Source of the DNA: Citricoccus sp. SGAir0253
GTDB lineage: Bacteria > Actinomycetota > Actinomycetes > Actinomycetales > Micrococcaceae
NCBI RefSeq assembly: GCF_005877055.1
Contig: NZ_CP039424.1
Location: 1,736,001-1,800,000 of the forward strand
Length of the DNA stretch: 64,000 nt
Direction of reading: 5' to 3'
In this document: one piece after another, positions 1 through 64,000 of the stretch
Layout of the letters: each line of letters starts with the position of its first letter
Numbering within the stretch: the stretch's first letter is position 1
The notes under the pieces: model-generated
The model's input: the letters and a program-made list of their open reading frames with translations, nothing else
What the model was told of the DNA's origin: nothing
The model's database searches: none
Made by a program: the position numbers and the translations under genes

Positions 1-1049
1 AGCTGGCGGACCGCGGCCGCCAGGACCTCCTCGGCGGAGATCCTGCCCAGCAGCGGGTCCAGGGCGGTGCCGTGGGGGTCGCCCCACGGCCCGGCGTCGG
101 GATCGCCGTGCCACAGCACGGCGTGCAGGTCCTCGTCCACGGCCGGCCCCCACGCGGCGGGCGGCACCGGGCCGAAGAGCACCACGGACGGCACGCACCA
201 GGCCGTGGCCAGGTGGGCGATGCCGGTGTCCGCGCTCAGCACCAGGCCCGCGTCCCGGACCGCGGCCGAGAGCCCGGCCAGGTCGTGGCGGCCCGTGTGG
301 TCGTGGACGCCCTCGAGCCCCTCGGCCACGACGCGGCCCAGGGGTGCCTCCGCGGCCGAGCCGGTGACGACCACGCGGTGGCCCCGTCCCGCCAGGCCGG
401 CGGCCACCGCGCGCCAGCGGCGCGCCGGCCAGTGCCGGGAGGCGGAGGCGGCCCCGGGGTGGAGCACGACGTCGGCCGGGCCGGGGCGCCGGCGCGCCTC
501 GGCCCGGGGCCGCAGCCGCAGGTCCTCGGGCCCGCAGTCCGCGCCGGCGTGCGTGACGAGGCGGCACCAGCGCAGCACCTCGTGCTCCTCCTCGCGCCAC
601 GCGGGGCCGGCATGGCCGGCGTCGGCGGAACCGAAGGCGATGAGCCGCTCCGGCCGGGCGGCGGCGAGGAGCCGGTGGCTCGCCGGCCCGCGGCCGTGCA
701 GGTTCACGGCGACGAGCCCGGCCGGGACGTCCGGCAGCGGCACGAGGCCCGGCAGCGGCAGCACGTCGTCGACGACGCCCTCCCGGGCGAGCAGGCCCGC
801 CGGCCCCGGGGGGCCGGCGAGCACGATCCTGCGGTCCGGGACCAGCCGACGCAGCCCGCGCAACGCGGCCACCGCCGTCAGCGCGTCGCCGAGGCCCAGG
901 GCGCGCAGGACGAGCACGTCCCCGGGGCGCAGCGTCCCGGGCGGCCGGCCCGGGGCGGTGTCCGCCCCGCGCGCGGCCAGCCAGTCCGCCGTGTACGGTT
1001 CCGGTCCCGTGCCGCGGTCCCCGGCGCCGGCCACGTCCTCAGCGGGCAT
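1..1049 (-). CDS. Glycosyltransferase family 9 (heptosyltransferase-like), partial at left edge
   Basis: Last gene of the heptose operon, cut by the left window edge with 349 codons visible. It should transfer a heptose from a nucleotide-activated donor to an acceptor at the inner face of the membrane. The GT9 signature is clear: a beta-strand followed by HPGA near residue 193, then SADTGIAHLATAW near residue 270 and a LFGPVPP segment after it, the usual donor-binding half of ADP-heptosyltransferases. The ATG chosen overlaps the end of hldE by 11 nt and has GGGGAA upstream; a GTG 15 nt further in is an alternative start. The acceptor cannot be told from sequence. Family assignment is firm, heptose as donor is inferred from the neighbours. 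Confidence 0.85.
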   Translation of the reverse strand, partial: MPAEDVAGAGDRGTGPEPYTADWLAARGADTAPGRPPGTLRPGDVLVLRALGLGDALTAVAALRGLRRLVPDRRIVLAGPPGPAGLLAREGVVDDVLPLPGLVPLPDVPAGLVAVNLHGRGPASHRLLAAARPERLIAFGSADAGHAGPAWREEEHEVLRWCRLVTHAGADCGPEDLRLRPRAEARRRPGPADVVLHPGAASASRHWPARRWRAVAAGLAGRGHRVVVTGSAAEAPLGRVVAEGLEGVHDHTGRHDLAGLSAAVRDAGLVLSADTGIAHLATAWCVPSVVLFGPVPPAAWGPAVDEDLHAVLWHGDPDAGPWGDPHGTALDPLLGRISAEEVLAAAVRQ

Positions 1050-2490
1050 CCACGTTCCCCGCGGCGATCCGCTCGACGATGCCCGTGGTGGAGCGCCCGG
1101 GCAGGTAGGGGAGCACCTCGACACGGCCGCCCCAGCCCCGCACGAGCGGGGCCTCCGGCAGGTCCTCGGCGCGGTAGTCCCCGCCCTTGGCCCAGACGTC
1201 GGGGCGCAGCCGGTCCAGGGCGGCCCGGGGGTCGTCCTCCTCGAAGACGATCACCCCGTCCACGTCCCGCAGGCCCATGAGCACGGCCGCGCGGTCCTCC
1301 TGGCCCACGACCGGCCGCGCGGGGCCCTTGAGCCGGCGCACGGAGTCGTCGGCGTTGAGCAGCACCACGAGCACGTCCCCGAGGTCGCGTGCCCGGCGCA
1401 GGGTCTCGAGGTGCCCCGGGTGGAGGACGTCGAAGCAACCGCCCGTGGCCACGACCGTCCCCCCGCGGGCGCGCGTGGCGGCCACGGCGCGCAGCGCGGC
1501 CTCGGCGGGGTCCTCGGTGCTGGGCCGGTCGGCGCCGTCCCGCACGGCGGCGGTGCCGTCGGGCCCGATCCGGCCGTCGCGGAAGGCGGCGGCCCCGCCC
1601 GCGCCGACCCACCGGGCCGCGGCCGTCACGGCCCGGCCGACCGCGCCGTGCACCGAGGTGCCCTCCGCGAGGTGGGTGGCCACGGCGGCGGCGAAGCGGT
1701 CCCCCGCCCCGCAGGGGTCGCTCGAGTCCACGGGCAATGCCGGCACCAGCTCGGCGGCGCCCTCGGAGGCGACGAACGCGCCGCGTGCCCCCGCGGTGAC
1801 GGACACGGCGCCCGCCCGCCAGCCGATCCGCAGGGCCTCCGCGAGGTCCTCGTCGGCGACCTCGGCGGGCACCGTGACGGCGTCCCGCAGGGAGGCCAGC
1901 GCGGCGCGGGCCTCGGCGAGGTTGGGGGTGACCACGGCGCAGCCGGGCACGGGGTCGCACCCGCGCGGGTGCGGGTCCCACACGACGGGCACCCGCTCGG
2001 CGGCCGCGGCCAGGGCCGTGCGCACGGTCGCGTCCCGCGTGACCCCGCCCCCGTAGTCGGAGACGAGCACGACGTCGGCGCCCTCGAGCACCCGGGCCAG
2101 CCGGCCGGCGTCGAGGTCCCGGGGCGTCCCGGGCCCGCCCTCGTCCACCCGGACGAGGGTCTGTCCCGCGCTGCGGATGCGGGTCTTGGTGCGCGTCCCG
2201 CCGGCATGGCCGAGGGCCTCCAGCTCGATGCCGGCCAGGCCCTCGCGCAGCTCCGCGGCCGCCGCGTCCGCGGCCAGCGGGGCGACCAGCACGACGTGCG
2301 GGGCGGGCCCGGGCAGCCCGCCGGCGCGGCCGGCGCACAGCAGGGCCGCCAGCCCGGCGCCGCCGGGGCTGGCGTGGACGTCGCGGACGTCCACCACGGG
2401 GACGGGGGCGTCCGGGCTGAGCCGTTCGGACGTCCCCGTGACGTCCCGGTCCAGCAGCACGTCCCCGACGATGACGATCCGTGCGCTCAT
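1039..2490 (-). CDS. hldE: Bifunctional heptose 7-phosphate kinase / heptose 1-phosphate adenylyltransferase
   Basis: Makes the activated heptose: the N-terminal half phosphorylates D-glycero-D-manno-heptose 7-phosphate at C1, and the C-terminal half couples heptose 1-phosphate to a nucleotide (ADP in known HldE). Residues 1 to about 320 are a PfkB/ribokinase domain with the GAGD anion-hole and catalytic Asp motif at 261-264. Residues from about 345 form a cytidylyltransferase-like domain with GGCFDVLHPGH, the HxGH nucleotide-binding motif at 357-360. Length 483 is close to the Gram-negative enzyme. GGAGGAAGGGG precedes the ATG. The gene follows the GT4-GmhA fusion by 46 nt. HldE is a hallmark of LPS-type heptose synthesis, so its presence in an actinobacterium is notable. 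Confidence 0.92.
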   Translation of the reverse strand: MSARIVIVGDVLLDRDVTGTSERLSPDAPVPVVDVRDVHASPGGAGLAALLCAGRAGGLPGPAPHVVLVAPLAADAAAAELREGLAGIELEALGHAGGTRTKTRIRSAGQTLVRVDEGGPGTPRDLDAGRLARVLEGADVVLVSDYGGGVTRDATVRTALAAAAERVPVVWDPHPRGCDPVPGCAVVTPNLAEARAALASLRDAVTVPAEVADEDLAEALRIGWRAGAVSVTAGARGAFVASEGAAELVPALPVDSSDPCGAGDRFAAAVATHLAEGTSVHGAVGRAVTAAARWVGAGGAAAFRDGRIGPDGTAAVRDGADRPSTEDPAEAALRAVAATRARGGTVVATGGCFDVLHPGHLETLRRARDLGDVLVVLLNADDSVRRLKGPARPVVGQEDRAAVLMGLRDVDGVIVFEEDDPRAALDRLRPDVWAKGGDYRAEDLPEAPLVRGWGGRVEVLPYLPGRSTTGIVERIAAGNVDAR

Positions 2491-2536
2491 GGTGTCCCCT
2501 TCCTCCCTGGTCCGGCGCCGTGCACCGGACCGGCCT

Positions 2537-4369
2537 CTAGTCCTCGGTGAATCCCTGGTCCATCACAGCACACACCGCGTGCAGGAGGACCAGGTGCGCC
2601 TCCTGCACCACCGAGGTGGACTCGGCGGGCACGCACAGGGTCTCGTCGGCGAGCTCGGCGAGGGCGTTGGGCCCCCGGCCGGTCAGCGCCCACACCTGCA
2701 GGCCCGTCTCGCGCGCGCGGCGGGCGGCCGCGAGCACGTTGGGACTGGACCCGGACGTGGACAGCAGCACGAGGATGTCCCCCGGCCGGCCGTGGGCCTG
2801 CACCTGACGGGCGAACACCTCCTCGCCGCCGTAGTCGTTGACGATCGCCGTGAGCGAGGAGGTCTCGGCGGACAGGCACACGGCCGCCAGCGGGCGGCGT
2901 TCACCCTGGAAGCGCCCGACGAGCTCGGCCGTGAAGTGCTGGGCCTCGGCGGCGCTGCCGCCGTTGCCCGCGGCGAGCACGCGGCCGCCGTCGCGCACGT
3001 GCTCGAACAGCCGCCGGCCCCAGGACTCGACCATCTCGGCCTCCTCCTCGAGGGACGCCAGGGCGCGGTCGAGCTGCCCGCGGTGCTCGGCGAGCATGCT
3101 GCGGGTCTGGGCGGGCCGGTGCGGGTTGGCGCACCGGTAGGCCTCGAGGGCCTCGCGGTAGGCCTGTTCCGTCAGGCCGGCCACGCGCTCCCAGGAGAAC
3201 AGGCGCGTGACCCGGTCCCGGCCCGCCGCGCCCATCCGCTCGGCCAGCCCGGGGTCGTCGGCGAGCCGGCGCAGCGCCGCCGCCGTGGCGTCCGCGTCCC
3301 GCGCGGGCACCAGCAGCCCCGTCACCCCGTCCTCCACGCTGTCCAGCAGCCCGCCCACGGCGGAGCCGACCACCGGACGGCCGCACGCCATCGCCTCCAG
3401 CGGCACGATCCCGAAGGGCTCGTACCACGGGGTGCAGGTGACCACGTCCGCCGAGGCCAGCAGCGCCGCGGCCTCCTCGCGGCCGAGCCGGCCGGTCAGG
3501 GTGAGCCGGTCGGCCACCCCGAGCTCCCCGGCCAGTGCGGTCAGCCGGCGCGCCTCCGGGTCCGTGGCGAGCCCCGCCGCGTCCGGGCCGCCGGCCACGG
3601 TCAGGTGTGCCTCGGGGACCTGCGCGAGGGCCCGCACGGCGAGGTCCACGCCCTTGCGCTCGACCAGCCGGCCCAGCGCCACGACCCTGAGGGGGTCGCC
3701 GGCGGCGCGCCGGGCACGGCCGTCGGCCGGGTGGGGAGCCGGCGTGAAGGCGTGGGCGTCCACGCCGCACGGGACGACCCGGACGCGGTCGGGATCGGCG
3801 CCCAGGCCCATGAGCTCCTGCACCTCGTCCCGGCACGTGGCCAGGACCAGCTGGGTGCGCGCCACCAGCCGGGCCTCGGTGCCGAGCCGGCAGGCCGGGC
3901 TCGTGTCCGCGGTGCCCTGGTGGCGGCGCTTCACCGAGCCCAGGGCGTGGAACGTCTGCACCACGGGGATCCGCACGGCGGCGGCCGCCGCGGTGGCGGC
4001 CATCCCGGACATCCAGAAGTGGGCGTGCACGAGGTCCGGCACCCCGTCCCGGCGCCAGTGCGCCGTCATCCACCGCGCGAAGCCGTCCATGAACGGGACG
4101 AGCTCGTCCTTGGGCAGCACGGCGGCCGGCCCGGCGGGCACGTGGACCACGGTCACGCCCTCGGCGGCGGGGACCTCCTCCGGCAGGTCCGGGTCGTCGC
4201 GGCGCGTGTAGACGCGCACGCGGTGGCCGCACCGGCCGAGCTCGGCGGCGAGGGCCGCCACGAAGACGTTCTGGCCACCCGCGTCCACGCCGCCGAGGGC
4301 GGCCAGCGGCGAGGCGTGCTCGGAGACCATGGCGATGTCCAGCCGGTCCCCCACGGCGATCCCGGTCAC
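2537..4369 (-). CDS. gmhA: Fusion: GT4 glycosyltransferase + sedoheptulose 7-phosphate isomerase (GmhA)
   Basis: One uninterrupted 610-residue frame. Residues 1 to about 400 are a GT4/GT-B glycosyltransferase: N-terminal GGVDAGGQNVFV acceptor-side loop, then a C-terminal donor domain with a YEPFGIVPLEAMACGRPVV segment (E-x7-E motif). Residues 425-610 are a full-length SIS domain of the GmhA type, with GNGGSAA at 468-474 and STSGSSPN at 537-544, the phosphate-binding loops; it should convert sedoheptulose 7-phosphate to D-glycero-D-manno-heptose 7-phosphate. The start is a GTG overlapping the upstream stop (GTGA). An internal ATG at codon 425 has no visible ribosome site, so a separate gmhA is not favoured. 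The fusion joins the first step of heptose synthesis to a transferase. Confidence 0.88.
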   Translation of the reverse strand: MTGIAVGDRLDIAMVSEHASPLAALGGVDAGGQNVFVAALAAELGRCGHRVRVYTRRDDPDLPEEVPAAEGVTVVHVPAGPAAVLPKDELVPFMDGFARWMTAHWRRDGVPDLVHAHFWMSGMAATAAAAAVRIPVVQTFHALGSVKRRHQGTADTSPACRLGTEARLVARTQLVLATCRDEVQELMGLGADPDRVRVVPCGVDAHAFTPAPHPADGRARRAAGDPLRVVALGRLVERKGVDLAVRALAQVPEAHLTVAGGPDAAGLATDPEARRLTALAGELGVADRLTLTGRLGREEAAALLASADVVTCTPWYEPFGIVPLEAMACGRPVVGSAVGGLLDSVEDGVTGLLVPARDADATAAALRRLADDPGLAERMGAAGRDRVTRLFSWERVAGLTEQAYREALEAYRCANPHRPAQTRSMLAEHRGQLDRALASLEEEAEMVESWGRRLFEHVRDGGRVLAAGNGGSAAEAQHFTAELVGRFQGERRPLAAVCLSAETSSLTAIVNDYGGEEVFARQVQAHGRPGDILVLLSTSGSSPNVLAAARRARETGLQVWALTGRGPNALAELADETLCVPAESTSVVQEAHLVLLHAVCAVMDQGFTED

Positions 4370-5325
4370 GCGACCACCCCCTCGATCAACACGTCCCAGT
4401 CGGCCAGGAACCGCTCCAGCCCGTAGTGCTCGAGGGCGTGCGCGCGGGCGGCGGCGCCGGCCTCGGCGGCCACGTCCGGCTCGCGCAGCCACTGGCCGCC
4501 GCGCGCGCACAGCTCCGCCGGGTCGTTGCTGAGCAGCCCCGCGGCGGCCGGCACGGCGCGCGGGCCCTCGGTCGTGGAGAGGCCGAGCACCGGCAGGCCC
4601 AGCGTCATGGCCTCGATCATCGCCAGGCCCAGGCTGGTCCACCGGTAGGGGTGCAGGTAGGCCCGGTGCGCGCCCAGGGCCCGGTGCAGCTCCGACTGCC
4701 GGTAGTCCTCGTGGACGCAGCCCTCCAGCCACGGCGCTCGACCGACGAGCTGGTCCATCCCCATGCCGTAGACCTCGACCGGCAGGTCCCGGGCGAGGTC
4801 GAGCATGAGGTCGGTGCCGGCCACGCGCGTGCGGCGCACGGGCTCGTTCACGACGACGGCGAGCGACTCGCGCTCGCCCGTGTAGAGGTGCCCCGGGTCC
4901 GGGATGCCGTGCTCGAGCACCGTGGTGCGCGCGGTGCCGTTGTCCCACATGACGCGGTTGAAGTGGGTGACGTGGACGACCGGCACGGCGTCCTGGTCCG
5001 CGTACGGGTGGCGGGTGGCCACCGCGGGACCGGTCGGGGCGTTGTGCTCGAGGTACACCGCCGGCACGTCGATCCCGGCGCGCAGCCCCGTCCAGGCCTC
5101 CAGCAGCCCCGCCTCGTGGGGGCGCTGCAGCACCACGAGGTCCACCCGCTCGCCGGCGAGCTCCTCGGAGGTGCGCTCGACCGCGCTGGCCGGCCAGTCC
5201 CACGTCCGGGCGCGGCCGCGGCCGTCGGGGCCGCGCTCCGCGTCGACCGGCAGCAGGTAGTCGTGGCGGCCCTGGACGAACGAGGTCATCCAGGAGCCGT
5301 GCACGTGCCAGATCAGGATGCGCAT
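4366..5325 (-). CDS. Glycosyltransferase, GT4/GT1-like
   Basis: A 319-residue protein resembling a compact GT-B glycosyltransferase. The N-terminal strand MRILIWHVHGSW and the late segment YRWTSLGLAMIEAM followed by GLPVLGLSTTEGPRAV match the donor-binding part of GT4 enzymes, with Glu residues in the E-x7-E region. The chosen ATG follows AAGGAG with 5 nt spacing, the best ribosome site in the cluster; longer in-frame readings upstream would run through the preceding gene. It overlaps the GT9 gene by 13 nt and the GT4-GmhA fusion by 4 nt, so it is cotranscribed and probably translationally coupled. Sugar specificity is unknown; context suggests a step in the same heptose-containing glycan. 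Confidence 0.75.
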   Translation of the reverse strand: MRILIWHVHGSWMTSFVQGRHDYLLPVDAERGPDGRGRARTWDWPASAVERTSEELAGERVDLVVLQRPHEAGLLEAWTGLRAGIDVPAVYLEHNAPTGPAVATRHPYADQDAVPVVHVTHFNRVMWDNGTARTTVLEHGIPDPGHLYTGERESLAVVVNEPVRRTRVAGTDLMLDLARDLPVEVYGMGMDQLVGRAPWLEGCVHEDYRQSELHRALGAHRAYLHPYRWTSLGLAMIEAMTLGLPVLGLSTTEGPRAVPAAAGLLSNDPAELCARGGQWLREPDVAAEAGAAARAHALEHYGLERFLADWDVLIEGVVA

Positions 5326-6467
5326 GGATCTCCTTCTCGGGGGGACGGGGTTCGGGGGGCCGGGAGGTTCCCGGGGCCGGCGCCGGGCGCCGGGACGGGG
5401 CCGCCGTCGGGAGGCTCCGCGGCCGGGGCTGCGACGAGGGCCGCGACCGCCTCGGCCACCTGGTCGCCGGTGACGCCGCCCAGGCACGGGTGCCCGGGCA
5501 CCGGGCACTCCCGCGCCCGGCTGTCCCGGCAGGGGGCGTGCTGGTCGCCCAGCAGCCGGACCGGCACGCCCCAGGGCGCCCACCGCTCGGCGGGCACCAC
5601 CGGGGAGAACAGCGAGACCACCGGGGTGCCGACGGCGGCGGACAGGTGGGCCGGGCCGGTGTTACCCACCACGGTGCAGCAGGCCGCCTCGAGCACCGCG
5701 GCGAGACCGGCGAGGTCCGTGGCGGCGGCGAGGTCGACGACGGTGCCCGCCGGCTGCCGCCGCAGGGCCCCGGCCACCGTGGCGGCCGCCAGCTCCCGCT
5801 CGGCCGGCCCGCCGGTGACGACGACGGCGTGCCCGGCCTCCGCGAGGGCCGCGGCGAGGCCGGCGGCGTGCTCGGCGCGCAACCCGCGCGCCGGCACGGA
5901 GGCGCCGGGGTGCAGCACCACGTAGCCACCGGAGCGCAGGTCCGCGGGCAGCCGGTCGGTCAGCGGCGGCAGCGGCCGGCGCACGGCCAGCCGGGGATCG
6001 CGGGGGCGCGGGGCCCCGGCGGCGACGGCGACCTCGAGGGCCGCCTCGACCTCGTGCCCGCCGCCCGGCGGGTCCTCGCGCCGCAGGCGCACGTCGAGCA
6101 GGGAGCCGGGATAGTCCACGCTCGTGCCCACGACGTGGCCGATGCCGGCCATCCGGGCCAGCAGGGCCATGGGCAGCGGACTCTGGTGGAAGGAGGTGAA
6201 GATCGCCGCCCGCCCGTAGCCGCCGCGCCGCAGCCGCTCGACGAGCCGGAGCGTGGCCGGGGCGTTCACCGGCGGGGGGCGGAAGCCGGACCAGGGCGCG
6301 TCGTACTCCAGGACCGTGTCCACGCCGGGCAGCAGCCTGGCCGCGGCCGCGCCGGAGGGCGAGGCGAGCAGGTCGACCGGCCCGAGGGCGGACAGGGCGC
6401 GGATGGCCGGTCCGGTCAGCAGGACGTCGCCGTCGGAGTCGAGTCGTACCGCGAGGATGCGCGTCAT
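5313..6467 (-). CDS. Glycosyltransferase family 9 (heptosyltransferase-like)
   Basis: Complete GT9 protein of 384 residues, the second in the operon. It opens with ILAVRLDSDGDVLLTGPAIRAL, the typical GT9 N-terminal strand-helix unit, has VVLHPGAS at 183-190 and VVGNTGPAHLSAAVG at 266-280 followed by LFSPVVP, and a Cys cluster at 313, 321 and 328 that is common in this family. These are features of ADP-heptose:acceptor transferases (WaaC/WaaF/RfaQ type), which act in the cytoplasm on a membrane-linked acceptor. The last 50 residues are Pro/Gly/Ala-rich and probably disordered. The ATG overlaps the stop of the GT2-GmhB gene (ATGA). GT9 assignment is firm; the acceptor is unknown. Confidence 0.87.
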   Translation of the reverse strand: MTRILAVRLDSDGDVLLTGPAIRALSALGPVDLLASPSGAAAARLLPGVDTVLEYDAPWSGFRPPPVNAPATLRLVERLRRGGYGRAAIFTSFHQSPLPMALLARMAGIGHVVGTSVDYPGSLLDVRLRREDPPGGGHEVEAALEVAVAAGAPRPRDPRLAVRRPLPPLTDRLPADLRSGGYVVLHPGASVPARGLRAEHAAGLAAALAEAGHAVVVTGGPAERELAAATVAGALRRQPAGTVVDLAAATDLAGLAAVLEAACCTVVGNTGPAHLSAAVGTPVVSLFSPVVPAERWAPWGVPVRLLGDQHAPCRDSRARECPVPGHPCLGGVTGDQVAEAVAALVAAPAAEPPDGGPVPAPGAGPGNLPAPRTPSPREGDPCAS

Positions 6468-8092
6468 GGGGTGGGCCGGTCCCCCGTCCCGGCGGGGGCG
6501 CCGTCGGCGACCAGGGCGAGCACGAGGTCAACGGCGGCGGCCAGGTCCGGGGCCGTGACCGGCGCGTCGGCGACCTCCTCGGCGCGGGTCACCGGGGTGG
6601 GCACGAGGACGGATCGGGCGCCGGCGGCCTGGGCGGCCTCGACGTCCGCGCCGATGTCCCCGATGAGCACGCACTCCTCCGGCCGCACGCCGAGCGCCCG
6701 GGCGGCGGCGAGGACCATGCCGGGGCGGGGCTTGCGGCAGGCGCAGCCGTCCCCCGGGCCGTGTGGGCAGACCTGCCACGCGCCGAACGGACCGAGCAGC
6801 TCCTCCACGCGGGCGTTGACGGCGTCCACCTGGTCCCGGGAGACGAGCCCCCGCGCCACCCCCGACTGGTTGGACACCACGGCGGTGGCCAGCCCGGCGG
6901 CCCGCACGCGGTCGAGGGCCTCGCGGGCGCCGTCCACGGGACGGACGAGGGCCGGATCGCCGTTGTAGGGGACGTCGTGCACGAGCGTGCCGTCGCGGTC
7001 GAACAGCACGGCGCGCGGGCGCACCGGCCACGCGCCGGTCCCGCGGTGCCGCGCCCAGCCGGCGAGGCGGTGGCGCACCGCGGCCGGCGGGATCGTGGCA
7101 CTGGTCAGGACCATGCGGCGCAGCTCCGCGCCGAAGCCGGGCTCGCCGGGGCGGGGTCCGGGGCCCAGGCGCCGGACGAGGAACCGCCGGTACAGGCCCG
7201 CCCAGGCGGCGGTGCCGGCCCCGGCCACCCAGCCCGCGCCGTGCACGCCGGCCAGCCGGGCGAGGCTGCCGCCGGCCGCCGCGGCGAGGGCCGCCGTCGT
7301 GGCCACGTGCCAGCCGAACGTCCCGGCGGGGGCCTCGGCGTGCCGGCGCCACCGGGGGCCGTGCAGCCGGCGCATGAGCGCGTTGTCGGCGTTGCCGGCC
7401 TGCACCCGGTGGCTCACCCAGTCGTCGGCCGGACGGACGGGGTGCAGGATGCCGCGGCGCCCGCGCACGAGCCGGTACCCGGCGCGGCGCACGCGCAGCG
7501 CCAGGTCGGCGTCCTCGCGGTAGGCGCGCGGGAAGCGCTCGTCGAAGCCGTGCACGCGCTCGAGCACGTCGCGGCGGTAGGCCATGTCCGCGGTGGCCCA
7601 GTCGGCGTCCTCGAGCGAGGCCGTGTTCCGCTCCCAGTCGGTGGGGCGCCGGTCCGCTGGCAGGGGCACGGTGATCCGGCCCTGCGTGGCGCCGACGTCC
7701 GGGCCGCACGCCGCGAGGTCCTCGGCCAGCCGTCGGGCCCAGTCCGCCGGGACCTCGACGTCGTCGTCCAGGAAGGCGATCCACTCGACCGCCGGGTCCA
7801 CGGCGCGCCAGCCGCGGTTGCGGGCGGCGGCCGGTCCGCGGCCGTGGCCGCGGACCACCCGCACCGGCCGGCCGGCCACGGCGGGCGCCAGCGGCTCCGG
7901 CGGGACAGCGGGCGGCGCGGGGTCGCGGCGGTCGTCCACCACCACGACCTCGACGGGACCCGGATGCCGGTCGTCCGTCTCGAGGGCCGCGACGGTCTCG
8001 AGCAGCCGGTCCAGGGACGGCCGGCCGACCGAGGGGATGACGAGCGCGTAGGAGGGCGCGGGGGGCGTGGCGTGGGAGGCGGCGTGGGTCAT
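6464..8092 (-). CDS. gmhB: Fusion: GT2 glycosyltransferase + heptose bisphosphate phosphatase (GmhB-like)
   Basis: A 542-residue two-domain protein. Residues 13 to about 270 are a GT2 GT-A domain: SYALVIPSVGRPSLDRLLETV, then FLDDDVEVPADW with the metal-binding Asp triplet at 109-111. Residues about 355-542 are a HAD-IIIA phosphatase with DRDGT (nucleophile Asp and acid Asp) at 365-369, and C-P-H-x5-C-x-C-RKPRPGM, the zinc loop that marks histidinol-phosphatase/GmhB proteins, then VLIGDIGADVEAA. It should remove the C7 phosphate of D-glycero-D-manno-heptose 1,7-bisphosphate, the step between the two HldE activities. The start overlaps the carbamoyltransferase stop (ATGA). With the GT4-GmhA fusion it makes two heptose enzymes tied to transferases in one operon. 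Confidence 0.88.
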   Translation of the reverse strand: MTHAASHATPPAPSYALVIPSVGRPSLDRLLETVAALETDDRHPGPVEVVVVDDRRDPAPPAVPPEPLAPAVAGRPVRVVRGHGRGPAAARNRGWRAVDPAVEWIAFLDDDVEVPADWARRLAEDLAACGPDVGATQGRITVPLPADRRPTDWERNTASLEDADWATADMAYRRDVLERVHGFDERFPRAYREDADLALRVRRAGYRLVRGRRGILHPVRPADDWVSHRVQAGNADNALMRRLHGPRWRRHAEAPAGTFGWHVATTAALAAAAGGSLARLAGVHGAGWVAGAGTAAWAGLYRRFLVRRLGPGPRPGEPGFGAELRRMVLTSATIPPAAVRHRLAGWARHRGTGAWPVRPRAVLFDRDGTLVHDVPYNGDPALVRPVDGAREALDRVRAAGLATAVVSNQSGVARGLVSRDQVDAVNARVEELLGPFGAWQVCPHGPGDGCACRKPRPGMVLAAARALGVRPEECVLIGDIGADVEAAQAAGARSVLVPTPVTRAEEVADAPVTAPDLAAAVDLVLALVADGAPAGTGDRPTP

Positions 8093-9729
8093 CGGGCGAA
8101 GAACCCCGCGCGGCGGACGAGGTGCGGGCCCAGGACGAGGGCGGCCACGGGCGCCGAGCCGAAGAGCTCGAGTGCGTCCCGGGGGTCGTCCACCATGGGC
8201 CGGCCGGCCGTGTTGAGGCTCGTGTTGACGACCACCGGAACCCCCGTGCGCTCGTCGACGGCACGCAGCAGGGCGGCGATGCCCGGGTTGTCCCGGTCGC
8301 TGACCGTCTGGATGCGCGCGGAGCCGTCCACGTGGGTCACCGTGGGGATGCGGTCCCGCCACTCCGGCGCGACCCGGTGGGTGAAGAGCATGTACGGGCT
8401 GGGGATCGGCCCGCCGCTGAAGATCTCGGCGGCGCGCTCCTCGAGCACCATGGGGGCCACGGGGCGGAACTGCTCGCGCCCCTTGACGTCGTTGAGCCGC
8501 TCGAGGTTCTCCGCGTGCATGGGGTTGGCGAGCAGGGAGCGGCGCCCCAGCGCACGCGGGCCGAACTCGCTGCGCCCGTCGAACCAGGCGATGACCCCGT
8601 TGTCCGCGAGGATGTCCGCCACCTCGGCGGCCAGGGCCTCGCGGGAGCCGGGGGTGGTGAACGGCACCTGGGCGGTGGTGAGCCACCGGGCCAGCTCCTC
8701 GTCGCTCCAGCTGCGGCCCAGCGCCGCGGTCGGCTCGGGCTCGGCCAGTTCGCCGGCCTGCTGGGCCAGGACGAGGGCCGCGCCGAGGGCCGTGCCCGAG
8801 TCGCCCGAGGCCGGCTGGACCCAGACGTCCTCGAACCCGGCCTCGCGCCACACGCGGGAGTTGGCCACGCAGTTCAGGGCGGTGCCCCCGGCCATGGTCA
8901 GCACGGTCTCGCCGGTGCGCCCGCGCAGCCAGCGGGCCAGGTCCACGAGGGTCTCCTCGACGACCAGCTGGACCGAGGCGGCGAGGTCCGCGTGGTCCCC
9001 GCCCCACGTGCCGTCGTCGATCCGGCGGGGGGCGAACCGCTCCCACTCCGGGGCCCGCGCGGTGAAGCCGCCGTCCCCGGTGGCGTGCACGCACTCGCGC
9101 AGCGCGTCGGCGAAGCGGGGCGTGCCGTAGGAGGCCAGGGCCATGACCTTGAACTCGTCCGAGGAGCGCAGGAAGCCCAGGTGGTCGGTGAGGGACTCGT
9201 ACACGAGGCCGAGGGAGTCCGGCAAGGCCTGGCGGGCCAGGATCGTCAGCTCCCCGTCGCGGTACTGCCCGGCCAGGTGGGAGTGGGCCTCGCCGCGGCC
9301 GTCCGTGACCAGGACGGCGCCGCTGCGGTAGGGCCCGGCGAGCCCGGAGGAGGCAGCGTGGGCCACGTGGTGCGGGACGAAGGTGACCTTGTCCCGGTCC
9401 AGGCCGGGCAGTGCCTCGGCGAGGAAGCCCGGGGCGCGGCGCACGTAGTCGATCCGCACGTGGTCGTACGGGTCGTCCGGGACCTCGGCCGCCATCTCCG
9501 GGTCGAACGAGTAGCCGACGCCGTCGAGCTCCCCCGGCGTGATGCCCGCGTGCTCGAGGACCCAGCGCATGGACTGCTCGGGCAGTTCCCACGCCGAGAA
9601 CGGGACGGGACGCTTGCCGTGCTTGCGGCGGGAGAAGCGCTCCTCCTCCGCGGCCGCCACGACCTTGCCGTCGACCACCAGCGCAGCGGCGGGGTCGTGG
9701 AACGTTGCATTCACTCCGAGGTATCGCAC
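8089..9729 (-). CDS. Carbamoyltransferase, NodU/CmcH/TobZ family
   Basis: First gene of the heptose operon. Family members use carbamoyl phosphate and ATP to make a carbamoyl adenylate and then carbamoylate a sugar or other hydroxyl group. The N-terminal Kae1-like half begins RYLGVNATFHDPAAALVVDG and contains FVPHHVAHAAS, with the His residues used for metal and nucleotide binding; the C-terminal YrdC-like half has FGPRALGRRSLLANP and VVNTSLNTAGRPMV, conserved signatures. The GTG at 9729 puts the first residue where the family starts; a GTG 18 nt upstream is possible but has no well-spaced ribosome site. Context suggests O-carbamoylation of the heptose-containing glycan. Substrate is inferred. 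Confidence 0.87.
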   Translation of the reverse strand: MRYLGVNATFHDPAAALVVDGKVVAAAEEERFSRRKHGKRPVPFSAWELPEQSMRWVLEHAGITPGELDGVGYSFDPEMAAEVPDDPYDHVRIDYVRRAPGFLAEALPGLDRDKVTFVPHHVAHAASSGLAGPYRSGAVLVTDGRGEAHSHLAGQYRDGELTILARQALPDSLGLVYESLTDHLGFLRSSDEFKVMALASYGTPRFADALRECVHATGDGGFTARAPEWERFAPRRIDDGTWGGDHADLAASVQLVVEETLVDLARWLRGRTGETVLTMAGGTALNCVANSRVWREAGFEDVWVQPASGDSGTALGAALVLAQQAGELAEPEPTAALGRSWSDEELARWLTTAQVPFTTPGSREALAAEVADILADNGVIAWFDGRSEFGPRALGRRSLLANPMHAENLERLNDVKGREQFRPVAPMVLEERAAEIFSGGPIPSPYMLFTHRVAPEWRDRIPTVTHVDGSARIQTVSDRDNPGIAALLRAVDERTGVPVVVNTSLNTAGRPMVDDPRDALELFGSAPVAALVLGPHLVRRAGFFAR

Positions 9730-9824
9730 CTCTGCAGTGTTGCACACCCCTGCCGGGAGAGGGGTTCCGGCGTGTCACCGCCCCGGTCCGGGGAGCATTG
9801 CCGCAGGTCAGGACGCGGTTGGGG

Positions 9825-9847
9825 GCCCGTGGACCTCGTCCACGGGC
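9825..9847 (-). terminator. Hairpin terminator downstream of glgA
   Basis: A perfect 10-bp stem (GCCCGTGGAC with GTCCACGGGC) closes on a 3-nt loop, about 68 nt beyond the glgA stop. There is no T-run, as is common in high-GC actinobacteria. It separates the glg gene from the heptose operon, whose first gene starts 96 nt further on. The rest of the gap between 9730 and 9914 holds no gene. Confidence 0.55.
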
Positions 9848-9914
9848 TTCCGGACGCCGACGGCGGCGAGCCCGCCGTCCGCCGCCGGGCCCCGGGCCGC
9901 CGCAGTGGCCCCGC

Positions 9915-11111
9915 TCAGGCCAGGACGGAGCGGTAGACCTCGAGGGTCCGGTCGGCGATCGAGTCCCACGAGAAGTGCTCGATGGCCCGCTGGCGTCCGG
10001 CCCGGCCCATCCGCGCGGCGCCCTCGGGGTCCTCGAGGACCTCGGTCAGCGCCGCGGCGAAGTCGGCCACGAAGCGCTCCTCGTCCAGGGGCGTGCCGGT
10101 GCCGTCGGTGGCCTGCTCGAGGGGCACGAGCCGCCCGGTGATCCCGTCCTGGACCACCTCGGGGATGCCGCCGACCGCGGAGGCCACGACGGCCGTGCCG
10201 CAGGCCATGGCCTCGAGGTTCACGATGCCCAGGGGCTCGTAGATCGAGGGACAGGCGAAGACCGTGGCCGCGGAGAGCACCTGCATGACCTCGGCGCGCG
10301 GGAGCATGCCCTCGATCACCACGACCCCGTCCCGGGTGGCCTGCAGGTCCCGGACGAGGCCGTTGACCTCGGCGGCGAGCTCCGGGGTGTCGGCCGCCCC
10401 GGCGCACAGCACGAGCTGGACCGAGGGGTCCAGGCGCGCGGCGGCGCGCAGCAGGTAGGGCACGCCCTTCTGGCGGGTGACCCGGCCGACGAAGGCCACG
10501 GTGGGGCGAGCGGGGTCCACGCCGTGGCGCTCGAGGGCGTCGGTGTCCTCCCGCGGGGTCCACAGGGCGGTGTCGATCCCGTTGTGCACCACCCGGACGC
10601 GCCCGGGGTCCACGTCGGGGTAGGCCGAGAGGATGTCCCGGCGCATCCCCTCGGACACCGCGATCACCGCGGCGGCGGAATGGTAGGCCGTGGCCTCGGC
10701 CCAGGACGAGAGCCGGTAGCCGCCCCCGAGCTGCTCCGCCTTCCACGGCCGCAGGGGCTCGAGGGAATGGGCCGAGAGGACGTGCGGGACGCCGTGGAGC
10801 AGCCCGCCGAGGTGGCCGGCCAGGTTGGCGTACCACGTGTGGGTGTGGACCAGGTCCGTGCCGGCCAGGTCGCCGAGGATCGCCAGGTCGGTGCCGAGGG
10901 TCTGCACGGCGGCGTTGGCGTCCTCGAGCCCGCCCGGCACGCCGTAGCCGGACACCTCGGCGCCGTGGTAGTCGGGCTCGCGGCCCTCCCCGAAGGCGTG
11001 CACGTGGAGCTCGGTGCGTGCGGCGAGCACGCGCGAGAGTTCGGCGACATGGACGCCGGCACCGCCATAGATGGTCGGGGGGAATTCCTTGGTCACAATG
11101 TCGATCCGCAC
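9915..11111 (-). CDS. glgA: Glycogen synthase / alpha-maltose-1-phosphate synthase, actinobacterial type
   Basis: GT-B retaining glucosyltransferase of 398 residues that uses ADP-glucose to extend alpha-1,4-glucan. It starts MRIDIVTKEFPPTIYGGAGVHVAEL (the KxGG-type loop appears as YGGAG), has FVGRVTRQKGVPYLLRA as the donor-domain strand, and YEPLGIVNLEAMACGTAVV as the E-x7-E motif. The length and motifs fit the short actinobacterial glycogen synthase group; the mycobacterial member (GlgM) makes maltose 1-phosphate for the GlgE pathway, so the exact product is open. It is divergent from glgC, which makes its substrate, with 78 nt between the two starts. Confidence 0.9.
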   Translation of the reverse strand: MRIDIVTKEFPPTIYGGAGVHVAELSRVLAARTELHVHAFGEGREPDYHGAEVSGYGVPGGLEDANAAVQTLGTDLAILGDLAGTDLVHTHTWYANLAGHLGGLLHGVPHVLSAHSLEPLRPWKAEQLGGGYRLSSWAEATAYHSAAAVIAVSEGMRRDILSAYPDVDPGRVRVVHNGIDTALWTPREDTDALERHGVDPARPTVAFVGRVTRQKGVPYLLRAAARLDPSVQLVLCAGAADTPELAAEVNGLVRDLQATRDGVVVIEGMLPRAEVMQVLSAATVFACPSIYEPLGIVNLEAMACGTAVVASAVGGIPEVVQDGITGRLVPLEQATDGTGTPLDEERFVADFAAALTEVLEDPEGAARMGRAGRQRAIEHFSWDSIADRTLEVYRSVLA

Positions 11112-11117
11112 GACACC

Positions 11118-11151
11118 AACGTAGTCCAGCGCTGACGACTGACGTTACTGT
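11118..11151. promoter_or_regulatory. Candidate divergent glgA/glgC promoter region
   Basis: Two TANNNT hexamers face opposite ways in the 78-nt gap: TACGTT for glgA (read on the minus strand, 11123-11118) and TACTGT for glgC (11146-11151). No convincing -35 was seen for either, so these are candidates only. The arrangement would let one regulator control ADP-glucose synthesis and its use. Confidence 0.3.
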
Positions 11152-11189
11152 GAAGGAACGGACACTCCTCGACGGAACGGGTTGCGAAG

Positions 11190-12434
11190 ATGCCACAGAA
11201 GAAGGTGCTGGCCGTCGTGCTGGCGGGCGGCGAGGGCAAGCGGCTGATGCCGTTGACGGCGGACCGGGCGAAGCCTGCGGTCCCCTTCGCGGGGAGCTAC
11301 CGGCTCATCGACTTCGCGCTGTCCAACCTCGCGAACTCGGGGTACCTGAAGATCGTGGTGCTCACGCAGTACAAGTCCCACTCGCTGGACCGGCACATCT
11401 CCGAGACGTGGCGGCTGTCCACGCTGCTGCAGAACTACGTGGCCTCCGTGCCCGCCCAGCAGCGCCGCGGCAAGGACTGGTTCCTCGGCAGCGCCAACGC
11501 CATCTACCAGTCCATGAACCTGATCCACGACGCCCGCCCGGACATCGTGGTGGTCATCGGCGCGGACCACGTCTACCGGATGGACTTCCAGCAGATGGTG
11601 GACCACCACGTCGCCTCGGGGGCCTCCGCCACGGTCGCCGCCGTGCGCCAGCCCCTCGAGCTGGCCCCGTCCTTCGGGGTGATCGAGACCAAGGCGGACC
11701 AGCCCGGGCGGATCGAGCGCTTCGTCGAGAAGCCGGCCACCACGCAGGGGCTGGCGGACGACCCCACGCAGTTCCTGGCCTCGATGGGCAACTACGTCTT
11801 CACCGCCGACGCCCTGGTCAACGCCCTCAACGAGGACGCGCGGATGGAGGGCACGAACCACGACATGGGCGGGGACATCGTGCCCTGGTTCGTGGACCGG
11901 GACGACTGCGGGGTCTACGACTTCACCACCAACGTGGTCCCGGGCGAGACCGGGGAACCGCACTACTGGCGCGACGTCGGCACCCTCGACTCCTACTACG
12001 ACGCCCACATGGACCTGGTGAAGCCCTGGCCGGACTTCAACCTCTACAACTCCGACTGGGCGATCTTCACCCACCAGTCGGTGTCCCCGCCGGCCAAGCT
12101 GGTCCGCTCGGCCACGAAGCGGCCGGGCACCGCGGTGGACTCGATCCTGTCCCAGGGCGTGGTCGTCTCCGGTGGCACCGTGGCCCAGTCGGTGCTCTCC
12201 ACGGACGTCCGGGTCCACAACGAGGCGTGGGTGGAGCAGTCGGTGCTGCTGGACGGCGTCGTCATCGGCAAGGGCGCGAAGGTGCGCAACGCCATCATCG
12301 ACAAGAACGTGGTGGTGCCGGAGGGCGTCCAGATCGGCTTCGACCGTGCCGAGGACGAGGCGCGCGGCTTCACCGTCACGGAGTCCGGGCTCACGGTGAC
12401 GTCCAAGGGCCAGTTCGTGCCGCCGTTGAGCTGA
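11190..12434 (+). CDS. glgC: Glucose-1-phosphate adenylyltransferase
   Basis: Makes ADP-glucose from glucose 1-phosphate and ATP, the committed step of glycogen synthesis. The 414-residue protein opens with [18 protein letters not shown], the nucleotidyltransferase GGxGxRL loop, followed by [19 protein letters not shown] and, later, [11 protein letters not shown] (metal Asp) and a GVIETK substrate strand. A left-handed beta-helix C-terminal domain (repeated V-x5-hexapeptides such as [20 protein letters not shown]) completes the family architecture and is the allosteric domain. The ATG has only a weak GCGAAG ahead of it. It is divergent from glgA and ends in a strong shared terminator. Confidence 0.95.
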
Positions 12435-12446
12435 CCGGGGCCGGCC

Positions 12447-12495
12447 AACAAGCCCCCCCCTCTTGTACCTACCGATACAAGGCGGAGGGCTTGTT
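12447..12495. terminator. Bidirectional terminator between glgC and the transglutaminase gene
   Basis: Two nested inverted repeats form one long hairpin: AACAAGCCC (12447-12455) pairs with GGGCTTGTT (12487-12495), and inside it CTTGTA (12462-12467) pairs with TACAAG (12476-12481) around an 8-nt loop. The ends are AT-rich against a very GC-rich background, with T-rich sequence on both outer flanks. It sits between convergent genes and can serve both. Confidence 0.8.
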
Positions 12496-12517
12496 CGTTT
12501 GCCGGGCTCTTGTCGGC

Positions 12518-13363
12518 CTAGGCGACCCGGGTGATGAGCACCTCCACCGCGAGGCGCGAGCCGCCGCCGCCGGAGACGATGCCCTTGAGCGGCGTGACAT
12601 CCCGGTAGTCCCGTCCCCGGCCCACCAGCACGTGCAGGTCCCCGGCGGGTTGGGAGTTGGTGGGGTCCCAGGCGTGCCAGGACCCGTCCCACCACTCCAG
12701 CCACGCGTGCGACTGCCCGGCCACCTCGGTGCCGAGGGCCGCGCCGGGGCGGGGATGGATGTACCCGGAGACGTAGCGGGCCGGGATGCCGAGGGCCCGC
12801 ATCATCCCGATGCCCACGTGGGCGAGGTCCTGGCACACGCCGCGGCCGCTGGCGAGGGCCTCCTCCGCGCCGAAGTGCACGGCGGTGACCCCGGGCTGGT
12901 AGGCCATGGCGCCGTCGAGCCACTCCAGCACGTTCAGGACCGTCTCGTGCGGGCGGGCCGCCCGCAGCCCCCGGGCCTGCCCGCGCGCCTCGGCCCCGGG
13001 GTCCGAGAGGCGCGTCTGCGGGAGGAAGTCGGAGAACTCGTGCACCGTGGCCGGGGACTCCAGGCGGGCCCAGTCCGTGGACTCGTCCGTCCCCGCGGAG
13101 GCGGAGCGGTGGACCTCCACGGTGGCCGAGGCGAGCACCTCCAGGGCCTCGTGCGGGACGTGGACGTCGAAGGCGGTGACGCGGGTGCCCCAGTAGTCCC
13201 GGTAGGTCGTGGCCACGGCCTGGCGCGGGGTGATGGCGATCGCCGACTCGAGCGTGGTCTGCTGGGCGTCGGTCACCGGGGTCATCCGTGCCTCGTTGTA
13301 CGAGGTCGTCGCCCGGCGGTTGTACTCGTAGCTGGTGCGGTGCGTGACGTGCAGGCGGCTCAT
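12518..13363 (-). CDS. Transglutaminase-like cysteine protease-fold protein (triad member)
   Basis: A 281-residue protein with an N-terminal bacterial transglutaminase beta domain (MSRLHVTHRTSYEYN) and a transglutaminase core. The catalytic triad is readable: Cys in GRGVCQDLAHV, His in GQSHAWLEWW and Asp in WDPTN. Members probably act as peptidases or amidases rather than cross-linkers. The start ATG overlaps the stop of the alpha-E gene (ATGA); upstream in-frame sequence runs through that gene and is not used. It forms a three-gene unit with the alpha-E and ATP-grasp genes, the same set as Mycobacterium tuberculosis Rv2409c-Rv2411c. The substrate is unknown. Confidence 0.88.
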   Translation of the reverse strand: MSRLHVTHRTSYEYNRRATTSYNEARMTPVTDAQQTTLESAIAITPRQAVATTYRDYWGTRVTAFDVHVPHEALEVLASATVEVHRSASAGTDESTDWARLESPATVHEFSDFLPQTRLSDPGAEARGQARGLRAARPHETVLNVLEWLDGAMAYQPGVTAVHFGAEEALASGRGVCQDLAHVGIGMMRALGIPARYVSGYIHPRPGAALGTEVAGQSHAWLEWWDGSWHAWDPTNSQPAGDLHVLVGRGRDYRDVTPLKGIVSGGGGSRLAVEVLITRVA

Positions 13364-14283
13364 GAGACCTCCCCGACCCACGACAGTTCCTGGCCGCGGG
13401 AGAAGTACTTGGCGCTGATCGCCTCGGAGGCCCGGGCGCAGCTGAGTTGGACACGGTGCAGGAAGATCGGCAGGGAGGTCTCCAGCTGGTCCGGCGTGGA
13501 GTACTCCAGCGTGGAGCGCATGTCGCCCACGATGCGGCGGGCGTCGTCCATGAACCCGACGCGGTTCGAGGCCGGGTCCAGGGACACCAGGCACTGCTCG
13601 GCGTCCTGGAGGGCGCGCAGCACGGAGCGGGGGAAGAGGCGGTCCAGCAGGAGGAACTCCCCGGCGTGCTCCTCCCCCATGGTGGCGCGCTGGGTGCGCA
13701 GGAACGACTCGTAGGCCCCGGCACAGCGCAGCATGGTCACCCAGGACAGCCCCAGCGCCTCCGACTCGCGGGTGGCGAGCATGCGGGCGGTCATGTCCGC
13801 CCGCTCGAGGGACCGGCCGAGCTCCAGGAACAGCCAGGCCTCGTCGTGGCTCATGGTGGAGTCCGCGAGGCCGCGGATCATGGCGGTGCGCTCGAGCACC
13901 CAGTGGCAGAAGCGGTAGGTGCCCACCACGTCCCGGCGGTGCTGGCCCAGCCCGTACCACGTGGTGTTGAGCGCCTCCCACAGCGAGGAGGACACGGTCT
14001 CGCGCGCCCGGCGGGCGTTCTCCCGCGCCGCCCCGAGGGCACCGGAGACGGAGTGCGTGCTCGACCGGGTGAAGGCGAGCGTGTTGAGCAGCGAGCCGAG
14101 GGTGTACTCCTCCGGCTGGGGAACGCCCATGATGGTCAGCAGCTCGCGCGTGACCGTCTCCTGCTCCTCCGCCCCGGCGCCGTTGAGGCGCTCCAGGTGC
14201 ACGTCGAGGATGCGCGCGGTGCCGTCGGCGCGCTCGACGTAGCGGCCGATCCAGAACAGCGACTCGGCGATGCGGCTCAGCAT
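13360..14283 (-). CDS. Alpha-E domain protein (DUF403)
   Basis: A 307-residue all-helical protein starting MLSRIAESLFWIGRYVERAD, the characteristic opening of alpha-E proteins, with a second ERADMTARML helix near residue 177. The family has no known enzymatic activity but is almost always encoded beside a circularly permuted ATP-grasp protein and a transglutaminase-like protein, as here. It overlaps both neighbours (7 nt upstream, 4 nt downstream), so the three are coupled in translation. Comparative genomics of ATP-grasp systems has suggested a role in making or modifying a small peptide; that remains a prediction. Confidence 0.88.
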   Translation of the reverse strand: MLSRIAESLFWIGRYVERADGTARILDVHLERLNGAGAEEQETVTRELLTIMGVPQPEEYTLGSLLNTLAFTRSSTHSVSGALGAARENARRARETVSSSLWEALNTTWYGLGQHRRDVVGTYRFCHWVLERTAMIRGLADSTMSHDEAWLFLELGRSLERADMTARMLATRESEALGLSWVTMLRCAGAYESFLRTQRATMGEEHAGEFLLLDRLFPRSVLRALQDAEQCLVSLDPASNRVGFMDDARRIVGDMRSTLEYSTPDQLETSLPIFLHRVQLSCARASEAISAKYFSRGQELSWVGEVS

Positions 14284-15917
14284 GACTCCTCCTCCCGGCC
14301 CGCGCCGCCGGGCGCGGGATCGGCGTCGGCGCACTGCCGGGCCTGTTGCTGCTGCTCGGGCATCAGCCCGATCTCCTCGAGCGGGCTGGGGGCCTGCTCC
14401 TCGGGCCAGTCGTCGCCCACCACGTGCACCTGCGGTTCCGGGCCGGCGTCGTCCGCGGGGCGCGCCGCGGCCCCGGTGCGGGCCATCACCCACGTGTCCT
14501 TCGAGCCGCCGCCCTGGGAGGAGTTCACGATCAGGGACCCCTCCTGCAGCGCCACGCGGGTCAGGCCGCCGGGCAGCACCCACACGTCCTCGCCGTCGTT
14601 CACCGCGAAGGGCCGCAGGTCCACGTGCCGGGGGCCGAACCGGCCGCCGGCGAGGGTGGGCACGGTGGACAGCTGCAGCACCGGCTGGGCGATCCACCCG
14701 CGGGGGGACTCCAGCAGCTTGCGGCGCAGCTCCTCGAGCTCCGCCGGCGAGGCGTCCGGGCCGATGACGAGCCCCTTGCCGCCCGAGCCGTCCACCGGCT
14801 TGACGACGAGCTCGTCGAGCCGGTCCATGACCTCCTCGCGCGCCGCGGGCTCCTCGAGGCGGAAGGTGTCCACGTTGGGCACGATCGGGTCCTCCCCGAG
14901 GTAGTACCGGGTCAGGTCCGGCATGTACGTGTAGACGAGCTTGTCGTCCGCCACCCCGTTGCCCACGGCGTTGGCGATGGTCACGTTGCCGGCCCGGGCC
15001 GCGTTGACGATGCCCGGGACGCCGAGCATCGAGTCAGAGCGGAAGTGCAGCGGGTCCAGGAAGTCGTCGTCGATGCGCTTGTAGATCACGTCCACGCGCC
15101 GCTCGCCGTCCGTGGTGCGCATGTAGACCTTGTTGGCGCGCGTGACGAGGTCCCGGCCCTCCACGAGCTCGACGCCCATCATCCCGGCCAGCAGGGTGTG
15201 CTCGAAGTAGGCCGAGTTGTACACGCCGGGGGTCAGGACCACCACGACGGGGTCCTCGATGTCCGTCGGCGCCGTCCGGCGCAGGGCGGCCAGCAGCCGG
15301 CGGGGGTACTCCTCCACGGGCCGGACGTTGACGGAGCCGATGGCCTCGGGCAGGCCCTTGGACATGGCGCGCCGGTTCTCGATGACGTAGGAGACCCCGG
15401 AGGGCACCCGGACGTTGTCCTCGAGGACCCGGAAGGTGCCGGAGGCGTCCCGGACGACGTCGATGCCGGAGACGTGCACGCGCACCCCGCCGGCGGGACG
15501 GAAGCCGTGGACGGCGCGGTGGAAGTGGGCGCTGGTGGTGATGAGCGAGCGCGGGACGACCCCGTCCCGCACCACGGACATCGTCGAGTACACGTCGTCC
15601 AGGAAGGCCTCGAGCACGCGGACGCGCTGGGCCACGCCGGCCTCGAGCACGTCCCAGTCGTCGGCGGGGATGACACGCGGGACGATGTCGAGCGGCCACG
15701 CGCGCTCCTCCCCGGCGTAGTCGAAGGTCACGCCGCGGTCCAGGAACGTCCGGGCCATCGACTCGGCGCGCGCGGTCACGTCGTCGAGCGAGAGGGCCTC
15801 GAGGGCGCGCTCGACCGGTCGGTAGTCACGGCGCAGGCTGAACCCCGGGGCGAACATCTCGTCCCACGCGGGGCTGCGCTGGAGCGCCTCGGCATAGCCG
15901 GTGAACAGGTCGGACAT
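14277..15917 (-). CDS. Circularly permuted ATP-grasp protein, type 2 (DUF404/DUF407)
   Basis: A 546-residue ATP-grasp enzyme with permuted domain order, expected to form an amide bond by an acyl-phosphate intermediate. Visible signatures: VLEDNVRVPSGVSYVIENRR, GVYNSAYFEHTLLAGMMGVELVEGRDL, a DVIYKRIDDDFLDP metal/ATP segment, and VVKPVDGSGGKG, the phosphate-grasping loop. The last 60 residues are low-complexity, with Gln and Pro/Ala runs. The ATG follows GGAGG at very short spacing. It leads the triad with the alpha-E and transglutaminase-like genes. It lies divergent to pepN. The acceptor and donor amino acids are unknown. Confidence 0.9.
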   Translation of the reverse strand: MSDLFTGYAEALQRSPAWDEMFAPGFSLRRDYRPVERALEALSLDDVTARAESMARTFLDRGVTFDYAGEERAWPLDIVPRVIPADDWDVLEAGVAQRVRVLEAFLDDVYSTMSVVRDGVVPRSLITTSAHFHRAVHGFRPAGGVRVHVSGIDVVRDASGTFRVLEDNVRVPSGVSYVIENRRAMSKGLPEAIGSVNVRPVEEYPRRLLAALRRTAPTDIEDPVVVVLTPGVYNSAYFEHTLLAGMMGVELVEGRDLVTRANKVYMRTTDGERRVDVIYKRIDDDFLDPLHFRSDSMLGVPGIVNAARAGNVTIANAVGNGVADDKLVYTYMPDLTRYYLGEDPIVPNVDTFRLEEPAAREEVMDRLDELVVKPVDGSGGKGLVIGPDASPAELEELRRKLLESPRGWIAQPVLQLSTVPTLAGGRFGPRHVDLRPFAVNDGEDVWVLPGGLTRVALQEGSLIVNSSQGGGSKDTWVMARTGAAARPADDAGPEPQVHVVGDDWPEEQAPSPLEEIGLMPEQQQQARQCADADPAPGGAGREEESC

Positions 15918-15988
15918 GCCTCCAGCATTCCACGACGGCGGCCCCGGCCCGGTCACCGCCACGGGCGGCTGGCCCCCGGGGCCGCCCC

Positions 15989-16012
15989 GGCGATCGTGAA
16001 GGCGATCGTGAA
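15989..16012. repeat. 12-bp perfect direct repeat before pepN
   Basis: GGCGATCGTGAA occurs twice head to tail just upstream of the pepN start, between two divergent genes. Each copy contains the palindrome CGATCG. It could be a regulator site or part of the pepN leader; nothing else in the short gap suggests a function. Confidence 0.5.
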
Positions 16013-16031
16013 GGGGTGATTGAATACCTCC

Positions 16032-18863
16032 ATGGTGACCGTCCCCTCCGCCTCCCCCTCCCCCGCCGCCGGCCCTCCCGGTGCCCCCGGCACCGCCTGC
16101 TCCTCCGGGCTGCCCGGCGCCGGCTCCCCGCACCCCGTGCCGGAGCCGGGCCCGCTGGACCGGGCGAACCTCACGCGCGAGGAGGCCGGCCGGCGCGCCG
16201 CGCTGCTCACCGTCCACGCGTACGACGTGCACGTGGACGTGCGCGACGCCGCCGACCCCGGGACGGCGACGTTCGGCACGCGGACCACGGTGACCTTCTC
16301 CTGTGCCGAGCCCGGGTCCTCCACGGTCCTGGACTTCCTCCACGCCGGCGTCGAGACGGTCGAATTCAACGGCCGCGCCCTGGACCCCGCCCGCGTGGCC
16401 GGCCGTGCCCGGATCCTGCTGGAGGACCTGGCGGCCGAGAACGAGGTCACGGTGACCGGCGCGGCGTCCTACTCCACCTCGGGCGAGGGGCTGCACCGCT
16501 TCGTCGACCCCGTCGACGGCAGGGTCTACCTCTACACGCAGTTCGAGCCCGCGGACGCCCGCCGGGTGTTCGCCTGCTTCGAGCAGCCGGACCTCAAGGG
16601 CCGGTTCACCCTGCACCTGACCGGGCCCGCGGACTGGGTGCTGGCCTCGAACCAGCCCGAGGCCGCGCGCCGGGACGCCGGGGACGGCCTGGTGACGGTG
16701 GACTTCTCCCCCACCCCGCCGCTGTCCACCTACGTCACCACCCTGCTCGCCGGCCCGTACGCCACGTGGGAGGACCGCTGGCCCGGGCACCCGGCCTCCG
16801 GGGCCGGGGAGGTGCCCCTGGCGCTGTACTGCCGCCGATCCCTCGCCGGATCGCTGGACCCCGAGGAGCTCTTCGCCACCACGCGGGCGGGCCTGGACTT
16901 CTTCCACGACCTGTTCGGCGTCCCCTACCCGTGGGGCCGGTACGGCCAGGCGTTCGTGCCGGAGTACAACCTCGGGGCCATGGAGAACCCGGGGCTCGTG
17001 ACGTTCACGGAGCAGTACGTCTTCACCTCCCGGGCCACGAGGTCGCAGTACGAGGCGCGGGCCACCACGCTGCTGCACGAGATGGCGCACATGTGGTTCG
17101 GCGACCTCGTCACCATGCGGTGGTGGGACGACCTGTGGCTCAAGGAGTCCTTCGCGGACTACATGGGCACCCTCGCGACCGCCGAGGCCACGGGGTTCAC
17201 GGAGGCCTGGACCACCTTCGCCCACCGCCGCAAGGGCTGGGCCTACGTCCAGGACGCCTACCCGACCACCCACCCCGTGGTCGCGGACGTCCCCGACCTC
17301 GAGGCCGCGCGCCAGAACTTCGACGGCATCACGTACGCCAAGGGCGCGTCCGTGCTCAAGCAGCTCGTCGCCTTCGTGGGCCGCGAGGCGTTCGTGGCCG
17401 CCGCCCGCGAGTACTTCTCCCGGCACGCGTGGGGCAACGCCACGCTGCGCGACCTCCTGGCGGTCCTCGAGGAGGCGTCCGGCCGCGACCTGGCGGACTG
17501 GCCCGGGCGCTGGCTGCTGACCTCGGGGGCGCCGGAGCTGTGGCTCGGCGACGGGCCGTCCCCCGTGCTGCACCAGGCCGCGGTGGACCCCGTCACCGGA
17601 CGGGAGGCGCTGCGCCCGCACGTGCTCCGGGTGGGCCGGTACGAGCCCGACGGCGAGGGCCGGCTCGTGCGCGTGGGCTCGGCGGCCGTGGAGGTGGCGG
17701 CCGGGCCCGCCGGGGCGCGCACCGCCGTCGGCCCCTGGGAGCCGGACGACGTCCGCCCCGGGGCGGCCGCGGCGGACGGCCCGCGCCTGCTGCTGCCCAA
17801 CGACGACGACCTCACCTACGCCCGCATCCGGCTCGACGAGGCCTCGGTGGACGCGGTGCTGCGGTACCCCGTGGCGGACGGCCTCACCGCCGCCACCGTG
17901 TGGGCGGCGCTGTGGACCATGACCCGGGACGGCCGGCTGGCGGCGGCGCGGTTCGTGGAGGCCTGCTGCCGGCTCTCGCACGCGATCGGGGACGTGGGCC
18001 TCTACGCCCAGGTGCTGGGCCAGGCGGAGACCGCCGTCCGTCGCTACGCTCCCGCCGGGGAGCGCGAGGCGCTGCGCGCGCAGCTCGGCACCGCGCTGCG
18101 GGAGGCCCTGCGGGGCCTGGAGCCCGGCGGGGACCGCCAGCGGGCCGCGCTGCGCGCCCTCGCCCTGCTGGCCCGCGGCGCCGGAGCGGACCGGGCGGCG
18201 TTCGTGCCGGTCCTGGAGGCGGTGCTGGCCGGCTGGCCGGCCGACGCCGGGGGCCGGGGACCCGGGCCCGCCGCGGGGGCGCCCGCGGCCGGGGAGGTCG
18301 CCCCCGGCCTGGCCGTGGATGCCGAGGTGCGCTGGGCGGCGCTGCAGGCGCTGGCCGCGCTGGGGGTCGCGGGCCAGGCCCGGTTGGACGCCGCCCTCGC
18401 CGCGGACCGGACGGCGCAGGCGGCGGTGTGGCACCGCACCGCCTCGGCGGCGCGTCCGGACCCGGAGGTGCGCGCCGCCGCCTGGCACGCGGTCATGGCT
18501 GGCCGGACGGCCGAGGGCGAGGTGCTCTCCAACGACCACCTGTCCGCCGTGGCGGCCGGCTTCACCGCCTCCCGGCCGGACCTCGCCGCGCCCTTCGCGG
18601 AGCGCTTCTGGGCCGGGCTCACCGGCGTGTGGGACGACCGCTCCAACGGCCTGGCCACCCGCACGGTCGGCGGGCTCTTCCCGGCGGCGCAGGACGCGGT
18701 GCCCGGCGGGCCGGAGGCCCAGGAACGGCACCCCGTGGTGCTCGCGGCCCGGCGGTGGCTGGCGGAGAACGCGGCCGCGCCCCGGGCGCTGCGCCGGATC
18801 GTGGTCGAGGAGACGGACGACCTCGTGCGGTCCCTGCGGGCGCAGGCCGCCGGGCGGGCCTGA
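16032..18863 (+). CDS. pepN: Aminopeptidase N (M1 family)
   Basis: Zinc metallopeptidase that removes N-terminal residues from cytosolic peptides. The protein is 943 residues from the ATG. The exopeptidase motif GAMEN is at 315-319, and the zinc site HEMAH at 349-353 is followed by the third ligand Glu372, giving the HExxHx18E arrangement. The C-terminal half is a long Ala-rich helical domain, as in actinobacterial PepN of about 850 residues; the extra length comes from a Ser/Pro/Gly-rich N-terminus of about 45 residues and an Ala/Gly-rich insert near residues 735-755. A TTG 12 nt upstream lies right after GAAGGGG and could be the true start. Divergent from the ATP-grasp gene. Confidence 0.93.
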   Translation: MVTVPSASPSPAAGPPGAPGTACSSGLPGAGSPHPVPEPGPLDRANLTREEAGRRAALLTVHAYDVHVDVRDAADPGTATFGTRTTVTFSCAEPGSSTVLDFLHAGVETVEFNGRALDPARVAGRARILLEDLAAENEVTVTGAASYSTSGEGLHRFVDPVDGRVYLYTQFEPADARRVFACFEQPDLKGRFTLHLTGPADWVLASNQPEAARRDAGDGLVTVDFSPTPPLSTYVTTLLAGPYATWEDRWPGHPASGAGEVPLALYCRRSLAGSLDPEELFATTRAGLDFFHDLFGVPYPWGRYGQAFVPEYNLGAMENPGLVTFTEQYVFTSRATRSQYEARATTLLHEMAHMWFGDLVTMRWWDDLWLKESFADYMGTLATAEATGFTEAWTTFAHRRKGWAYVQDAYPTTHPVVADVPDLEAARQNFDGITYAKGASVLKQLVAFVGREAFVAAAREYFSRHAWGNATLRDLLAVLEEASGRDLADWPGRWLLTSGAPELWLGDGPSPVLHQAAVDPVTGREALRPHVLRVGRYEPDGEGRLVRVGSAAVEVAAGPAGARTAVGPWEPDDVRPGAAAADGPRLLLPNDDDLTYARIRLDEASVDAVLRYPVADGLTAATVWAALWTMTRDGRLAAARFVEACCRLSHAIGDVGLYAQVLGQAETAVRRYAPAGEREALRAQLGTALREALRGLEPGGDRQRAALRALALLARGAGADRAAFVPVLEAVLAGWPADAGGRGPGPAAGAPAAGEVAPGLAVDAEVRWAALQALAALGVAGQARLDAALAADRTAQAAVWHRTASAARPDPEVRAAAWHAVMAGRTAEGEVLSNDHLSAVAAGFTASRPDLAAPFAERFWAGLTGVWDDRSNGLATRTVGGLFPAAQDAVPGGPEAQERHPVVLAARRWLAENAAAPRALRRIVVEETDDLVRSLRAQAAGRA

Positions 18864-18872
18864 GCGGTCGCC

Positions 18873-18901
18873 GCCCGGCCGGTGCCCGGGCCGTACCGGG
18901 C
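18873..18901. terminator. Possible terminator between pepN and lipoate ligase gene
   Basis: GCCCGG (18873-18878) pairs with CCGGGC (18896-18901), with further GGCC/GGCC pairing inside. It fills most of the 43-nt gap between two convergent genes. No T-run is present. Confidence 0.4.
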
Positions 18902-18906
18902 AGCCG

Positions 18907-19998
18907 TCAGGGCACGCGGGCCGTCCATTCCGGGGAGGAGAAGCGGCGGGCGGCGAGCTCCTCGGCCCGGCCGATCTCGTCCTCGGTCAGCCGGGTCCGC
19001 GTGGCGCCGTGGCGCTCGGCGAACGTGTCCATCATGGCCTCCCAGATCTCCGGCCGGGACAGCCCGGTCTGGCGCCGGAGCGGGTCCACGCGCTTGGCCG
19101 CCGAGCGGATGCCCTTGTCCCGCAGCTTCTCCCGGCCGATCCGCAGCACCTCGGTCATCTTCCGCGCGTCGATGTCGTAGCTCATCGTCACGTGGTGCAG
19201 CAGCCCGCCGCCGCCGATCCGCTTCTGGGCGGCCCCGCCGATCTTGCCCTGCGGCGTGGCGATGTCGTTGAGCGGCTGGTAGAAGGCCTCCACGCCGATG
19301 CGCCGCAGGGCCTCCATGGCCCAGGCGTCCAGGAACGGGTAGGAGTCGGCGACGGCCATGCCGTCCACGAGGGACTGCGGCAGGTAGAGCGAGTAGGTGA
19401 CGCAGTTGTCCGCCTCCATGAACATCGCCCCGCCCCCGGAGACCCGCCGGACCACGGTGATGCCGTGCCGCTCCACCCCGGCCGGGTCCACCTCGTTGGC
19501 CAGCGACTGGAAGGAGCCGATGACCACCGCCGGCTCCGTCCACTGCCACAGGCGCAGGGCAGGGCGCCGGCGCCCGGCGGCCACGTCCTCGGCGAGGACC
19601 TGGTCCAGCGCCACCTGCGTGGTGATCGGCAGCGGCTGCGGGACGAGGACCTCCCAGTCGTGGTCCTCCCACCGGGTCGCGTGGCCCAGGGCCCGGCGCA
19701 CGGCCGTGGCCACCGCCGGCGGGTCGAAGCCGAACATCACGGTCCCGGGCCCGACGGCGGCGCGCACCGCCTCGGCGATGGTCCCGTGCGGCGCGTCCCG
19801 GGAGAGCCCGACGAGGGACCGGTTGATGTCCTCCAGCGCCTCGTCCGGCTCGAGGAAGAAGTCGCCGTTGACGCTCGCGGCGGTGATGACGCCGGGACCG
19901 CCGCCGGTCGCCTCCCCCACCGCCAGGTCCGCGATGACCAGCTTGCCGCCGGGCACCTTGTACTCGCCGTGCCGGGATCCGCCGTGCTGAACGCTCAT
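18907..19998 (-). CDS. lplA: Lipoate-protein ligase family protein with permuted domain order
   Basis: Attaches lipoate (or octanoate) to E2 and GcvH proteins through an acyl-adenylate. The catalytic BPL/LplA/LipB domain occupies roughly residues 110-330: ALRLWQWTEPAVVIGSFQS, RRVSGGGAMFME (substrate loop) and GKIGGAAQKRIGGGGLLHHVTM with the conserved Lys. The first 90 residues, beginning HGEYKVPGGKLVIADL, look like the LplA accessory domain that normally lies at the C-terminus. The order is therefore reversed compared with E. coli LplA. The ATG is 6 nt downstream of a TAGGAT -10 element, suggesting a leaderless mRNA. It could act on octanoate rather than free lipoate; sequence alone does not decide. 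Confidence 0.85.
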   Translation of the reverse strand: MSVQHGGSRHGEYKVPGGKLVIADLAVGEATGGGPGVITAASVNGDFFLEPDEALEDINRSLVGLSRDAPHGTIAEAVRAAVGPGTVMFGFDPPAVATAVRRALGHATRWEDHDWEVLVPQPLPITTQVALDQVLAEDVAAGRRRPALRLWQWTEPAVVIGSFQSLANEVDPAGVERHGITVVRRVSGGGAMFMEADNCVTYSLYLPQSLVDGMAVADSYPFLDAWAMEALRRIGVEAFYQPLNDIATPQGKIGGAAQKRIGGGGLLHHVTMSYDIDARKMTEVLRIGREKLRDKGIRSAAKRVDPLRRQTGLSRPEIWEAMMDTFAERHGATRTRLTEDEIGRAEELAARRFSSPEWTARVP

Positions 19999-20004
19999 CG
20001 TCCC

Positions 20005-20010
20005 ATCCTA
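20005..20010 (-). promoter_or_regulatory. -10 element of the lipoate ligase gene, leaderless start
   Basis: Read on the minus strand, TAGGAT lies exactly 6 nt before the ATG, the spacing expected when the mRNA begins at the start codon. There is no ribosome site between them. The position where a -35 would sit falls inside the adjacent tandem repeat. Confidence 0.55.
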
Positions 20011-20044
20011 GGAGTCCCGGGAGTCCCGGAAGTCCCAGGAGTCC
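20011..20044. repeat. Tandem 8-9 bp repeat in the lplA/sigma-factor divergent promoter region
   Basis: Four consecutive units of a GGGAGTCCC-like sequence (GGAGTCCC, GGGAGTCCC, GGAAGTCCC, AGGAGTCC) lie directly upstream of the lplA -10 element. The array spans the -35 zone of lplA and lies 70 nt upstream of the sigma-factor gene. Such an array could hold regulator sites or vary in copy number. Confidence 0.6.
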
Positions 20045-20117
20045 TCGGAGCCGCGTCCCCCGCAGGAGTCCGGGGCGGGGACCTCACGGTCGGGGCGCGG
20101 GCGGCGACTACGGTGTG

Positions 20118-20627
20118 ATGACGATGATGCAGCCCTTCGACCTGGCCGTCCGCACGCACGGTGCCACCGTGCTGCGGGTGTGCCGCGCGGTGCTCGGCCC
20201 CGGCCCGGACGCCGAGGACGCGTGGCAGGAGACGTTCCTGTCCGCGCTGCGGTCCTGGCCGGACCTCGAGGACGGCACCAACCTGGAGGCCTGGCTCGTC
20301 CGCGTGGCCGGACGGCGGTGCGTGGACGTCCTGCGGGCCCGGGGACGCCAGCCCGTGCCGGTCGAGCAGCTGCCGGAGCCGGTCGTGGCCGCGACCGCCG
20401 AGCGGCTCGGGGACGCGGAGGTGTGGGCCGCCGTCGCGGCCCTGCCGGAGCGCCAGCGGCTGGCCATCGCCTATCACTACCTCGGCGGCCTGCCGCACGT
20501 GCAGACCGCGCGGCTCATCGGCGGGACGCCGGAGGCCGTCCGGCGCTCGGCCGCCGACGGCCTGAGGACCCTGCGGCGCACCTACGGCGCCGAGGACGGA
20601 CACGGCAGGACGGACGGGAGCACATGA
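20118..20627 (+). CDS. ECF-type RNA polymerase sigma factor
   Basis: A small sigma-70 family factor of about 169 residues. The region 2 helix set includes AEDAWQETFLSALRSWPDL and a -10 recognition segment around LEAWLVRVAGRRCVDVLRARGR; region 4 is AALPERQRLAIAYHYLGGLPHVQTARLIGGTPEAVRRSAADGLRTLRR, with the helix-turn-helix. No anti-sigma gene is adjacent. Instead its stop overlaps the ATG of an O6-alkylguanine methyltransferase, which overlaps a 3-methyladenine glycosylase, so it may direct alkylation-damage expression. A TACGGT -10-like hexamer ends 3 nt before the chosen ATG; ATGs 6 and 9 nt further in would suit a leaderless mRNA. A GTG lies 3 nt upstream. Confidence 0.85.
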   Translation: MTMMQPFDLAVRTHGATVLRVCRAVLGPGPDAEDAWQETFLSALRSWPDLEDGTNLEAWLVRVAGRRCVDVLRARGRQPVPVEQLPEPVVAATAERLGDAEVWAAVAALPERQRLAIAYHYLGGLPHVQTARLIGGTPEAVRRSAADGLRTLRRTYGAEDGHGRTDGST

Positions 20628-21280
20628 ACACGATCACGGACCCCGGGGATCTCCCCACCCCCGCCGAGGCCCCCGGCGGGCTGCCGGGCTGGCCGGACGA
20701 GGGAACGGAACGCGTCTCCCTCGCGGCCCTGCGGCGCCGGCTGGCCCGCGGCGCCGAGGCGGAGGGACTGCTCGGCGTCGCCTACCGCGAGGTGGACAGC
20801 CCCGTGGGCCGGCTCCTGCTGGCGGCCACCGAGCGCGGCCTCGTCCGCGTGGCCTTCGAGCGAGAGGGCTTCGAGGCGGTCCTGGCCGCCCTCGCCCAGC
20901 GGATCACCCCCCGGGTCCTGGAGGCCCCGGACCGGCTGGACGCGGCGGCCCGCGAGCTCGAGGAGTACTTCGCCGGCCGGCGCCGCGCCTTCACGCTCCC
21001 CCTGGACCTCGCCCTGTCCACGGGCTTCCGGCGCTCCGTGCAGCAGCGGCTGCCGGAGATCGGCTACGGGCGGACGATGTCCTACCGCCGGCTGGCCGAG
21101 CTGCTGGACCGGCCCACGGCGGTGCGGGCCGTGGGCACCGCGTGCGCCACCAACCCCCTGCCCCTCGTGGTCCCGTGCCACCGCGTCGTGCGGTCGGACG
21201 GCGGCCTCGGCGGCTACCTCGGCGGCGTGGAGGCCAAGGGCCTGCTGCTGGAGCTCGAGCAGCACCGGGAGGCGGCATGA
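20624..21280 (+). CDS. ogt: Methylated-DNA--[protein]-cysteine S-methyltransferase
   Basis: Repairs O6-alkylguanine by moving the alkyl group to its own cysteine, a suicide reaction. The active-site motif PCHRVV is at 184-189 (Cys185), after GYGRTMSYRRLAEL, the helix-turn-helix that enters the DNA minor groove, and VGTACATNPLPLVV. The first 50 residues are a variable leader. The ATG has GGGAGCAC ahead and overlaps the sigma-factor stop (ATGA); its own stop overlaps the next ATG, so the three genes are translated together. No Ada-type DNA-binding domain with the Cys38 sensor is present, so control may come from the coupled sigma factor. Confidence 0.93.
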   Translation: MNTITDPGDLPTPAEAPGGLPGWPDEGTERVSLAALRRRLARGAEAEGLLGVAYREVDSPVGRLLLAATERGLVRVAFEREGFEAVLAALAQRITPRVLEAPDRLDAAARELEEYFAGRRRAFTLPLDLALSTGFRRSVQQRLPEIGYGRTMSYRRLAELLDRPTAVRAVGTACATNPLPLVVPCHRVVRSDGGLGGYLGGVEAKGLLLELEQHREAA

Positions 21281-21915
21281 GCCCGGTCCCGCCGGAGGGG
21301 CTCGTGGTGGGCGGGGACGGGCTGGCCCGTCCGGCCTGGGCCGCGACCGATCCGCTGCTGCGCGAGTACTACGACACCGAGTGGGGCCTGCCCGTGCGGG
21401 ACGAGCGCGGGGTCTTCGAGCGGCTCTCGCTCGAGGCCTTCCAGTCCGGCCTGTCCTGGCGGACCATCCTCGCCAAGCGACCGGCGTTCCGGGCCGCGTT
21501 CGACGGCTTCGACCCCGAGGCCGTCGCCGGCTACGGCGAGGCCGACGTCGAGCGGCTGCTGGGTGATGCCGGGATCGTGCGCAACCGGGCCAAGGTCCGG
21601 GCGACCATCGCCAATGCCCGGGCCACCGTGGACCTGCGCCCGGACGGCGGGCTCGCGGCCCTCGTGTGGTCGTTCCGGCCCGCGGCCGCCCCGGCCCCGC
21701 GGACCGCGGCGGAGGTGCCGAGCCAGTCCGCGGAGTCGGTGGCACTCGCGCGGGCCCTGCGCTCGCGTGGCTTCCGCTTCGTCGGTCCCACCACGATGTT
21801 CGCGCTCATGGAGGCCATCGGGGTGGTGGACACGCACCTCGTGGGCGCGCACCGCCGGGGCAGCTCGGGGGTGTGGCCCGCGGCGGAGGGACCGGCGGCG
21901 GCCGCCGCTGGCTAG
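21277..21915 (+). CDS. tag: DNA-3-methyladenine glycosylase I family protein (Tag), zinc ligands altered
   Basis: Base-excision enzyme expected to remove 3-methyladenine. It carries the Tag core: REYYDTEWGLPV (residues 29-40), LSLEAFQSGLSW (50-61) with the conserved Glu53 and Trp61, and GFRFVGPTTMFALMEAIGVVDTHLVGAH. Compared with E. coli Tag, three of four zinc ligands are replaced: Cys4 by Pro19, His17 by Tyr32 and Cys179 by Ala, while His175 is kept. The base-pocket Tyr and Glu remain, so activity without the structural zinc is plausible. The ATG overlaps the ogt stop (ATGA). Length 212 is slightly longer than the E. coli enzyme. Confidence 0.88.
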   Translation: MSPVPPEGLVVGGDGLARPAWAATDPLLREYYDTEWGLPVRDERGVFERLSLEAFQSGLSWRTILAKRPAFRAAFDGFDPEAVAGYGEADVERLLGDAGIVRNRAKVRATIANARATVDLRPDGGLAALVWSFRPAAAPAPRTAAEVPSQSAESVALARALRSRGFRFVGPTTMFALMEAIGVVDTHLVGAHRRGSSGVWPAAEGPAAAAAG

Positions 21916-21918
21916 GCT
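21913..21918 (+). promoter_or_regulatory. -10 element for the 174-aa membrane protein gene, leaderless start
   Basis: TAGGCT sits 6 nt before the ATG at 21925 and overlaps the tag stop codon. This spacing fits transcription starting at the ATG. GGAGCC between them could alternatively be a weak ribosome site, so the gene may also be read from the repair operon. Confidence 0.45.
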
Positions 21919-21924
21919 GGAGCC

Positions 21925-22449
21925 ATGATGCGTGGCGAAGCGGGGACCGAGGTGGCGGCCTGGCGGCGGTGGGGCACGGCGATCGGCTGGGTCCTCGCCG
22001 TGGCGGTGCCCCTGTGGATGGCGGGCGGACGGGTCCTGGCCGGCAGCGCCGGCGCGCTGACCCCGGTCTACGCCCTGACCCTGGCCCCGCTGCTGCTCGT
22101 GCTCTCCGTCGTGGCCCTCGCCGTCCCCCGCCGCCGGCCGGGCCGCCTGCCCTCCGGGCGCGCCCTGGGCGTGCTGTCCCTGGCCTGGGCCTGCGGGATC
22201 GGCCTGGGGTTCACGCTGCCGGACACCGGGGAGGGGGCGTCCTCGGTGCTCGGCGTCCTGGCCGGTCCCGGCGCCGAGGGGGCCGCCGCCGCGCTGAGCA
22301 ACCCGCTGGGGATCATCATGGCCTTCATGGCCGTCGCCGGCTGCGTGCTCGCCGTGCGGGACAGTGCCCGGCCGGACGGGGCGCGCCGCTCCCCCGCCGA
22401 CGAGGACGACCACCAGGGCACCGGCTTCTTCCCGGTCCTGGACGTCTAG
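21925..22449 (+). CDS. Membrane protein of unknown function, four predicted TM helices
   Basis: I do not recognise this 174-residue protein. It has hydrophobic stretches at about residues 18-35, 46-66, 78-96 and 123-142, so four membrane helices with a charged N-terminus and an acidic C-terminal tail ending FFPVLDV. Between the second and third helices is a short Arg-rich cytoplasmic loop. It starts 9 nt after tag, with a likely promoter of its own overlapping the tag stop. An ATG one codon later is equally possible as start. Nothing in it suggests a repair role. Confidence 0.75.
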   Translation: MMRGEAGTEVAAWRRWGTAIGWVLAVAVPLWMAGGRVLAGSAGALTPVYALTLAPLLLVLSVVALAVPRRRPGRLPSGRALGVLSLAWACGIGLGFTLPDTGEGASSVLGVLAGPGAEGAAAALSNPLGIIMAFMAVAGCVLAVRDSARPDGARRSPADEDDHQGTGFFPVLDV

Positions 22450-22507
22450 CCGGGAACGACGGCCGGGCGGCGAGTCCGCACGGCCGGAGGGATGGCCCAG
22501 AACGACG

Positions 22508-22566
22508 GGACCGGGGCCGTCCTCGGCCCGTCCCCGCGAGGGGACGGACCGGGTCGGCCCCGGTCC
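22508..22566. terminator. Bidirectional terminator, nested hairpin
   Basis: A 12-bp outer stem (GGACCGGGGCCG at 22508-22519 with CGGCCCCGGTCC at 22555-22566) encloses an 8-bp inner hairpin (CCGTCCCC / GGGGACGG, GCGA loop, 22528-22547). It lies in the 151-nt gap between the convergent membrane-protein gene and rpmE2, and nothing else is seen there. Confidence 0.7.
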
Positions 22567-22600
22567 TGTCGATGACGTGGGTCGCCCTGGGGGCGGAAGA

Positions 22601-22858
22601 CTACTTCTTGCCGCCGAAGCCCTTGAAGCGGGCGTTGAAGCGCTCGACGCGGCCGGCGGTGTCCATGATCCGCTGCTTGCCGGTGTAGAACGGGTGCGAG
22701 GCGGCGGAGATCTCGACGTCGATCACCGGGTAGGTGTTGCCGTCCTCCCACTCCATCGTCTTGTTCGAGGACGTGGTGGACCGGGTGAGGACCTTCTCGC
22801 CGGAGGCCAGGTCGTTGAAGATCACCAGCTGGTAATCGGGGTGGATGTCAGTCTTCAT
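22601..22858 (-). CDS. rpmE2: 50S ribosomal protein L31 type B (zinc-independent)
   Basis: An 85-residue L31 beginning [28 protein letters not shown] and containing [31 protein letters not shown], the family signature. It has no cysteine at all, so it is the type B paralogue that replaces zinc-binding L31 when zinc is scarce. The ATG follows GAAGGA with good spacing; a longer reading upstream is not needed. A TATAGT hexamer lies about 80 nt upstream and could be the -10. No clear Zur operator was found by eye, and other Zur-type genes are not adjacent. GC content is lower than in its neighbours, as usual for ribosomal proteins. Confidence 0.95.
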
Positions 22859-22956
22859 GGGAATCCTTCGTCGGCGCCACTGGATTTTGCCAGCGACTTG
22901 AGGAATGTTCAGGTCGGCCGGGAGTCGGCCGACCATCCACTATAGCGCATGGGCGC

Positions 22957-23847
22957 TCAGCCCCGCGGACGCAGCTCCCAGAACGCCACCGCACTCGCGG
23001 CGGCCACGTTGAGCGAGTCCACCCCCGCGGCCATGGGGATCGCCACGGTCAGGTCGCAGGCCGCCAGGGTCTCGGGGGTCACCCCGGGCCCCTCGGCCCC
23101 GAGCACGAGGGCGAGCCGTTCGTGCCCGCGCAGGGCGGGGTCGTCGAGGGGCACCGAGTCCTGGGCCAGCTCGAGGGCGGCCACCGTGAACCCCGCCGCC
23201 CGCAACCGCTCGAGCTCCCCCGGCCACGCGGCCCGGCCGCGGCCGTCGGCCTCGCCGACCCGCGCCCACGGGACGGAGAACACCGTGCCCATCGAGACGC
23301 GGATGCTGCGCCGGTACAGCGGGTCCGCGGACTCTGGGCTGACCAGGACGGCGTCCACGCCCAGGGCTGCCGCGGAACGGAAGATCGCCCCCAGGTTCGT
23401 GTGGTCGGACACGTTCTCCAGCACCGCGACGCGGCGGGCCCCGGCGAGCACCTCGTCGACGGAGCGGGGCGCGGGCCGGTCCATCGCGGCCAGCGCGCCC
23501 CGGTGGAGGTGGAAGCCGGTGACCTGCTGGAGCAGGTCGTCCGGACCCGTGAACACCGGGACCCCGGGGTGCGCGGCGAACACGTCCGCCAGCGAGTCCA
23601 GGTACCGGTGGGCCAGGAAGAAGGACCGGGGCGCGTGGCCCGCGGCGAGGGCCCGGCGCACCACCTGTGAGGACTCGGCCAGGAAGATGCCGTGCTCCGT
23701 GTCCTGGCGTCGGCGCAGGGCGGCGTCGGTCAGGCGGCTGTAGACCTCGACCCGCGGATCGGCGGGGTCCGTCAGCTCGATGGGGGCGGGGCGCCCGGCC
23801 TGCCTCGCCGCGACGCCGCTGACGGAATCGGCGGCCGGCTCACCCAC
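22957..23847 (-). CDS. TrmH/SpoU family RNA 2'-O-ribose methyltransferase
   Basis: SAM-dependent methyltransferase with the trefoil-knot SPOUT fold. The first 110 residues form an RNA-binding domain (RVEVYSRLTDAALRRRQDTEHGIFLAES). Three motifs of the catalytic domain are readable: ENVSDHTNLGAIFRSAAALGVD with the conserved Asn and Arg, LALVLGAEGPGVTPETLAACD, and VAIPMAAGVDSLNVAAASAVAFWE. The last two bind SAM through the knot. The start is a GTG overlapping the end of the TSUP gene by 8 nt. The RNA target (rRNA or tRNA) cannot be read from sequence. Confidence 0.9.
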   Translation of the reverse strand: MGEPAADSVSGVAARQAGRPAPIELTDPADPRVEVYSRLTDAALRRRQDTEHGIFLAESSQVVRRALAAGHAPRSFFLAHRYLDSLADVFAAHPGVPVFTGPDDLLQQVTGFHLHRGALAAMDRPAPRSVDEVLAGARRVAVLENVSDHTNLGAIFRSAAALGVDAVLVSPESADPLYRRSIRVSMGTVFSVPWARVGEADGRGRAAWPGELERLRAAGFTVAALELAQDSVPLDDPALRGHERLALVLGAEGPGVTPETLAACDLTVAIPMAAGVDSLNVAAASAVAFWELRPRG

Positions 23848-24688
23848 CGGCGACCAGCCGCCAGACCATGTTCACCAGCCCGGCCAGGCCCACCGCCACG
23901 ATCACCGCGCGCAGCCACACCGGCCGGATCCGCCGGCCGATCCGTGCGCCCAGGCTGGCGCCGAGCATGGAGGACACGGCGATGAGCAGCACCGCGCGCC
24001 AGTCGATGCGGTCCAGGGCGAACAACAGGTAGGACACCGCCGCGATGAGGTTCACGGCCAGGGACAGGTAGGTCTTCACGGCGTTGGCGTGCACCAGGGT
24101 GCCCGCCATGAACACCCCGAGGATGCCCATCAGCAGGACCCCCTGGGCGGCCACGAAGTAGCCGCCGTAGACGCCCGCGCCGAACACGAGCAGCCACAGC
24201 GCCGGGGACACCGGGCGGGACGGGACCTCGGGCTCGGCGGCCGCGAGGGCCGGCGTCGGGGTCCCCTCCGCCTCCTGGCGCCGCGCCTTGCGCCGGCGCA
24301 CCCAGGCGGACATGCGGGGCTGGAAGACGACGAAGCACAGCGCCACCACGATGAGGATGGGGGCGGCCACCCCGAAGACCTCCTCGGGCAGCACCAAGAG
24401 CAGGAACGCCCCGAGCAGGCCACCGGACAGGGAGGCCAGGGTCAGGGCCGGCAGCACCGCCCGCGACTCGGCGAGCTCACGCCGGTACCCGAACACCCCC
24501 GAGACGCCGGCGGCCACGAGGCCCATGGCATTGGAGATCTGCGCCGTGACCGGCGGGAAGCCCATCGCCACGAGCACCGGGAACGTCACGAGCGTCCCCG
24601 ACCCCACGACGGTGTTGATGGTGCCGGCCCAGAATCCGGCGAGCAGGATGACGACGACCTGCCATGGCTCGAGGCCCAGGATCTCCAC
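23840..24688 (-). CDS. TSUP (TauE/SafE) family membrane permease
   Basis: A 282-residue polytopic membrane protein with about eight TM helices in two repeats. The first repeat begins VILLAGFWAGTINTVVGSGTLVTFP, the second GAGVYGGYFVAAQGVLLMGILGVF, both typical TSUP openings with conserved Gly pairs. The central loop (about residues 125-160) is hydrophilic. TSUP proteins move sulfite, sulfonates or other organic anions; the substrate here is unknown. The GTG start follows GGAGGAG at 6 nt. It lies 39 nt downstream of an ABC ATPase gene and overlaps the RNA methyltransferase, so it is probably cotranscribed with both, but the functions look unrelated. Confidence 0.88.
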   Translation of the reverse strand: MEILGLEPWQVVVILLAGFWAGTINTVVGSGTLVTFPVLVAMGFPPVTAQISNAMGLVAAGVSGVFGYRRELAESRAVLPALTLASLSGGLLGAFLLLVLPEEVFGVAAPILIVVALCFVVFQPRMSAWVRRRKARRQEAEGTPTPALAAAEPEVPSRPVSPALWLLVFGAGVYGGYFVAAQGVLLMGILGVFMAGTLVHANAVKTYLSLAVNLIAAVSYLLFALDRIDWRAVLLIAVSSMLGASLGARIGRRIRPVWLRAVIVAVGLAGLVNMVWRLVAGG

Positions 24689-24727
24689 GCGGTACTCCTC
24701 CGGTTCCGTCGGTGCTGGACGGACCGG

Positions 24728-25570
24728 TCAGCGGGCGACGGCCGCGTAGCGGCCGGCATCGCGCGTCACCCTCAGGGGCAGGCCGAACGCCGTGGAGAGG
24801 TTGTCCTCCGTGAGGGTCTCCTCCAGCGGGCCCGCGGCCACCACGCGTCCGCGCCGCATCAGCAGGGCGTGCGTGAAGCCTGGCGGGACCTCCTCGACGT
24901 GGTGGGTGACGAGCACGAGGGCCGGGGCCGCGGGGTCCTCGGCCAGCCGGGTGAGCGCGCGCACGAGCGTCTCGCGGCCGGCCAGGTCCAGGCCGGCGGC
25001 GGGCTCGTCCAGCAGCAGCAGCTCCGGATCGGACATCAGGGCCCGGGCCACCAGGACGCGCTTGCGCTCGCCCTCCGAGAGGGTGCCGAAGCGCCGGTCC
25101 TCGAAGCCGCTCAGCCCCCACTGCCACAGCAGCCGGCGCGCACGGTCCTCGTCCTGGGCGTCGTAGCCCTCCCGCCAGCGGCCCATCACGCCCCACGAGG
25201 CGGTCAGCACCGCGTCCAGCACGGTCTCCCGGCCGGGCAGCTGCTGGGCGAGCCCGGCGGAGGACAGGCCGATCCGCGGGCGCAGCTCGAAGACGTCGAC
25301 GGCGCCGAGCACCTCGTCGAGGATGCCCACCATGCCGGTGGTCGGGTGCATGCGGGTGGAGGCGACCTGCAGCAGCGTGGACTTGCCGGCCCCGTTCGGG
25401 CCCATGACGATCCAGCGCTCCCCCTCGCGCACCTGCCAGTCCACGCCGTCGAGCAGCTCCTTGGAGCCGCGGCGCACCCCGACCCCGGACATCTCCACGA
25501 CGGCCTCCCCGGACGGGAGGACGGTGGGGGCCTGGTGGGCGCGCTCGGAGACGGCGGAAGGGATGGTCAT
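24728..25570 (-). CDS. Stand-alone ABC transporter ATP-binding protein
   Basis: A single 280-residue ABC ATPase domain. Walker A is GPNGAGKST (about residues 57-65), the signature is LSEGERKRV, Walker B is LLLLDEPAAGLDL, and the switch His is in LVTHHVEEV. There is no membrane partner next to it. The closest family resemblance is to the YlmA/ModF-like single-domain proteins, whose role is poorly known. The ATG is 7 nt downstream of a TAGTGT -10 element with no ribosome site between, so it is probably leaderless. It is divergent from serB. Confidence 0.88.
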   Translation of the reverse strand: MTIPSAVSERAHQAPTVLPSGEAVVEMSGVGVRRGSKELLDGVDWQVREGERWIVMGPNGAGKSTLLQVASTRMHPTTGMVGILDEVLGAVDVFELRPRIGLSSAGLAQQLPGRETVLDAVLTASWGVMGRWREGYDAQDEDRARRLLWQWGLSGFEDRRFGTLSEGERKRVLVARALMSDPELLLLDEPAAGLDLAGRETLVRALTRLAEDPAAPALVLVTHHVEEVPPGFTHALLMRRGRVVAAGPLEETLTEDNLSTAFGLPLRVTRDAGRYAAVAR

Positions 25571-25577
25571 GCCACAA

Positions 25578-25587
25578 ACACTAGGCT
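25578..25587. promoter_or_regulatory. Overlapping divergent -10 elements, ABC ATPase / serB
   Basis: In the 50-nt gap, TAGTGT on the minus strand (25583-25578) and TAGGCT on the plus strand (25582-25587) share two base pairs. The first lies 7 nt before the ABC ATPase ATG (leaderless); the second leaves a short leader with GAAAGG before serB. The two polymerases could not bind at the same time, so the genes should exclude each other. Confidence 0.5.
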
Positions 25588-25620
25588 AGGAGGAGCCCCC
25601 GAAGCACGAAAGGCCACGGC

Positions 25621-26583
25621 ATGCCGCGCATTGACCCCTTCCCCGAGGCTGTCCCAGCCCCCCTCGCCGCGCCCGGCACGGACGCCGCCGGCGCCGCCGG
25701 GACGGGTGCCGGGGGTGGGGACCTCGTCCTCGTCTACGCGCCGGGGACGGTCGATCCCGTCACCGGCGAGGCCGGGTCGCCCGAGGTCGGCCCACCCGCA
25801 CCGGAGGGGGTGCCGGGATCCGCCGAGCCGGTGGCCGGCGTCGGCTTCCACGGCTGGCGCTGGACCGCGTCTGCCGGGACCCCGGCCCCGGATCCCGCGC
25901 GGCTGCCGGGCGGCACCGCCCTGGCGGTCGTCCCGGCCGCCGCCGCCGCGGCCACGCCGCGGATGCTCGTGATGGACGTGGACTCCACGCTGATCCGCCA
26001 GGAGGTCATCGAGCTGCTGGCCGCCCACGCCGGCCGCGAGGCCGAGGTCGCCACCGTCACCGAGGCCGCCATGCGCGGCGAACTCGACTTCGCCCAGTCG
26101 CTGCACCACCGCGTGCAGGCCCTCGCCGGACTGGACGCCGCCGTGGTGGACCGGGTGGTGGCCGCCGTGGAGCCGCAGCACGGCGCGCGGGAGGTGATCG
26201 CGGCGTTCCGCGCGGCGGGCTGGCAGGTGTGCGCCGTCTCCGGCGGCTTCACCCAGGTGCTGGCGCCCCTCGCGGCGGACCTGGGCCTGGACCGCTACCG
26301 CGCCAACGACCTCGAGATCGTGGACGGCCGGCTCACCGGCCGGGTGACGGGCACGGTCGTGGACCGGGCGGTGAAGGCCCGCATGCTGCGCCAGTGGGCC
26401 GCGGAGGCCGGCGTGGAGGAGGCGGGCGTGATCGCCGCCGGGGACGGCGCGAACGACATCGACATGCTGGAGGCGGCCGGGCTGGCGGTGGCGTTCTGCG
26501 CCAAGCCGGCCCTGCGCGAGCACGCGGACGTGGAGCTGGACCTGCCGACGCTGGACGTCATCCGCGCCCTCGCCGGCCTCTGA
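25621..26583 (+). CDS. serB: Phosphoserine phosphatase
   Basis: Last step of serine synthesis: hydrolyses O-phosphoserine. The HAD core starts at about residue 113: MLVMDVDSTLIRQE with nucleophile Asp119 and acid Asp121, then CAVSGGFTQVLAPLA (motif II Ser), a Lys near VKARML, and IAAGDGANDIDMLEAAGLAVAF (motif IV Asp pair). The N-terminal 110 residues are Ala/Gly/Pro-rich and do not show a recognisable ACT domain, unlike many SerB. The ATG follows GAAAGG. It is alone on the plus strand and ends at a strong hairpin. Confidence 0.93.
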   Translation: MPRIDPFPEAVPAPLAAPGTDAAGAAGTGAGGGDLVLVYAPGTVDPVTGEAGSPEVGPPAPEGVPGSAEPVAGVGFHGWRWTASAGTPAPDPARLPGGTALAVVPAAAAAATPRMLVMDVDSTLIRQEVIELLAAHAGREAEVATVTEAAMRGELDFAQSLHHRVQALAGLDAAVVDRVVAAVEPQHGAREVIAAFRAAGWQVCAVSGGFTQVLAPLAADLGLDRYRANDLEIVDGRLTGRVTGTVVDRAVKARMLRQWAAEAGVEEAGVIAAGDGANDIDMLEAAGLAVAFCAKPALREHADVELDLPTLDVIRALAGL

Positions 26584-26624
26584 GCCGCCGGGCCGCCACA
26601 CGCCCCCGAACCCGACCGGGAACG

Positions 26625-26662
26625 CCCTCGACGGGCCGGGAGGGGACCCGGCCCGTCGAGGG
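26625..26662. terminator. Bidirectional terminator, 16-bp perfect stem
   Basis: Positions 26625-26640 and 26647-26662 are exact inverted complements around a 6-nt loop (AGGGGA). It sits between convergent serB and the SDR gene. No T-run follows on either side. Confidence 0.75.
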
Positions 26663-26685
26663 GTGGTCGGCGCCGGGACGCCGGG

Positions 26686-27489
26686 TCAGCGGTGGTCCGG
26701 GTCTCCCCCGGCCGCGGCGAGGAAGTCCTGCGCCCCGCCCACGTACTCGGTGTGGCCGGCCGGCAGGTCCCGGCCGACGAGCGCGTCCACCTCGGCGGCG
26801 AACTCCTCCACGGAGTACAGCCGCCCGGCGGCCTCGCGGCGGGCCTCCAGGGCGCCCGGCTCGGCGCGGTTGAGCATGGTGGCGGTGATGGTGCCCTCGA
26901 TCATGTCCCCGGAGACCACCACGAAGCCGATGCCCTTCTCCTGCAGGGCCGGGATCCGCTCGCGCAGGGCGGTCTCGCCGGCGCGCTTCGAGCGGGCCAC
27001 GGGCTCGTAGGCGTCCATGGTGGGGACCACGTCGATGAAGTGCGCCTGGTGGCTCGTGACGAACACGACCTGCGAGCCGGGGGCCATGACCTCGGCGGCG
27101 GCCTCCAGCATGGCGAGCTGGGCGTCGCGGTTGAGCACGGTGGCGTAGTCCTCGCCCATGGACGTCTCCATGCCGCCGGAGGCGTTGAGCACGAGCACGT
27201 CCAGGGAGCCGAAGGACTGCACGGCGGCGTCCACCATGGCCTTGCGGCCCTCGGCGGTGGTGATGTCCGCGCCCACGGCCACGGCCCGGCCACCGGCCTC
27301 CTCGATCGAGGCGACCACCTTGTTCGCCCGGGGCGCCTTCTGCCGGTAGTTGACGACCACGCCGGCGCCGCGGGCGGCGAGCAGGCGGGCCGTCTCGGCG
27401 CCGACGCCGCGGCTCGAACCGGTGACGATGGCGCCCTTGCCGGCGAGGTCCTGGGCGGGGCGGGTGTCCTGGGTGTTCTCGGAAGTCAT
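26686..27489 (-). CDS. Short-chain dehydrogenase, FabL-like Tyr-x6-Lys active site
   Basis: A 267-residue SDR with a classical NADP-binding TGSSRGVG motif at 23-30 and LVLNASGG as the NNAG-equivalent. The catalytic pair is Tyr161 and Lys168, spaced Y-x6-K instead of the classical Y-x3-K. That spacing, together with TGSSRGVG, is seen in enoyl-ACP reductase FabL of Bacillus subtilis, while FabI/InhA share the spacing but have a different N-terminal motif. It follows fabG by 5 nt, in line with a fatty-acid role. It might be a second enoyl reductase or an unrelated reductase; the family call is sure, the function is not. Confidence 0.8.
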   Translation of the reverse strand: MTSENTQDTRPAQDLAGKGAIVTGSSRGVGAETARLLAARGAGVVVNYRQKAPRANKVVASIEEAGGRAVAVGADITTAEGRKAMVDAAVQSFGSLDVLVLNASGGMETSMGEDYATVLNRDAQLAMLEAAAEVMAPGSQVVFVTSHQAHFIDVVPTMDAYEPVARSKRAGETALRERIPALQEKGIGFVVVSGDMIEGTITATMLNRAEPGALEARREAAGRLYSVEEFAAEVDALVGRDLPAGHTEYVGGAQDFLAAAGGDPDHR

Positions 27490-27494
27490 GGGGA

Positions 27495-29108
<1,614 letters not shown>

Positions 29109-29116
<8 letters not shown>

Positions 29117-30041
29117 GACGACCCCCGAGACCGCCACGGACCGGCCCGGCGAGCCGAGGCGGGCCCGCCTCGACTACCGCTTCCTGATCTCCCCGCAGTG
29201 GCTCGGGGGGCTGGCCTTCTGCGCCCTGTTCGCCGTCGCGTGCGCCCTGCTGGGCCAGTGGCAGATGGACCGGCGCATGGAGGCGGTCGCCGAGATCAAC
29301 AAGGTGCTGTCCAACTACGACGAGCCGGCCGTCCCGCTGGCCGGCCACGCCGCGCTGTTCACGGACGTGCGCCCGGAGCAGGAGTGGACCCCGGTCGAGA
29401 TGCGCGGGCGGTACCTCGTGGAGGACACCCGCATCGTCCGCAACCGGCCGCTGGCCGGCCGGCCCGGCTACGAGGTGCTCGTGCCGTTCCGCGCGGACAC
29501 CGGGGACGTGGTGGTCGTGGACCGCGGCTGGCTGCCGATCGGGGACACCCCCGGCCGACCGGACGTCGTCCCGGCGCCGCCCGCGGGCGAGGTCACCGTG
29601 GTGGCCCGCGTGCGGCCCGGCGAGCCGGACCTGGGGCGGGACGCCCCGGCCGGCCAGCTCGCCTCCATCGACCTCGCCGCGTTCGAGGACAGCGTGGGCT
29701 ACGACGTGGCGGACACCGCCTACGGCCAGCTCGCCGAGGAGACCCCCGCCCCGGCGGTGGCCCTGCAGCAGCCGCCGAAGCCGCCGCTGGACGAGGGGCC
29801 GCACCTGTCCTACTCGCTGCAGTGGTTCATGTTCGGGCTGATGAGCTTCATCGTGTGGGGCTACCTGGCCCGGCAGCGCGCGGTCAACGACCGCGACGAC
29901 CGGGAGCACGGGCTCACCGAGGACGACGGCTACCTCTCGGCCCACCGCGCCCCGCGGGCCCGGCCCGTGCGGCGCCGCGGCGGGCGGCCCACCGACGAGG
30001 AGGTCGAGGACGCGATGCTCGACGCCGCGTCCCGCCGCTGA
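29109..30041 (+). CDS. SURF1 family cytochrome oxidase assembly protein
   Basis: Membrane protein helping insert heme a into cytochrome c oxidase. The 310-residue protein has an N-terminal TM helix (about 30-49), the SURF1 start LGQWQMDRRMEAVAEI, an extracytoplasmic beta domain with EMRGRYLVEDTRIVRNRPLAGRPGYEVLVPF and VVDRGWLP, and a C-terminal TM helix (SLQWFMFGLMSFIVWGYLA). The last 60 residues are a charged cytoplasmic tail. The start is a TTG, with GAAGGA upstream, overlapping the preceding gene by 8 nt. The heme A genes ctaA and ctaB are about 12 kb away, so oxidase maturation genes are spread over the window. Confidence 0.9.
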
Positions 30042-30107
30042 CCGGCACGGACCACCTGCGGCTGCCGACCCTGATCGCGGGCCGGGCCGATCGGGCCGAG
30101 CGCGGCG

Positions 30108-31706
30108 TCAGGCCAGGGTGATGAGGTCCTGGTAGGAGCTGTTCCACAGGTCCTCGACGCCGTCCGGCAGCAGCACCACGCGCTCGGGCGCGAGGGCCTC
30201 GACGGCGCCCTCGTCGTGCGTCACGAGCACGACCGCGCCCTCGTAGGTCCGCAGGGCGTTGAGGATCTCCTGGCGCGAGGCCGGGTCCAGGTTGTTGGTC
30301 GGCTCGTCCAGCAGCAGCACGTTCGCGCTCGAGGCCACGAGCGTGGCCAGCGCCAGGCGCGTCTTCTCGCCGCCGGAGAGCACGCCGGCGGGCTTGGCCA
30401 CGTCGTCCCCGGAGAACAGGAACGAGCCGAGGATGTTGCGCACCTCGGTGTCCCCCAGGTCCGGGGCCGCGGTGCGCATGTTCTCCAGGACGCTGCGGTC
30501 GCCGTCGAGGGTCTCGTGCTCCTGCGCGTAGTAGCCGAGCTTGAGTCCGTGCCCGGCGATGACCTCGCCCGTGTCCGGGGCGTCGATGCCGGCCAGCATG
30601 CGCAGCAGGGTGGTCTTGCCGGCGCCGTTGAAGCCGAGGATGACCACGCGCGAGCCGCGGTCGATGGCCAGGTCCACCCCGGCGAAGATCTCCAGCGAGC
30701 CGTAGGACTTGGACAGGTCCTCGGCCTTGAGCGGGGTCTTGCCGCAGGGGGCGGGGTCCGGGAAGCGGATCGCGGCCACCTTGTCGTCCGCCCGCTCGCC
30801 CTCGAGGCCCTTCATCATCCGCTCGGCGCGCTTGATCATGCTCTGGGCGGCCACGGCCTTGCTGGCCTTCGCCCGCATCCGGTTGGCCTGGTCCATCAGC
30901 TGGCCGGCCTTCTTCTCCGCGTTCTGGAACTCGCGCCGGCGCCGGGCCTGGTCCTGCTCGCGCTGGAGCAGGTAGGCCTTCCAGCCCATGTTGTACTGGT
31001 CGATCACCTGGCGGTTGGCGTCCAGGTACAGCACCTTGTTGACCGTCATCTCCATCAGGGCCACGTCGTGGCTGATCACGATGAACCCGCCCGGATAGCC
31101 CTTGAGGAAGTCGCGCAGCCACACGATCGAATCGTGGTCGAGGTGGTTGGTGGGCTCGTCCAGGAGCAGGATGTCGGCGTCCGAGAACAGGATCCGGGCC
31201 AGCTCCACGCGGCGGCGCTGGCCGCCGGAGAGGGTGTGCAGCGGCTGGTCCAGCACGCGGTCCGGCAGGGCCAGGTTGGCACAGATCGTGGCGGCCTCGG
31301 ACTCCGCGGCGTACCCGCCGGAGGTGGTGAACTCGGCCTCGAGCCGGCCGTAGCGGTTCATCGCCCGCTCGCGGATCGCGTCGTCCGGGTTGGCCATGTC
31401 GTCCTCGGCCTGGCGCATGCGGCGGATGATCTGGTCCAGCGAGCGGGCCGAGAGGATGCGGTCCCGCGCCGTCTGGTCCATGTCCTCGACCTTGGGGTCC
31501 TGGGGCAGGTAGCCGATCGACCCGCGCCGGGTCACGTGCCCGTCGGCGGGCAGGGCCTGGCCGGCGAGCACCTTGGTCAGGGTGGTCTTGCCGGCGCCGT
31601 TGCGGCCCACCAGCCCGACCTTGTCCCCCTTGTCCACCCGGAAGGAGACGCCCTCCATCAGCAGCCGGGCCCCCGCACGCAGTTCGAGGTCTGTGACGGA
31701 TAGCAC
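30108..31706 (-). CDS. ABC-F family ATP-binding cassette protein
   Basis: A soluble twin-ABC protein of 532 residues acting on the ribosome rather than in transport. Both Walker A motifs are present (GRNGAGKTT near residue 35 and GFNGAGKTT near 348), both signatures (LSGGQRRRVELAR, LSGGEKTRLALA) and both Walker B motifs (LLLDEPTNHLD and LLLDEPTNNLD). The inter-domain linker between them is Lys/Arg/Gln-rich and helical, the P-site tRNA interaction motif of ABC-F factors. The GTG start follows AAGGAG at 8 nt. It is convergent with SURF1 and divergent from bioY. Whether it is a housekeeping translation factor or gives antibiotic protection cannot be told. Confidence 0.93.
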   Translation of the reverse strand: MLSVTDLELRAGARLLMEGVSFRVDKGDKVGLVGRNGAGKTTLTKVLAGQALPADGHVTRRGSIGYLPQDPKVEDMDQTARDRILSARSLDQIIRRMRQAEDDMANPDDAIRERAMNRYGRLEAEFTTSGGYAAESEAATICANLALPDRVLDQPLHTLSGGQRRRVELARILFSDADILLLDEPTNHLDHDSIVWLRDFLKGYPGGFIVISHDVALMEMTVNKVLYLDANRQVIDQYNMGWKAYLLQREQDQARRRREFQNAEKKAGQLMDQANRMRAKASKAVAAQSMIKRAERMMKGLEGERADDKVAAIRFPDPAPCGKTPLKAEDLSKSYGSLEIFAGVDLAIDRGSRVVILGFNGAGKTTLLRMLAGIDAPDTGEVIAGHGLKLGYYAQEHETLDGDRSVLENMRTAAPDLGDTEVRNILGSFLFSGDDVAKPAGVLSGGEKTRLALATLVASSANVLLLDEPTNNLDPASRQEILNALRTYEGAVVLVTHDEGAVEALAPERVVLLPDGVEDLWNSSYQDLITLA

Positions 31707-31811
31707 GGGGTGACTCCTTGGAACGCCTAGACTGTCCGCCGAGGCTGGCGGAACCCGTCAAGTCTACCGTCGCGCGCGGCCGGCCCCGTCCGGCAGGTGA
31801 AGGAGCATGAG

Positions 31812-32444
31812 TTGAGCCAGGCAGTCCCCAGCGTCCACCGTCGGTCCATGACGGTCCCCACCCAGGTGGCCCTCGCGGGCGTGTTCGCCGCCCTCATCGC
31901 CGTGTGCGCCATGCTGCCCCCCATCCCGGTCGGGGGCTTCGGCGTGCCCATCACCCTGCAGACCTTCGCCGTGATGCTCACCGGGCTCGTGCTCGGGGCG
32001 CGGCTGGGGTTCCTGTCCGTGCTGCTCTACGTGGTGGTCGGCCTCGCCGGGCTGCCCGTGTTCTCCGGCTTCAACGCCGGCCTCGGCGTGCTGGCCGGGC
32101 CCTCGGCCGGCTACCTGCTGGCCTTCCCCCTGGCCGCCGGGCTGGCCGGCGCCCTGTCCACGCTGGTGCTGCGCCGGGGGCAGGCCGCCGCGGCCCGCGG
32201 CGCCGGCCGGATGGGCGCGGGCCGGTGGGTGCTCGTGTGGCTGTGCGCCATGGCCGGGTCCTTCGTCTTCGTCCACCCGATGGGCATCGCCGGCATGATG
32301 CTGTCCCTCGACCTGGACCTGGGCACCGCCCTCGGCGCGGACATCGTGTTCTGGCCGGGTGACGTCATCAAGAACGTGCTGGCCACCGCCGTGGCGGCCA
32401 CCGTCATCCGGGCCTTCCCGGCGCTGGCCCTGCGCCGGTTCTGA
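31812..32444 (+). CDS. bioY: Biotin ECF transporter substrate-binding component BioY
   Basis: Integral membrane S-component that captures biotin. The 210-residue protein has six hydrophobic helices; the BioY signature PPIPVGGFGVPITLQTFAVML and LGARLGFLSVLLYVVVGLAGLPVFSG are intact, and the FWPGDVIKN segment near the C-terminus is typical. The TTG at 31812 has AAGGAG 6 nt upstream and is preferred; a GTG 15 nt earlier lacks such a site. A TACCGT -10-like hexamer lies at 31765-31770. bioM and bioN follow, giving a complete biotin-specific ECF module. Confidence 0.9.
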   Translation: MSQAVPSVHRRSMTVPTQVALAGVFAALIAVCAMLPPIPVGGFGVPITLQTFAVMLTGLVLGARLGFLSVLLYVVVGLAGLPVFSGFNAGLGVLAGPSAGYLLAFPLAAGLAGALSTLVLRRGQAAAARGAGRMGAGRWVLVWLCAMAGSFVFVHPMGIAGMMLSLDLDLGTALGADIVFWPGDVIKNVLATAVAATVIRAFPALALRRF

Positions 32445-32449
32445 GCCGC

Positions 32450-33361
32450 ATGCCCACCGCCCGCCCCACCGGCCCGGCGCCGGCCCCCGGGACGATCCCC
32501 CGGGGGGTGGCGACGACGGCCCCGGCCGCCGGGCACCGCCGGGGCACGGAGCGTCCGGCCGGCCGCGCCCCCGGGGCGGCGGCCGGGATCGAACTGCGCG
32601 GCGCCGTCGTCGACGTCCCGGGAGCCGCCCCGGCCCCGGGCCAGTCCCCCGGCGCGGTGCCCGGAACCCTCCGGGTGCTCGGCCCGGTGGATGCCACGCT
32701 GACGGAACCGGTGGTCGCGGTGATCGGCGCCAACGGCTCCGGCAAGTCCACCCTGGTGCGCCTGCTGGACGGGCTCGTGCAGCCGGCGGCGGGCACCGTC
32801 CGGGTCCACGGCCGGGACACCGTGGCGGAGACGGCCGCCGTCCGCGCCCGGACCGGCTTCGTCTTCACCGACCCGCTCGTCCAGCTCGTCATGCCGACCG
32901 CCGGCGAGGACGTGGAGCTGTCCCTGCGGCGGACCCACCGTGACCGCCGGGCGCGCCGCCGGGCGGCCGAGGAGGTGCTGGCCGCGCACGGGCTGGCCGG
33001 CCTGGCCGACCGCAGCATCTACGACCTCTCGGGCGGCCAGCGCCAGCGGCTGGCCCTGGCCACCGTGCTCGCGACCGACCCCGTGCTGCTGGTCGCCGAC
33101 GAGCCGACGACGCTGCTGGACCTGGACTGGACCCTCGAGGTGCAGGAGCTGCTGCTGTCCCGGCCCGGCACGGGACGGTGCCGCCAGCTCGTCTACACGA
33201 CGCACGACCTGGACTTCGCCGCCCGCGCCGACCGCGGGCTCGTGGTCGCCGGCGGCCGCGTGGTGCACGACGCCCCGGGTCCCGAGGCGGTCGAGTGGTA
33301 CCGGCGGGACGTGCACGACCGGCGCGCCCGGCGCGGGGCCACGGGGCGGGACCGGCGGTGA
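32450..33361 (+). CDS. bioM: Biotin ECF transporter ATPase BioM
   Basis: Energy-coupling A-component, 303 residues. Walker A is IGANGSGKST (about residues 91-100), the signature LSGGQRQRLALA, Walker B LLVADEPTTLLD, and the switch His is in YTTHDLDFA. Compared with stand-alone BioM of about 230 residues there is a 60-residue Pro/Ala/Gly-rich N-terminal extension before the first beta-strand; a later start is possible but no better one was seen. It begins 5 nt after bioY and its stop overlaps the bioN start (GTGA). Confidence 0.9.
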   Translation: MPTARPTGPAPAPGTIPRGVATTAPAAGHRRGTERPAGRAPGAAAGIELRGAVVDVPGAAPAPGQSPGAVPGTLRVLGPVDATLTEPVVAVIGANGSGKSTLVRLLDGLVQPAAGTVRVHGRDTVAETAAVRARTGFVFTDPLVQLVMPTAGEDVELSLRRTHRDRRARRRAAEEVLAAHGLAGLADRSIYDLSGGQRQRLALATVLATDPVLLVADEPTTLLDLDWTLEVQELLLSRPGTGRCRQLVYTTHDLDFAARADRGLVVAGGRVVHDAPGPEAVEWYRRDVHDRRARRGATGRDRR

Positions 33362-34050
33362 ACCTGCTGGAGCACCGGCCCGGGGACTCCCCCGTGCACC
33401 GCGCTCCGCTGGGGCTGAAGTACCTCGTGCTGCTGGCGGTCTCGGTCACCCTGGTGCTGTGGCGCGAACCGGTCGTGGTCGCCCCGGTGCTCGCGCTCGT
33501 GGCCGGGCTCCACGTGCTGGCCGGGCTGCCGCGGGAGCTCCTCGCGCCGTGGCGGCGCGGCTGGCCGCTGCTCGTCTTCGCCGGCCTGGCGCGCTGGGCC
33601 TCGGGGGCCTGGGGACCGGCGGGCCTGCCCCCGCTGGAGGCCGTCGGCCCGGCGCTCGTGGTGGTCGCCGCGGTGTTCGGCGCGCTGGCCGCCGCCCGGC
33701 TGCTCGTCATCACCACGCCCGGCACGGAGCTGCTGGACGGGCTGGCGCGGTTCTTCGGGGCCTTCCGCCGGCTCGGGGTGGACCCCGAGGCCGCCGCGCT
33801 GGCCGTCAACGTCATGCTCCGCTCCATCCCGTGGGTGGGCGCCGCGGTGCGGGCCCAGTCCGAGGCGCTGGCCGCCCGGGGGCTGCGCCGGGGCCCGGTC
33901 CGGCTGATGGGCCCCGTGCTCGTGGCGACCGTGGGCCACGCCCGGGCCACGGGCGAGGCGCTGGCGGCCAGGGGCCTGCCCGCCGCGCCGGAGACCGGCG
34001 CCCGGCACCACCCGGGCGCGGAGGCCGGGGACTACACTCGGGCTCCATGA
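33358..34050 (+). CDS. bioN: Biotin ECF transporter transmembrane component BioN
   Basis: T-component scaffold of 230 residues linking the ATPase to BioY. It has about five TM helices and the coupling helix motif AQSEALAARGLRRGPV (the Ala-Arg-Gly signature), repeated in reduced form as TGEALAARGLP near the end. The N-terminus SPVHRAPLGLKYLVLL matches CbiQ-family openings. The GTG start overlaps the bioM stop. Its stop overlaps the ATG of the zinc metallopeptidase gene, whose likely promoter lies inside the last codons of bioN. Confidence 0.9.
   Translation: MNLLEHRPGDSPVHRAPLGLKYLVLLAVSVTLVLWREPVVVAPVLALVAGLHVLAGLPRELLAPWRRGWPLLVFAGLARWASGAWGPAGLPPLEAVGPALVVVAAVFGALAAARLLVITTPGTELLDGLARFFGAFRRLGVDPEAAALAVNVMLRSIPWVGAAVRAQSEALAARGLRRGPVRLMGPVLVATVGHARATGEALAARGLPAAPETGARHHPGAEAGDYTRAP
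34033..34038 (+). promoter_or_regulatory. -10 element inside bioN for the metallopeptidase gene
   Basis: TACACT ends 8 nt before the ATG at 34047, fitting a leaderless mRNA. It lies in the last codons of bioN, so the downstream gene can be expressed independently of the biotin operon even though the two overlap. Confidence 0.45.
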
Positions 34051-34961
34051 GCTTCAACGACAACGTCCGGCTGGATCCGGGCCGGGTGCGGGACTCCCGG
34101 GGAGCCGGCGGGGGGCGCGGGGGCACCGTGGCGATCGGCGGCGGGACGGGGTTGCTGGTGCTGCTGCTCGCGATCTTCGCCCCGGGCCTGGCCGAGCAGC
34201 TGGGGCTGACCGGCGGCACGGGGACCTCGCAACAGCAGCCGGCCGGGCCCGCCGCCTCGGAGGCGTGCCGGACGGGCGCGGACGCGAACGAGCGGACCGA
34301 CTGCCGGATCATCGCCACCGTGGAGTCCGCGGACGCGTTCTGGGACCCGTACCTCGCGGACTACAACGTGACCTGGCGGGCCCCCGGCGTGGAGCTGTTC
34401 TCCGGCCGCGTGGACACGGCCTGCGGGGCCGCCACCTCAGAGGTCGGGCCCTTCTACTGCCCGGCGGACGAGGCCGCCTACTTCGACACCGACTTCTTCG
34501 GGCTGCTGGAGTCCCGCTTCGGGGCGTCCGGCGGGCCCCTCGCCGAGGAGTACGTGGTGGCCCACGAGTACGGGCACCACGTCCAGAACATCATCGGCTA
34601 CCTGCAGTACTCGCAGTCCGGCGGCACCGGGCCCGAGTCCGGGGCGGTGCGCGTGGAGCTGCAGGCCGACTGCTACGCCGGGATGTGGGCCGGCCACGCG
34701 GCGCGCACCGAGGACCCCGAATCGGGCGTGCCGTTCCTGGAGCCCGTCACCCGGCAGGACCTGGACGACGCGCTGTCCGCGGCCGCCGCCGTCGGGGACG
34801 ACCGCATCCAGCGCTCCACCCAGGGCCGGGTGATCCCCGAGGCGTTCACCCACGGCACCTCGGAGCAGCGCATGGCGTGGTTCCTGCACGGCTACGAGAC
34901 CGGGGACATCAACCAGTGCAACACCCTGGACCACCCCGACCTGGACGATCCGACGGCCTGA
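34047..34961 (+). CDS. Neutral zinc metallopeptidase, YpfJ family
   Basis: A 304-residue protein with a cytoplasmic N-terminus, one TM helix (about 34-46) and an extracytoplasmic peptidase domain. The zinc site HEYGHH is at 173-178, with VELQADCYAGMWAGHA downstream supplying the third ligand region, and Cys pairs (C74/C86, C126/C138) that may be disulfides outside the cell. The family opening MSFNDNVRLDPGRVRDSRG is intact. Substrates are unknown. The ATG overlaps the bioN stop, which is unusual company for a peptidase; it may simply have its own promoter. Confidence 0.9.
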   Translation: MSFNDNVRLDPGRVRDSRGAGGGRGGTVAIGGGTGLLVLLLAIFAPGLAEQLGLTGGTGTSQQQPAGPAASEACRTGADANERTDCRIIATVESADAFWDPYLADYNVTWRAPGVELFSGRVDTACGAATSEVGPFYCPADEAAYFDTDFFGLLESRFGASGGPLAEEYVVAHEYGHHVQNIIGYLQYSQSGGTGPESGAVRVELQADCYAGMWAGHAARTEDPESGVPFLEPVTRQDLDDALSAAAAVGDDRIQRSTQGRVIPEAFTHGTSEQRMAWFLHGYETGDINQCNTLDHPDLDDPTA

Positions 34962-34992
34962 GACACCCCACGGCGGCGCCCGGCGCCCGGAC

Positions 34993-35042
34993 ACGGCACG
35001 GCGGCACCGCCCCGGAGGTCCGGGACGGTGCCGCCGTGCCGT
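34993..35042. terminator. Bidirectional terminator, 17-bp stem plus inner stem
   Basis: ACGGCACGGCGGCACCG (34993-35009) is the exact inverted complement of 35026-35042. The 16-nt loop itself holds a 6-bp hairpin (CCCGGA / TCCGGG). It ends both the metallopeptidase gene and the suf operon, which meet here. Confidence 0.78.
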
Positions 35043-35065
35043 CGGTGGACGCGTGACCGGTCCGG

Positions 35066-35392
35066 TCAGATGTTGAAGCCCAGGGCCCGCATCTGCTCAC
35101 GGCCGTCGTCGGTGATCCGCTCGGGACCCCACGGCGGCATCCAGACCCAGTTCAGCCGCCACTCGTCGACCATGGTGCCGATCTCCTTGCCGATCTGCTC
35201 CTCGAGCACGTCGGTCAGGGGGCACGCCGCGGTGGTCAGCGTCATGTCGATGACCAGGGCGCCGTCCTCGGCGTAGTGCATGCCGTACAGCAGGCCCAGG
35301 TCCACGACGTTCACGCCCAGCTCGGGGTCGATGACCTCGTGCAGGGCCTCCCGGATGTCGTCCAGGGACGTCTGTGACTGCTCGGTGGTCAT
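35066..35392 (-). CDS. sufT: Metal-sulfur cluster assembly factor SufT (MIP18/DUF59)
   Basis: Helps maturation of Fe-S proteins. The 108-residue protein carries the DUF59 core: ALHEVIDPELGVNVVDLGLLYG, MTLTTAACPLTDVLEEQI with the conserved Cys, and VDEWRLNWVWMPPWGPERITDDGREQMRALGF at the end. It is the last gene of the suf operon, starting 8 nt after sufC. No sufS or sufU lies between, unlike the usual order in many actinobacteria. Confidence 0.93.
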   Translation of the reverse strand: MTTEQSQTSLDDIREALHEVIDPELGVNVVDLGLLYGMHYAEDGALVIDMTLTTAACPLTDVLEEQIGKEIGTMVDEWRLNWVWMPPWGPERITDDGREQMRALGFNI

Positions 35393-35400
35393 GGTGCTCC

Positions 35401-36165
35401 TCAGGCGCCCGCGGCCGCGGTCTCGAAGCGCTCGTAGCCCTCGGACTCGAGGCGGTCGGCGAGGTCGGCGCCGCCGGACTCGGCGACCTTGCCGTCCACG
35501 AAGACGTGCACGAACTCGGGCTTGATGTACTTCAGGATCCGGGTGTAGTGGGTGATGAGCAGGGTGCCCATCTCGTTGGTCGACTGGGCGCGGTTGACGC
35601 CCTCGGAGACCACGCGCAGCGCGTCCACGTCCAGGCCGGAGTCGGTCTCGTCCAGGACGGCGAACTTCGGCTTGAACAGCTCGAGCTGCAGGATCTCCAC
35701 GCGCTTCTTCTCGCCGCCGGAGAAGCCCTCGTTGACGTTGCGGGAGGCGAACGCCGGATCGATCTTCAGGTTCTCCATGGCCGCCTTGACGTCCTTGGTC
35801 CAGTGGCGCAGCGAGGGCGCCTCGCCGTCGATCGCGGTCTTGGCGGTGCGCAGGAAGTTGGTCATGGTGACCCCGGGGATCTCCACCGGGTACTGCATGG
35901 CCAGGAACAGGCCCGCGCGGGCCCGCTCGTCCACGGACATGGCCAGCACGTCCTCGCCGTCCAGGGTGATGGAGCCGCCGGTGACCTCGTAGCGCGGGTG
36001 CCCGGCGATGGTGGAGGCCAGGGTCGACTTGCCGGAGCCGTTGGGGCCCATGATGGCGTGGACCTCACCGGTGTTGATGGTCAGGCTGACGCCCTTGAGG
36101 ATCTCCTTCGGGCCGTTCTCGGTCTCGATCGAGACGTGCAGGTCCTTGATTTCCAGGGTAGACAT
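35401..36165 (-). CDS. sufC: Fe-S cluster assembly ATPase SufC
   Basis: ABC-type ATPase that powers the SufBCD scaffold. The 254-residue protein has Walker A GPNGSGKST near residue 39, the SufC-specific NEGFSGGEKKRVEILQ signature, Walker B AVLDETDSGLDVDAL and the switch His in LLITHYTRIL. The ATG follows AAGGAG. There is a 75-nt gap to the Rieske gene upstream, with a 7-bp hairpin, so sufC may be expressed at a different level from the rest. SufB and SufD, its partners, are in the same operon. Confidence 0.96.
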   Translation of the reverse strand: MSTLEIKDLHVSIETENGPKEILKGVSLTINTGEVHAIMGPNGSGKSTLASTIAGHPRYEVTGGSITLDGEDVLAMSVDERARAGLFLAMQYPVEIPGVTMTNFLRTAKTAIDGEAPSLRHWTKDVKAAMENLKIDPAFASRNVNEGFSGGEKKRVEILQLELFKPKFAVLDETDSGLDVDALRVVSEGVNRAQSTNEMGTLLITHYTRILKYIKPEFVHVFVDGKVAESGGADLADRLESEGYERFETAAAGA

Positions 36166-36184
36166 TCGTGTTCTCCTTGCGGTT

Positions 36185-36202
36185 CCGCCGGCGGGCCGGC
36201 GG
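36185..36202 (-). terminator. Intra-operon hairpin between the Rieske gene and sufC
   Basis: CCGCCGG (36185-36191) and CCGGCGG (36196-36202) form a 7-bp stem with a CGGG loop, upstream of the sufC ribosome site. It could be a partial terminator or an RNA-processing site that sets the sufC level. Evidence is the repeat alone. Confidence 0.35.
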
Positions 36203-36240
36203 GAAGTGTGTGTGGATGGGTGGGGGGACGGTCGGCCGGC

Positions 36241-36576
36241 TCAGGCGTCCCGGTTGAGGACGGTGGAGGTGTCCACCCAGACGCCGTCGTCCTCCACGGC
36301 CAGGGCGTAGACGTTGACGGGCTCGGTGGCGGGCAGCACGTTCGGACGCCCGGTGACGAGGTCGAACGCCGAGCCGTGGCCGATGCACTCGAGGGCGCAG
36401 CCCTCCACGAAGCCGTCGGACAGGGACACCTCCTCGTGCGAGCAGGTGTCGTCCAGGGCGTGCAGCGAGCCGTCGGAGGCGCGGGCCACCGCGACGGGCG
36501 TGCCGTCCACGATGAACCGCCGCGCCTCCTCGGGGCCGATCTCCTCCGGCCCGCACACGCGCACTCCGGCGGCCAT
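36241..36576 (-). CDS. Rieske [2Fe-2S] ferredoxin-like protein of the suf operon
   Basis: A small Rieske protein of 111 residues. The cluster ligands are in DTCSHEEVSL (C-x-H) and CALECIGHGSAFD (C-x2-H), the two-Cys two-His set. It is annotated elsewhere as a non-heme iron oxygenase ferredoxin subunit, but it has no oxygenase partner here. In actinobacterial suf operons it sits between sufD and sufC, as here, and probably supplies electrons during cluster assembly or repair. Its ATG overlaps the sufD stop by one base. Confidence 0.92.
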   Translation of the reverse strand: MAAGVRVCGPEEIGPEEARRFIVDGTPVAVARASDGSLHALDDTCSHEEVSLSDGFVEGCALECIGHGSAFDLVTGRPNVLPATEPVNVYALAVEDDGVWVDTSTVLNRDA

Positions 36577-37874
36577 CAGAGGCTGGCCACCTGCAGCTCG
36601 GTCTCCATGACCTCGATGAGCCCGGCCTCGACGTCCTCGATCCCCACCTTCTGGATGATCTCGTGGAGGAAGCCGCGCACCACCAGCTCGCGGGCCTCCT
36701 TCTCCGGGATGCCGCGGGCCATGAGGTAGAACAGCTGCTCGTCGTCGAACCGCGCGGTGGACGAGGCGTGGCCGGCGCCCTCGATCAGGCCGGTCTCGAT
36801 CTCGAGGTTCGGCACGGAGTCGGCGCGGGTGCCGTCCGAGAGGACCAGGTTCTGGTTCTTCTCGTAGCTGTCGGTGCCCTCGGCATCCTTGCGGATCAGC
36901 ACGTCGCCCACCCACACGGTGCGCGCGTCCCGGCCCTGCAGGGCGCCCTTGTAGAGCACGTTGGAGGTGCAGTTCGGCACGGCGTGGTCCACGAACAGGC
37001 GCTGTTCGAGGTGCTGGCCGGCGTCGGCGAAGTACAGGCCGTACAGCTCGGCCTCGCCGCCGGGGCCGGCGAACCGGGCGGTCGGCGTCAGGCGCACGAG
37101 CGAGCCGCCGTAGGTGACGGTGACGTGCTTGAACGCCGCGTCCTTGGCCACCTTCGCCTGCTGCGCGGAGGCGTGCACCGTGGTGCCGTCCCAGGCCTGG
37201 ATGGAGGTGACGTTGAGCCCGGCACCCTCGCGGACGTCGAACTCGACGTTCTGGGACACCACGGCCTCGCCGCGGTGGGTGATCACGACGTCGGCGCGCG
37301 AGTTGGGCTCGGCGACGACCAGCAGGTGCTGGGCGGCGGGCTCCGCGCCGGAGCCGGTGACCTCGATGCGCACCGGGGCGTCGGCCTCCACGCCGGAGCC
37401 GATCGTCACGACGGTCGCCTCGGCGAAGGAGGCCCACGCGGCCGCGGAGACTCGGTCGTCCGGGGTCAGCGCGGCGCCCAGCCGGGCGTCGTCGCGGGAC
37501 ACGGTCTCCACGGTGACGCCGTCCACGGCGCCCACCGCGACGGCCGGCGCGGCACCGGTCAGCCGGGCGGCGTCGCCGGCGGGCAGGTGCAGCCCCGCCA
37601 GGCGGTCCAGCGGGGTGAACCGCCAGTCCTCCTCGCGGCCGGTCAGCACGGCGAAGTCGGCCAGCTCGAAGCTGGACCGGCGGTCCGCCCGCGAGGAGCC
37701 GGCCTTGGCCTGCTCCCCCGCGGCCGGCACGGCGTGGCGGGCGTGGCCCGCCTCGCTGGCCTGGGCCACGGTGGTGGAGAGCGTCTCGCCCTCCTCGCCC
37801 ATCCCGGGGATGACGGGCACGCCGGCCCCGTCGGCGTCGATTTCTTCCGGTGCGGTGTTGACAGTCTGCGACAC
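36576..37874 (-). CDS. sufD: Fe-S cluster assembly protein SufD
   Basis: Partner of SufB in the SufBC2D scaffold. The 432-residue protein has the SufBD beta-helix core with FVDHAVPNCTSNVLYKGAL, SYEKNQNLVLSDGTRADSVPNLEIE and GHASSTARFDDEQLFYLMARGIPEKEAR, the shared SufB/SufD C-terminal motif with the key His. The N-terminal 60 residues are variable. The start is a GTG two bases after the sufB stop, preceded by AAGGATCGG. The longer upstream reading runs through sufB and is rejected. Confidence 0.95.
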   Translation of the reverse strand: MSQTVNTAPEEIDADGAGVPVIPGMGEEGETLSTTVAQASEAGHARHAVPAAGEQAKAGSSRADRRSSFELADFAVLTGREEDWRFTPLDRLAGLHLPAGDAARLTGAAPAVAVGAVDGVTVETVSRDDARLGAALTPDDRVSAAAWASFAEATVVTIGSGVEADAPVRIEVTGSGAEPAAQHLLVVAEPNSRADVVITHRGEAVVSQNVEFDVREGAGLNVTSIQAWDGTTVHASAQQAKVAKDAAFKHVTVTYGGSLVRLTPTARFAGPGGEAELYGLYFADAGQHLEQRLFVDHAVPNCTSNVLYKGALQGRDARTVWVGDVLIRKDAEGTDSYEKNQNLVLSDGTRADSVPNLEIETGLIEGAGHASSTARFDDEQLFYLMARGIPEKEARELVVRGFLHEIIQKVGIEDVEAGLIEVMETELQVASL

Positions 37875-37876
37875 GC

Positions 37877-39337
37877 TCAGCCCACCGATCCTTCCATCTG
37901 CAGTTCGATCAGCTTGTTCAGTTCCAGGGCGTACTCCATTGGCAGCTCGCGCGAGATCGGCTCCACGAAGCCGCGCACGATCATCGCCATCGCCTCGGTC
38001 TCGGACATGCCGCGGCTCATCAGGTAGAAGAGCTGCTCCTCGGAGACCTTGGAGACGGTGGCCTCGTGGCCCAGCGTCACGTCGTCCTCGCGGATGTCGA
38101 TGTACGGGTACGTGTCCGAGCGGGAGATGGTGTCCACCAGCAGCGCGTCGCACACGACCGAGTTGGCCGAGCCCTTGGCGCCGTCCATGACCTGGACGAG
38201 GCCGCGGTAGGCGGCGCGGCCACCACCGCGGGCCACCGACTTGGAGACGATCGAGCTGGACGTGTTGGGGGCCAGGTGGACCATCTTGGAGCCGGTGTCC
38301 TGGTGCTGCCCGGCGCCGGCGAAGGCGATGGACAGGGTCTCGCCCTTGGCGTGCTCCCCCGTGAGGTACACGGCCGGGTACTTCTGGGTGACCTTGGAGC
38401 CGATGTTGCCGTCGATCCACTCCATGGTCGCGCCCTCCTCGGCCACGGCCCGCTTGGTCACCAGGTTGTACACGTTGGTGGACCAGTTCTGGATGGTCGT
38501 GTAGCGCACGCGGGCGTTCTTCTTCACGACGATCTCCACGACCGCCGAGTGCAGCGAGTCGGAGTTGTAGATCGGCGCGGTGCAGCCCTCGATGTAGTGC
38601 ACGTAGGAGTCCTCGTCCGCGATGATCAGCGTCCGCTCGAACTGGCCCATGTTCTCCGTGTTGATGCGGAAGTAGGCCTGCAGCGGGATCTCCACGTGGA
38701 CGCCCTTGGGCACGTACACGAAGGAGCCGCCGGACCACGTGGCGGTGTTCAGCGCGGCGAACTTGTTGTCGCCCACCGGGATGACGGAGCCGAAGTACTC
38801 CTTGAAGATCTCCGGGTGCTCCTTCAGGCCCGTGTCCGTGTCGAGGAAGATGACGCCCTGCGCCTCGAGGTCCTCGCGGATCTGGTGGTACACCACCTCG
38901 GACTCGTACTGCGCGGCGACGCCGGCCACGAGCCGCTCACGCTCGGCCTCCGGGATGCCGAGGCGCTCGTAGGTGTTGCGGATGTCCTCCGGCAGGTCCT
39001 CCCAGGTCTTGGCCTGGCCCTCGGTGGAGCGCACGAAGTACTTGATGTTGTCGAAGTCGATGCCGGAGAGGTCGGCGCCCCAGGTCGGCATCGGCTTGCG
39101 CTCGAAGTACTTCAGGCCCTTGAGCCGCAGGTTGAGCATCCACTCGGGCTCGTCCTTCTTCGCCGAGATGTCGCGCACCACGCTCTCGTCGATGCCGCGG
39201 CGCGCGTTGGCGCCGGCCACGTCCTGGTCCGACCAGCCGAACTGGTAGGCGCCAATGGCCTGGAGCTCCGGGTTCTTCTCGAGGACCTCGGAGATCACGC
39301 CCGGATCGGCGTTCTCCTTGGTGATCTGATCGGTCAT
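37877..39337 (-). CDS. sufB: Fe-S cluster assembly scaffold SufB
   Basis: Scaffold on which the nascent Fe-S cluster is built. The 486-residue protein has all the hallmarks: [28 protein letters not shown]-region [42 protein letters not shown] and [20 protein letters not shown] with the essential Cys, then [21 protein letters not shown]. No intein is inserted, although SufB is a frequent intein site in actinobacteria. The ATG at 39337 has GAGAGG at 7 nt; another in-frame ATG 30 nt upstream overlaps sufR but has no site. Confidence 0.96.
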
Positions 39338-39363
39338 CTGCAGCCTCTCTTCGTGGTCGGTGG

Positions 39364-40188
39364 TCATCGGTCAGTCGGCAGTGGGCGCCCGGGGGCGCCG
39401 GCACCGCCGCTGTCGGTCTGGTCGGGGGCGGTTCCCTGCGGGGCGGCCGTGGAGCCCACGCCGGACGGGACGTCCGGCTCGCGGCCCAGCGGGACGTGGG
39501 TGGTGCACACGTGGCCGCCCGTGGGCAGCGTGGCCAGCCGCCGGACGTCCACGCCGAGCAGCCGGGCGAACAGCTCGGTCTCCTCCTCGCAGAACTCCGG
39601 GAAGTCGGCGGCGATCTCCTGCAGGGGGCAGTGGCCCTGGCAGATCTGGGCCGCGCGCAGGGAGGGATGGCGGGTGGCCGCGCCGGGCTGGCCGACGAGG
39701 CGGACGCTGGCGTGGAAGCCCTCCTCGTCCAGCACGCGGGCCAGGGCGGCGGCCCGGTCGCGCAGGGTGGCGGTGGTGCCGATGGCCTCGCGATAGCGGT
39801 CCTCGACGGCGGCGAAGCGCTCGCGCGCGACGTTCCGGACGGCGTCGGGCCCGCCCACCTCCGCGAGGTGGCCGAGGGCGCGGGAGGCCACCTCGAGGTA
39901 GTCGTTGCCGAGCCGGCTCTGGCCGACGTGGCTCACCACGTAGCGGCGGGAGGGGCGGCCGGCGCCGCGGTTGCCCGCGACCAGCTTCACCTCGACGGCC
40001 CCCTCCTCGGACAGGGCGTCCAGGTGGCGGCGGACCGCGGCGGCGGTCAGGCCCAGCAGCTCGCCCACGCGGGCGGCGCTGACCGGCCCGTGGCCCAGGA
40101 CCGCCTGGAGCACCCGGTCCCGGGTGCCCTCGCGGGGTCCCTCGACGCCGTCCTCGGCGGGCACGTCGACGTCAGTGGCGGAATACAC
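39364..40188 (-). CDS. sufR: Fe-S responsive transcriptional regulator SufR
   Basis: Repressor of the suf operon and its first gene. The N-terminal winged helix-turn-helix (about residues 22-90) contains [23 protein letters not shown] and GAGRPSRRY. The C-terminal part holds cysteines at 183, 187, 200 and 228 (the first in [11 protein letters not shown]), likely ligands of a [4Fe-4S] sensor cluster; their spacing differs from cyanobacterial SufR. The tail is low-complexity. The GTG start lies 7 nt after a TAAACT -10 element and inside a palindrome, so the gene looks leaderless and autoregulated. Confidence 0.92.
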
Positions 40189-40201
40189 AACTCACAGTTT
40201 A
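40189..40201 (-). promoter_or_regulatory. sufR promoter with overlapping palindromic operator
   Basis: On the minus strand TAAACT (40201-40196) is a -10 element 7 nt before the GTG. The 11-bp palindrome AACTgtgAGTT (40199-40189) runs from the -10 to the transcription start. A repressor bound there would block its own gene and the downstream suf genes. SufR is the natural candidate. A -35 at TTTCAC, 16 nt upstream, is weak. Confidence 0.55.
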
Positions 40202-40224
40202 CCTAATTGCGGCTCGGGTGAAAG

Positions 40225-40241
40225 TAAGGGGAGCCTTGCCC
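40225..40241. promoter_or_regulatory. Candidate DtxR/IdeR-type iron box upstream of sufR
   Basis: TAAGGGGAGCCTTGCCC matches the actinobacterial iron box (TTAGGTTAGSCTAACCTAA) at about 11 of 17 positions and has AAGG/CCTT dyad symmetry. It lies about 40 nt upstream of the sufR start. The match is partial, so this is a candidate only. Confidence 0.3.
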
Positions 40242-40331
40242 TCGGCGCCGCCGGACGGCCGGCCGCGCGGCGCACCGGACGCCCCGGGATCCGCGATCGC
40301 CCCGCCCGCCGGCCGCTCCCCCGGCCGGCGG

Positions 40332-40371
40332 TTCTACGCTCCGTAGAAGTGGCGGGCCCCACGGGTACCAT
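40332..40371 (+). promoter_or_regulatory. 17-bp perfect palindrome and leaderless promoter of the ABC-ctaA operon
   Basis: TTCTACG-CTC-CGTAGAA (40332-40348) is a perfect inverted repeat. The TACCAT -10 element is at 40366-40371, 17 nt after the right arm, so the palindrome covers the -35. The GTG start is 6 nt after the -10, and no ribosome site is present. This is the layout of a repressor site over a leaderless promoter. The half-site resembles BlaI/CopY-type CTAC/GTAG operators; the regulator is not known. Confidence 0.6.
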
Positions 40372-40377
40372 GGATGG

Positions 40378-41436
40378 GTGCCGTTACCCTCCCCCCAGCC
40401 CCCGCGCGAGCCCGGGCGTCCCGCCGACGTCGCCGTGGCCGAGCCGGTGCCCGCCCCCGCCGTGCCCCCACGCCCCGCCCCGGCCCCCGGGCCGGTCCTG
40501 GTGTCCCTGCGCGGGGTCCACCGCACCGTCCGCAACCGGCGCCGCGGCGACGTGCACATCCTGCGCGGCGTGGACTTCGAGGCCCGCGCCGGCCAGGTGA
40601 CCGCGCTGCTCGGGCCCAACGGGGCCGGCAAGACGACCACGCTCACCCTGGCCCAGGGCCTCGACCGGCCCGACGCCGGCACCGTCGAGCTGCTGGGGCG
40701 GGATCCCTGGCGCGCCGGGTCGGCGCTGCGCAGCCGCGTGGGCGTGATGCTGCAGGACGGCGGGCTGCCGCCCTCGGCGACGCCCGCCCGGCTGCTGTCC
40801 CACGTCGCCTCGCTCTACCGCGAGCCCGCCGACATGCCGGCCCTCACCGCACGGCTCGGGATCGACGAGTTCGCCGGCCGGGACATCCGCCGGCTCTCCG
40901 GCGGCCAGCGCCAGCGCGTGGCCCTGGCCGCGGCGCTGGCCGGCCGGCCGCGCGTCGTGTTCCTCGACGAGCCGAGCGCCGGCCTGGACCCGGTCTCCCG
41001 GCAGCTCGTCTTCGACCTGGTCACCGAGCTCAAGCAGGCCGGCCTCGCGGTGGTGCTGACCACCCACCTGCTCGACGACGCCGAGCGCCTCGCCGACCGG
41101 ATCGTGCTGTTGCGCCGCGGGCTCGTGGAACGCGCCGGGACCGTGGCGGAGCTGACCGCGCGGACCGGTCCGGCCCCGCTGTCCTTCACCGTGGCCGCTC
41201 CCCTGTCCCCCGGCGCGCTCGGCTCCCTGCCCGCGGGCCTGGCCCTCACCGCCGAGGGCGTGGCGCCGGAGACGGCGGACGCCCCGGGCGGCTGCACCTA
41301 CCGCGTGGACGGCGTCGCCGACCCCGCCCACTGGGCCGCCCTCGGCGCCTGGTGGCGGGACGCCGGGGTGATGCCGACCGATGTCCGCCTGCTCCACCGG
41401 TCCCTCGAGGACGTCTTCCTGGAGGTCGCCCCGTGA
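40378..41436 (+). CDS. ABC transporter ATP-binding protein, ABC-2 exporter type
   Basis: The 352-residue ATPase of a two-gene ABC-2 exporter. Walker A is GPNGAGKTTTL (about residues 81-91), the signature LSGGQRQRVALAAAL, Walker B VVFLDEPSAGLDP and the switch His in LTTHLLDDAERLADR. About 50 Pro/Ala-rich residues precede the first strand and about 100 residues follow the ATPase core. The GTG at 40378 is favoured by the leaderless promoter; nearby ATGs are out of frame. Placed before ctaA, it may export something linked to heme or cytochrome synthesis, but this is inferred from position only. Confidence 0.9.
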   Translation: MPLPSPQPPREPGRPADVAVAEPVPAPAVPPRPAPAPGPVLVSLRGVHRTVRNRRRGDVHILRGVDFEARAGQVTALLGPNGAGKTTTLTLAQGLDRPDAGTVELLGRDPWRAGSALRSRVGVMLQDGGLPPSATPARLLSHVASLYREPADMPALTARLGIDEFAGRDIRRLSGGQRQRVALAAALAGRPRVVFLDEPSAGLDPVSRQLVFDLVTELKQAGLAVVLTTHLLDDAERLADRIVLLRRGLVERAGTVAELTARTGPAPLSFTVAAPLSPGALGSLPAGLALTAEGVAPETADAPGGCTYRVDGVADPAHWAALGAWWRDAGVMPTDVRLLHRSLEDVFLEVAP

Positions 41437-42239
41437 CGGTCCACCCTTCCCCCGCGGCGCCGTCGCCGCGCCCGCTCGCCCCCACGGCCCACGAGGGCCC
41501 GTCCAACGCCCGGTCGCTCGCCCGCCGCGTGGCCGCCCAGGGCCGCTACGAGACCGTCACCGCGCTGCGCAACGGCGAGCAGCTGCTGATCTCCCTGATC
41601 CTGCCGGTCATGGCGCTGTTCGGCGTCGTCTGGGCGGGGCTGCTGGACCGCCCGGGCGTGGCCGGGGTGGACGTGGCCGTGCCCGGCGTGCTGGCCCTCG
41701 CGGTCCTGAGCTCCGCGCTGACCGGCCAGGGCATCGCCACCGGCTTCGACCGCCGGTACGGGGTCCTCGCCTACCTGTCCACCACTCCCCTCGGCCCCGC
41801 CGGGCTCGTCCTGGGCAAGGCCGTGGCGGTGCTCGGCGTCCTGGCCCTGCAGGTGGTCGTGATCGGCGGGGCCGGGCTCGTGCTCGGCTGGCGCCCGGAG
41901 CCCTCGGGGCTGGCGTGGACCGCCCTGTTCCTGCTCGCCGGGGCCGCCGCGTTCACGGCCCTGGGCCTGCTGATCGCGGGCACCGCCCGGCCGGAGGCCA
42001 CGCTCGCGCTGACCAACCTGCTGTGGGTCGTGCTCGGCGCCGTGGGCGGGGTCGTGTTCCCCCTGCCGTCCTCGGGCTGGCTCGCCGCCGGCGCCCAGTT
42101 CCTGCCCTCCGCGGCCCTCGGCGACGGCCTGCGGGCCGCCTCCGTCTCCGGGACCGGCGACGTCGTGGCCCTGCTGACGCTCGCGGCCTGGGCCGTCCTG
42201 GCCACCGCCGGCGCCCTGAGGTGGTTCCGGTGGCGCTGA
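41433..42239 (+). CDS. ABC-2 type transporter permease
   Basis: Membrane partner of the preceding ATPase, 268 residues with six hydrophobic helices. The first, ISLILPVMALFGVVWAGLL, follows a cytoplasmic N-terminus of about 55 residues; LALTNLLWVVLGAVGGVVFPLP near residue 190 is the usual ABC-2 segment. The GTG start overlaps the ATPase stop (GTGA). The substrate is unknown. There is a 121-nt gap before ctaA with no separate promoter seen. Confidence 0.88.
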   Translation: MTVHPSPAAPSPRPLAPTAHEGPSNARSLARRVAAQGRYETVTALRNGEQLLISLILPVMALFGVVWAGLLDRPGVAGVDVAVPGVLALAVLSSALTGQGIATGFDRRYGVLAYLSTTPLGPAGLVLGKAVAVLGVLALQVVVIGGAGLVLGWRPEPSGLAWTALFLLAGAAAFTALGLLIAGTARPEATLALTNLLWVVLGAVGGVVFPLPSSGWLAAGAQFLPSAALGDGLRAASVSGTGDVVALLTLAAWAVLATAGALRWFRWR

Positions 42240-42360
42240 GCCGGACCGCGGCCCCGCCGCGGCCTCCCGCCGCCGACGCCCCGCCCGCGGGGCCCGTCAC
42301 CGGCTCCACGCCCCCCGCCGTCCGAACGCCCGCCCGATCCGCCGTCCCGAGGAACCCATC

Positions 42361-43374
42361 GTGAGCACCCCCACCCAGTCGCCGTCCCCCCGCACCGCCG
42401 CCGGGGCCGGCACCCCCGCGTCCCGCCGCCGGGGCCTGCCGCGGGACATCACCCGCACCACGTACTGGCTCGCCGTCGTCTCGCTCGTGACGGAGATCGG
42501 CATCATCGTCACGGGCGGCGCCGTGCGGCTGACCAAGTCGGGCCTGGGCTGCCCCACGTGGCCGCGGTGCACCCCCGAGTCGCTGACGAACACCCCCGAG
42601 ATGGGCATCCACGGGTACATCGAGTTCGGCAACCGCACCCTGACGTTCGTGGTCGGCCTCGCGGCGCTGGCCGTGCTGCTGTGGGTCTGGAACCTGCGCC
42701 GGACGCACCCGGGCATCTTCTGGATCTCCGTGGGCATGCTCGCCTGTATCCCGGCGCAGGCCGTGGTCGGCGGCATCACGGTCCTCACCGGGCTCAACCC
42801 CTGGGTGGTGGCCGTGCACTTCCTCGTCTCCTCGGTCATGGTCAGCTTCGCCACGCTGCTGGTGAACCGGGTGGCCGCGGAGTGGCGGCACCGCGAGGAC
42901 CCCTCCCGGCCGGTCACCCTCGTGGACGGCGAGACCACGCGGCTGTCCCGGGCGATGGGCTGGGTCGTCTTCGGGGCCGGCTGGGCCGTCCTGTACCTGG
43001 GCACCGTGGTCACGGGCACGGGGCCGCACGGCGGGGACGCCGACGCGCCCCGGCACGCCTTCGACCCGCTCGTCGTCACCCGGATCCACGCCCTGCCCGT
43101 GTACCTCATGACGGCCGCCGCCGTGGTGCTGCTGGTGGCGGTGCTGCGCCAGCGCTCCTCGCGGCTGCAGCGCGTCTCCGCCTGGACGCTCCTGGCCGCG
43201 ATCGTCTACCAGGCCGGCATCGGCTACACGCAGCACTTCACCGGCCTGCCGATCGGGCTCGTGCTGCTGCACATGCTCGGCACCGGCCTCGTCGTGTGGG
43301 CCATGACCACGGCGTGGGACCGCCAGGTGTCCCGCTACCGGGTGCGGCCCGCCGCGGTCGCCACCGCCGGCTGA
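42361..43374 (+). CDS. ctaA: Heme A synthase
   Basis: Oxidises heme O to heme A for aa3-type cytochrome oxidase. The 337-residue protein has eight TM helices. Heme-binding and catalytic signatures are visible: GGAVRLTKSGLGCPTWPRC with the conserved Cys pair in the first extracytoplasmic loop, IHGYIEFGNRTLTF (His and Glu), AVHFLVSSVM and, in the second half, RIHALPVY and LLHMLGTGL (His ligands). The GTG start has GAGGAA at 7 nt. It is convergent with ctaB, which makes heme O. Confidence 0.94.
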   Translation: MSTPTQSPSPRTAAGAGTPASRRRGLPRDITRTTYWLAVVSLVTEIGIIVTGGAVRLTKSGLGCPTWPRCTPESLTNTPEMGIHGYIEFGNRTLTFVVGLAALAVLLWVWNLRRTHPGIFWISVGMLACIPAQAVVGGITVLTGLNPWVVAVHFLVSSVMVSFATLLVNRVAAEWRHREDPSRPVTLVDGETTRLSRAMGWVVFGAGWAVLYLGTVVTGTGPHGGDADAPRHAFDPLVVTRIHALPVYLMTAAAVVLLVAVLRQRSSRLQRVSAWTLLAAIVYQAGIGYTQHFTGLPIGLVLLHMLGTGLVVWAMTTAWDRQVSRYRVRPAAVATAG

Positions 43375-43688
43375 CGCAGGCGTCTCGCGGGAGGCCGCCG
43401 GCCGGGGCGAGGGCCGGCAGGGGGACGAGGTTCCACGCCGGGCCCTGCGCCGGCCGCGGCGGTTACTGCGACGACTCCGGCACGGGCACCGACAGCGAGG
43501 AGGCGGCCCGGCCCGGCGGCCCGGCCCAGGAGGGACCCGACGACGGCGCCCATCGCCGCGTCCGGCCACGCGCGCCGACCGCGCGGGTCACCGCCTGCCG
43601 GCCGCCGGCCGGGGCGCGTCGTGCCCGCCGGTTCGGGACCGGCAGGGCCGGGACCGTCCGGGATGCCGGGTCAGGCCGGGACGCCGGG
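43375..43688. other. Intergenic region between convergent ctaA and ctaB
   Basis: This 314-nt gap shows no coding sequence that I can support; the open frames crossing it are high-GC shadows. It contains a candidate ctaA terminator (GCCGGCC at 43397-43403 with GGCCGGC at 43412-43418, 8-nt loop) and the start of an 18-bp tandem repeat that runs into ctaB. Confidence 0.6.
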
Positions 43689-43710
43689 TCAGGCCGGGAT
43701 GCCGGGGACC
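43660..43710. repeat. 18-bp tandem repeat at the 3' end of ctaB
   Basis: Units GGGATGCCGGGTCAGGCC (43660-43677), a copy with one change (43678-43695) and a partial third copy (43696-43710). The ctaB stop codon and last six codons lie inside it; each full unit would carry the same stop, so loss or gain of a unit would not extend the protein. Confidence 0.65.
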
Positions 43711-44678
43711 GGCATGAGCGGCTCGCCCACGAAGGGGTCCACCGCCAGCGCCACGAAGACGAGCGTCAAGTACGTGATGGAGAGGTGGAAGACCTTCATG
43801 GCCTTCTTGTCGTCGTAGTCCGGGCGCTGCGCCCGCGCGTAGAGCACGTGGCACTCGTACACGAACCAGCCGCCGGCCACCACGGCGACCGCCGTGTAGA
43901 CGATGCCGGCCCAGCCGAGCGGGACGAGCAGCAGCGAGCACGCCACGGTCGCCCAGGCGTAGAGGACCACCTGGCTGGACACCACGCGGGCCGAGGCCAC
44001 GGCCCCGAGCATGGGCACCTCGGCCTGCTGGTAGTCCTTCTTGTACTTCAGGGACAGCGGCCAGTAGTGCGGCGGGGTCCACAGGAAGATGATGAGGAAC
44101 AGTACGATCGCGGGCCACTCCACGGTCCCGCGCACGGCCGCCCAGGCGATGAGCACGGGGAAGCAGCCGGCGATCCCGCCCCACACGATGTTCTGCTCGG
44201 TGCGGCGCTTGAGCACGAGACTGTAGACCACCACGTAGAAGAAGATCGCGGCCACGCCGAGGCCGGCGGCCAGCAGGTTCGTCCCGAGCCCGAGGATGAG
44301 GATCGAGACCACGCCGATCGTCCAGGAGAAGACGAGGGCCTCCCGCGGGGTCAGCTCGCCCGTGACGAGCGGCCGGTTCTCGGTACGCTTCATGACCTTG
44401 TCGATGTCGCGGTCGATGTAGCAGTTGAAGGCCGCGGAGGACCCGGCGGCCAGGGCCCCGCCCACCATGGTGGCGACCATGGTCAGCAGGTCCGGGAAGC
44501 CCCGCTGGGCGAAGATCATGGTGGGCAGCGTGGTGACCAGCAGCAGCTCCATGACGCGCGGCTTGGTCAGGGCCACGTAGGCCGCGGCCTTCCGCCCGAA
44601 GCCCAGCTTCCGGGTCTCGGAACGGACGCCGGACGGCGTGGTGGTCCCGGCGGACTGGGCATCAAGGGTGCTGGGCAT
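43689..44678 (-). CDS. ctaB: Protoheme IX farnesyltransferase (heme O synthase)
   Basis: Attaches a farnesyl group to heme B to give heme O, the substrate of CtaA. The 329-residue UbiA-type membrane protein has nine TM helices and both Asp-rich motifs: [20 protein letters not shown] and, later, [14 protein letters not shown] region with [14 protein letters not shown]. The N-terminus of about 30 residues is polar. The ATG lacks a strong ribosome site. It is divergent from tkt, with a 249-nt gap. Confidence 0.95.
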
Positions 44679-44774
44679 CTACTTCTCACGGTGCAGGAGG
44701 ACGGGGACGGCGTTCGGCCACGGCCCGCGCTCCTCCGACAGCGTCGGACGGCGGGCCCGGGGAACACCCCTCCC

Positions 44775-44877
44775 AGTGTACCCGTCCGCGACCGGGGCGG
44801 TCGGCCCCGCGGCGACTGGCGCCCGTGGCCCTCCCCACGTCGCCGCCGGGCTCACCGGGCCGCATTCGGGATAAGCT
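44775..44877. promoter_or_regulatory. Candidate divergent promoters of ctaB and tkt
   Basis: TACACT on the minus strand (44780-44775) could be the ctaB -10, giving a leader of about 90 nt, and TAAGCT (44872-44877) the tkt -10, about 50 nt before its GTG. Neither has a good -35. The 249-nt gap shows no gene. Confidence 0.35.
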
Positions 44878-44927
44878 GGCCCGAGGCCGGCACCGGCCGC
44901 AGGACCATCCCACCAGGAGCAGCTTTC

Positions 44928-47117
44928 GTGACCTCAGTCCCGGCATCCACCACCGGAACCGCCACGCAGGGGCAGTCCCCCCTGCGGCGACAGTCCCCCG
45001 CCCGCGAGTACACGTACTCCGACCTGGACCGCGCGGCCGTGGACACGCTGCGCGTCCTCGCCGCCGACGCCGTGGAGAAGGTCGGCAACGGCCACCCCGG
45101 CACGGCGATCTCGCTGGCCCCGGTCGCCTGGCAGCTGTACCAGAACGTCATGCACCTGGACCCGTCCGACCCCACGTGGGCCGGCCGCGACCGCTTCATC
45201 CTCTCCGCCGGCCACACCTCCCTGACCCAGTACCTGCAGCTGTTCGCCGCCGGCGCCGGGATCGAGCTGGAGGACCTGCAGTCCCTGCGCACGTGGGGCT
45301 CCAAGACCCCGGGGCACCCGGAGTACGGCCACACCGACGGCGTCGAGATCACCACCGGGCCGCTGGGCCAGGGGCTCGCCTCCGCCGTGGGCTTCGCCTA
45401 CGCGCAGCGCCGCCTGCGCGGCCTGCTGGACCCGGAGGCGCCCGTGGGCACCAGCCCGTTCGACCACCACGTCTTCGTCATCGCCTCGGACGGCGACATG
45501 CAGGAGGGCGTCACCTCGGAGGCCTCCTCCCTCGCGGGGCACCAGGAGCTCGGCAGCCTCGTGGTGATCTACGACGACAACGAGATCTCCATCGAGGACG
45601 ACACGGACGTCGCCTTCAGCGAGGACGTGGCCGCCCGCTACCGCGCCTACGGCTGGCACGTGCAGACCGTGGACTGGCTGTCCACGGGCGAGTACGCCGA
45701 GGACACCCGCGCCCTGTACGACGCGATCGCCGCGGCCAAGGCGGAGACGGGCGCCCCCTCCCTCATCTGCCTGCGGACCGTGATCGGCTGGCCTTCCCCG
45801 GGCAAGAAGGACACGGGGGCCATCCACGGCTCCAAGCTCGGCGACGACGAGCTGCGGGCGCTCAAGGAGGTCCTCGGCTTCGACCCGGAGCACTCCTTCG
45901 CCGTCGACGACGCCGTCCTGGCCCACGCGCGCGGGCTCGGGGACCGCTCGGCCGCCTACCGCGAGACGTGGGAGGCCGCCTACCGCGCCTGGCGCGAGGA
46001 CAACCCGGACCGGGCGGCCCTGTACGACCGCCTCTCCGCCGGCCGCCTGCCGGAGGGCTTCGCCGAGGCCTTCCCGTCCTTCGAGGCGGACTTCGACGCG
46101 AGGTTCGGCGGCGGGGCCAAGGGCCTGGCCACCCGGGCCGCCTCGGGCACGGTGCTCTCCGCGCTCGCCCCGGTGATGCCGGAACTGTGGGGCGGCTCGG
46201 CCGACCTGGCCGGGTCCAACAACACCACGATGGACGGCGCGGACTCCTTCATCCCCGCCTCCCGGCAGACGAGCACGTGGAAGGGCGGGCCCTACGGCCG
46301 GACCCTGCACTTCGGGGTCCGCGAGCACGCCGCCGGCGCCATCGTCAACGGCATCTCGCTGGGCTCGCTGCTGCGCGCCTACTCGGGCACGTTCCTGATC
46401 TTCTCCGACTACCAGCGCCCCGCCATCCGCATCGGCGCGCTCATGGGCACCCCGGCGATCTACGTGTGGACGCACGACTCGATCGGCCTGGGCGAGGACG
46501 GCCCGACCCACCAGCCGGTCGAGCAGCTCGCGAGCCTGCGGGCCATCCCGGGTCTGGCCGTCGTCCGCCCGGCGGACGCCAACGAGGTCTCGTGGGCCTG
46601 GCGCACCATCCTCGAGCGCACCGACGGCCCGGCGGGCATCGTCCTGTCCCGCCAGAACCTGCCCGTGTTCCCCCGCGGGGAGCAGGGCTTCTCCGCCGCG
46701 GAGGGCACGGCCCGGGGCGCCTACGTGCTCCTCGAGGCCACGGACGCCGCCGGCGAGGCCGTGGAGCCGCGGGCCATCCTCATCGGCACCGGCTCGGAGG
46801 TCCAGCTGGCGGTCGAGGCCCGGCACGCCCTGCAGGCCGAGGGCATCCCCACGCGCGTGGTGTCCGCCCCCTGCCTCGAGTGGTTCGACGCCCAGGACGA
46901 GGCGTACCGCACCGAGGTGCTCCCGGACAACGGTGCCGTGCGCGTCTCCGTGGAGGCCGGCATCGCCCAGGGCTGGGCGAAGTACATCGGCGTGCGCGGC
47001 GCGCACGTCTCGCTCGAGCACTTCGGCGCCTCGGCCGACTACCAGACCCTGTACCGCGAGTTCGGGATCACGGCCGGGGCCGTGGCCGCCGCGGCGCGGG
47101 ACCTGCTCGAGAACTGA
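44928..47117 (+). CDS. tkt: Transketolase
   Basis: Thiamine-diphosphate enzyme of the non-oxidative pentose phosphate pathway; it makes sedoheptulose 7-phosphate, which also feeds the heptose operon. The 729-residue protein has GNGHPGTAISLAP near residue 49, the TPP/metal motif SDGDMQEGVTSEASSLAGH near 187, YDDNEISIEDDT, and LGEDGPTHQPVEQL near 517 in the pyrimidine domain, plus the C-terminal GTGSEVQLAVEA domain. The GTG start has CAGGAG at 9 nt. It is the first of six genes running tkt-tal-pgi-zwf-opcA-pgl. Confidence 0.96.
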   Translation: MTSVPASTTGTATQGQSPLRRQSPAREYTYSDLDRAAVDTLRVLAADAVEKVGNGHPGTAISLAPVAWQLYQNVMHLDPSDPTWAGRDRFILSAGHTSLTQYLQLFAAGAGIELEDLQSLRTWGSKTPGHPEYGHTDGVEITTGPLGQGLASAVGFAYAQRRLRGLLDPEAPVGTSPFDHHVFVIASDGDMQEGVTSEASSLAGHQELGSLVVIYDDNEISIEDDTDVAFSEDVAARYRAYGWHVQTVDWLSTGEYAEDTRALYDAIAAAKAETGAPSLICLRTVIGWPSPGKKDTGAIHGSKLGDDELRALKEVLGFDPEHSFAVDDAVLAHARGLGDRSAAYRETWEAAYRAWREDNPDRAALYDRLSAGRLPEGFAEAFPSFEADFDARFGGGAKGLATRAASGTVLSALAPVMPELWGGSADLAGSNNTTMDGADSFIPASRQTSTWKGGPYGRTLHFGVREHAAGAIVNGISLGSLLRAYSGTFLIFSDYQRPAIRIGALMGTPAIYVWTHDSIGLGEDGPTHQPVEQLASLRAIPGLAVVRPADANEVSWAWRTILERTDGPAGIVLSRQNLPVFPRGEQGFSAAEGTARGAYVLLEATDAAGEAVEPRAILIGTGSEVQLAVEARHALQAEGIPTRVVSAPCLEWFDAQDEAYRTEVLPDNGAVRVSVEAGIAQGWAKYIGVRGAHVSLEHFGASADYQTLYREFGITAGAVAAAARDLLEN

Positions 47118-47147
47118 CCTGGACCACCGGACACGGGAGCGCACGAG

Positions 47148-48269
47148 ATGACCGAACAGAACCCCAACACCCGGGCACTGGCCGAGGCCGGCGTCTCCAT
47201 CTGGCTGGACGACCTGTCCCGGGACCGCATCGACTCGGGGAACCTCCGCGAGCTGATCGGGACCCGCAACGTCACGGGCGTGACCACGAACCCGTCCATC
47301 TTCGCGAACGCCCTCCGGGACGGCGGCCCCTACGCCGAGCAGCTGGCCGGGCTGGCAGCCCAGGGCGCGGACGTGGACCGGGCCGTCTTCGAGCTCACCA
47401 CCCGTGACGTCCAGGCCGCCTGCGACGTGTTCGCCCCGGTCCACGAGGCGACCGGCGGCGTGGACGGGCGGGTCTCCATCGAGGTGGACCCCCGCTCCGC
47501 CCGCGACGCGGGCGCGACGGTGGCGGAGGCCCGCGAGCTGGCCGCGGCGGTGGACCGGCCCAACGTGCTCGTGAAGATCCCGGCCACCGTGGAGGGGCTC
47601 GAGGCCATCACGGCCACCCTCGCGGCGGGCATCAGCGTCAACGTGACCCTGATCTTCTCCCTGGCGCGCTACCGCGAGGTCCTCAACGCGTGGCTGCTCG
47701 GCCTCGAGCAGGCCCGCGCGGCCGGCCACGACCTGTCCAGCCTCCACTCGGTGGCCAGCTTCTTCGTGTCGCGCGTGGACACCGAGGTGGACCGCCGGCT
47801 GCGCGAGTCCGGCGCCGAGGGCGTGGAGGAGCTCACCGGCAGGGCGGGACTGGCGAACGCCCGGCTCGCCCACCGCATCTTCACCGAGACGCTGGACACG
47901 GAGCGCTGGCGGCTGCTCGAGTCCGCCGGGGCCCGTCCCCAGCGGCCGCTGTGGGCCTCCACGGGCACCAAGGACCCCGCACTGCCGGACACCCTCTACG
48001 TCACGGGCCTCGTGGCCCCGGGCACGGTCAACACCATGCCGGAGAAGACCCTGGAGGCCCTCGCCGAGCACGGCGAGGTTACCGGGGACACGGTCACGGG
48101 CACCGGCGAGGAGTCCGACCGCGTCCTGGACGCGATCGGGCACGCGGGCGTCGACTACGACGACGTCGTCCGGGTCCTCGAGGAGGAGGGCCTCGAGAAG
48201 TTCGTCACCAGCTGGAACGAGCTGCTCGCCACCGTCCGCGCCGCCCTGCAGCACGCCGCCACCCACTAG
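47148..48269 (+). CDS. tal: Transaldolase
   Basis: Moves a dihydroxyacetone unit between sugar phosphates through a Schiff base. The 373-residue protein is the long actinobacterial type, starting [17 protein letters not shown], with [13 protein letters not shown], and [15 protein letters not shown] holding the Schiff-base Lys143. [15 protein letters not shown] follows. The ATG comes 30 nt after tkt, with GGGAGC ahead. A hairpin separates it from pgi, so pgi may also be read from its own promoter. Confidence 0.96.
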
Positions 48270-48277
48270 GGGCCCGG

Positions 48278-48306
48278 GCCCGGCCGGGTGGTCCCGCCCA
48301 CCGGCC
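48278..48306 (+). terminator. Hairpin between tal and pgi
   Basis: CCGGCCGGGTGG (48278-48289) pairs with CCACCGGCCGG (48296-48306) with one bulged G and a short loop. It sits 8 nt beyond the tal stop in the 94-nt gap and could be a terminator or attenuator within the pathway cluster. Confidence 0.45.
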
Positions 48307-48363
48307 GGCCGTGACCCGGACCGCCCCACCGCACCCCGCAGGCAACGACCCCAGGAGACCCCC

Positions 48364-49986
48364 ATGAGTTCGCTCGGACTGCAGGCCACCGGCGCCGCGC
48401 TCGAGGCCATCGACCGCCACGTGCCCGGACTGGTCGAGGACCGCGTCGCCAGCCGGCTGGCCGCGCAGGACGCGACCCTGTGGGGCCCGGAGGCCGAGCA
48501 GGAGGCCTCGAGGCGGCTGGGCTGGATGGACCCGTTCGCCGCCGCGCGGGAGCTGCTGCCCCGCCTCGGGGCGCTGCGGGCCGAGCTGGCCGCCGGCGGC
48601 ATCACCCGCGTGGTGCTCGCCGGCATGGGCGGGTCCTCGCTCGCGCCCGAGGTCATCGCGGCCTCGGCCGGGGTGCCGCTGACCGTGCTGGACTCGACCG
48701 ACCCGGAGATGGTGGGCAACGTCCTGGCCGCCGGCGTCAAGGACACCGTGCTCGTGGTCTCCTCCAAGTCGGGCTCCACCGTGGAGACCGACTCCCAGCG
48801 CCGCGTGTTCGAGCAGGCGTTCCGGGACGCCGGGGTGGACCCCGCGGCGCACGTGGTGGTCGTGACGGACCCGGGCTCCCCCCTCGAGCAGTCCGCCCGA
48901 GAGGCCGGCTACCGCGTGTTCACGGCCGACCCCACGGTCGGCGGGCGGTACTCCGCACTCACCGCGTTCGGCGTGGTCCCCACGGCGCTGGCCGGGGTGG
49001 ACGTGGCCCGGCTGCTGGACGAGGCCGAGGAGACCCTCGAGGTCCTGGCCGCGGACGACGAGGACAACCCCGGACTGCAGCTGGGCGCCGCGATGGCCGG
49101 CACCGAGCCGCTGCGGGACAAGCTCGTGTTCTCCGACGAGGGCTCCGGGCTGGTCGGCCTCGCCGACTGGGCCGAGCAGCTCATCGCCGAGTCCACGGGC
49201 AAGCAGGGCACCGGCGTGCTCCCCGTGGTGGTGGACGCGGGCGACCCCGAGACGGCCTCCGCCGCGGACGACCTGCTGCAGGTGCGCCTCGTGCCGGATC
49301 CCGACGACGGCGTGGACCCCGGGGCGGACGACGGCCCGGCCCCGCACGCCGTGGCGGTCTTCGGCTCCCTCGGCGCTCAACTGCTGCTGTGGGAGGTCGC
49401 CACGGCGGTCGCCGGCCGCATCCTCGGCATCAACCCCTTCGACCAGCCCGACGTCGAGGCCGCCAAGGCGGCCGCCCGCGGGCTGCTCGACGCCACCCCG
49501 GAGCCCGCAGCGCCCGACGCGGTGCTGGACTGCGTGGAGGTCACCGGACCGGCCGCCGTCGTGGCCGCCGGGGACGCGCCCGGGGTGCTGGCCGCCGTCG
49601 CCGGCCTGGTCCCGGAGCACGGGTACCTGGCGGTCCAGGCCTACCTCGACCGCCTCGGCTACCCCGAGCTCGAGACCCTGCGCCCGGTGCTGGCCCGGCT
49701 GTCCGGCCGCCCCGTGACCTTCGGCTGGGGTCCGCGCTTCCTGCACTCCACGGGCCAGTACCACAAGGGCGGCCCGGAGGCGGCCGTGTTCCTGCAGGTC
49801 ACGGCCGACTCGGACGTGGACCTGGCCATCCCCGGACGGCCGTACACCTTCGGCCAGCTCATCGCCGCCCAGGCGGCGGGCGACGCGGCCGTGCTCCGCG
49901 AGCACGGGCTGACGGTGGTGCGCCTGCACCTGACCGAGCGGGGCCAGGGCATCGCCCAGCTGCTCAACGGGTTCCGCGGTGCCTGA
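48364..49986 (+). CDS. pgi: Glucose-6-phosphate isomerase
   Basis: Interconverts glucose 6-phosphate and fructose 6-phosphate. The 540-residue protein has two SIS domains: GMGGSSLAPEVI near residue 87 and SKSGSTVETDSQ near 134 bind the sugar phosphate; RFLHSTGQYHKGGP lies near the end. It lacks the classical PGI signatures of E. coli and belongs to the divergent actinobacterial group found in this gene cluster, so bifunctional variants are possible. The ATG follows CAGGAG. It overlaps zwf by 8 nt. Confidence 0.92.
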   Translation: MSSLGLQATGAALEAIDRHVPGLVEDRVASRLAAQDATLWGPEAEQEASRRLGWMDPFAAARELLPRLGALRAELAAGGITRVVLAGMGGSSLAPEVIAASAGVPLTVLDSTDPEMVGNVLAAGVKDTVLVVSSKSGSTVETDSQRRVFEQAFRDAGVDPAAHVVVVTDPGSPLEQSAREAGYRVFTADPTVGGRYSALTAFGVVPTALAGVDVARLLDEAEETLEVLAADDEDNPGLQLGAAMAGTEPLRDKLVFSDEGSGLVGLADWAEQLIAESTGKQGTGVLPVVVDAGDPETASAADDLLQVRLVPDPDDGVDPGADDGPAPHAVAVFGSLGAQLLLWEVATAVAGRILGINPFDQPDVEAAKAAARGLLDATPEPAAPDAVLDCVEVTGPAAVVAAGDAPGVLAAVAGLVPEHGYLAVQAYLDRLGYPELETLRPVLARLSGRPVTFGWGPRFLHSTGQYHKGGPEAAVFLQVTADSDVDLAIPGRPYTFGQLIAAQAAGDAAVLREHGLTVVRLHLTERGQGIAQLLNGFRGA

Positions 49987-51559
49987 CTCCCTGCGCCGCA
50001 ATCCCCTCCGCGACCCCCGCGACCGCCGCCTGACCCGGATCGCCGGGCCCTCCGCGCTCGTGCTCTTCGGCGTCACCGGTGACCTGGCGCGCAAGAAGCT
50101 GCTGCCGGCCATCTACGACCTGGCCAACCGCGGCCTGCTGCCGCCCGGGTTCTCGCTCGTGGGCTTCGGCCGCCGCGACTGGGACGACGAGGAGTTCACG
50201 GCCTACGTGCGCGCCTCGGTGGAGGCCTCCTCCCGCACCGGCTGGAACGACAGCGTCTGGGACCAGCTGCGCGGCGGCTTCCGGTTCGTCTCGGGCGGCT
50301 TCGACGACCAGGCCGCCTACGAGCGGCTCGGCGAGACGCTCACCGCCCTGGAGGCCTCCCGGGGCACGGGCGGCAACACGGTGTTCTACCTGTCCATCCC
50401 GCCGGACTGGTTCGAGGAGGTCAGCCAGCAGTTGGCCGACCACGGACTGGCCGGGCGGCACCACGACTCGGGGACCCGGCCCTCCCCTGCCCGGTCCGGG
50501 TCCACCGGCCGGCCGTGGCGACGCGTGGTCATCGAGAAGCCCTTCGGGCATGACCTGGCCAGCGCCCGCGAGCTCAACGAGGTGATCGAGCAGGTGTTCG
50601 TGCCGGACGCCGTGTTCCGGATCGACCACTACCTGGGCAAGGAGACCGTCCAGAACATCCTGGCCCTGCGGTTCGCCAACCGCCTGTTCGAGCCGCTGTG
50701 GAACTCCAACCACGTGGACCACGTGCAGATCACCATGGCCGAGGACATCGGCATCGGCGGCCGCGCCGGGTACTACGACGGCGTGGGCGCGGCGCGCGAC
50801 GTCATCCAGAACCACCTGTTGCAGCTGCTGGCCCTGACCGCGATGGAGGAGCCCATCTCCTTCGACGCGGACCACCTGCGCGCCGAGAAGGAGAAGGTGC
50901 TCGCCGCCGTCGAGGTGCCCTCGGACCTGGGCGCCGCCTCGGCCCGCGGGCAGTACACGGGCGGCTGGCAGGGCGGCGAGCGGGTCACCGGGTTCCTCGA
51001 GGAGGAGGGCTTCAACCCCGGCTCCACGACCGAGACGTACGCGGCCCTGCGGCTGGGCATCCGCACGCGCCGCTGGGACGGCGTGCCGTTCTACCTGCGG
51101 GCGGGCAAGCGCCTGGGCCGCCGGGTCACGGAGATCGCCGTCGTCTTCAAGCGCGCCCCCAACCTGCTGTTCCCCGGGCACGGGGAGGACGAGTTCGGCC
51201 AGAACACGATCGTGGTGCGCGTCCAGCCGGACGAGGGCGTCACGATCCGCTTCGCCTCGAAGGTGCCCGGCACCCAGGCGGAGGTGCGGGACGTGACCAT
51301 GGACTTCGGCTACGGGCACGCCTTCACGGAGGACAGCCCCGAGGCCTACGAGCGGCTCATCCTGGACGTGCTGCTCGGGGAGCCGCCGCTGTTCCCCCGC
51401 CAGGAGGAGGTGGAGCTCTCCTGGGCCATCCTCGACCCGTTCGAGGAGTTCTGGGCCTCGCTGCCCGGCCAGCCCGAGCCCTACGACCCCGGCAGCTGGG
51501 GGCCGCGGTCGGCCGACGAGCTGATGGCGCGCGACGGCCGCGCGTGGAGGAGGCCCTGA
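49979..51559 (+). CDS. zwf: Glucose-6-phosphate 1-dehydrogenase
   Basis: First step of the oxidative pentose phosphate pathway, producing NADPH. The 526-residue protein has the GVTGDLARKKLLPAIYDL dinucleotide motif near residue 31, EKPFGHDL, and RIDHYLGKETVQN near 214 with the active-site His and Lys. A short Gly/Ser/Arg insert of about 20 residues precedes EKPFG. The GTG start overlaps the pgi stop; its own stop overlaps the opcA ATG by one base. OpcA encoded next is its assembly or redox partner in actinobacteria. Confidence 0.96.
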   Translation: MPDSLRRNPLRDPRDRRLTRIAGPSALVLFGVTGDLARKKLLPAIYDLANRGLLPPGFSLVGFGRRDWDDEEFTAYVRASVEASSRTGWNDSVWDQLRGGFRFVSGGFDDQAAYERLGETLTALEASRGTGGNTVFYLSIPPDWFEEVSQQLADHGLAGRHHDSGTRPSPARSGSTGRPWRRVVIEKPFGHDLASARELNEVIEQVFVPDAVFRIDHYLGKETVQNILALRFANRLFEPLWNSNHVDHVQITMAEDIGIGGRAGYYDGVGAARDVIQNHLLQLLALTAMEEPISFDADHLRAEKEKVLAAVEVPSDLGAASARGQYTGGWQGGERVTGFLEEEGFNPGSTTETYAALRLGIRTRRWDGVPFYLRAGKRLGRRVTEIAVVFKRAPNLLFPGHGEDEFGQNTIVVRVQPDEGVTIRFASKVPGTQAEVRDVTMDFGYGHAFTEDSPEAYERLILDVLLGEPPLFPRQEEVELSWAILDPFEEFWASLPGQPEPYDPGSWGPRSADELMARDGRAWRRP

Positions 51560-52500
51560 TGATCATCGACCTCAAGGACACCACCACCTCGAGGGTGGCC
51601 AAGGAGATGAACCGGTTGCGCGAGGCCGGCGGCGTCGTCGCCCTGGGCCGCGTGCTGACCCTGATCATCTCCACCTCCGGGGACTACGTGGAGCACTCGA
51701 TCCGCGCCGCCAACCTCGCCAGCCGCGAGCACCCGTGCCGCATCATCGTCATCGCGGCCGGCGACCCGGACGCGCCGACGGCCCTCGACGCCCAGATCCG
51801 CGTGGGCGGCGACGCCGGCGCCTCGGACGTGGTGGTGCTGCACGGCTCCGGCTCGAACGCCGTGGAGTCCGAGTCCCTCATCGGGGCGCTGCTGCTGCCG
51901 GACGCGCCGATCGTGGTGTGGTGGCCGCACGACGCCCCGGCGGTCCCCGCCGACTCCTCCCTCGGCCGGATCGCCCACCGCCGGATCACGGACACCGCCA
52001 CCGCGGACGTGCCCCGGCAGGCGCTCATGCGGCTGCGCCAGACCTACCGCGCCGGGGACACGGACCTGTCCTGGACCCGGCTCACCGGCTGGCGCATCCA
52101 GCTGGCCGCGATCCTCGACACCCTCGACCCCGCCGAGGTCCGCTCGGTCACGGTGGACGGCGCCGAGGACTCCCCGTCCACGCTGCTGCTCGCGGCCTGG
52201 CTCACCCGCTGCCTCGCCGTGCCCGTGACGATGGCGCACGCCGACGCCGGCCGGGGCATGCGCTCCGTGCGGCTGCGCCGGGACGCCGGGGACATCGTGC
52301 TCTCCCGCCCCGTGGGGGACATCGCCTCGCTCTACCAGCAGGGCCGCCCGATCCAGCACATCCCCCTGCCCCGGCGCAGCGACCAGGACTGCCTGGCCGA
52401 GGAGCTGCGGCGCCTGGACCCGGACGAGGTGTTCGGCGACGTGGTGACCAACGGCCTGCCCCTGACCGACCTGAAGGCGGTGCTGCCCAGTGACCGGTGA
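51559..52500 (+). CDS. opcA: Glucose-6-phosphate dehydrogenase assembly protein OpcA
   Basis: Accessory protein needed for active G6P dehydrogenase in actinobacteria and cyanobacteria. The 313-residue protein opens MIIDLKDTTTSRVAKEMNRLR and has GRVLTLIISTSGDYVEHSI, the conserved N-terminal part, and PIVVWWPHDAP in the middle, typical of OpcA. It has no known catalytic residues. It overlaps zwf by one base and pgl by 11 nt, keeping the three in step. Confidence 0.94.
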   Translation: MIIDLKDTTTSRVAKEMNRLREAGGVVALGRVLTLIISTSGDYVEHSIRAANLASREHPCRIIVIAAGDPDAPTALDAQIRVGGDAGASDVVVLHGSGSNAVESESLIGALLLPDAPIVVWWPHDAPAVPADSSLGRIAHRRITDTATADVPRQALMRLRQTYRAGDTDLSWTRLTGWRIQLAAILDTLDPAEVRSVTVDGAEDSPSTLLLAAWLTRCLAVPVTMAHADAGRGMRSVRLRRDAGDIVLSRPVGDIASLYQQGRPIQHIPLPRRSDQDCLAEELRRLDPDEVFGDVVTNGLPLTDLKAVLPSDR

Positions 52501-53338
52501 CCACGGGCGCGAGCCCGGTGCCGGGAGGGCGACCACGGACCCCGGCGGGGACCGGGTCCTCGTCCACCCCGACCGCGGGGCGCTGTGCCGCGCGGCCGCC
52601 CGCGCGCTGCTGGGCGTCCTGGCCGCGGCGGTGGCCGAGCGGGGCACCGCCTCCGCCGTGCTGACCGGCGGGGGCACCGGCACCGGGATCCTCGCCGCGG
52701 TCGCGGAGCTGGTGGAGGCGCCCGACGCCGGCGTGGCCGTCCCGGACTGGGCCCGGGTCCACCTGTGGTGGGGCGACGAGCGCCACCTGCCGGCCGGGGA
52801 CCCGGAGCGCAACGAGGTCCAGGCCCGCGCCGCCCTCGTGGGCGCGCTGGTGTCCCGGCACGGCCTGCGGGCGGGGAACGTGCACCCCGTCCCGGCGGCC
52901 GGCGGTGAGGGCCCCGACGAGGGCCCCCACCGGGCCGCGCTCGACTACGCCGCGGAGCTGCAGCGGGCCGCCGCCGCGGACCCGGGACCGGACCCGCGGC
53001 TGCCCGTGTTCGACGTGGTGATGCTCGGCGTGGGCCCGGACGCCCACGTGGCCAGCCTGTTCCCCGGGCTGCCCGGCCCGCTGGCCACGGGCGCGACGGT
53101 CATCGGGGTGGAGGACTCCCCCAAGCCCCCGCCGCGGCGCGTCTCGCTCACGGTCGAGGCGATCGACACCGCCCGCGAGCTCTGGTTCGTGGTGGCGGGG
53201 GCGGACAAGCGCGAGGCGGTCGCCGCGGTGCGCGGGGCCCGGAACGCGAAGACCACCGACGCGGGCCGCTGGCCCGCCTCGGTGGTCTCCGGCCGGTCCG
53301 CCACCACGTGGTGGCTGGACGACGCGGCGGCCGGCTGA
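52490..53338 (+). CDS. pgl: 6-phosphogluconolactonase
   Basis: Hydrolyses 6-phosphogluconolactone, the second oxidative step. The 282-residue SIS-like protein (DevB type) has SAVLTGGGTGTGILAAV, VHLWWGDERHLPAGDPERNE, and FDVVMLGVGPDAHVASLFPG with the catalytic His, then the VSLTVEAIDTARELWFVVAGADKREAV segment. The first 20 residues are polar and poorly conserved. The GTG start lies inside the end of opcA. It is the last gene of the pentose phosphate run. Confidence 0.94.
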   Translation: MTGDHGREPGAGRATTDPGGDRVLVHPDRGALCRAAARALLGVLAAAVAERGTASAVLTGGGTGTGILAAVAELVEAPDAGVAVPDWARVHLWWGDERHLPAGDPERNEVQARAALVGALVSRHGLRAGNVHPVPAAGGEGPDEGPHRAALDYAAELQRAAAADPGPDPRLPVFDVVMLGVGPDAHVASLFPGLPGPLATGATVIGVEDSPKPPPRRVSLTVEAIDTARELWFVVAGADKREAVAAVRGARNAKTTDAGRWPASVVSGRSATTWWLDDAAAG

Positions 53339-53354
53339 GCGCTGACGGCTGGAT

Positions 53355-53397
53355 GCCGCCCCCCGCGCCCGCCGTCGGCGGTCCGGGGCGTGGGCGG
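53355..53397. terminator. Imperfect GC-rich hairpin between pgl and secG
   Basis: A GCCGCCC-rich arm and a GGGCGGC arm can pair over much of the 77-nt gap between the convergent genes, with a small inner CCGCCG/CGG stem. The pairing is imperfect and no T-run is present. Confidence 0.4.
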
Positions 53398-53415
53398 CGG
53401 CCGCCGCGTGGCGGC

Positions 53416-53667
53416 TCAGAAGTCCTGCGAGAACCGCATGATGAGCCCGAGGGCCACCACGATCGAGCCCCAGATGACGCCCAGCGTCACCGTGAGCCGG
53501 TTGAGGTTCTTCTCCGCGACGCCCGAGGCGCCGAGCGAGGAGGTCACGCCGCCGCCGAACATGTCCGACATGCCCCCGCCGCGGCCCTTGTGCAGCAGGA
53601 TCAGCAGGACCAGCAGGACGCTGATCAGCGCCAGGGCGATCTGCAGGATGAGGGTCAGGACGTCCAC
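53416..53667 (-). CDS. secG: Preprotein translocase subunit SecG
   Basis: Small membrane subunit that assists SecYEG protein export. The 83-residue protein has two TM helices (about 4-25 and 60-78) joined by the conserved LLHKGRGGGMSDMFGGGVTSSLGASG loop, which marks SecG. The start is a GTG after GGAAAGAG. It is the last gene of the gap-pgk-tpiA-secG run, the usual actinobacterial place. Confidence 0.95.
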   Translation of the reverse strand: MDVLTLILQIALALISVLLVLLILLHKGRGGGMSDMFGGGVTSSLGASGVAEKNLNRLTVTLGVIWGSIVVALGLIMRFSQDF

Positions 53668-53709
53668 GTCACTCTTTCCATCGGCGGTGTGCCGCTCGGT
53701 CGGTCGACC

Positions 53710-53733
53710 GGTCGGCGGGTCGGTCGGCGGGTG
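53710..53733. repeat. 12-bp tandem repeat between tpiA and secG
   Basis: GGTCGGCGGGTC is followed directly by GGTCGGCGGGTG, with related GGTCGGTCG sequence beside it. It fills most of the gap between the two genes. No function is evident. Confidence 0.45.
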
Positions 53734-53735
53734 TG

Positions 53736-54551
53736 TCAGTCGGTGAGCAGGTGGCTCTCGAACCTGACAATGCTAGCAAACTCGGCCTCGTCGAGGCTGG
53801 CGCCGCCGACGAGCACGCCGTCCACGTCCCGCTCGCGCAGGATCGAGGCGACGTTGGAGGACTTCACCGAGCCGCCGTACAGCAGGCGGACGGCGCGGGC
53901 CGTCGCCTCGTCGTACCGGGCGGCGACCTCGGCGCGCAGGGCGGCGCACATCTCCTGCGCCTCCCGGGGCCCGGCCACCTCCCCGGTGCCGATCGCCCAC
54001 ACGGGCTCGTAGGCGATGACGATCCCGGCGACGGCCTCCGCCGACAGTCCCGCCAGCCCAGCGCGCAGCTGGGCCACGGTGTGCTCCACGTGCCCGCCGG
54101 ACTGCCGGACCTCGAGGCCCTCGCCGACGCAGAACACCGGCGTGAGCCCGTGGCGCAGGGCCGCGGCGAGCTTGCGGTTCAGCAGGGCGTCGTCCTCCCC
54201 GTGCACGGTGCGCCGCTCGGAGTGGCCCACGATCGCGTACCGGCACCCCAGCTTGGCCAGGAACCGGCCGGAGACGTCCCCCGTGTAGGCGCCCTCGTCC
54301 TCCGCGGAGAGGTCCTGCGCGCCGTAGGCGAGCGGCAGCCGGTCCCCGGCCACGAGGGTCTGGACGCTGCGCAGGTCCGTGAACGGCGGGAACACCGCCA
54401 CCTCGACCCGCTCGAAGTCGTGGTCGGCGTCCGCCAGGGTCCACGAGAGCTTCTGCACGAGGGTCACGGCCTGGAGGTGGTCCAGGTTCATCTTCCAGTT
54501 CCCCGCGATGAGCGGGGTGCGGTCATAGACGCCGTTGGTCTGCGAGGTCAC
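53736..54551 (-). CDS. tpiA: Triosephosphate isomerase
   Basis: Glycolytic interconversion of dihydroxyacetone phosphate and glyceraldehyde 3-phosphate. The 271-residue TIM barrel has LIAGNWKMN (catalytic Lys), [10 protein letters not shown] (His), and [12 protein letters not shown] (general-base Glu), and [11 protein letters not shown] as the phosphate loop near the end. The GTG start overlaps the pgk stop (GTGA), so the two are coupled. All active-site residues are intact. Confidence 0.97.
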
Positions 54552-55813
54552 GCGCCGGCACCCGCCTGCGGGGCCGGGGCGGACGGGGACTGCTCGAGGG
54601 CGGCCACGCCCGGCAGCTCCTTGCCCTCGAGGTACTCCAGGGAGGCGCCGCCGCCGGTGGAGATGTGCCCGAACTGGGCGTCCTCGAAGCCGAGGCGGCG
54701 CACGGCGGCCGCGGAGTCGCCCCCGCCGACCACGGTGAGCCCGGAGGACTCGGTCAGGGCCTCGGCGACCGCGCGGGTGCCGTGCGAGAAGGCCTCGAAC
54801 TCGAACACGCCCATCGGCCCGTTCCAGAACACGGTGCGCGCGCCGCGGATCTCCTCGGCGAACGCCCGGCTGGTCTCGGGGCCGATGTCCAGGCCCAGGG
54901 CCTGGGCCCCGTGCGCGCCACTGGTCAGCGCGTCCACGGGCAGCACCTCGTGCTCGGCGTCGGCGGCGAAGGCGGAGGCCATGACGATGTCCGTGGGCAG
55001 CACGATCCGGCACCCGCCGGCCTCGGCGCGCCGCAGGTACTCGGTGACGACCGGCAGCTGGTCCTCCTCGAGCAGGGAGGCCCCGACCTCGTGGCCCCGG
55101 GCCTTGAGGAAGGTGAACAGCATGCCGCCGCCGATCAGCAGGGTGTCGGCGCGCTGCATGAGGTTGTCGATCACGGCCAGCTTGTCCGAGACCTTCGAGC
55201 CGCCGAGCACCACCACGTAGGGACGCTCGGGCTCGCCGGTCAGCCGGGAGAGCACGTCCAGCTCGCGGGCCACGAGCGTGCCCTGGTAGGACGGCAGCAG
55301 GGCCGCGATGTCGTAGACCGAGGCGTGCCGGCGGTGCACGGCGCCGAACGCGTCGTCCACGTACGCCCCGTCCCCGCCGGTGAGGGCCGCCAGCTCGGCG
55401 GCCAGGGCGGCGCGCTCGGACTCGTCCTTGGAGGTCTCGCGCGCGTCGAACCGGACGTTCTCCAGCACCAGGATGCCGCCGTCGGCCAGCGCCGCGGCCT
55501 CCCGCCGCGCCGACTCCCCCGCCACGTCCCCGGCGAGGCGCACCTCGCGGCCGGCCAGCTCCGCCATCCGCTCCGCCGCCGGCCGCAGCGAGAACCGCGG
55601 GTCCGGCTCGCCCTTGGGCCGCCCGAGGTGGGCCATGACGACCACGCGCGCACCGGCGTCGGCCAGGGCCGTGATCACCGGCAGCGAGGCGCGGATGCGC
55701 CCGTCGTCGGTCACCGTGCCGTCGTCCAGGGGGACGTTCAGGTCGGAGCGGACCAGGACGTGGCGTCCGGCCACTCCGGCCTGCAGCAGGTCGTCGAGGG
55801 TCTTGGCGGTCAT
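54548..55813 (-). CDS. pgk: Phosphoglycerate kinase
   Basis: ATP-forming step of glycolysis. The 421-residue protein has [19 protein letters not shown] and [20 protein letters not shown] in the N-terminal 3-phosphoglycerate domain, [10 protein letters not shown], and the C-terminal nucleotide motif [18 protein letters not shown] with [18 protein letters not shown]. The ATG follows GAAAGG at 9 nt; longer upstream reading is not supported. It lies 47 nt downstream of gap and overlaps tpiA. Confidence 0.97.
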
Positions 55814-55860
55814 GCGTGGTGCCTTTCGGAAGTGCTTCGGTGGTGCGAGGGGGCCGGCCG

Positions 55861-56871
55861 TCAGGCCCGGGCCGCGACGAGCGCGACCAGGTCGATGAGC
55901 TGGCACGTGTAGCCCCACTCATTGTCATACCAGCCCACGACCTTCACGGTGCGCCCGATCGACTTCGTCAGGGGGGCGTCGAACGTGCAGGCCGCGTCGG
56001 AGGTGATGATGTCCGTGGAGGTGAGGGGGTCCTCGGAGTAGACGAGGCGGCCGCCGGCGAGCGGGCCGGAGGAGGCGGCGGCGCGGAACGCGGCGTTGAC
56101 CTGCTCCACGGAGGCCTCGCGCTCGAGCTCCACGGTGAGGTCCGTCATCGACCCGGTGATCACCGGCACGCGGACGGCGAAGCCGTCGAGCTTGCCCTTC
56201 AGGCCGGGGATGACCTCGCCGATGGCCTTGGCGGCGCCGGTGGAGGTGGGCACGAGGTTCTGGGCGGCGGCGCGCGCGCGGCGGCGGTCCTTGGCGTGCG
56301 GGGCGTCGTGGAGGTTCTGGTCGCCCGTGTAGGCGTGGATGGTGGTCATGATGCCGTCCACGATCCCGAAGGCGTCGTCGAGGACCTTCACGAGCGGGGC
56401 GAGGCAGTTGGTGGTGCACGAGGCGGCGGAGACGATGTCCATCGTGGCCGGGTCGTACTTGCCGTCGTTGATGCCCATCACGAAGGTGCCGTCCACGCCC
56501 TTGCCCGGCGCGGAGAGCACGACCTTGCGCGCCCCCGCCTCCAGGTGCTTGCGGGCGCCCTCGGCCTTGGTGAAGTGCCCGGTGCACTCGATGACGATGT
56601 CCACGTCCAGCTCGCCCCACGGCAGCTTGGCCGGGTCCTTCTCGGAGAAGACGCGGATGATGCGCCCGTTGGCCACCAGGTTGCCGTCCTCCAGGCGCAG
56701 CTCGTGCGGATAGCGGCCCAGGATCGTGTCGTACTTGGTCAGGAAGTACAGGTCCTCGGGCGCGGTGAGGTCGTTGACGGCGACGAGCTCGAGGTCCAGC
56801 CCGCGGGCCTCGAGGACGCGCAGGGCGTTGCGGCCGATGCGGCCGAATCCGTTGATGGCGATCCTGGTCAC
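55861..56871 (-). CDS. gap: Glyceraldehyde-3-phosphate dehydrogenase
   Basis: NAD-dependent glycolytic dehydrogenase of 336 residues. It starts [21 protein letters not shown], the Rossmann motif, with active-site Cys152 in [13 protein letters not shown] and the usual [11 protein letters not shown] at the C-terminus. The start is a GTG with AAAGG at 9 nt. Only about 50 nt separate it from the hairpin that ends sodA, so its promoter must be very short or it depends on read-through from sodA or whiA. Confidence 0.97.
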
Positions 56872-56925
56872 GGTCGTGCCTTTCTGGTGGACGGGTCCTG
56901 CAGGGCGGTCCGGGGCCGGCGCGCC

Positions 56926-56965
56926 GACGGGCCGGCCGTGCCCCTGGGGGGCCGGCCGGCCCGTC
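56926..56965 (-). terminator. Terminator between sodA and gap, 12-bp perfect stem
   Basis: GACGGGCCGGCC (56926-56937) is the inverted complement of 56954-56965, with a 16-nt loop. It starts 15 nt after the sodA stop and probably ends or reduces sodA transcription before gap. Confidence 0.65.
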
Positions 56966-56979
56966 CGCCGGTCACCGGA

Positions 56980-57603
56980 TCAGGGGGTGACGAGCTTGGA
57001 GGCGCCGGTGCGGGCGGCCTCGAACCGGGCGGCGACGTCGGCCCAGTTGACGATGTTCCACACGGCCTTGACGTAGTCGGCCTTGACGTTCTGGTAGTCG
57101 AGGTAGAAGGCGTGCTCCCACATGTCCAGCTGGAACAGCGGGATGGTGGCGACCGGCACGCCGTTCTGCTGGTCGTAGAACTGCTCGATGACCAGGTTGC
57201 CGCCGATCGGCTCGTAGGCCAGCACGGCCCAGCCGGAGCCCTGGATGCCCAGCGCGGCGGCGGTGAAGTGGGCCTGGAACTTGTCGAACGAGCCGAAGAA
57301 CTCGTCGATCGCGGCGGCGAGCTCGCCCTCCGGGCGGTCCCCGCCGTTCGGGGAGAGGTTCTTCCAGAAGATCGAGTGGTTGGTGTGGCCGCCGAGGTTG
57401 AAGGCCAGGTCCTTGGAGAACTGGTTGACGGCGGCGAAGTCGCCGGACTCGCGGGCGCCGGCCAGCTTCTCCAGGGCCGTGTTGGCGCCCTTCACGTAGG
57501 TGGCGTGGTGCTTGGAGTGGTGCAGCTCCATGATCTTCGCCGAGATGTGCGGCTCGAGCGCGGCGTAGTCGTAGTCCAGCTCCGGCAGCGTGAATTCAGC
57601 CAT
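56980..57603 (-). CDS. sodA: Superoxide dismutase, Fe/Mn family
   Basis: Removes superoxide. The 207-residue protein has [27 protein letters not shown] with metal ligand and gateway His residues, [20 protein letters not shown], and [19 protein letters not shown] with the Asp and His ligands. The metal (Mn or Fe) is not certain. The ATG follows AAGGAGG at ideal spacing. It sits between whiA and gap, interrupting an otherwise common gene order. Confidence 0.96.
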
Positions 57604-57629
57604 GGTTCCTCCTTGGTGGACGTGTGTCC

Positions 57630-57690
57630 GGGACCCGGCGACGGGTCCCGCGGGTCATGGCCCCGTCAGGGAGCCATCTCCCTCATCCTA
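57630..57690 (-). promoter_or_regulatory. sodA promoter region with two leader hairpins
   Basis: TAGGAT on the minus strand (57690-57685) is a likely -10 about 80 nt before the sodA ATG; no clear -35 was seen. Immediately after it a 6-bp hairpin (AGGGAG / CTCCCT, 57668-57683) would lie at the mRNA 5' end, and an 8-bp hairpin with GCGA loop (57630-57649) lies just before the ribosome site. Either hairpin could also end whiA transcripts. Confidence 0.4.
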
Positions 57691-57740
57691 GACATGCCGC
57701 GGACCGGCCTGGCCAGCGATTCCGCTGTCAGCCGGAATGT

Positions 57741-58730
57741 TCAGTCCCCACCGGCGGCGGGCGCCTCGCTGGGCAGGGCCGCATCGGTGCCGGGCAGTCC
57801 CTCCTCGGCGGCCCGCTTGTCCGCCATCGCCAGCAGGCGGCGGATCCGCCCGGCGATCGCGTCCTTGGTCATCGGCGGGTCGGCGAGCCGGCCGAGCTCG
57901 TCGAGCGAGGCCTGCTTGTGCTCCACGCGCAGCCGTCCGGCGTAGCGCAGGTGCTCCGGGACGTCGTCGCCGAGGATGTCCAGGGCGCGCTCCACGCGGG
58001 CCCCGGCGGCGACGGCGGCCTGGGCCGAGCGCCGCAGGTTCGCGTCGTCGAAGTTGGCCAGCCGGTTCGCGGTGGCGCGGACCTCCTTGCGGGTCCGGCG
58101 CTCCTCCCACACCAGCACCGTGTCGTGGGCGCCCATCCGGGTCAACAGCGCGGCGATCGCGTCCCCGTCGCGCAGCACCACGCGGTCCACGCCGCGCACC
58201 TCCCGGGCCTTGGCCGTGATCCCCAGCCGGCGGGCGGCGCCCACGAGGGCCAGCGCGGCCTCGGGCCCCGGGCACGTGACCTCGAGCGCGGAGGAGCGGC
58301 CCGGCTCGGTGAGCGAGCCGTGGGCGAGGAACGCCCCCCGCCAGACGGCCTCGGCATCCGCGACGGACCCGTTGACGATCATCGGCGGCAGCCCGCGCAC
58401 GGGCCGACCGCGGACGTCCAGCAGGCCCGTCTGCCGCGCGAGGGACTCCCCGTCCCGGACCACCCGGATGACGTAGCGGTTCCCGCGGCGCAGGTTGCCG
58501 CCGGAGACCACGATGATCTCGCTGCCGTGGCCGTAGACCTCGGCGATCGCCGTGCGCAGCCGGCGGGCCGCGGCGGCCTGGTCCAGCTCGGCCTCGATGA
58601 CGATGCGGCCGGAGATGATGTGCAGTCCCCCGGCGAAGCGGAGCATGGCCGAGACCTCGGCCTTCCGCTCCGAGGAACTCCTGACCTCGTGGTGGGTCAA
58701 CTCCTCTTTCACCGCCGCCGTCAGGGCCAT
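57741..58730 (-). CDS. whiA: DNA-binding protein WhiA
   Basis: Regulator of cell division and development in actinobacteria and firmicutes. The 329-residue protein has the N-terminal homing-endonuclease-like domain ([41 protein letters not shown]) without the catalytic acidic residues, and a C-terminal helix-turn-helix with [26 protein letters not shown] and [30 protein letters not shown]. It follows yvcK by 90 nt. rapZ, yvcK and whiA together form a conserved unit. Confidence 0.96.
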
Positions 58731-58820
58731 GGGTGATCGCCTCAGATCTCTCGCTCGGACTCGTGGACCCGGTCGCGGCCGGGTCGGGGGGGTGGGGTCG
58801 GGGGCACGCCGGTCGCCGGC

Positions 58821-59861
58821 TCAGGGGCGCTTGAAGGCCTCCTGGAACGCCAGGGCCAGTCGCAGGGGGTCGTGGACGCCGGTCCCGTGACCGGCCCCCA
58901 CTGTACTAAACAGCACGGAGGCGCCCAGCCTCGCGGCGGCCTCCTCGAAGCCGACCCGGTCCTGGACCGCGGCCGGGTCGGCGATCACGACGTCGAGGCG
59001 CAGGTCGGGCGCGTGGTGGTGGACCACCTCGAGGTGGTCCGCGGCGCTCATCCCCGAGGTCTCGGCGGTGTCCGTGGTGAGGTTCATCACCAGGGCGCGC
59101 CGGGCGGCGGTCCGTTCCAGGGCCCGGCGCATCTCCGGCAGCAGCAGGTGCGGCAGCACCGAGGTGTACCAGGATCCGGGACCGAGCACGATCCAGTCGG
59201 AGAGCTCGATCGCCTCGAGGGACTCGGGGCACGCGGGGGCGTCCGCGGGCTCGAGCCGCACCTGGGAGACCCGGCAGTCCCGGCCGACCGCCGCGAGCGA
59301 GGACTGCCCCACGATGGTCCGCCGGACCAGTCCGCCCCCGGCTCCCTCCGCCAGGACGACACCGGAGATCGTCAGCGGGACGGTGGACATGGGCAGCACC
59401 TGCCCGCGCGCACCGAGCAGGGCCCCGGCCCACCGCAGCCCGCCCACGGCGTCCCCCAGCAGCTCCCACAGGGCCACGATGAGCAGGTTGCCCAGGGCGT
59501 GGTTGTCCAGCGTGCCGTCCACGCCCTCGCGGGAGCGGAACCGGTGCTGCATCACGTCGCGCCACGTGCGGCCCCAGTCGGTGTCGTCGCACAGCGCCGC
59601 CAGGGCCATCCGCAGGTCGCCCGGCGGCAGTACGTCCATCTCCTGGCGGATGCGGCCGGAGGAGCCGCCGTCGTCCGCGACGGTGACCACGGCGGTGATC
59701 TCCCCGGCGATCAGCCGCAGCGCCCGCAGGGTGGCGGAGAGCCCGTGCCCGCCGCCGAGGGCCGTGACGCGCAGGGCGGGGTCGTAGGTCCCGGCGGACG
59801 GGGACGCCGGGGCCTGGGTGCTCGGCGCCAGGGGCAGCTGGCCCGTGATGAACGCGCTCAT
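58821..59861 (-). CDS. yvcK: YvcK family gluconeogenesis / cell-shape factor
   Basis: Protein of the CofD/YvcK family, 346 residues, that binds UDP-sugars and controls carbon use and cell envelope synthesis. The signature [18 protein letters not shown] (about residues 32-49) is intact, with [48 protein letters not shown], and [15 protein letters not shown] downstream. The first 30 residues are polar and variable. The ATG overlaps the rapZ stop (ATGA). Confidence 0.95.
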
Positions 59862-60751
59862 TCCCGGCCCAGGTCCCGGTGCTGGACGGTGACCGTGACG
59901 CGCGGCTGCTGGCCGAGCCGGCGGGCCAGCTCCTCGGCGACCGCCACGGAGCGGTGCTTGCCGCCCGTGCAGCCGACCGCGAAGGTGGCGTAGTGCTTGT
60001 TCTCCCGGCGGTAGCCCTCCAGCACGGGCAGCAGGGCCTGGACGTAGCGGTCCACGAACTCCCCGGCACCCTCCTGGCCGAGCACGAAGCCCGAGACCTG
60101 GCCGTCCTGGCCGGTGTACGGACGCAGCTCGGGGATCCAGTGCGGGTTCGGCAGGAACCGGGCGTCCGCCACGAAGTTCGCGTCCTGGGGCAGGCCGTAC
60201 TTGAACCCGAAGCTCATCACGTTCAGCCGCAGCACGATCGGCCCGGACTCCGTGAACAGCCCGGTGATGGTCGTGGCCAGCGAGTGCACGTTCATGCTGG
60301 TCGTGTCCAGCACCACCTCCGCCTGGTCCTTGAGGTCCTTGAGCAGCAGCCGCTCGGCGGCGATCCCGTCCACGATCCGCCCCGAGCCCTGGAGCGGGTG
60401 GGGCCGGCGGGCCGACTCGAAGCGCCGCACCAGCAGGTCGTCCGCGGCGTCCAGGAACAGGACGCGGTAGTCGACGCCCTGGGCGCGCAGCTGCTCGAGG
60501 GCCTCGCGGATGTCCTTGAACAGCTCCTTGGAGCGCACGTCCACCACGAGGGCCAGCCGCGGGATGGCCTCGGGCGAGCGGCCCACGAGGTCCGTGAGGG
60601 TGCCGAACAGCTGCGGGGGGATGTTCTCGACGACGTACCACCCGTGGTCCTCCAGGGCGTGCGCCGCGGTGGTCCGGCCGGCGCCGGACATGCCCGTGAC
60701 GATGAGGACCTCGGAGGTGGCGGGCTTCACGGGGGTCAGGCCGTCGATCAT
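59858..60751 (-). CDS. rapZ: RNase adapter RapZ family nucleotide-binding protein
   Basis: A 297-residue P-loop protein. In E. coli RapZ binds small RNAs and glucosamine 6-phosphate; in actinobacteria its role is less clear. The P-loop is [11 protein letters not shown] (20-30), with Arg26 where most P-loops have Lys, a change also seen in mycobacterial members. SARRPHPL and the C-terminal DVRFLPNPH-like segment [19 protein letters not shown] and [10 protein letters not shown] are intact. The ATG is 6 nt after a TAGTCT -10 element. It overlaps yvcK and follows uvrC by 19 nt. Confidence 0.94.
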
Positions 60752-60757
60752 GGCTCC

Positions 60758-60763
60758 AGACTA
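60758..60763 (-). promoter_or_regulatory. -10 element before rapZ, possible leaderless start
   Basis: TAGTCT on the minus strand ends 6 nt before the rapZ ATG, in the short gap after uvrC. GGAGCC lies between and might act as a ribosome site instead, so both independent and uvrC-linked expression are possible. Confidence 0.4.
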
Positions 60764-60770
60764 CCCAGTC

Positions 60771-62852
60771 TCAGTCGAGGACCTCGCCGGTCGTCAGGTT
60801 CACGCCGCCCGTCCCCGGGCCGGCCGCCTCCGCGCCCCCGTCCCCGTCGGCGCCGTCACCGGCCGGGTGCAGCGCGGCGTGCACGGTGGCCGCGAGGGCC
60901 GGCCCGATGCCCGGCACGGCCACGAGGTCCTCGGCCGCGGCGGCGCGCAGGCGCTTGACCGAGCCGAAGTGCTTGAGCAGGGCCTTCTGCTTGGCCGGCC
61001 CGAGCCCCGGGATGCCGTCCAGCGCGGAGGCCGTCATGGACCTGCCCCGCTTCTGCCGGTGGAAGGTGATCGCGAAGCGGTGCGACTCGTCGCGGATGCG
61101 CTGGAGCAGGTACAGCCCCTGGGAGGCGCGCGGCAGCACCACGGGGAACTCCTCCCCCGGCAGCCACAGCTCCTCGAGCCGCTTGGCCAGGCCGACCACG
61201 GGCAGGTCGGTGATCCCGAGGTCGGCCAGGGCCTGGGCGGCGGAGGCCACCTGGGCCGGGCCGCCGTCGACGACCACGAGCGAGGGCGGGTAGGCGAACC
61301 GGCGCGAGCCCGGCTCGGGGGCCGCGCCGCCGTCGGACCCGCCGGCCGCGGGCTCCCCGCCGACCGCGTCCGTGCCGGCCGCACCCCCGGCGGCCGCGCC
61401 GCCGTCGGGACCGGCGGGCACCTCCCCCGTGACGAACGTGCCGCGGCGCTCCTGGTCCTCCAGGTAGTGCCGGAACCGGCGGGTCAGCACGTTGTGCATC
61501 GCCGCGGTGTCGTCCCGGGCGGCCTCGCCCGTGACGGCGAACTTGCGGTAGTCCGACTTCTTGGGCAGCCCGTCCTCGACGACGACCATGGACCCGACCA
61601 CGTTGGTGCCGGAGACGTGCGAGATGTCGTAGCACTCGATGCGCAGCAGCGGCTCGTCCAGCTCGAGGGCCTCCTGCAGCTCGCGCAGCGCCGCGGAGCG
61701 GGTGGTCAGGTCCCCCGAGCGGCGGGTCTTGTGCAGTCGCAGGGCCATCTCGGCGTTCTCCCGCACCGTGTCCAGCAGCGCCCGCTTGTCCCCGCGCCGG
61801 GGCACCCGCAGGTCCACGCGGGCCCCGCGCAGCCCCGCGAGCAGCGTGGCCACCTGCTCGGCGTCCTCCGGCAGCTCGGGCACGAGGACCTCACGGGGGA
61901 TCCGGCTGGTGTCCTCCAGGGCGCCGTAGACCTGCTCGAGCAGCTGCTCCACGAGCTTCGGGCCGGAGACGTCCTCGACCTTCTCCACCACCCAGCCGCG
62001 CTGGCCCCGGATGCGGCCCTCGCGCACGTGGAACACCTGCGCGGCGGCCTCGAGCTCGTCCTCGGCGAAGGCGAAGACGTCCGCCTCCGTGGACTCCGGG
62101 AGCACCACGGCGTTGCGCTCGAACACCCGCCGCAGGGCCGCGATGTCGTCCCGGTACCGCGCCGCGTCCTCGTAGCGCAGCTCCCCGACCGCCTCGCGCA
62201 TCCGCTCCTCGAGCCGCCGGATGTAGCGGTCGGCGTCCCCGGCCATGAAGTCGCAGAAGTCCTGGGCGAGCTGGCGGTGGTCCTCGGGGCTGACCCGGCC
62301 CACGCACGGGGCGGCGCACTTGTCGATGTAGCCCATCAGGCACGGCCGCCCGGACAGCTCGGCGCGCCGGAACACGCCGGAGGAGCAGGTGCGCACGGGG
62401 AACACCCGCAGCATCAGGTCCACCGTCTCCCGGATCGCCTTGGCGGGGTGGAAGGGGCCGAAGTACTTCACGCCCTTGCGCTTGTCCCCGCGCATCACCT
62501 GCACGCGCGGGTACTTCTCGTTCATCGTCACGGCCAGGTACGGGTAGGACTTGTCGTCCCGGTACATGATGTTGAACCGCGGGGTGTACTGCTTGATCCA
62601 CGTGTACTCGAGCTGCAGGGCCTCCAGCTCGGAGCCCACGACCGTCCACTCCACGGAGGCGGCCGTGAAGACCATGGTCCGCGTCTTGGGGTGCAGCCCC
62701 GCGGGGTCCTGGAAGTAGGAGGCGAGCCGGGACCGCAGGTTCTTGGCCTTGCCCACGTAGAGGACGCGGCCGTCCGGGTCGCGGAAGCGGTAGACGCCCG
62801 GGGACGTGGGGACCTCCCCGGGGCGGGGCCGGTAGCCGGCCGGATCAGCCAT
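60771..62852 (-). CDS. uvrC: Excinuclease ABC subunit C
   Basis: Makes both incisions in nucleotide excision repair. The 693-residue protein has the N-terminal GIY-YIG domain ([23 protein letters not shown], with [11 protein letters not shown]), the UVR helix pair near residue 210 ([28 protein letters not shown]), the RNase H-like domain with [20 protein letters not shown] and [10 protein letters not shown] (catalytic Asp residues), and a C-terminal helix-hairpin-helix ([19 protein letters not shown]). A Gly/Ala insert of about 45 residues lies before the [11 protein letters not shown] strand. It is 17 nt after plsC. Confidence 0.96.
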
Positions 62853-62869
62853 GGCGCATCAGCCCCGCG

Positions 62870-63544
62870 TCAGTCCCGCGCGTCGCCCAGGGGGGCGTTG
62901 TAGTGGTTCACGCGCTCCTGGCCGGTCAGCCCGGCGATGGCGTCCATGATCCGGGCGGTGGCCTCGCGCCGCGGCGGCAGCGGATGGCGGCGTCCGAGGT
63001 GCTCGAAGCACAGGGGCTCGCCCACGGTGAGGGAGAAGTGGTGCGGGGTGATCCGGCTCGACCCCGGCGGCTGCAGGCGGTCGGTGCCCGCGAGGCCCAC
63101 GGGCACCACGGGGACGCCGGTGGCCAGCGCGAGCCAGCCGACCCCGGTGCGTCCCTTGTAGAGCCGGCCGTCCCGGCTGCGGGTGCCCTCGGGATAGATG
63201 CCGACGCCGTGGCCCTGCTCCACGAGTTCCACCAGCTGGTCCAGGGCGGCCACCGAGGCCGCCTTCTCGTCCCGCTGGACGGGGATGGACCCGACCGACT
63301 CGAAGAACCCCTTCATGACCCGGCCCTTGAGCCCGGGCTGGGAGAAGTACTCGGCCTTGGCGAAGAAGTGCACCATCCGGGGCATCAGGGCCTGCAGGAT
63401 GACCGAGTCCAGGAACGAGAGGTGGTTGCTGGCGACGATGAACCCGCCCGTGGCCGGGACGTGCTCCAGGCCGGTGACGGTGGGCCGGCAGGAGACCCTC
63501 ACGGCGGTGCGGAATCCCCAGCGCACGGCCTCATTGGTCGCCAT
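62870..63544 (-). CDS. plsC: 1-acyl-sn-glycerol-3-phosphate acyltransferase (PlsC family)
   Basis: Acyltransferase of phospholipid synthesis, 224 residues. The NHLSFLD motif (HX4D) supplies the catalytic His-Asp, FFESVGSIPVQRDE is the second block, and YPEGTRSRDGRLYKGRTG the phosphate-binding block; VPVVPVGLAGTDRL is the fourth. The ATG at 63544 has GGAGAGG at 6 nt; an ATG two codons upstream is too close to that site. Many lipid acyltransferases share these motifs, so the exact acceptor is not certain. It comes before uvrC in the same operon. Confidence 0.9.
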   Translation of the reverse strand: MATNEAVRWGFRTAVRVSCRPTVTGLEHVPATGGFIVASNHLSFLDSVILQALMPRMVHFFAKAEYFSQPGLKGRVMKGFFESVGSIPVQRDEKAASVAALDQLVELVEQGHGVGIYPEGTRSRDGRLYKGRTGVGWLALATGVPVVPVGLAGTDRLQPPGSSRITPHHFSLTVGEPLCFEHLGRRHPLPPRREATARIMDAIAGLTGQERVNHYNAPLGDARD

Positions 63545-63613
63545 GTCCATCCTCTCCGACGCCGGGGGTGCCCCCGGTCCCTTCCGTCCCCCCGGCCGGG
63601 CAGACCGGATCCA

Positions 63614-64000
63614 TCATAGTGCGCGCCGCGCACCGGCCAGCGCCCCGTCCGCACCGTCCGGGCGGCGCGGGCCGGCGGACGGGCCGGGCGCGGGCATGAG
63701 CCGGCGGCACAGCGCGGGCAGCGCGGCGGCGTCCGCGCACAGGGCGTCCGCCCCCGCGGCCGTCAGCTCGGCCCGGTCCCCGAACCCCCACAGCACGCCG
63801 ATGCCCGGCAGGCCGTGGTGGGCGGCGCCGTCGAGGTCGAAGTGCCGGTCCCCCACCATCACCGCGCGCCGCGGCCGGTCCCCGGCCATCCCGACGGCGG
63901 CCAGCGCCTCGGCCATGGCGTGCACCTTGGTGCCCCCGGGCGGCACGGGCAGCGTCTCGTCGTCGCTGGACCCGCACACGGCCACGAAGTGCCCGGCGAG
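63614..64000 (-). CDS. HAD family hydrolase, C-terminal part, cut by right edge
   Basis: The visible 128 codons continue in frame across the right window edge. They hold the C-terminal half of a HAD hydrolase: VAVCGSSDDETLPVPPGGTKVHAMAEAL (Lys motif III in GGTK) and RAVMVGDRHFDLDGAAHHGLPGIGVLWGFGD (motif IV with the acidic pair), followed by a low-complexity tail. The closest type is phosphoglycolate phosphatase-like (Gph/PgmB group). The nucleophile motif lies outside the window. It precedes plsC by 69 nt. Confidence 0.82.
   Translation of the reverse strand, partial: LAGHFVAVCGSSDDETLPVPPGGTKVHAMAEALAAVGMAGDRPRRAVMVGDRHFDLDGAAHHGLPGIGVLWGFGDRAELTAAGADALCADAAALPALCRRLMPAPGPSAGPRRPDGADGALAGARRAL

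Follow-up and report, generated by a model that had tools for sequence, protein, structure and literature searches.

A cwg-type gene cassette of Citricoccus predicted to direct the synthesis of a carbamoylated, heptose-containing envelope oligosaccharide

Introduction

What would a Gram-positive bacterium build with activated heptose, a precursor best known from the lipopolysaccharide (LPS) of Gram-negatives? The question is raised by a gene cluster of Citricoccus sp. SGAir0253, located at the left edge of the window, i.e., the whole stretch of 64,000 nucleotides analysed here (G000:C1:1736001-1800000; G+C content 74.8%) in a 3.56-Mb actinobacterial genome. An initial annotation had described seven tightly spaced minus-strand genes at positions 1-9747 and proposed that they serve a surface polymer or lipid, with the heptose passed to transferases in a dedicated complex.

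A candidate for comparison is the cwg operon of Streptomyces coelicolor (SCO6179-6190), which is induced by vancomycin and partly dependent on sigma-E (PMC6767563). Its product has been termed a cell wall glycan only tentatively or by prediction (PMC6767563, PMC5839063). Among the genes named cwgB-E (SCO6180-6183) and cwgG-J (SCO6185-6188), cwgB, C, E, G and J are listed as transferases, cwgD as a dehydratase, cwgH as a phosphoheptose isomerase and cwgI as a bifunctional synthase/transferase (PMC5839063).

Results

The seven genes were confirmed as minus-strand open reading frames and, with the chosen start codons, five of their junctions overlap (4, 4, 13 and 4 bp from G1 to G5 and 11 bp between G6 and G7) and one, between G5 and G6, is a 46-bp gap. 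G1 (8089..9747, alternative start 9729) encodes a NodU/TobZ-type O-carbamoyltransferase with the Pfam domains Carbam_trans_N and Carbam_trans_C. G2 (6464..8092) codes for a GT2 domain (residues ~1-350) fused to a GmhB-like HAD-IIIA phosphatase (~360-520), and G3 (5313..6467) for a GT9 heptosyltransferase-family protein (Pfam GT9; PDB relative WaaF, 1psw). The product of G4 (4366..5325) is a GT4-like (GT-B) glycosyltransferase, whose family was used as the operon marker in the surveys, and that of G5 (2537..4369) is an MshA/sucrose-phosphate-synthase-like GT4 (residues ~8-410) fused to GmhA (~430-606). G6 (1039..2490) encodes an HldE-type bifunctional heptose-7-phosphate kinase/heptose-1-phosphate nucleotidyltransferase with the C-terminus YLPGRSTT. 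G7 (1049 to -42; L010:9958-11049), a WaaC-like GT9 heptosyltransferase-family gene with a DTGxxH motif, crosses the left edge of the window. Two ARAGORN tRNA calls (934-1021 and 1523-1601) lie inside coding sequence and were taken as spurious.

Profile and PDB matches bore out the domain calls of the initial annotation except for its single GT4, as two GT4-type transferases are encoded (G4 and the N-terminal half of G5). The cluster was also larger than described. The sequence was read 20 kb leftward of the window, and two further cluster genes were found there: G8 (-17 to -1051, minus strand; L009:18949-19983), which overlaps G7 and encodes a UXS-like SDR, and G9 (-2968 to -1121, plus strand; L009:17032-18879), which is convergent and encodes a tandem GT2-GT2 protein of 615 aa.

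The resulting cassette, a form that occurs in Citricoccus and related Micrococcaceae, is a cwg-type operon as known from Streptomyces, and operons of this kind are thus already known. As S. coelicolor was absent from the best 80 of 581 confirmed stretches, locus L144 of Streptomyces coelicoflavus was used as a stand-in. Its gene order, UXS-CarbT-GT2-HAD-GT9-GT4x-GT4-GmhA-HldE-GT9-GT2-GT2, agrees with the published cwg list wherever products are given; the HAD gene is taken from its position to be cwgD, annotated as a dehydratase. One near-copy of the published cwg promoter was found in L144 upstream of UXS (3 mismatches in 29 positions; none in 100 shuffles). Judged on this locus, all twelve gene types cwgA-L have counterparts in the window and the 3 kb to its left: G8 (cwgA), G1 (cwgB), G2 (cwgC and cwgD), G3 (cwgE), G4 (cwgF), G5 (cwgG and cwgH), G6 (cwgI), G7 (cwgJ) and G9 (cwgK and cwgL), the last two GT2 genes of L144 matching the N- and C-terminal halves of G9. 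The two operons share the order from the carbamoyltransferase gene to the second GT9 gene (GT9b) and the prediction of an envelope glycan, but three fusions, GT2+GmhB (G2), GT4+GmhA (G5) and GT2+GT2 (G9), give Citricoccus nine genes rather than twelve; moreover, the UXS gene, which comes first in cwg, stands at the 3' end here, and the tandem GT2 gene is convergent. A scan for a sigma-E-like pattern upstream of G1 found no site, but the same pattern also missed the near-copy in L144, so the scan is insensitive and decides nothing. The initial annotation was right about heptose-activation genes alongside glycosyltransferases in a Gram-positive, but it missed the identity of the operon, which the L144 gene set and promoter near-copy reveal.

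The activation enzymes were then compared with curated families. The scores were good yet below the NCBIfam cut-offs for HldE (277.9 versus 521), TIGR02199 (171.6 versus 181.5), GmhA (161.3 versus 209.45) and GmhB_yaeD (66.2 versus 149.6), so the families are clear and the exact substrates presumptive. Named PDB relatives of the HAD-IIIA domain of G2 include GmhB, and both the DxD and the Zn-type CxH...CxC motifs are present. Residues taken to be catalytic in these families are intact across the aligned relatives: the GmhA Glu and His (each 90/90), the HAD DxD (88/88), the HldE GAGD Asp (80/80) and the HxGH His (82/82). In these counts, the window row replaces L010, and matches below 38% identity or with a stop were left out; L091, identical to L054, was dropped here as well as from the GT4 tree and the fusion counts. 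The predicted isomerase, kinase, phosphatase and nucleotidyltransferase of ADP-heptose activation, i.e., all the steps from sedoheptulose 7-phosphate that had been claimed, are encoded with their catalytic residues. Motifs, family ranking and co-occurrence upheld the heptose families and ruled out another function or family for the PfkB/nucleotidyltransferase and SIS genes.

An Arg at the fifth position of the STTR5 motif widens NTP use in NDP-heptose enzymes (Tang et al., via PMC11573728 and PMC11461863). This Arg is present in the window HldE and in 65 of 82 operon HldEs, and it is replaced by His in the same-genus loci L049 and L050. The first motif residue of the window enzyme is Tyr, in contrast to Phe/Leu in the STTR5 enzymes.

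The heptose stereochemistry depends on HldD, the 6-epimerase of the LPS-type ADP-L-glycero-heptose pathway, for which the initial annotation had left two options: a gene to the left of the window or direct use of D,D-heptose. The gene found to the left, G8, encodes a UXS homologue that matches UDP-glucuronate decarboxylases best among solved structures (2b69, E 3e-105). No protein exceeded the HldD cut-off (TIGR02197) in the window's own genome or in the 42 operon genomes searched, a subset of the operon genomes (controls: 2 of 14), and sub-threshold SDR matches to the profile reach 139.9 bits against a cut-off of 274.6. Many relatives have a gene between HldE and GT9b; it was also considered as an HldD and proved to be a classical SDR in the one representative scanned. 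Because no HldD over the cut-off was present in the 42 operon genomes, the D,D-heptose is probably used directly; an epimerised L,D-heptose seems unlikely unless another SDR acts.

The distribution of the cassette was surveyed in 396 sampled Actinomycetota genomes. The G4 marker was found in 40 of them (E 1e-20; a few matches were weak, one with 84 bits). The HldE nucleotidyltransferase domain was found in 53; 36 genomes carried both, four G4 only and 17 HldE only. The HldE domain thus accompanied G4 in 36/40 cases and occurred in 17/356 genomes without it (Fisher p 1.4e-33, kinship ignored), and in 35 of the 36 co-carrying genomes the two genes were at most 10 kb apart on one contig. The co-occurrence of GmhA with G4 (39/40 versus 69/356) is weaker evidence because GmhA-like proteins occur in 108/396 genomes. 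Core cassette genes are kept across many actinobacterial families among the best 80 of 581 confirmed stretches; the locus set includes these 80 and is not an even sample. L048, identical to L068, was left out of the locus-order comparison, L067 is without G4, and L010 was left out of the ORF clusters. Ten representatives of recurrent ORF clusters were scanned, three of which had no Pfam match and may be antisense open frames.

Within Citricoccus, five of eight same-genus genomes carry the cassette, and G9 was seen in four of these five (the G007 contig ends early in G8). The site is empty in G002, G004 and G005, where tblastn matches place glgA and an acyl-CoA dehydrogenase gene 89 to 155 bp apart; the latter gene adjoins G9 in cassette-bearing genomes, and glgA is the other flank of the empty site. 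The best genome-wide match to G5 in these three genomes is an MshA-like protein of ~40% identity. The cassette is hence dispensable in three of eight congeners, and the fact that it is either wholly there or wholly missing suggests that it includes G9 and brought little else with it, except for an upstream gene in three loci. This gene, seen upstream of G1 in the same-genus loci L049, L050 and L068 and also in Kocuria, has a short polysaccharide pyruvyl transferase match spanning only ~38 profile positions (L049 and L068 scanned, L050 assigned by cluster) and is absent from the window locus.

Under a one-open-frame criterion applied to the loci listed, the HldE kinase and nucleotidyltransferase are fused in 88/88, GT2 and HAD in 48/69, GT4 and GmhA in 16/91 (separate in 75/91) and GmhA and HldE in 11/86. 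Eleven other between-gene pairs with at least eight cases each showed no fusion, including 0/82, 0/80, 0/77, 0/75, 0/29, 0/22 and 0/16, and these neighbour-pair controls ruled out chance open frames. In the locus-order comparison, GT2 and HAD were separate in 22 of the 65 loci listed, all from Streptomycetaceae. On a quick-method tree of 90 GT4 domains, from which L051 (broken GT4 frame) was also dropped, the GT4-GmhA fusion required six parsimony changes, three of them forced by well-supported branches; it was seen in Citricoccus/Kocuria/Dietzia, Kineococcus and Knoellia/Pedococcus, among others. This fusion is recurrent and dispensable for the operon. Long linkers make the GT4-GmhA cases of L060 (369 nt) and L061 (174 nt) doubtful, as do long gaps (up to 339 nt) some GmhA-HldE cases.

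The fusions reported initially are therefore real, but the channelling in a dedicated complex drawn from them stays a conjecture, and most loci keep GT4 and GmhA apart. That separation, together with the fact that the partners are already adjacent and the loss of one stop is enough, fits the view that the fusions arose neutrally from tight packing and are uninformative on channelling. Against it, other tight neighbours never fused, the heptose-activation domains fuse in several ways (with GT2, with GT4 and with each other) and at least three changes are forced for GT4-GmhA. We regard neutrality as a real contender, slightly less probable than its opposite.

G3 reads NTGPAH where WaaF reads NDSGxxH, with N and T in 91/91 aligned relatives, and lacking the Asp of the WaaF donor motif it may use a donor other than ADP-heptose. 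In G7, the Asp and His of DTGxxH are kept in 71/71 aligned relatives. The GT4 domain of G5 closely resembles MshA and sucrose-phosphate synthase. In MshA, a Lys and an Arg presumably bind the inositol phosphate, with a Tyr and a Thr as further phosphate contacts; in alignment to C. glutamicum MshA, the Lys and Arg counterparts are kept in 94/94 G5-type GT4s, and Tyr is replaced by Phe in 91/94 and Thr by Ala in 94/94. A phosphorylated acceptor for this domain is possible on these residues. For both G2 and G9, the best NCBIfam match of the GT2 domains is MftF, well under its cut-off. PDB relatives of G1 are TobZ, GdmN and novobiocin carbamoyltransferase, and its carbamoyltransferase motifs are kept in 77/77 loci. 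In Pseudomonas, carbamoylation of the core heptose is ascribed to WapO, a putative carbamoyltransferase (PMC8005017), and by this precedent heptose is a likely target of G1.

A search for the flippase and the polymerase or ligase that the initial annotation thought might lie left of the window gave no matches to PF01943 (Wzx) or PF04932 (Wzy/WaaL) in the window's genome (controls: 13 and 9 of 14, respectively). None of the nine cassette proteins has a clear membrane segment (Kyte-Doolittle maximum 1.84 in a 19-residue window; membrane control 2.52). These absences leave an envelope product with no export route of this type and make a Wzx/Wzy polymer unlikely, as surface polysaccharide loci of that type have both a flippase and a polymerase/ligase. 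The product types left are a soluble conjugate, a short glycolipid and a unit exported by an ABC transporter or MurJ. Three LCP-family proteins are encoded elsewhere in this genome.

Discussion

The sequences directly establish which genes the cassette holds and in what order, that they are orthologous to cwg, that their motifs are intact, that they co-occur and where the cassette ends. From this we infer all the reactions, as well as the order of the sugars, the acceptor and the site of the product. We consider it likely that this nine-gene cassette builds a carbamoylated envelope oligosaccharide containing heptose and probably xylose. GmhA would isomerise sedoheptulose 7-phosphate, the HldE kinase would phosphorylate the product, the GmhB-like domain would remove the 7-phosphate and the C-terminal HldE domain would charge the heptose to NDP-D-glycero-D-manno-heptose with no epimerisation step. 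G8 may supply UDP-xylose. The apparently soluble transferase domains (two GT9, two GT4, three GT2) would assemble the oligosaccharide on an acceptor in the cytosol, and G1 would carbamoylate it in the manner held for WapO. The cell envelope is the most likely location because cwg is induced by vancomycin and partly sigma-E dependent in S. coelicolor (PMC6767563) and because pyruvyl-transferase-like genes lie nearby in some relatives. With the LPS inner core of Gram-negatives (GmhA, HldE, GmhB, HldD, WaaC/WaaF, WapO), the cassette shares the activation steps, the GT9 transferases and the carbamoyltransferase, but it differs in its Gram-positive host, the lack of an HldD over the cut-off, the missing donor-motif Asp of G3 and the presence of UXS.

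Two other kinds of product have to be weighed against the envelope oligosaccharide. In a soluble cytosolic heptose glycoside resembling mycothiol or mycofactocin, the MshA-like GT4 would start on a phosphorylated acceptor and the MftF-like GT2s would extend it. The relationships of G5, G2 and G9, the conserved Lys and Arg, presumed to bind phosphate, and the lack of clear membrane segments, PF01943 and PF04932 are in keeping with this, but two other presumed MshA phosphate contacts are replaced, S. coelicolor cwg is under cell-envelope-stress control (PMC6767563) and polysaccharide-pyruvyl-transferase-like genes lie nearby in some relatives, which makes such a glycoside rather unlikely. A secondary-metabolite cluster using ADP-heptose would have its model in Streptomyces septacidin, which uses activated heptose (PMC11573728, PMC11461863), and carbamoyltransferases of the NodU/TobZ type are found in antibiotic pathways as well. 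It seems very improbable indeed for a cassette with no visible scaffold-building gene, with core genes common to so many actinobacterial families among the stretches compared and with a counterpart, cwg, that is regulated as an envelope operon (PMC6767563).

The envelope oligosaccharide can also be put in a bolder form, in which the cwg glycan, a carbamoylated D,D-heptose oligosaccharide, would be a Gram-positive equivalent of the LPS inner core; HldE would make CDP- or UDP-heptose in addition to ADP-heptose, and the GT4-GmhA fusion would feed heptose 7-phosphate to the MshA-like GT4 as a phosphorylated acceptor, with the isomerase supplying both acceptor and donor. Taken as a whole, this version is decidedly unlikely.

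Searches of the open-licence PMC literature found no earlier account of a heptose-containing cwg product, of the nine-gene fusion form or of the within-genus empty site. The natural presence and absence of the cassette in one genus provides ready comparison strains, and the fusions point to likely partner enzymes. In vertebrates, NDP-heptoses act as agonists of the sensor ALPK1 (PMC11573728), so actinobacteria that make heptose would be relevant to ALPK1 sensing too. For Streptomyces, the reading with D,D-heptose, carbamoyl groups and xylose would predict the specific chemistry of an envelope component induced by vancomycin.

Borders of the Heptose Operon

Between glgA and the O-carbamoyltransferase gene G1 (window 9748–9914), an inverted repeat (CCCGTGGAC...GTCCACGGG) was read by eye. 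The repeat looks like a glgA terminator and, given such a terminator-like element after glgA, the heptose operon probably has a promoter of its own. Beside glgA/glgC, consecutive genes for transglutaminase-like, Alpha-E and circularly permuted ATP-grasp proteins were located on the minus strand (window 12518–15962), a row which is a common neighbour set in actinobacteria.

Variation of the Operon among Relatives

Frames were broken in G1 and the GT4 gene of the G003 locus (L051) and in the HldE kinase of the G007 locus (L048/L068), which may reflect draft-assembly error or decay.

GmhA and HldE were encoded in one open frame at 11 of the 86 loci (L057, L074, L075, L077, L079, L083, L085, L087, L088, L094 and L126), corresponding to the isomerase/kinase/nucleotidyltransferase tridomain type named in PMC11573728. 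Whether the fusion is a true one is uncertain at some of these loci because of the long gaps there.

A second, divergent HldE (kinase 28–35% and nucleotidyltransferase about 50–56% identical) was detected a few kb away in L060 and L062–L066 from the Micrococcaceae relatives G036, G034, G024, G013, G031 and G015. It was accompanied by aldehyde dehydrogenase and GT9 genes, and neither a carbamoyltransferase nor the operon GT2 was seen within the 20-kb stretches of these loci. The arrangement amounts to a double heptose locus.

Many relatives outside the lineage of the window (e.g., L055, L076 and L142) carried a classical SDR gene between HldE and GT9b, a position where none lies in the window or in S. 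coelicoflavus. The inserted SDR is a possible candidate for a heptose-modifying dehydrogenase in these relatives.
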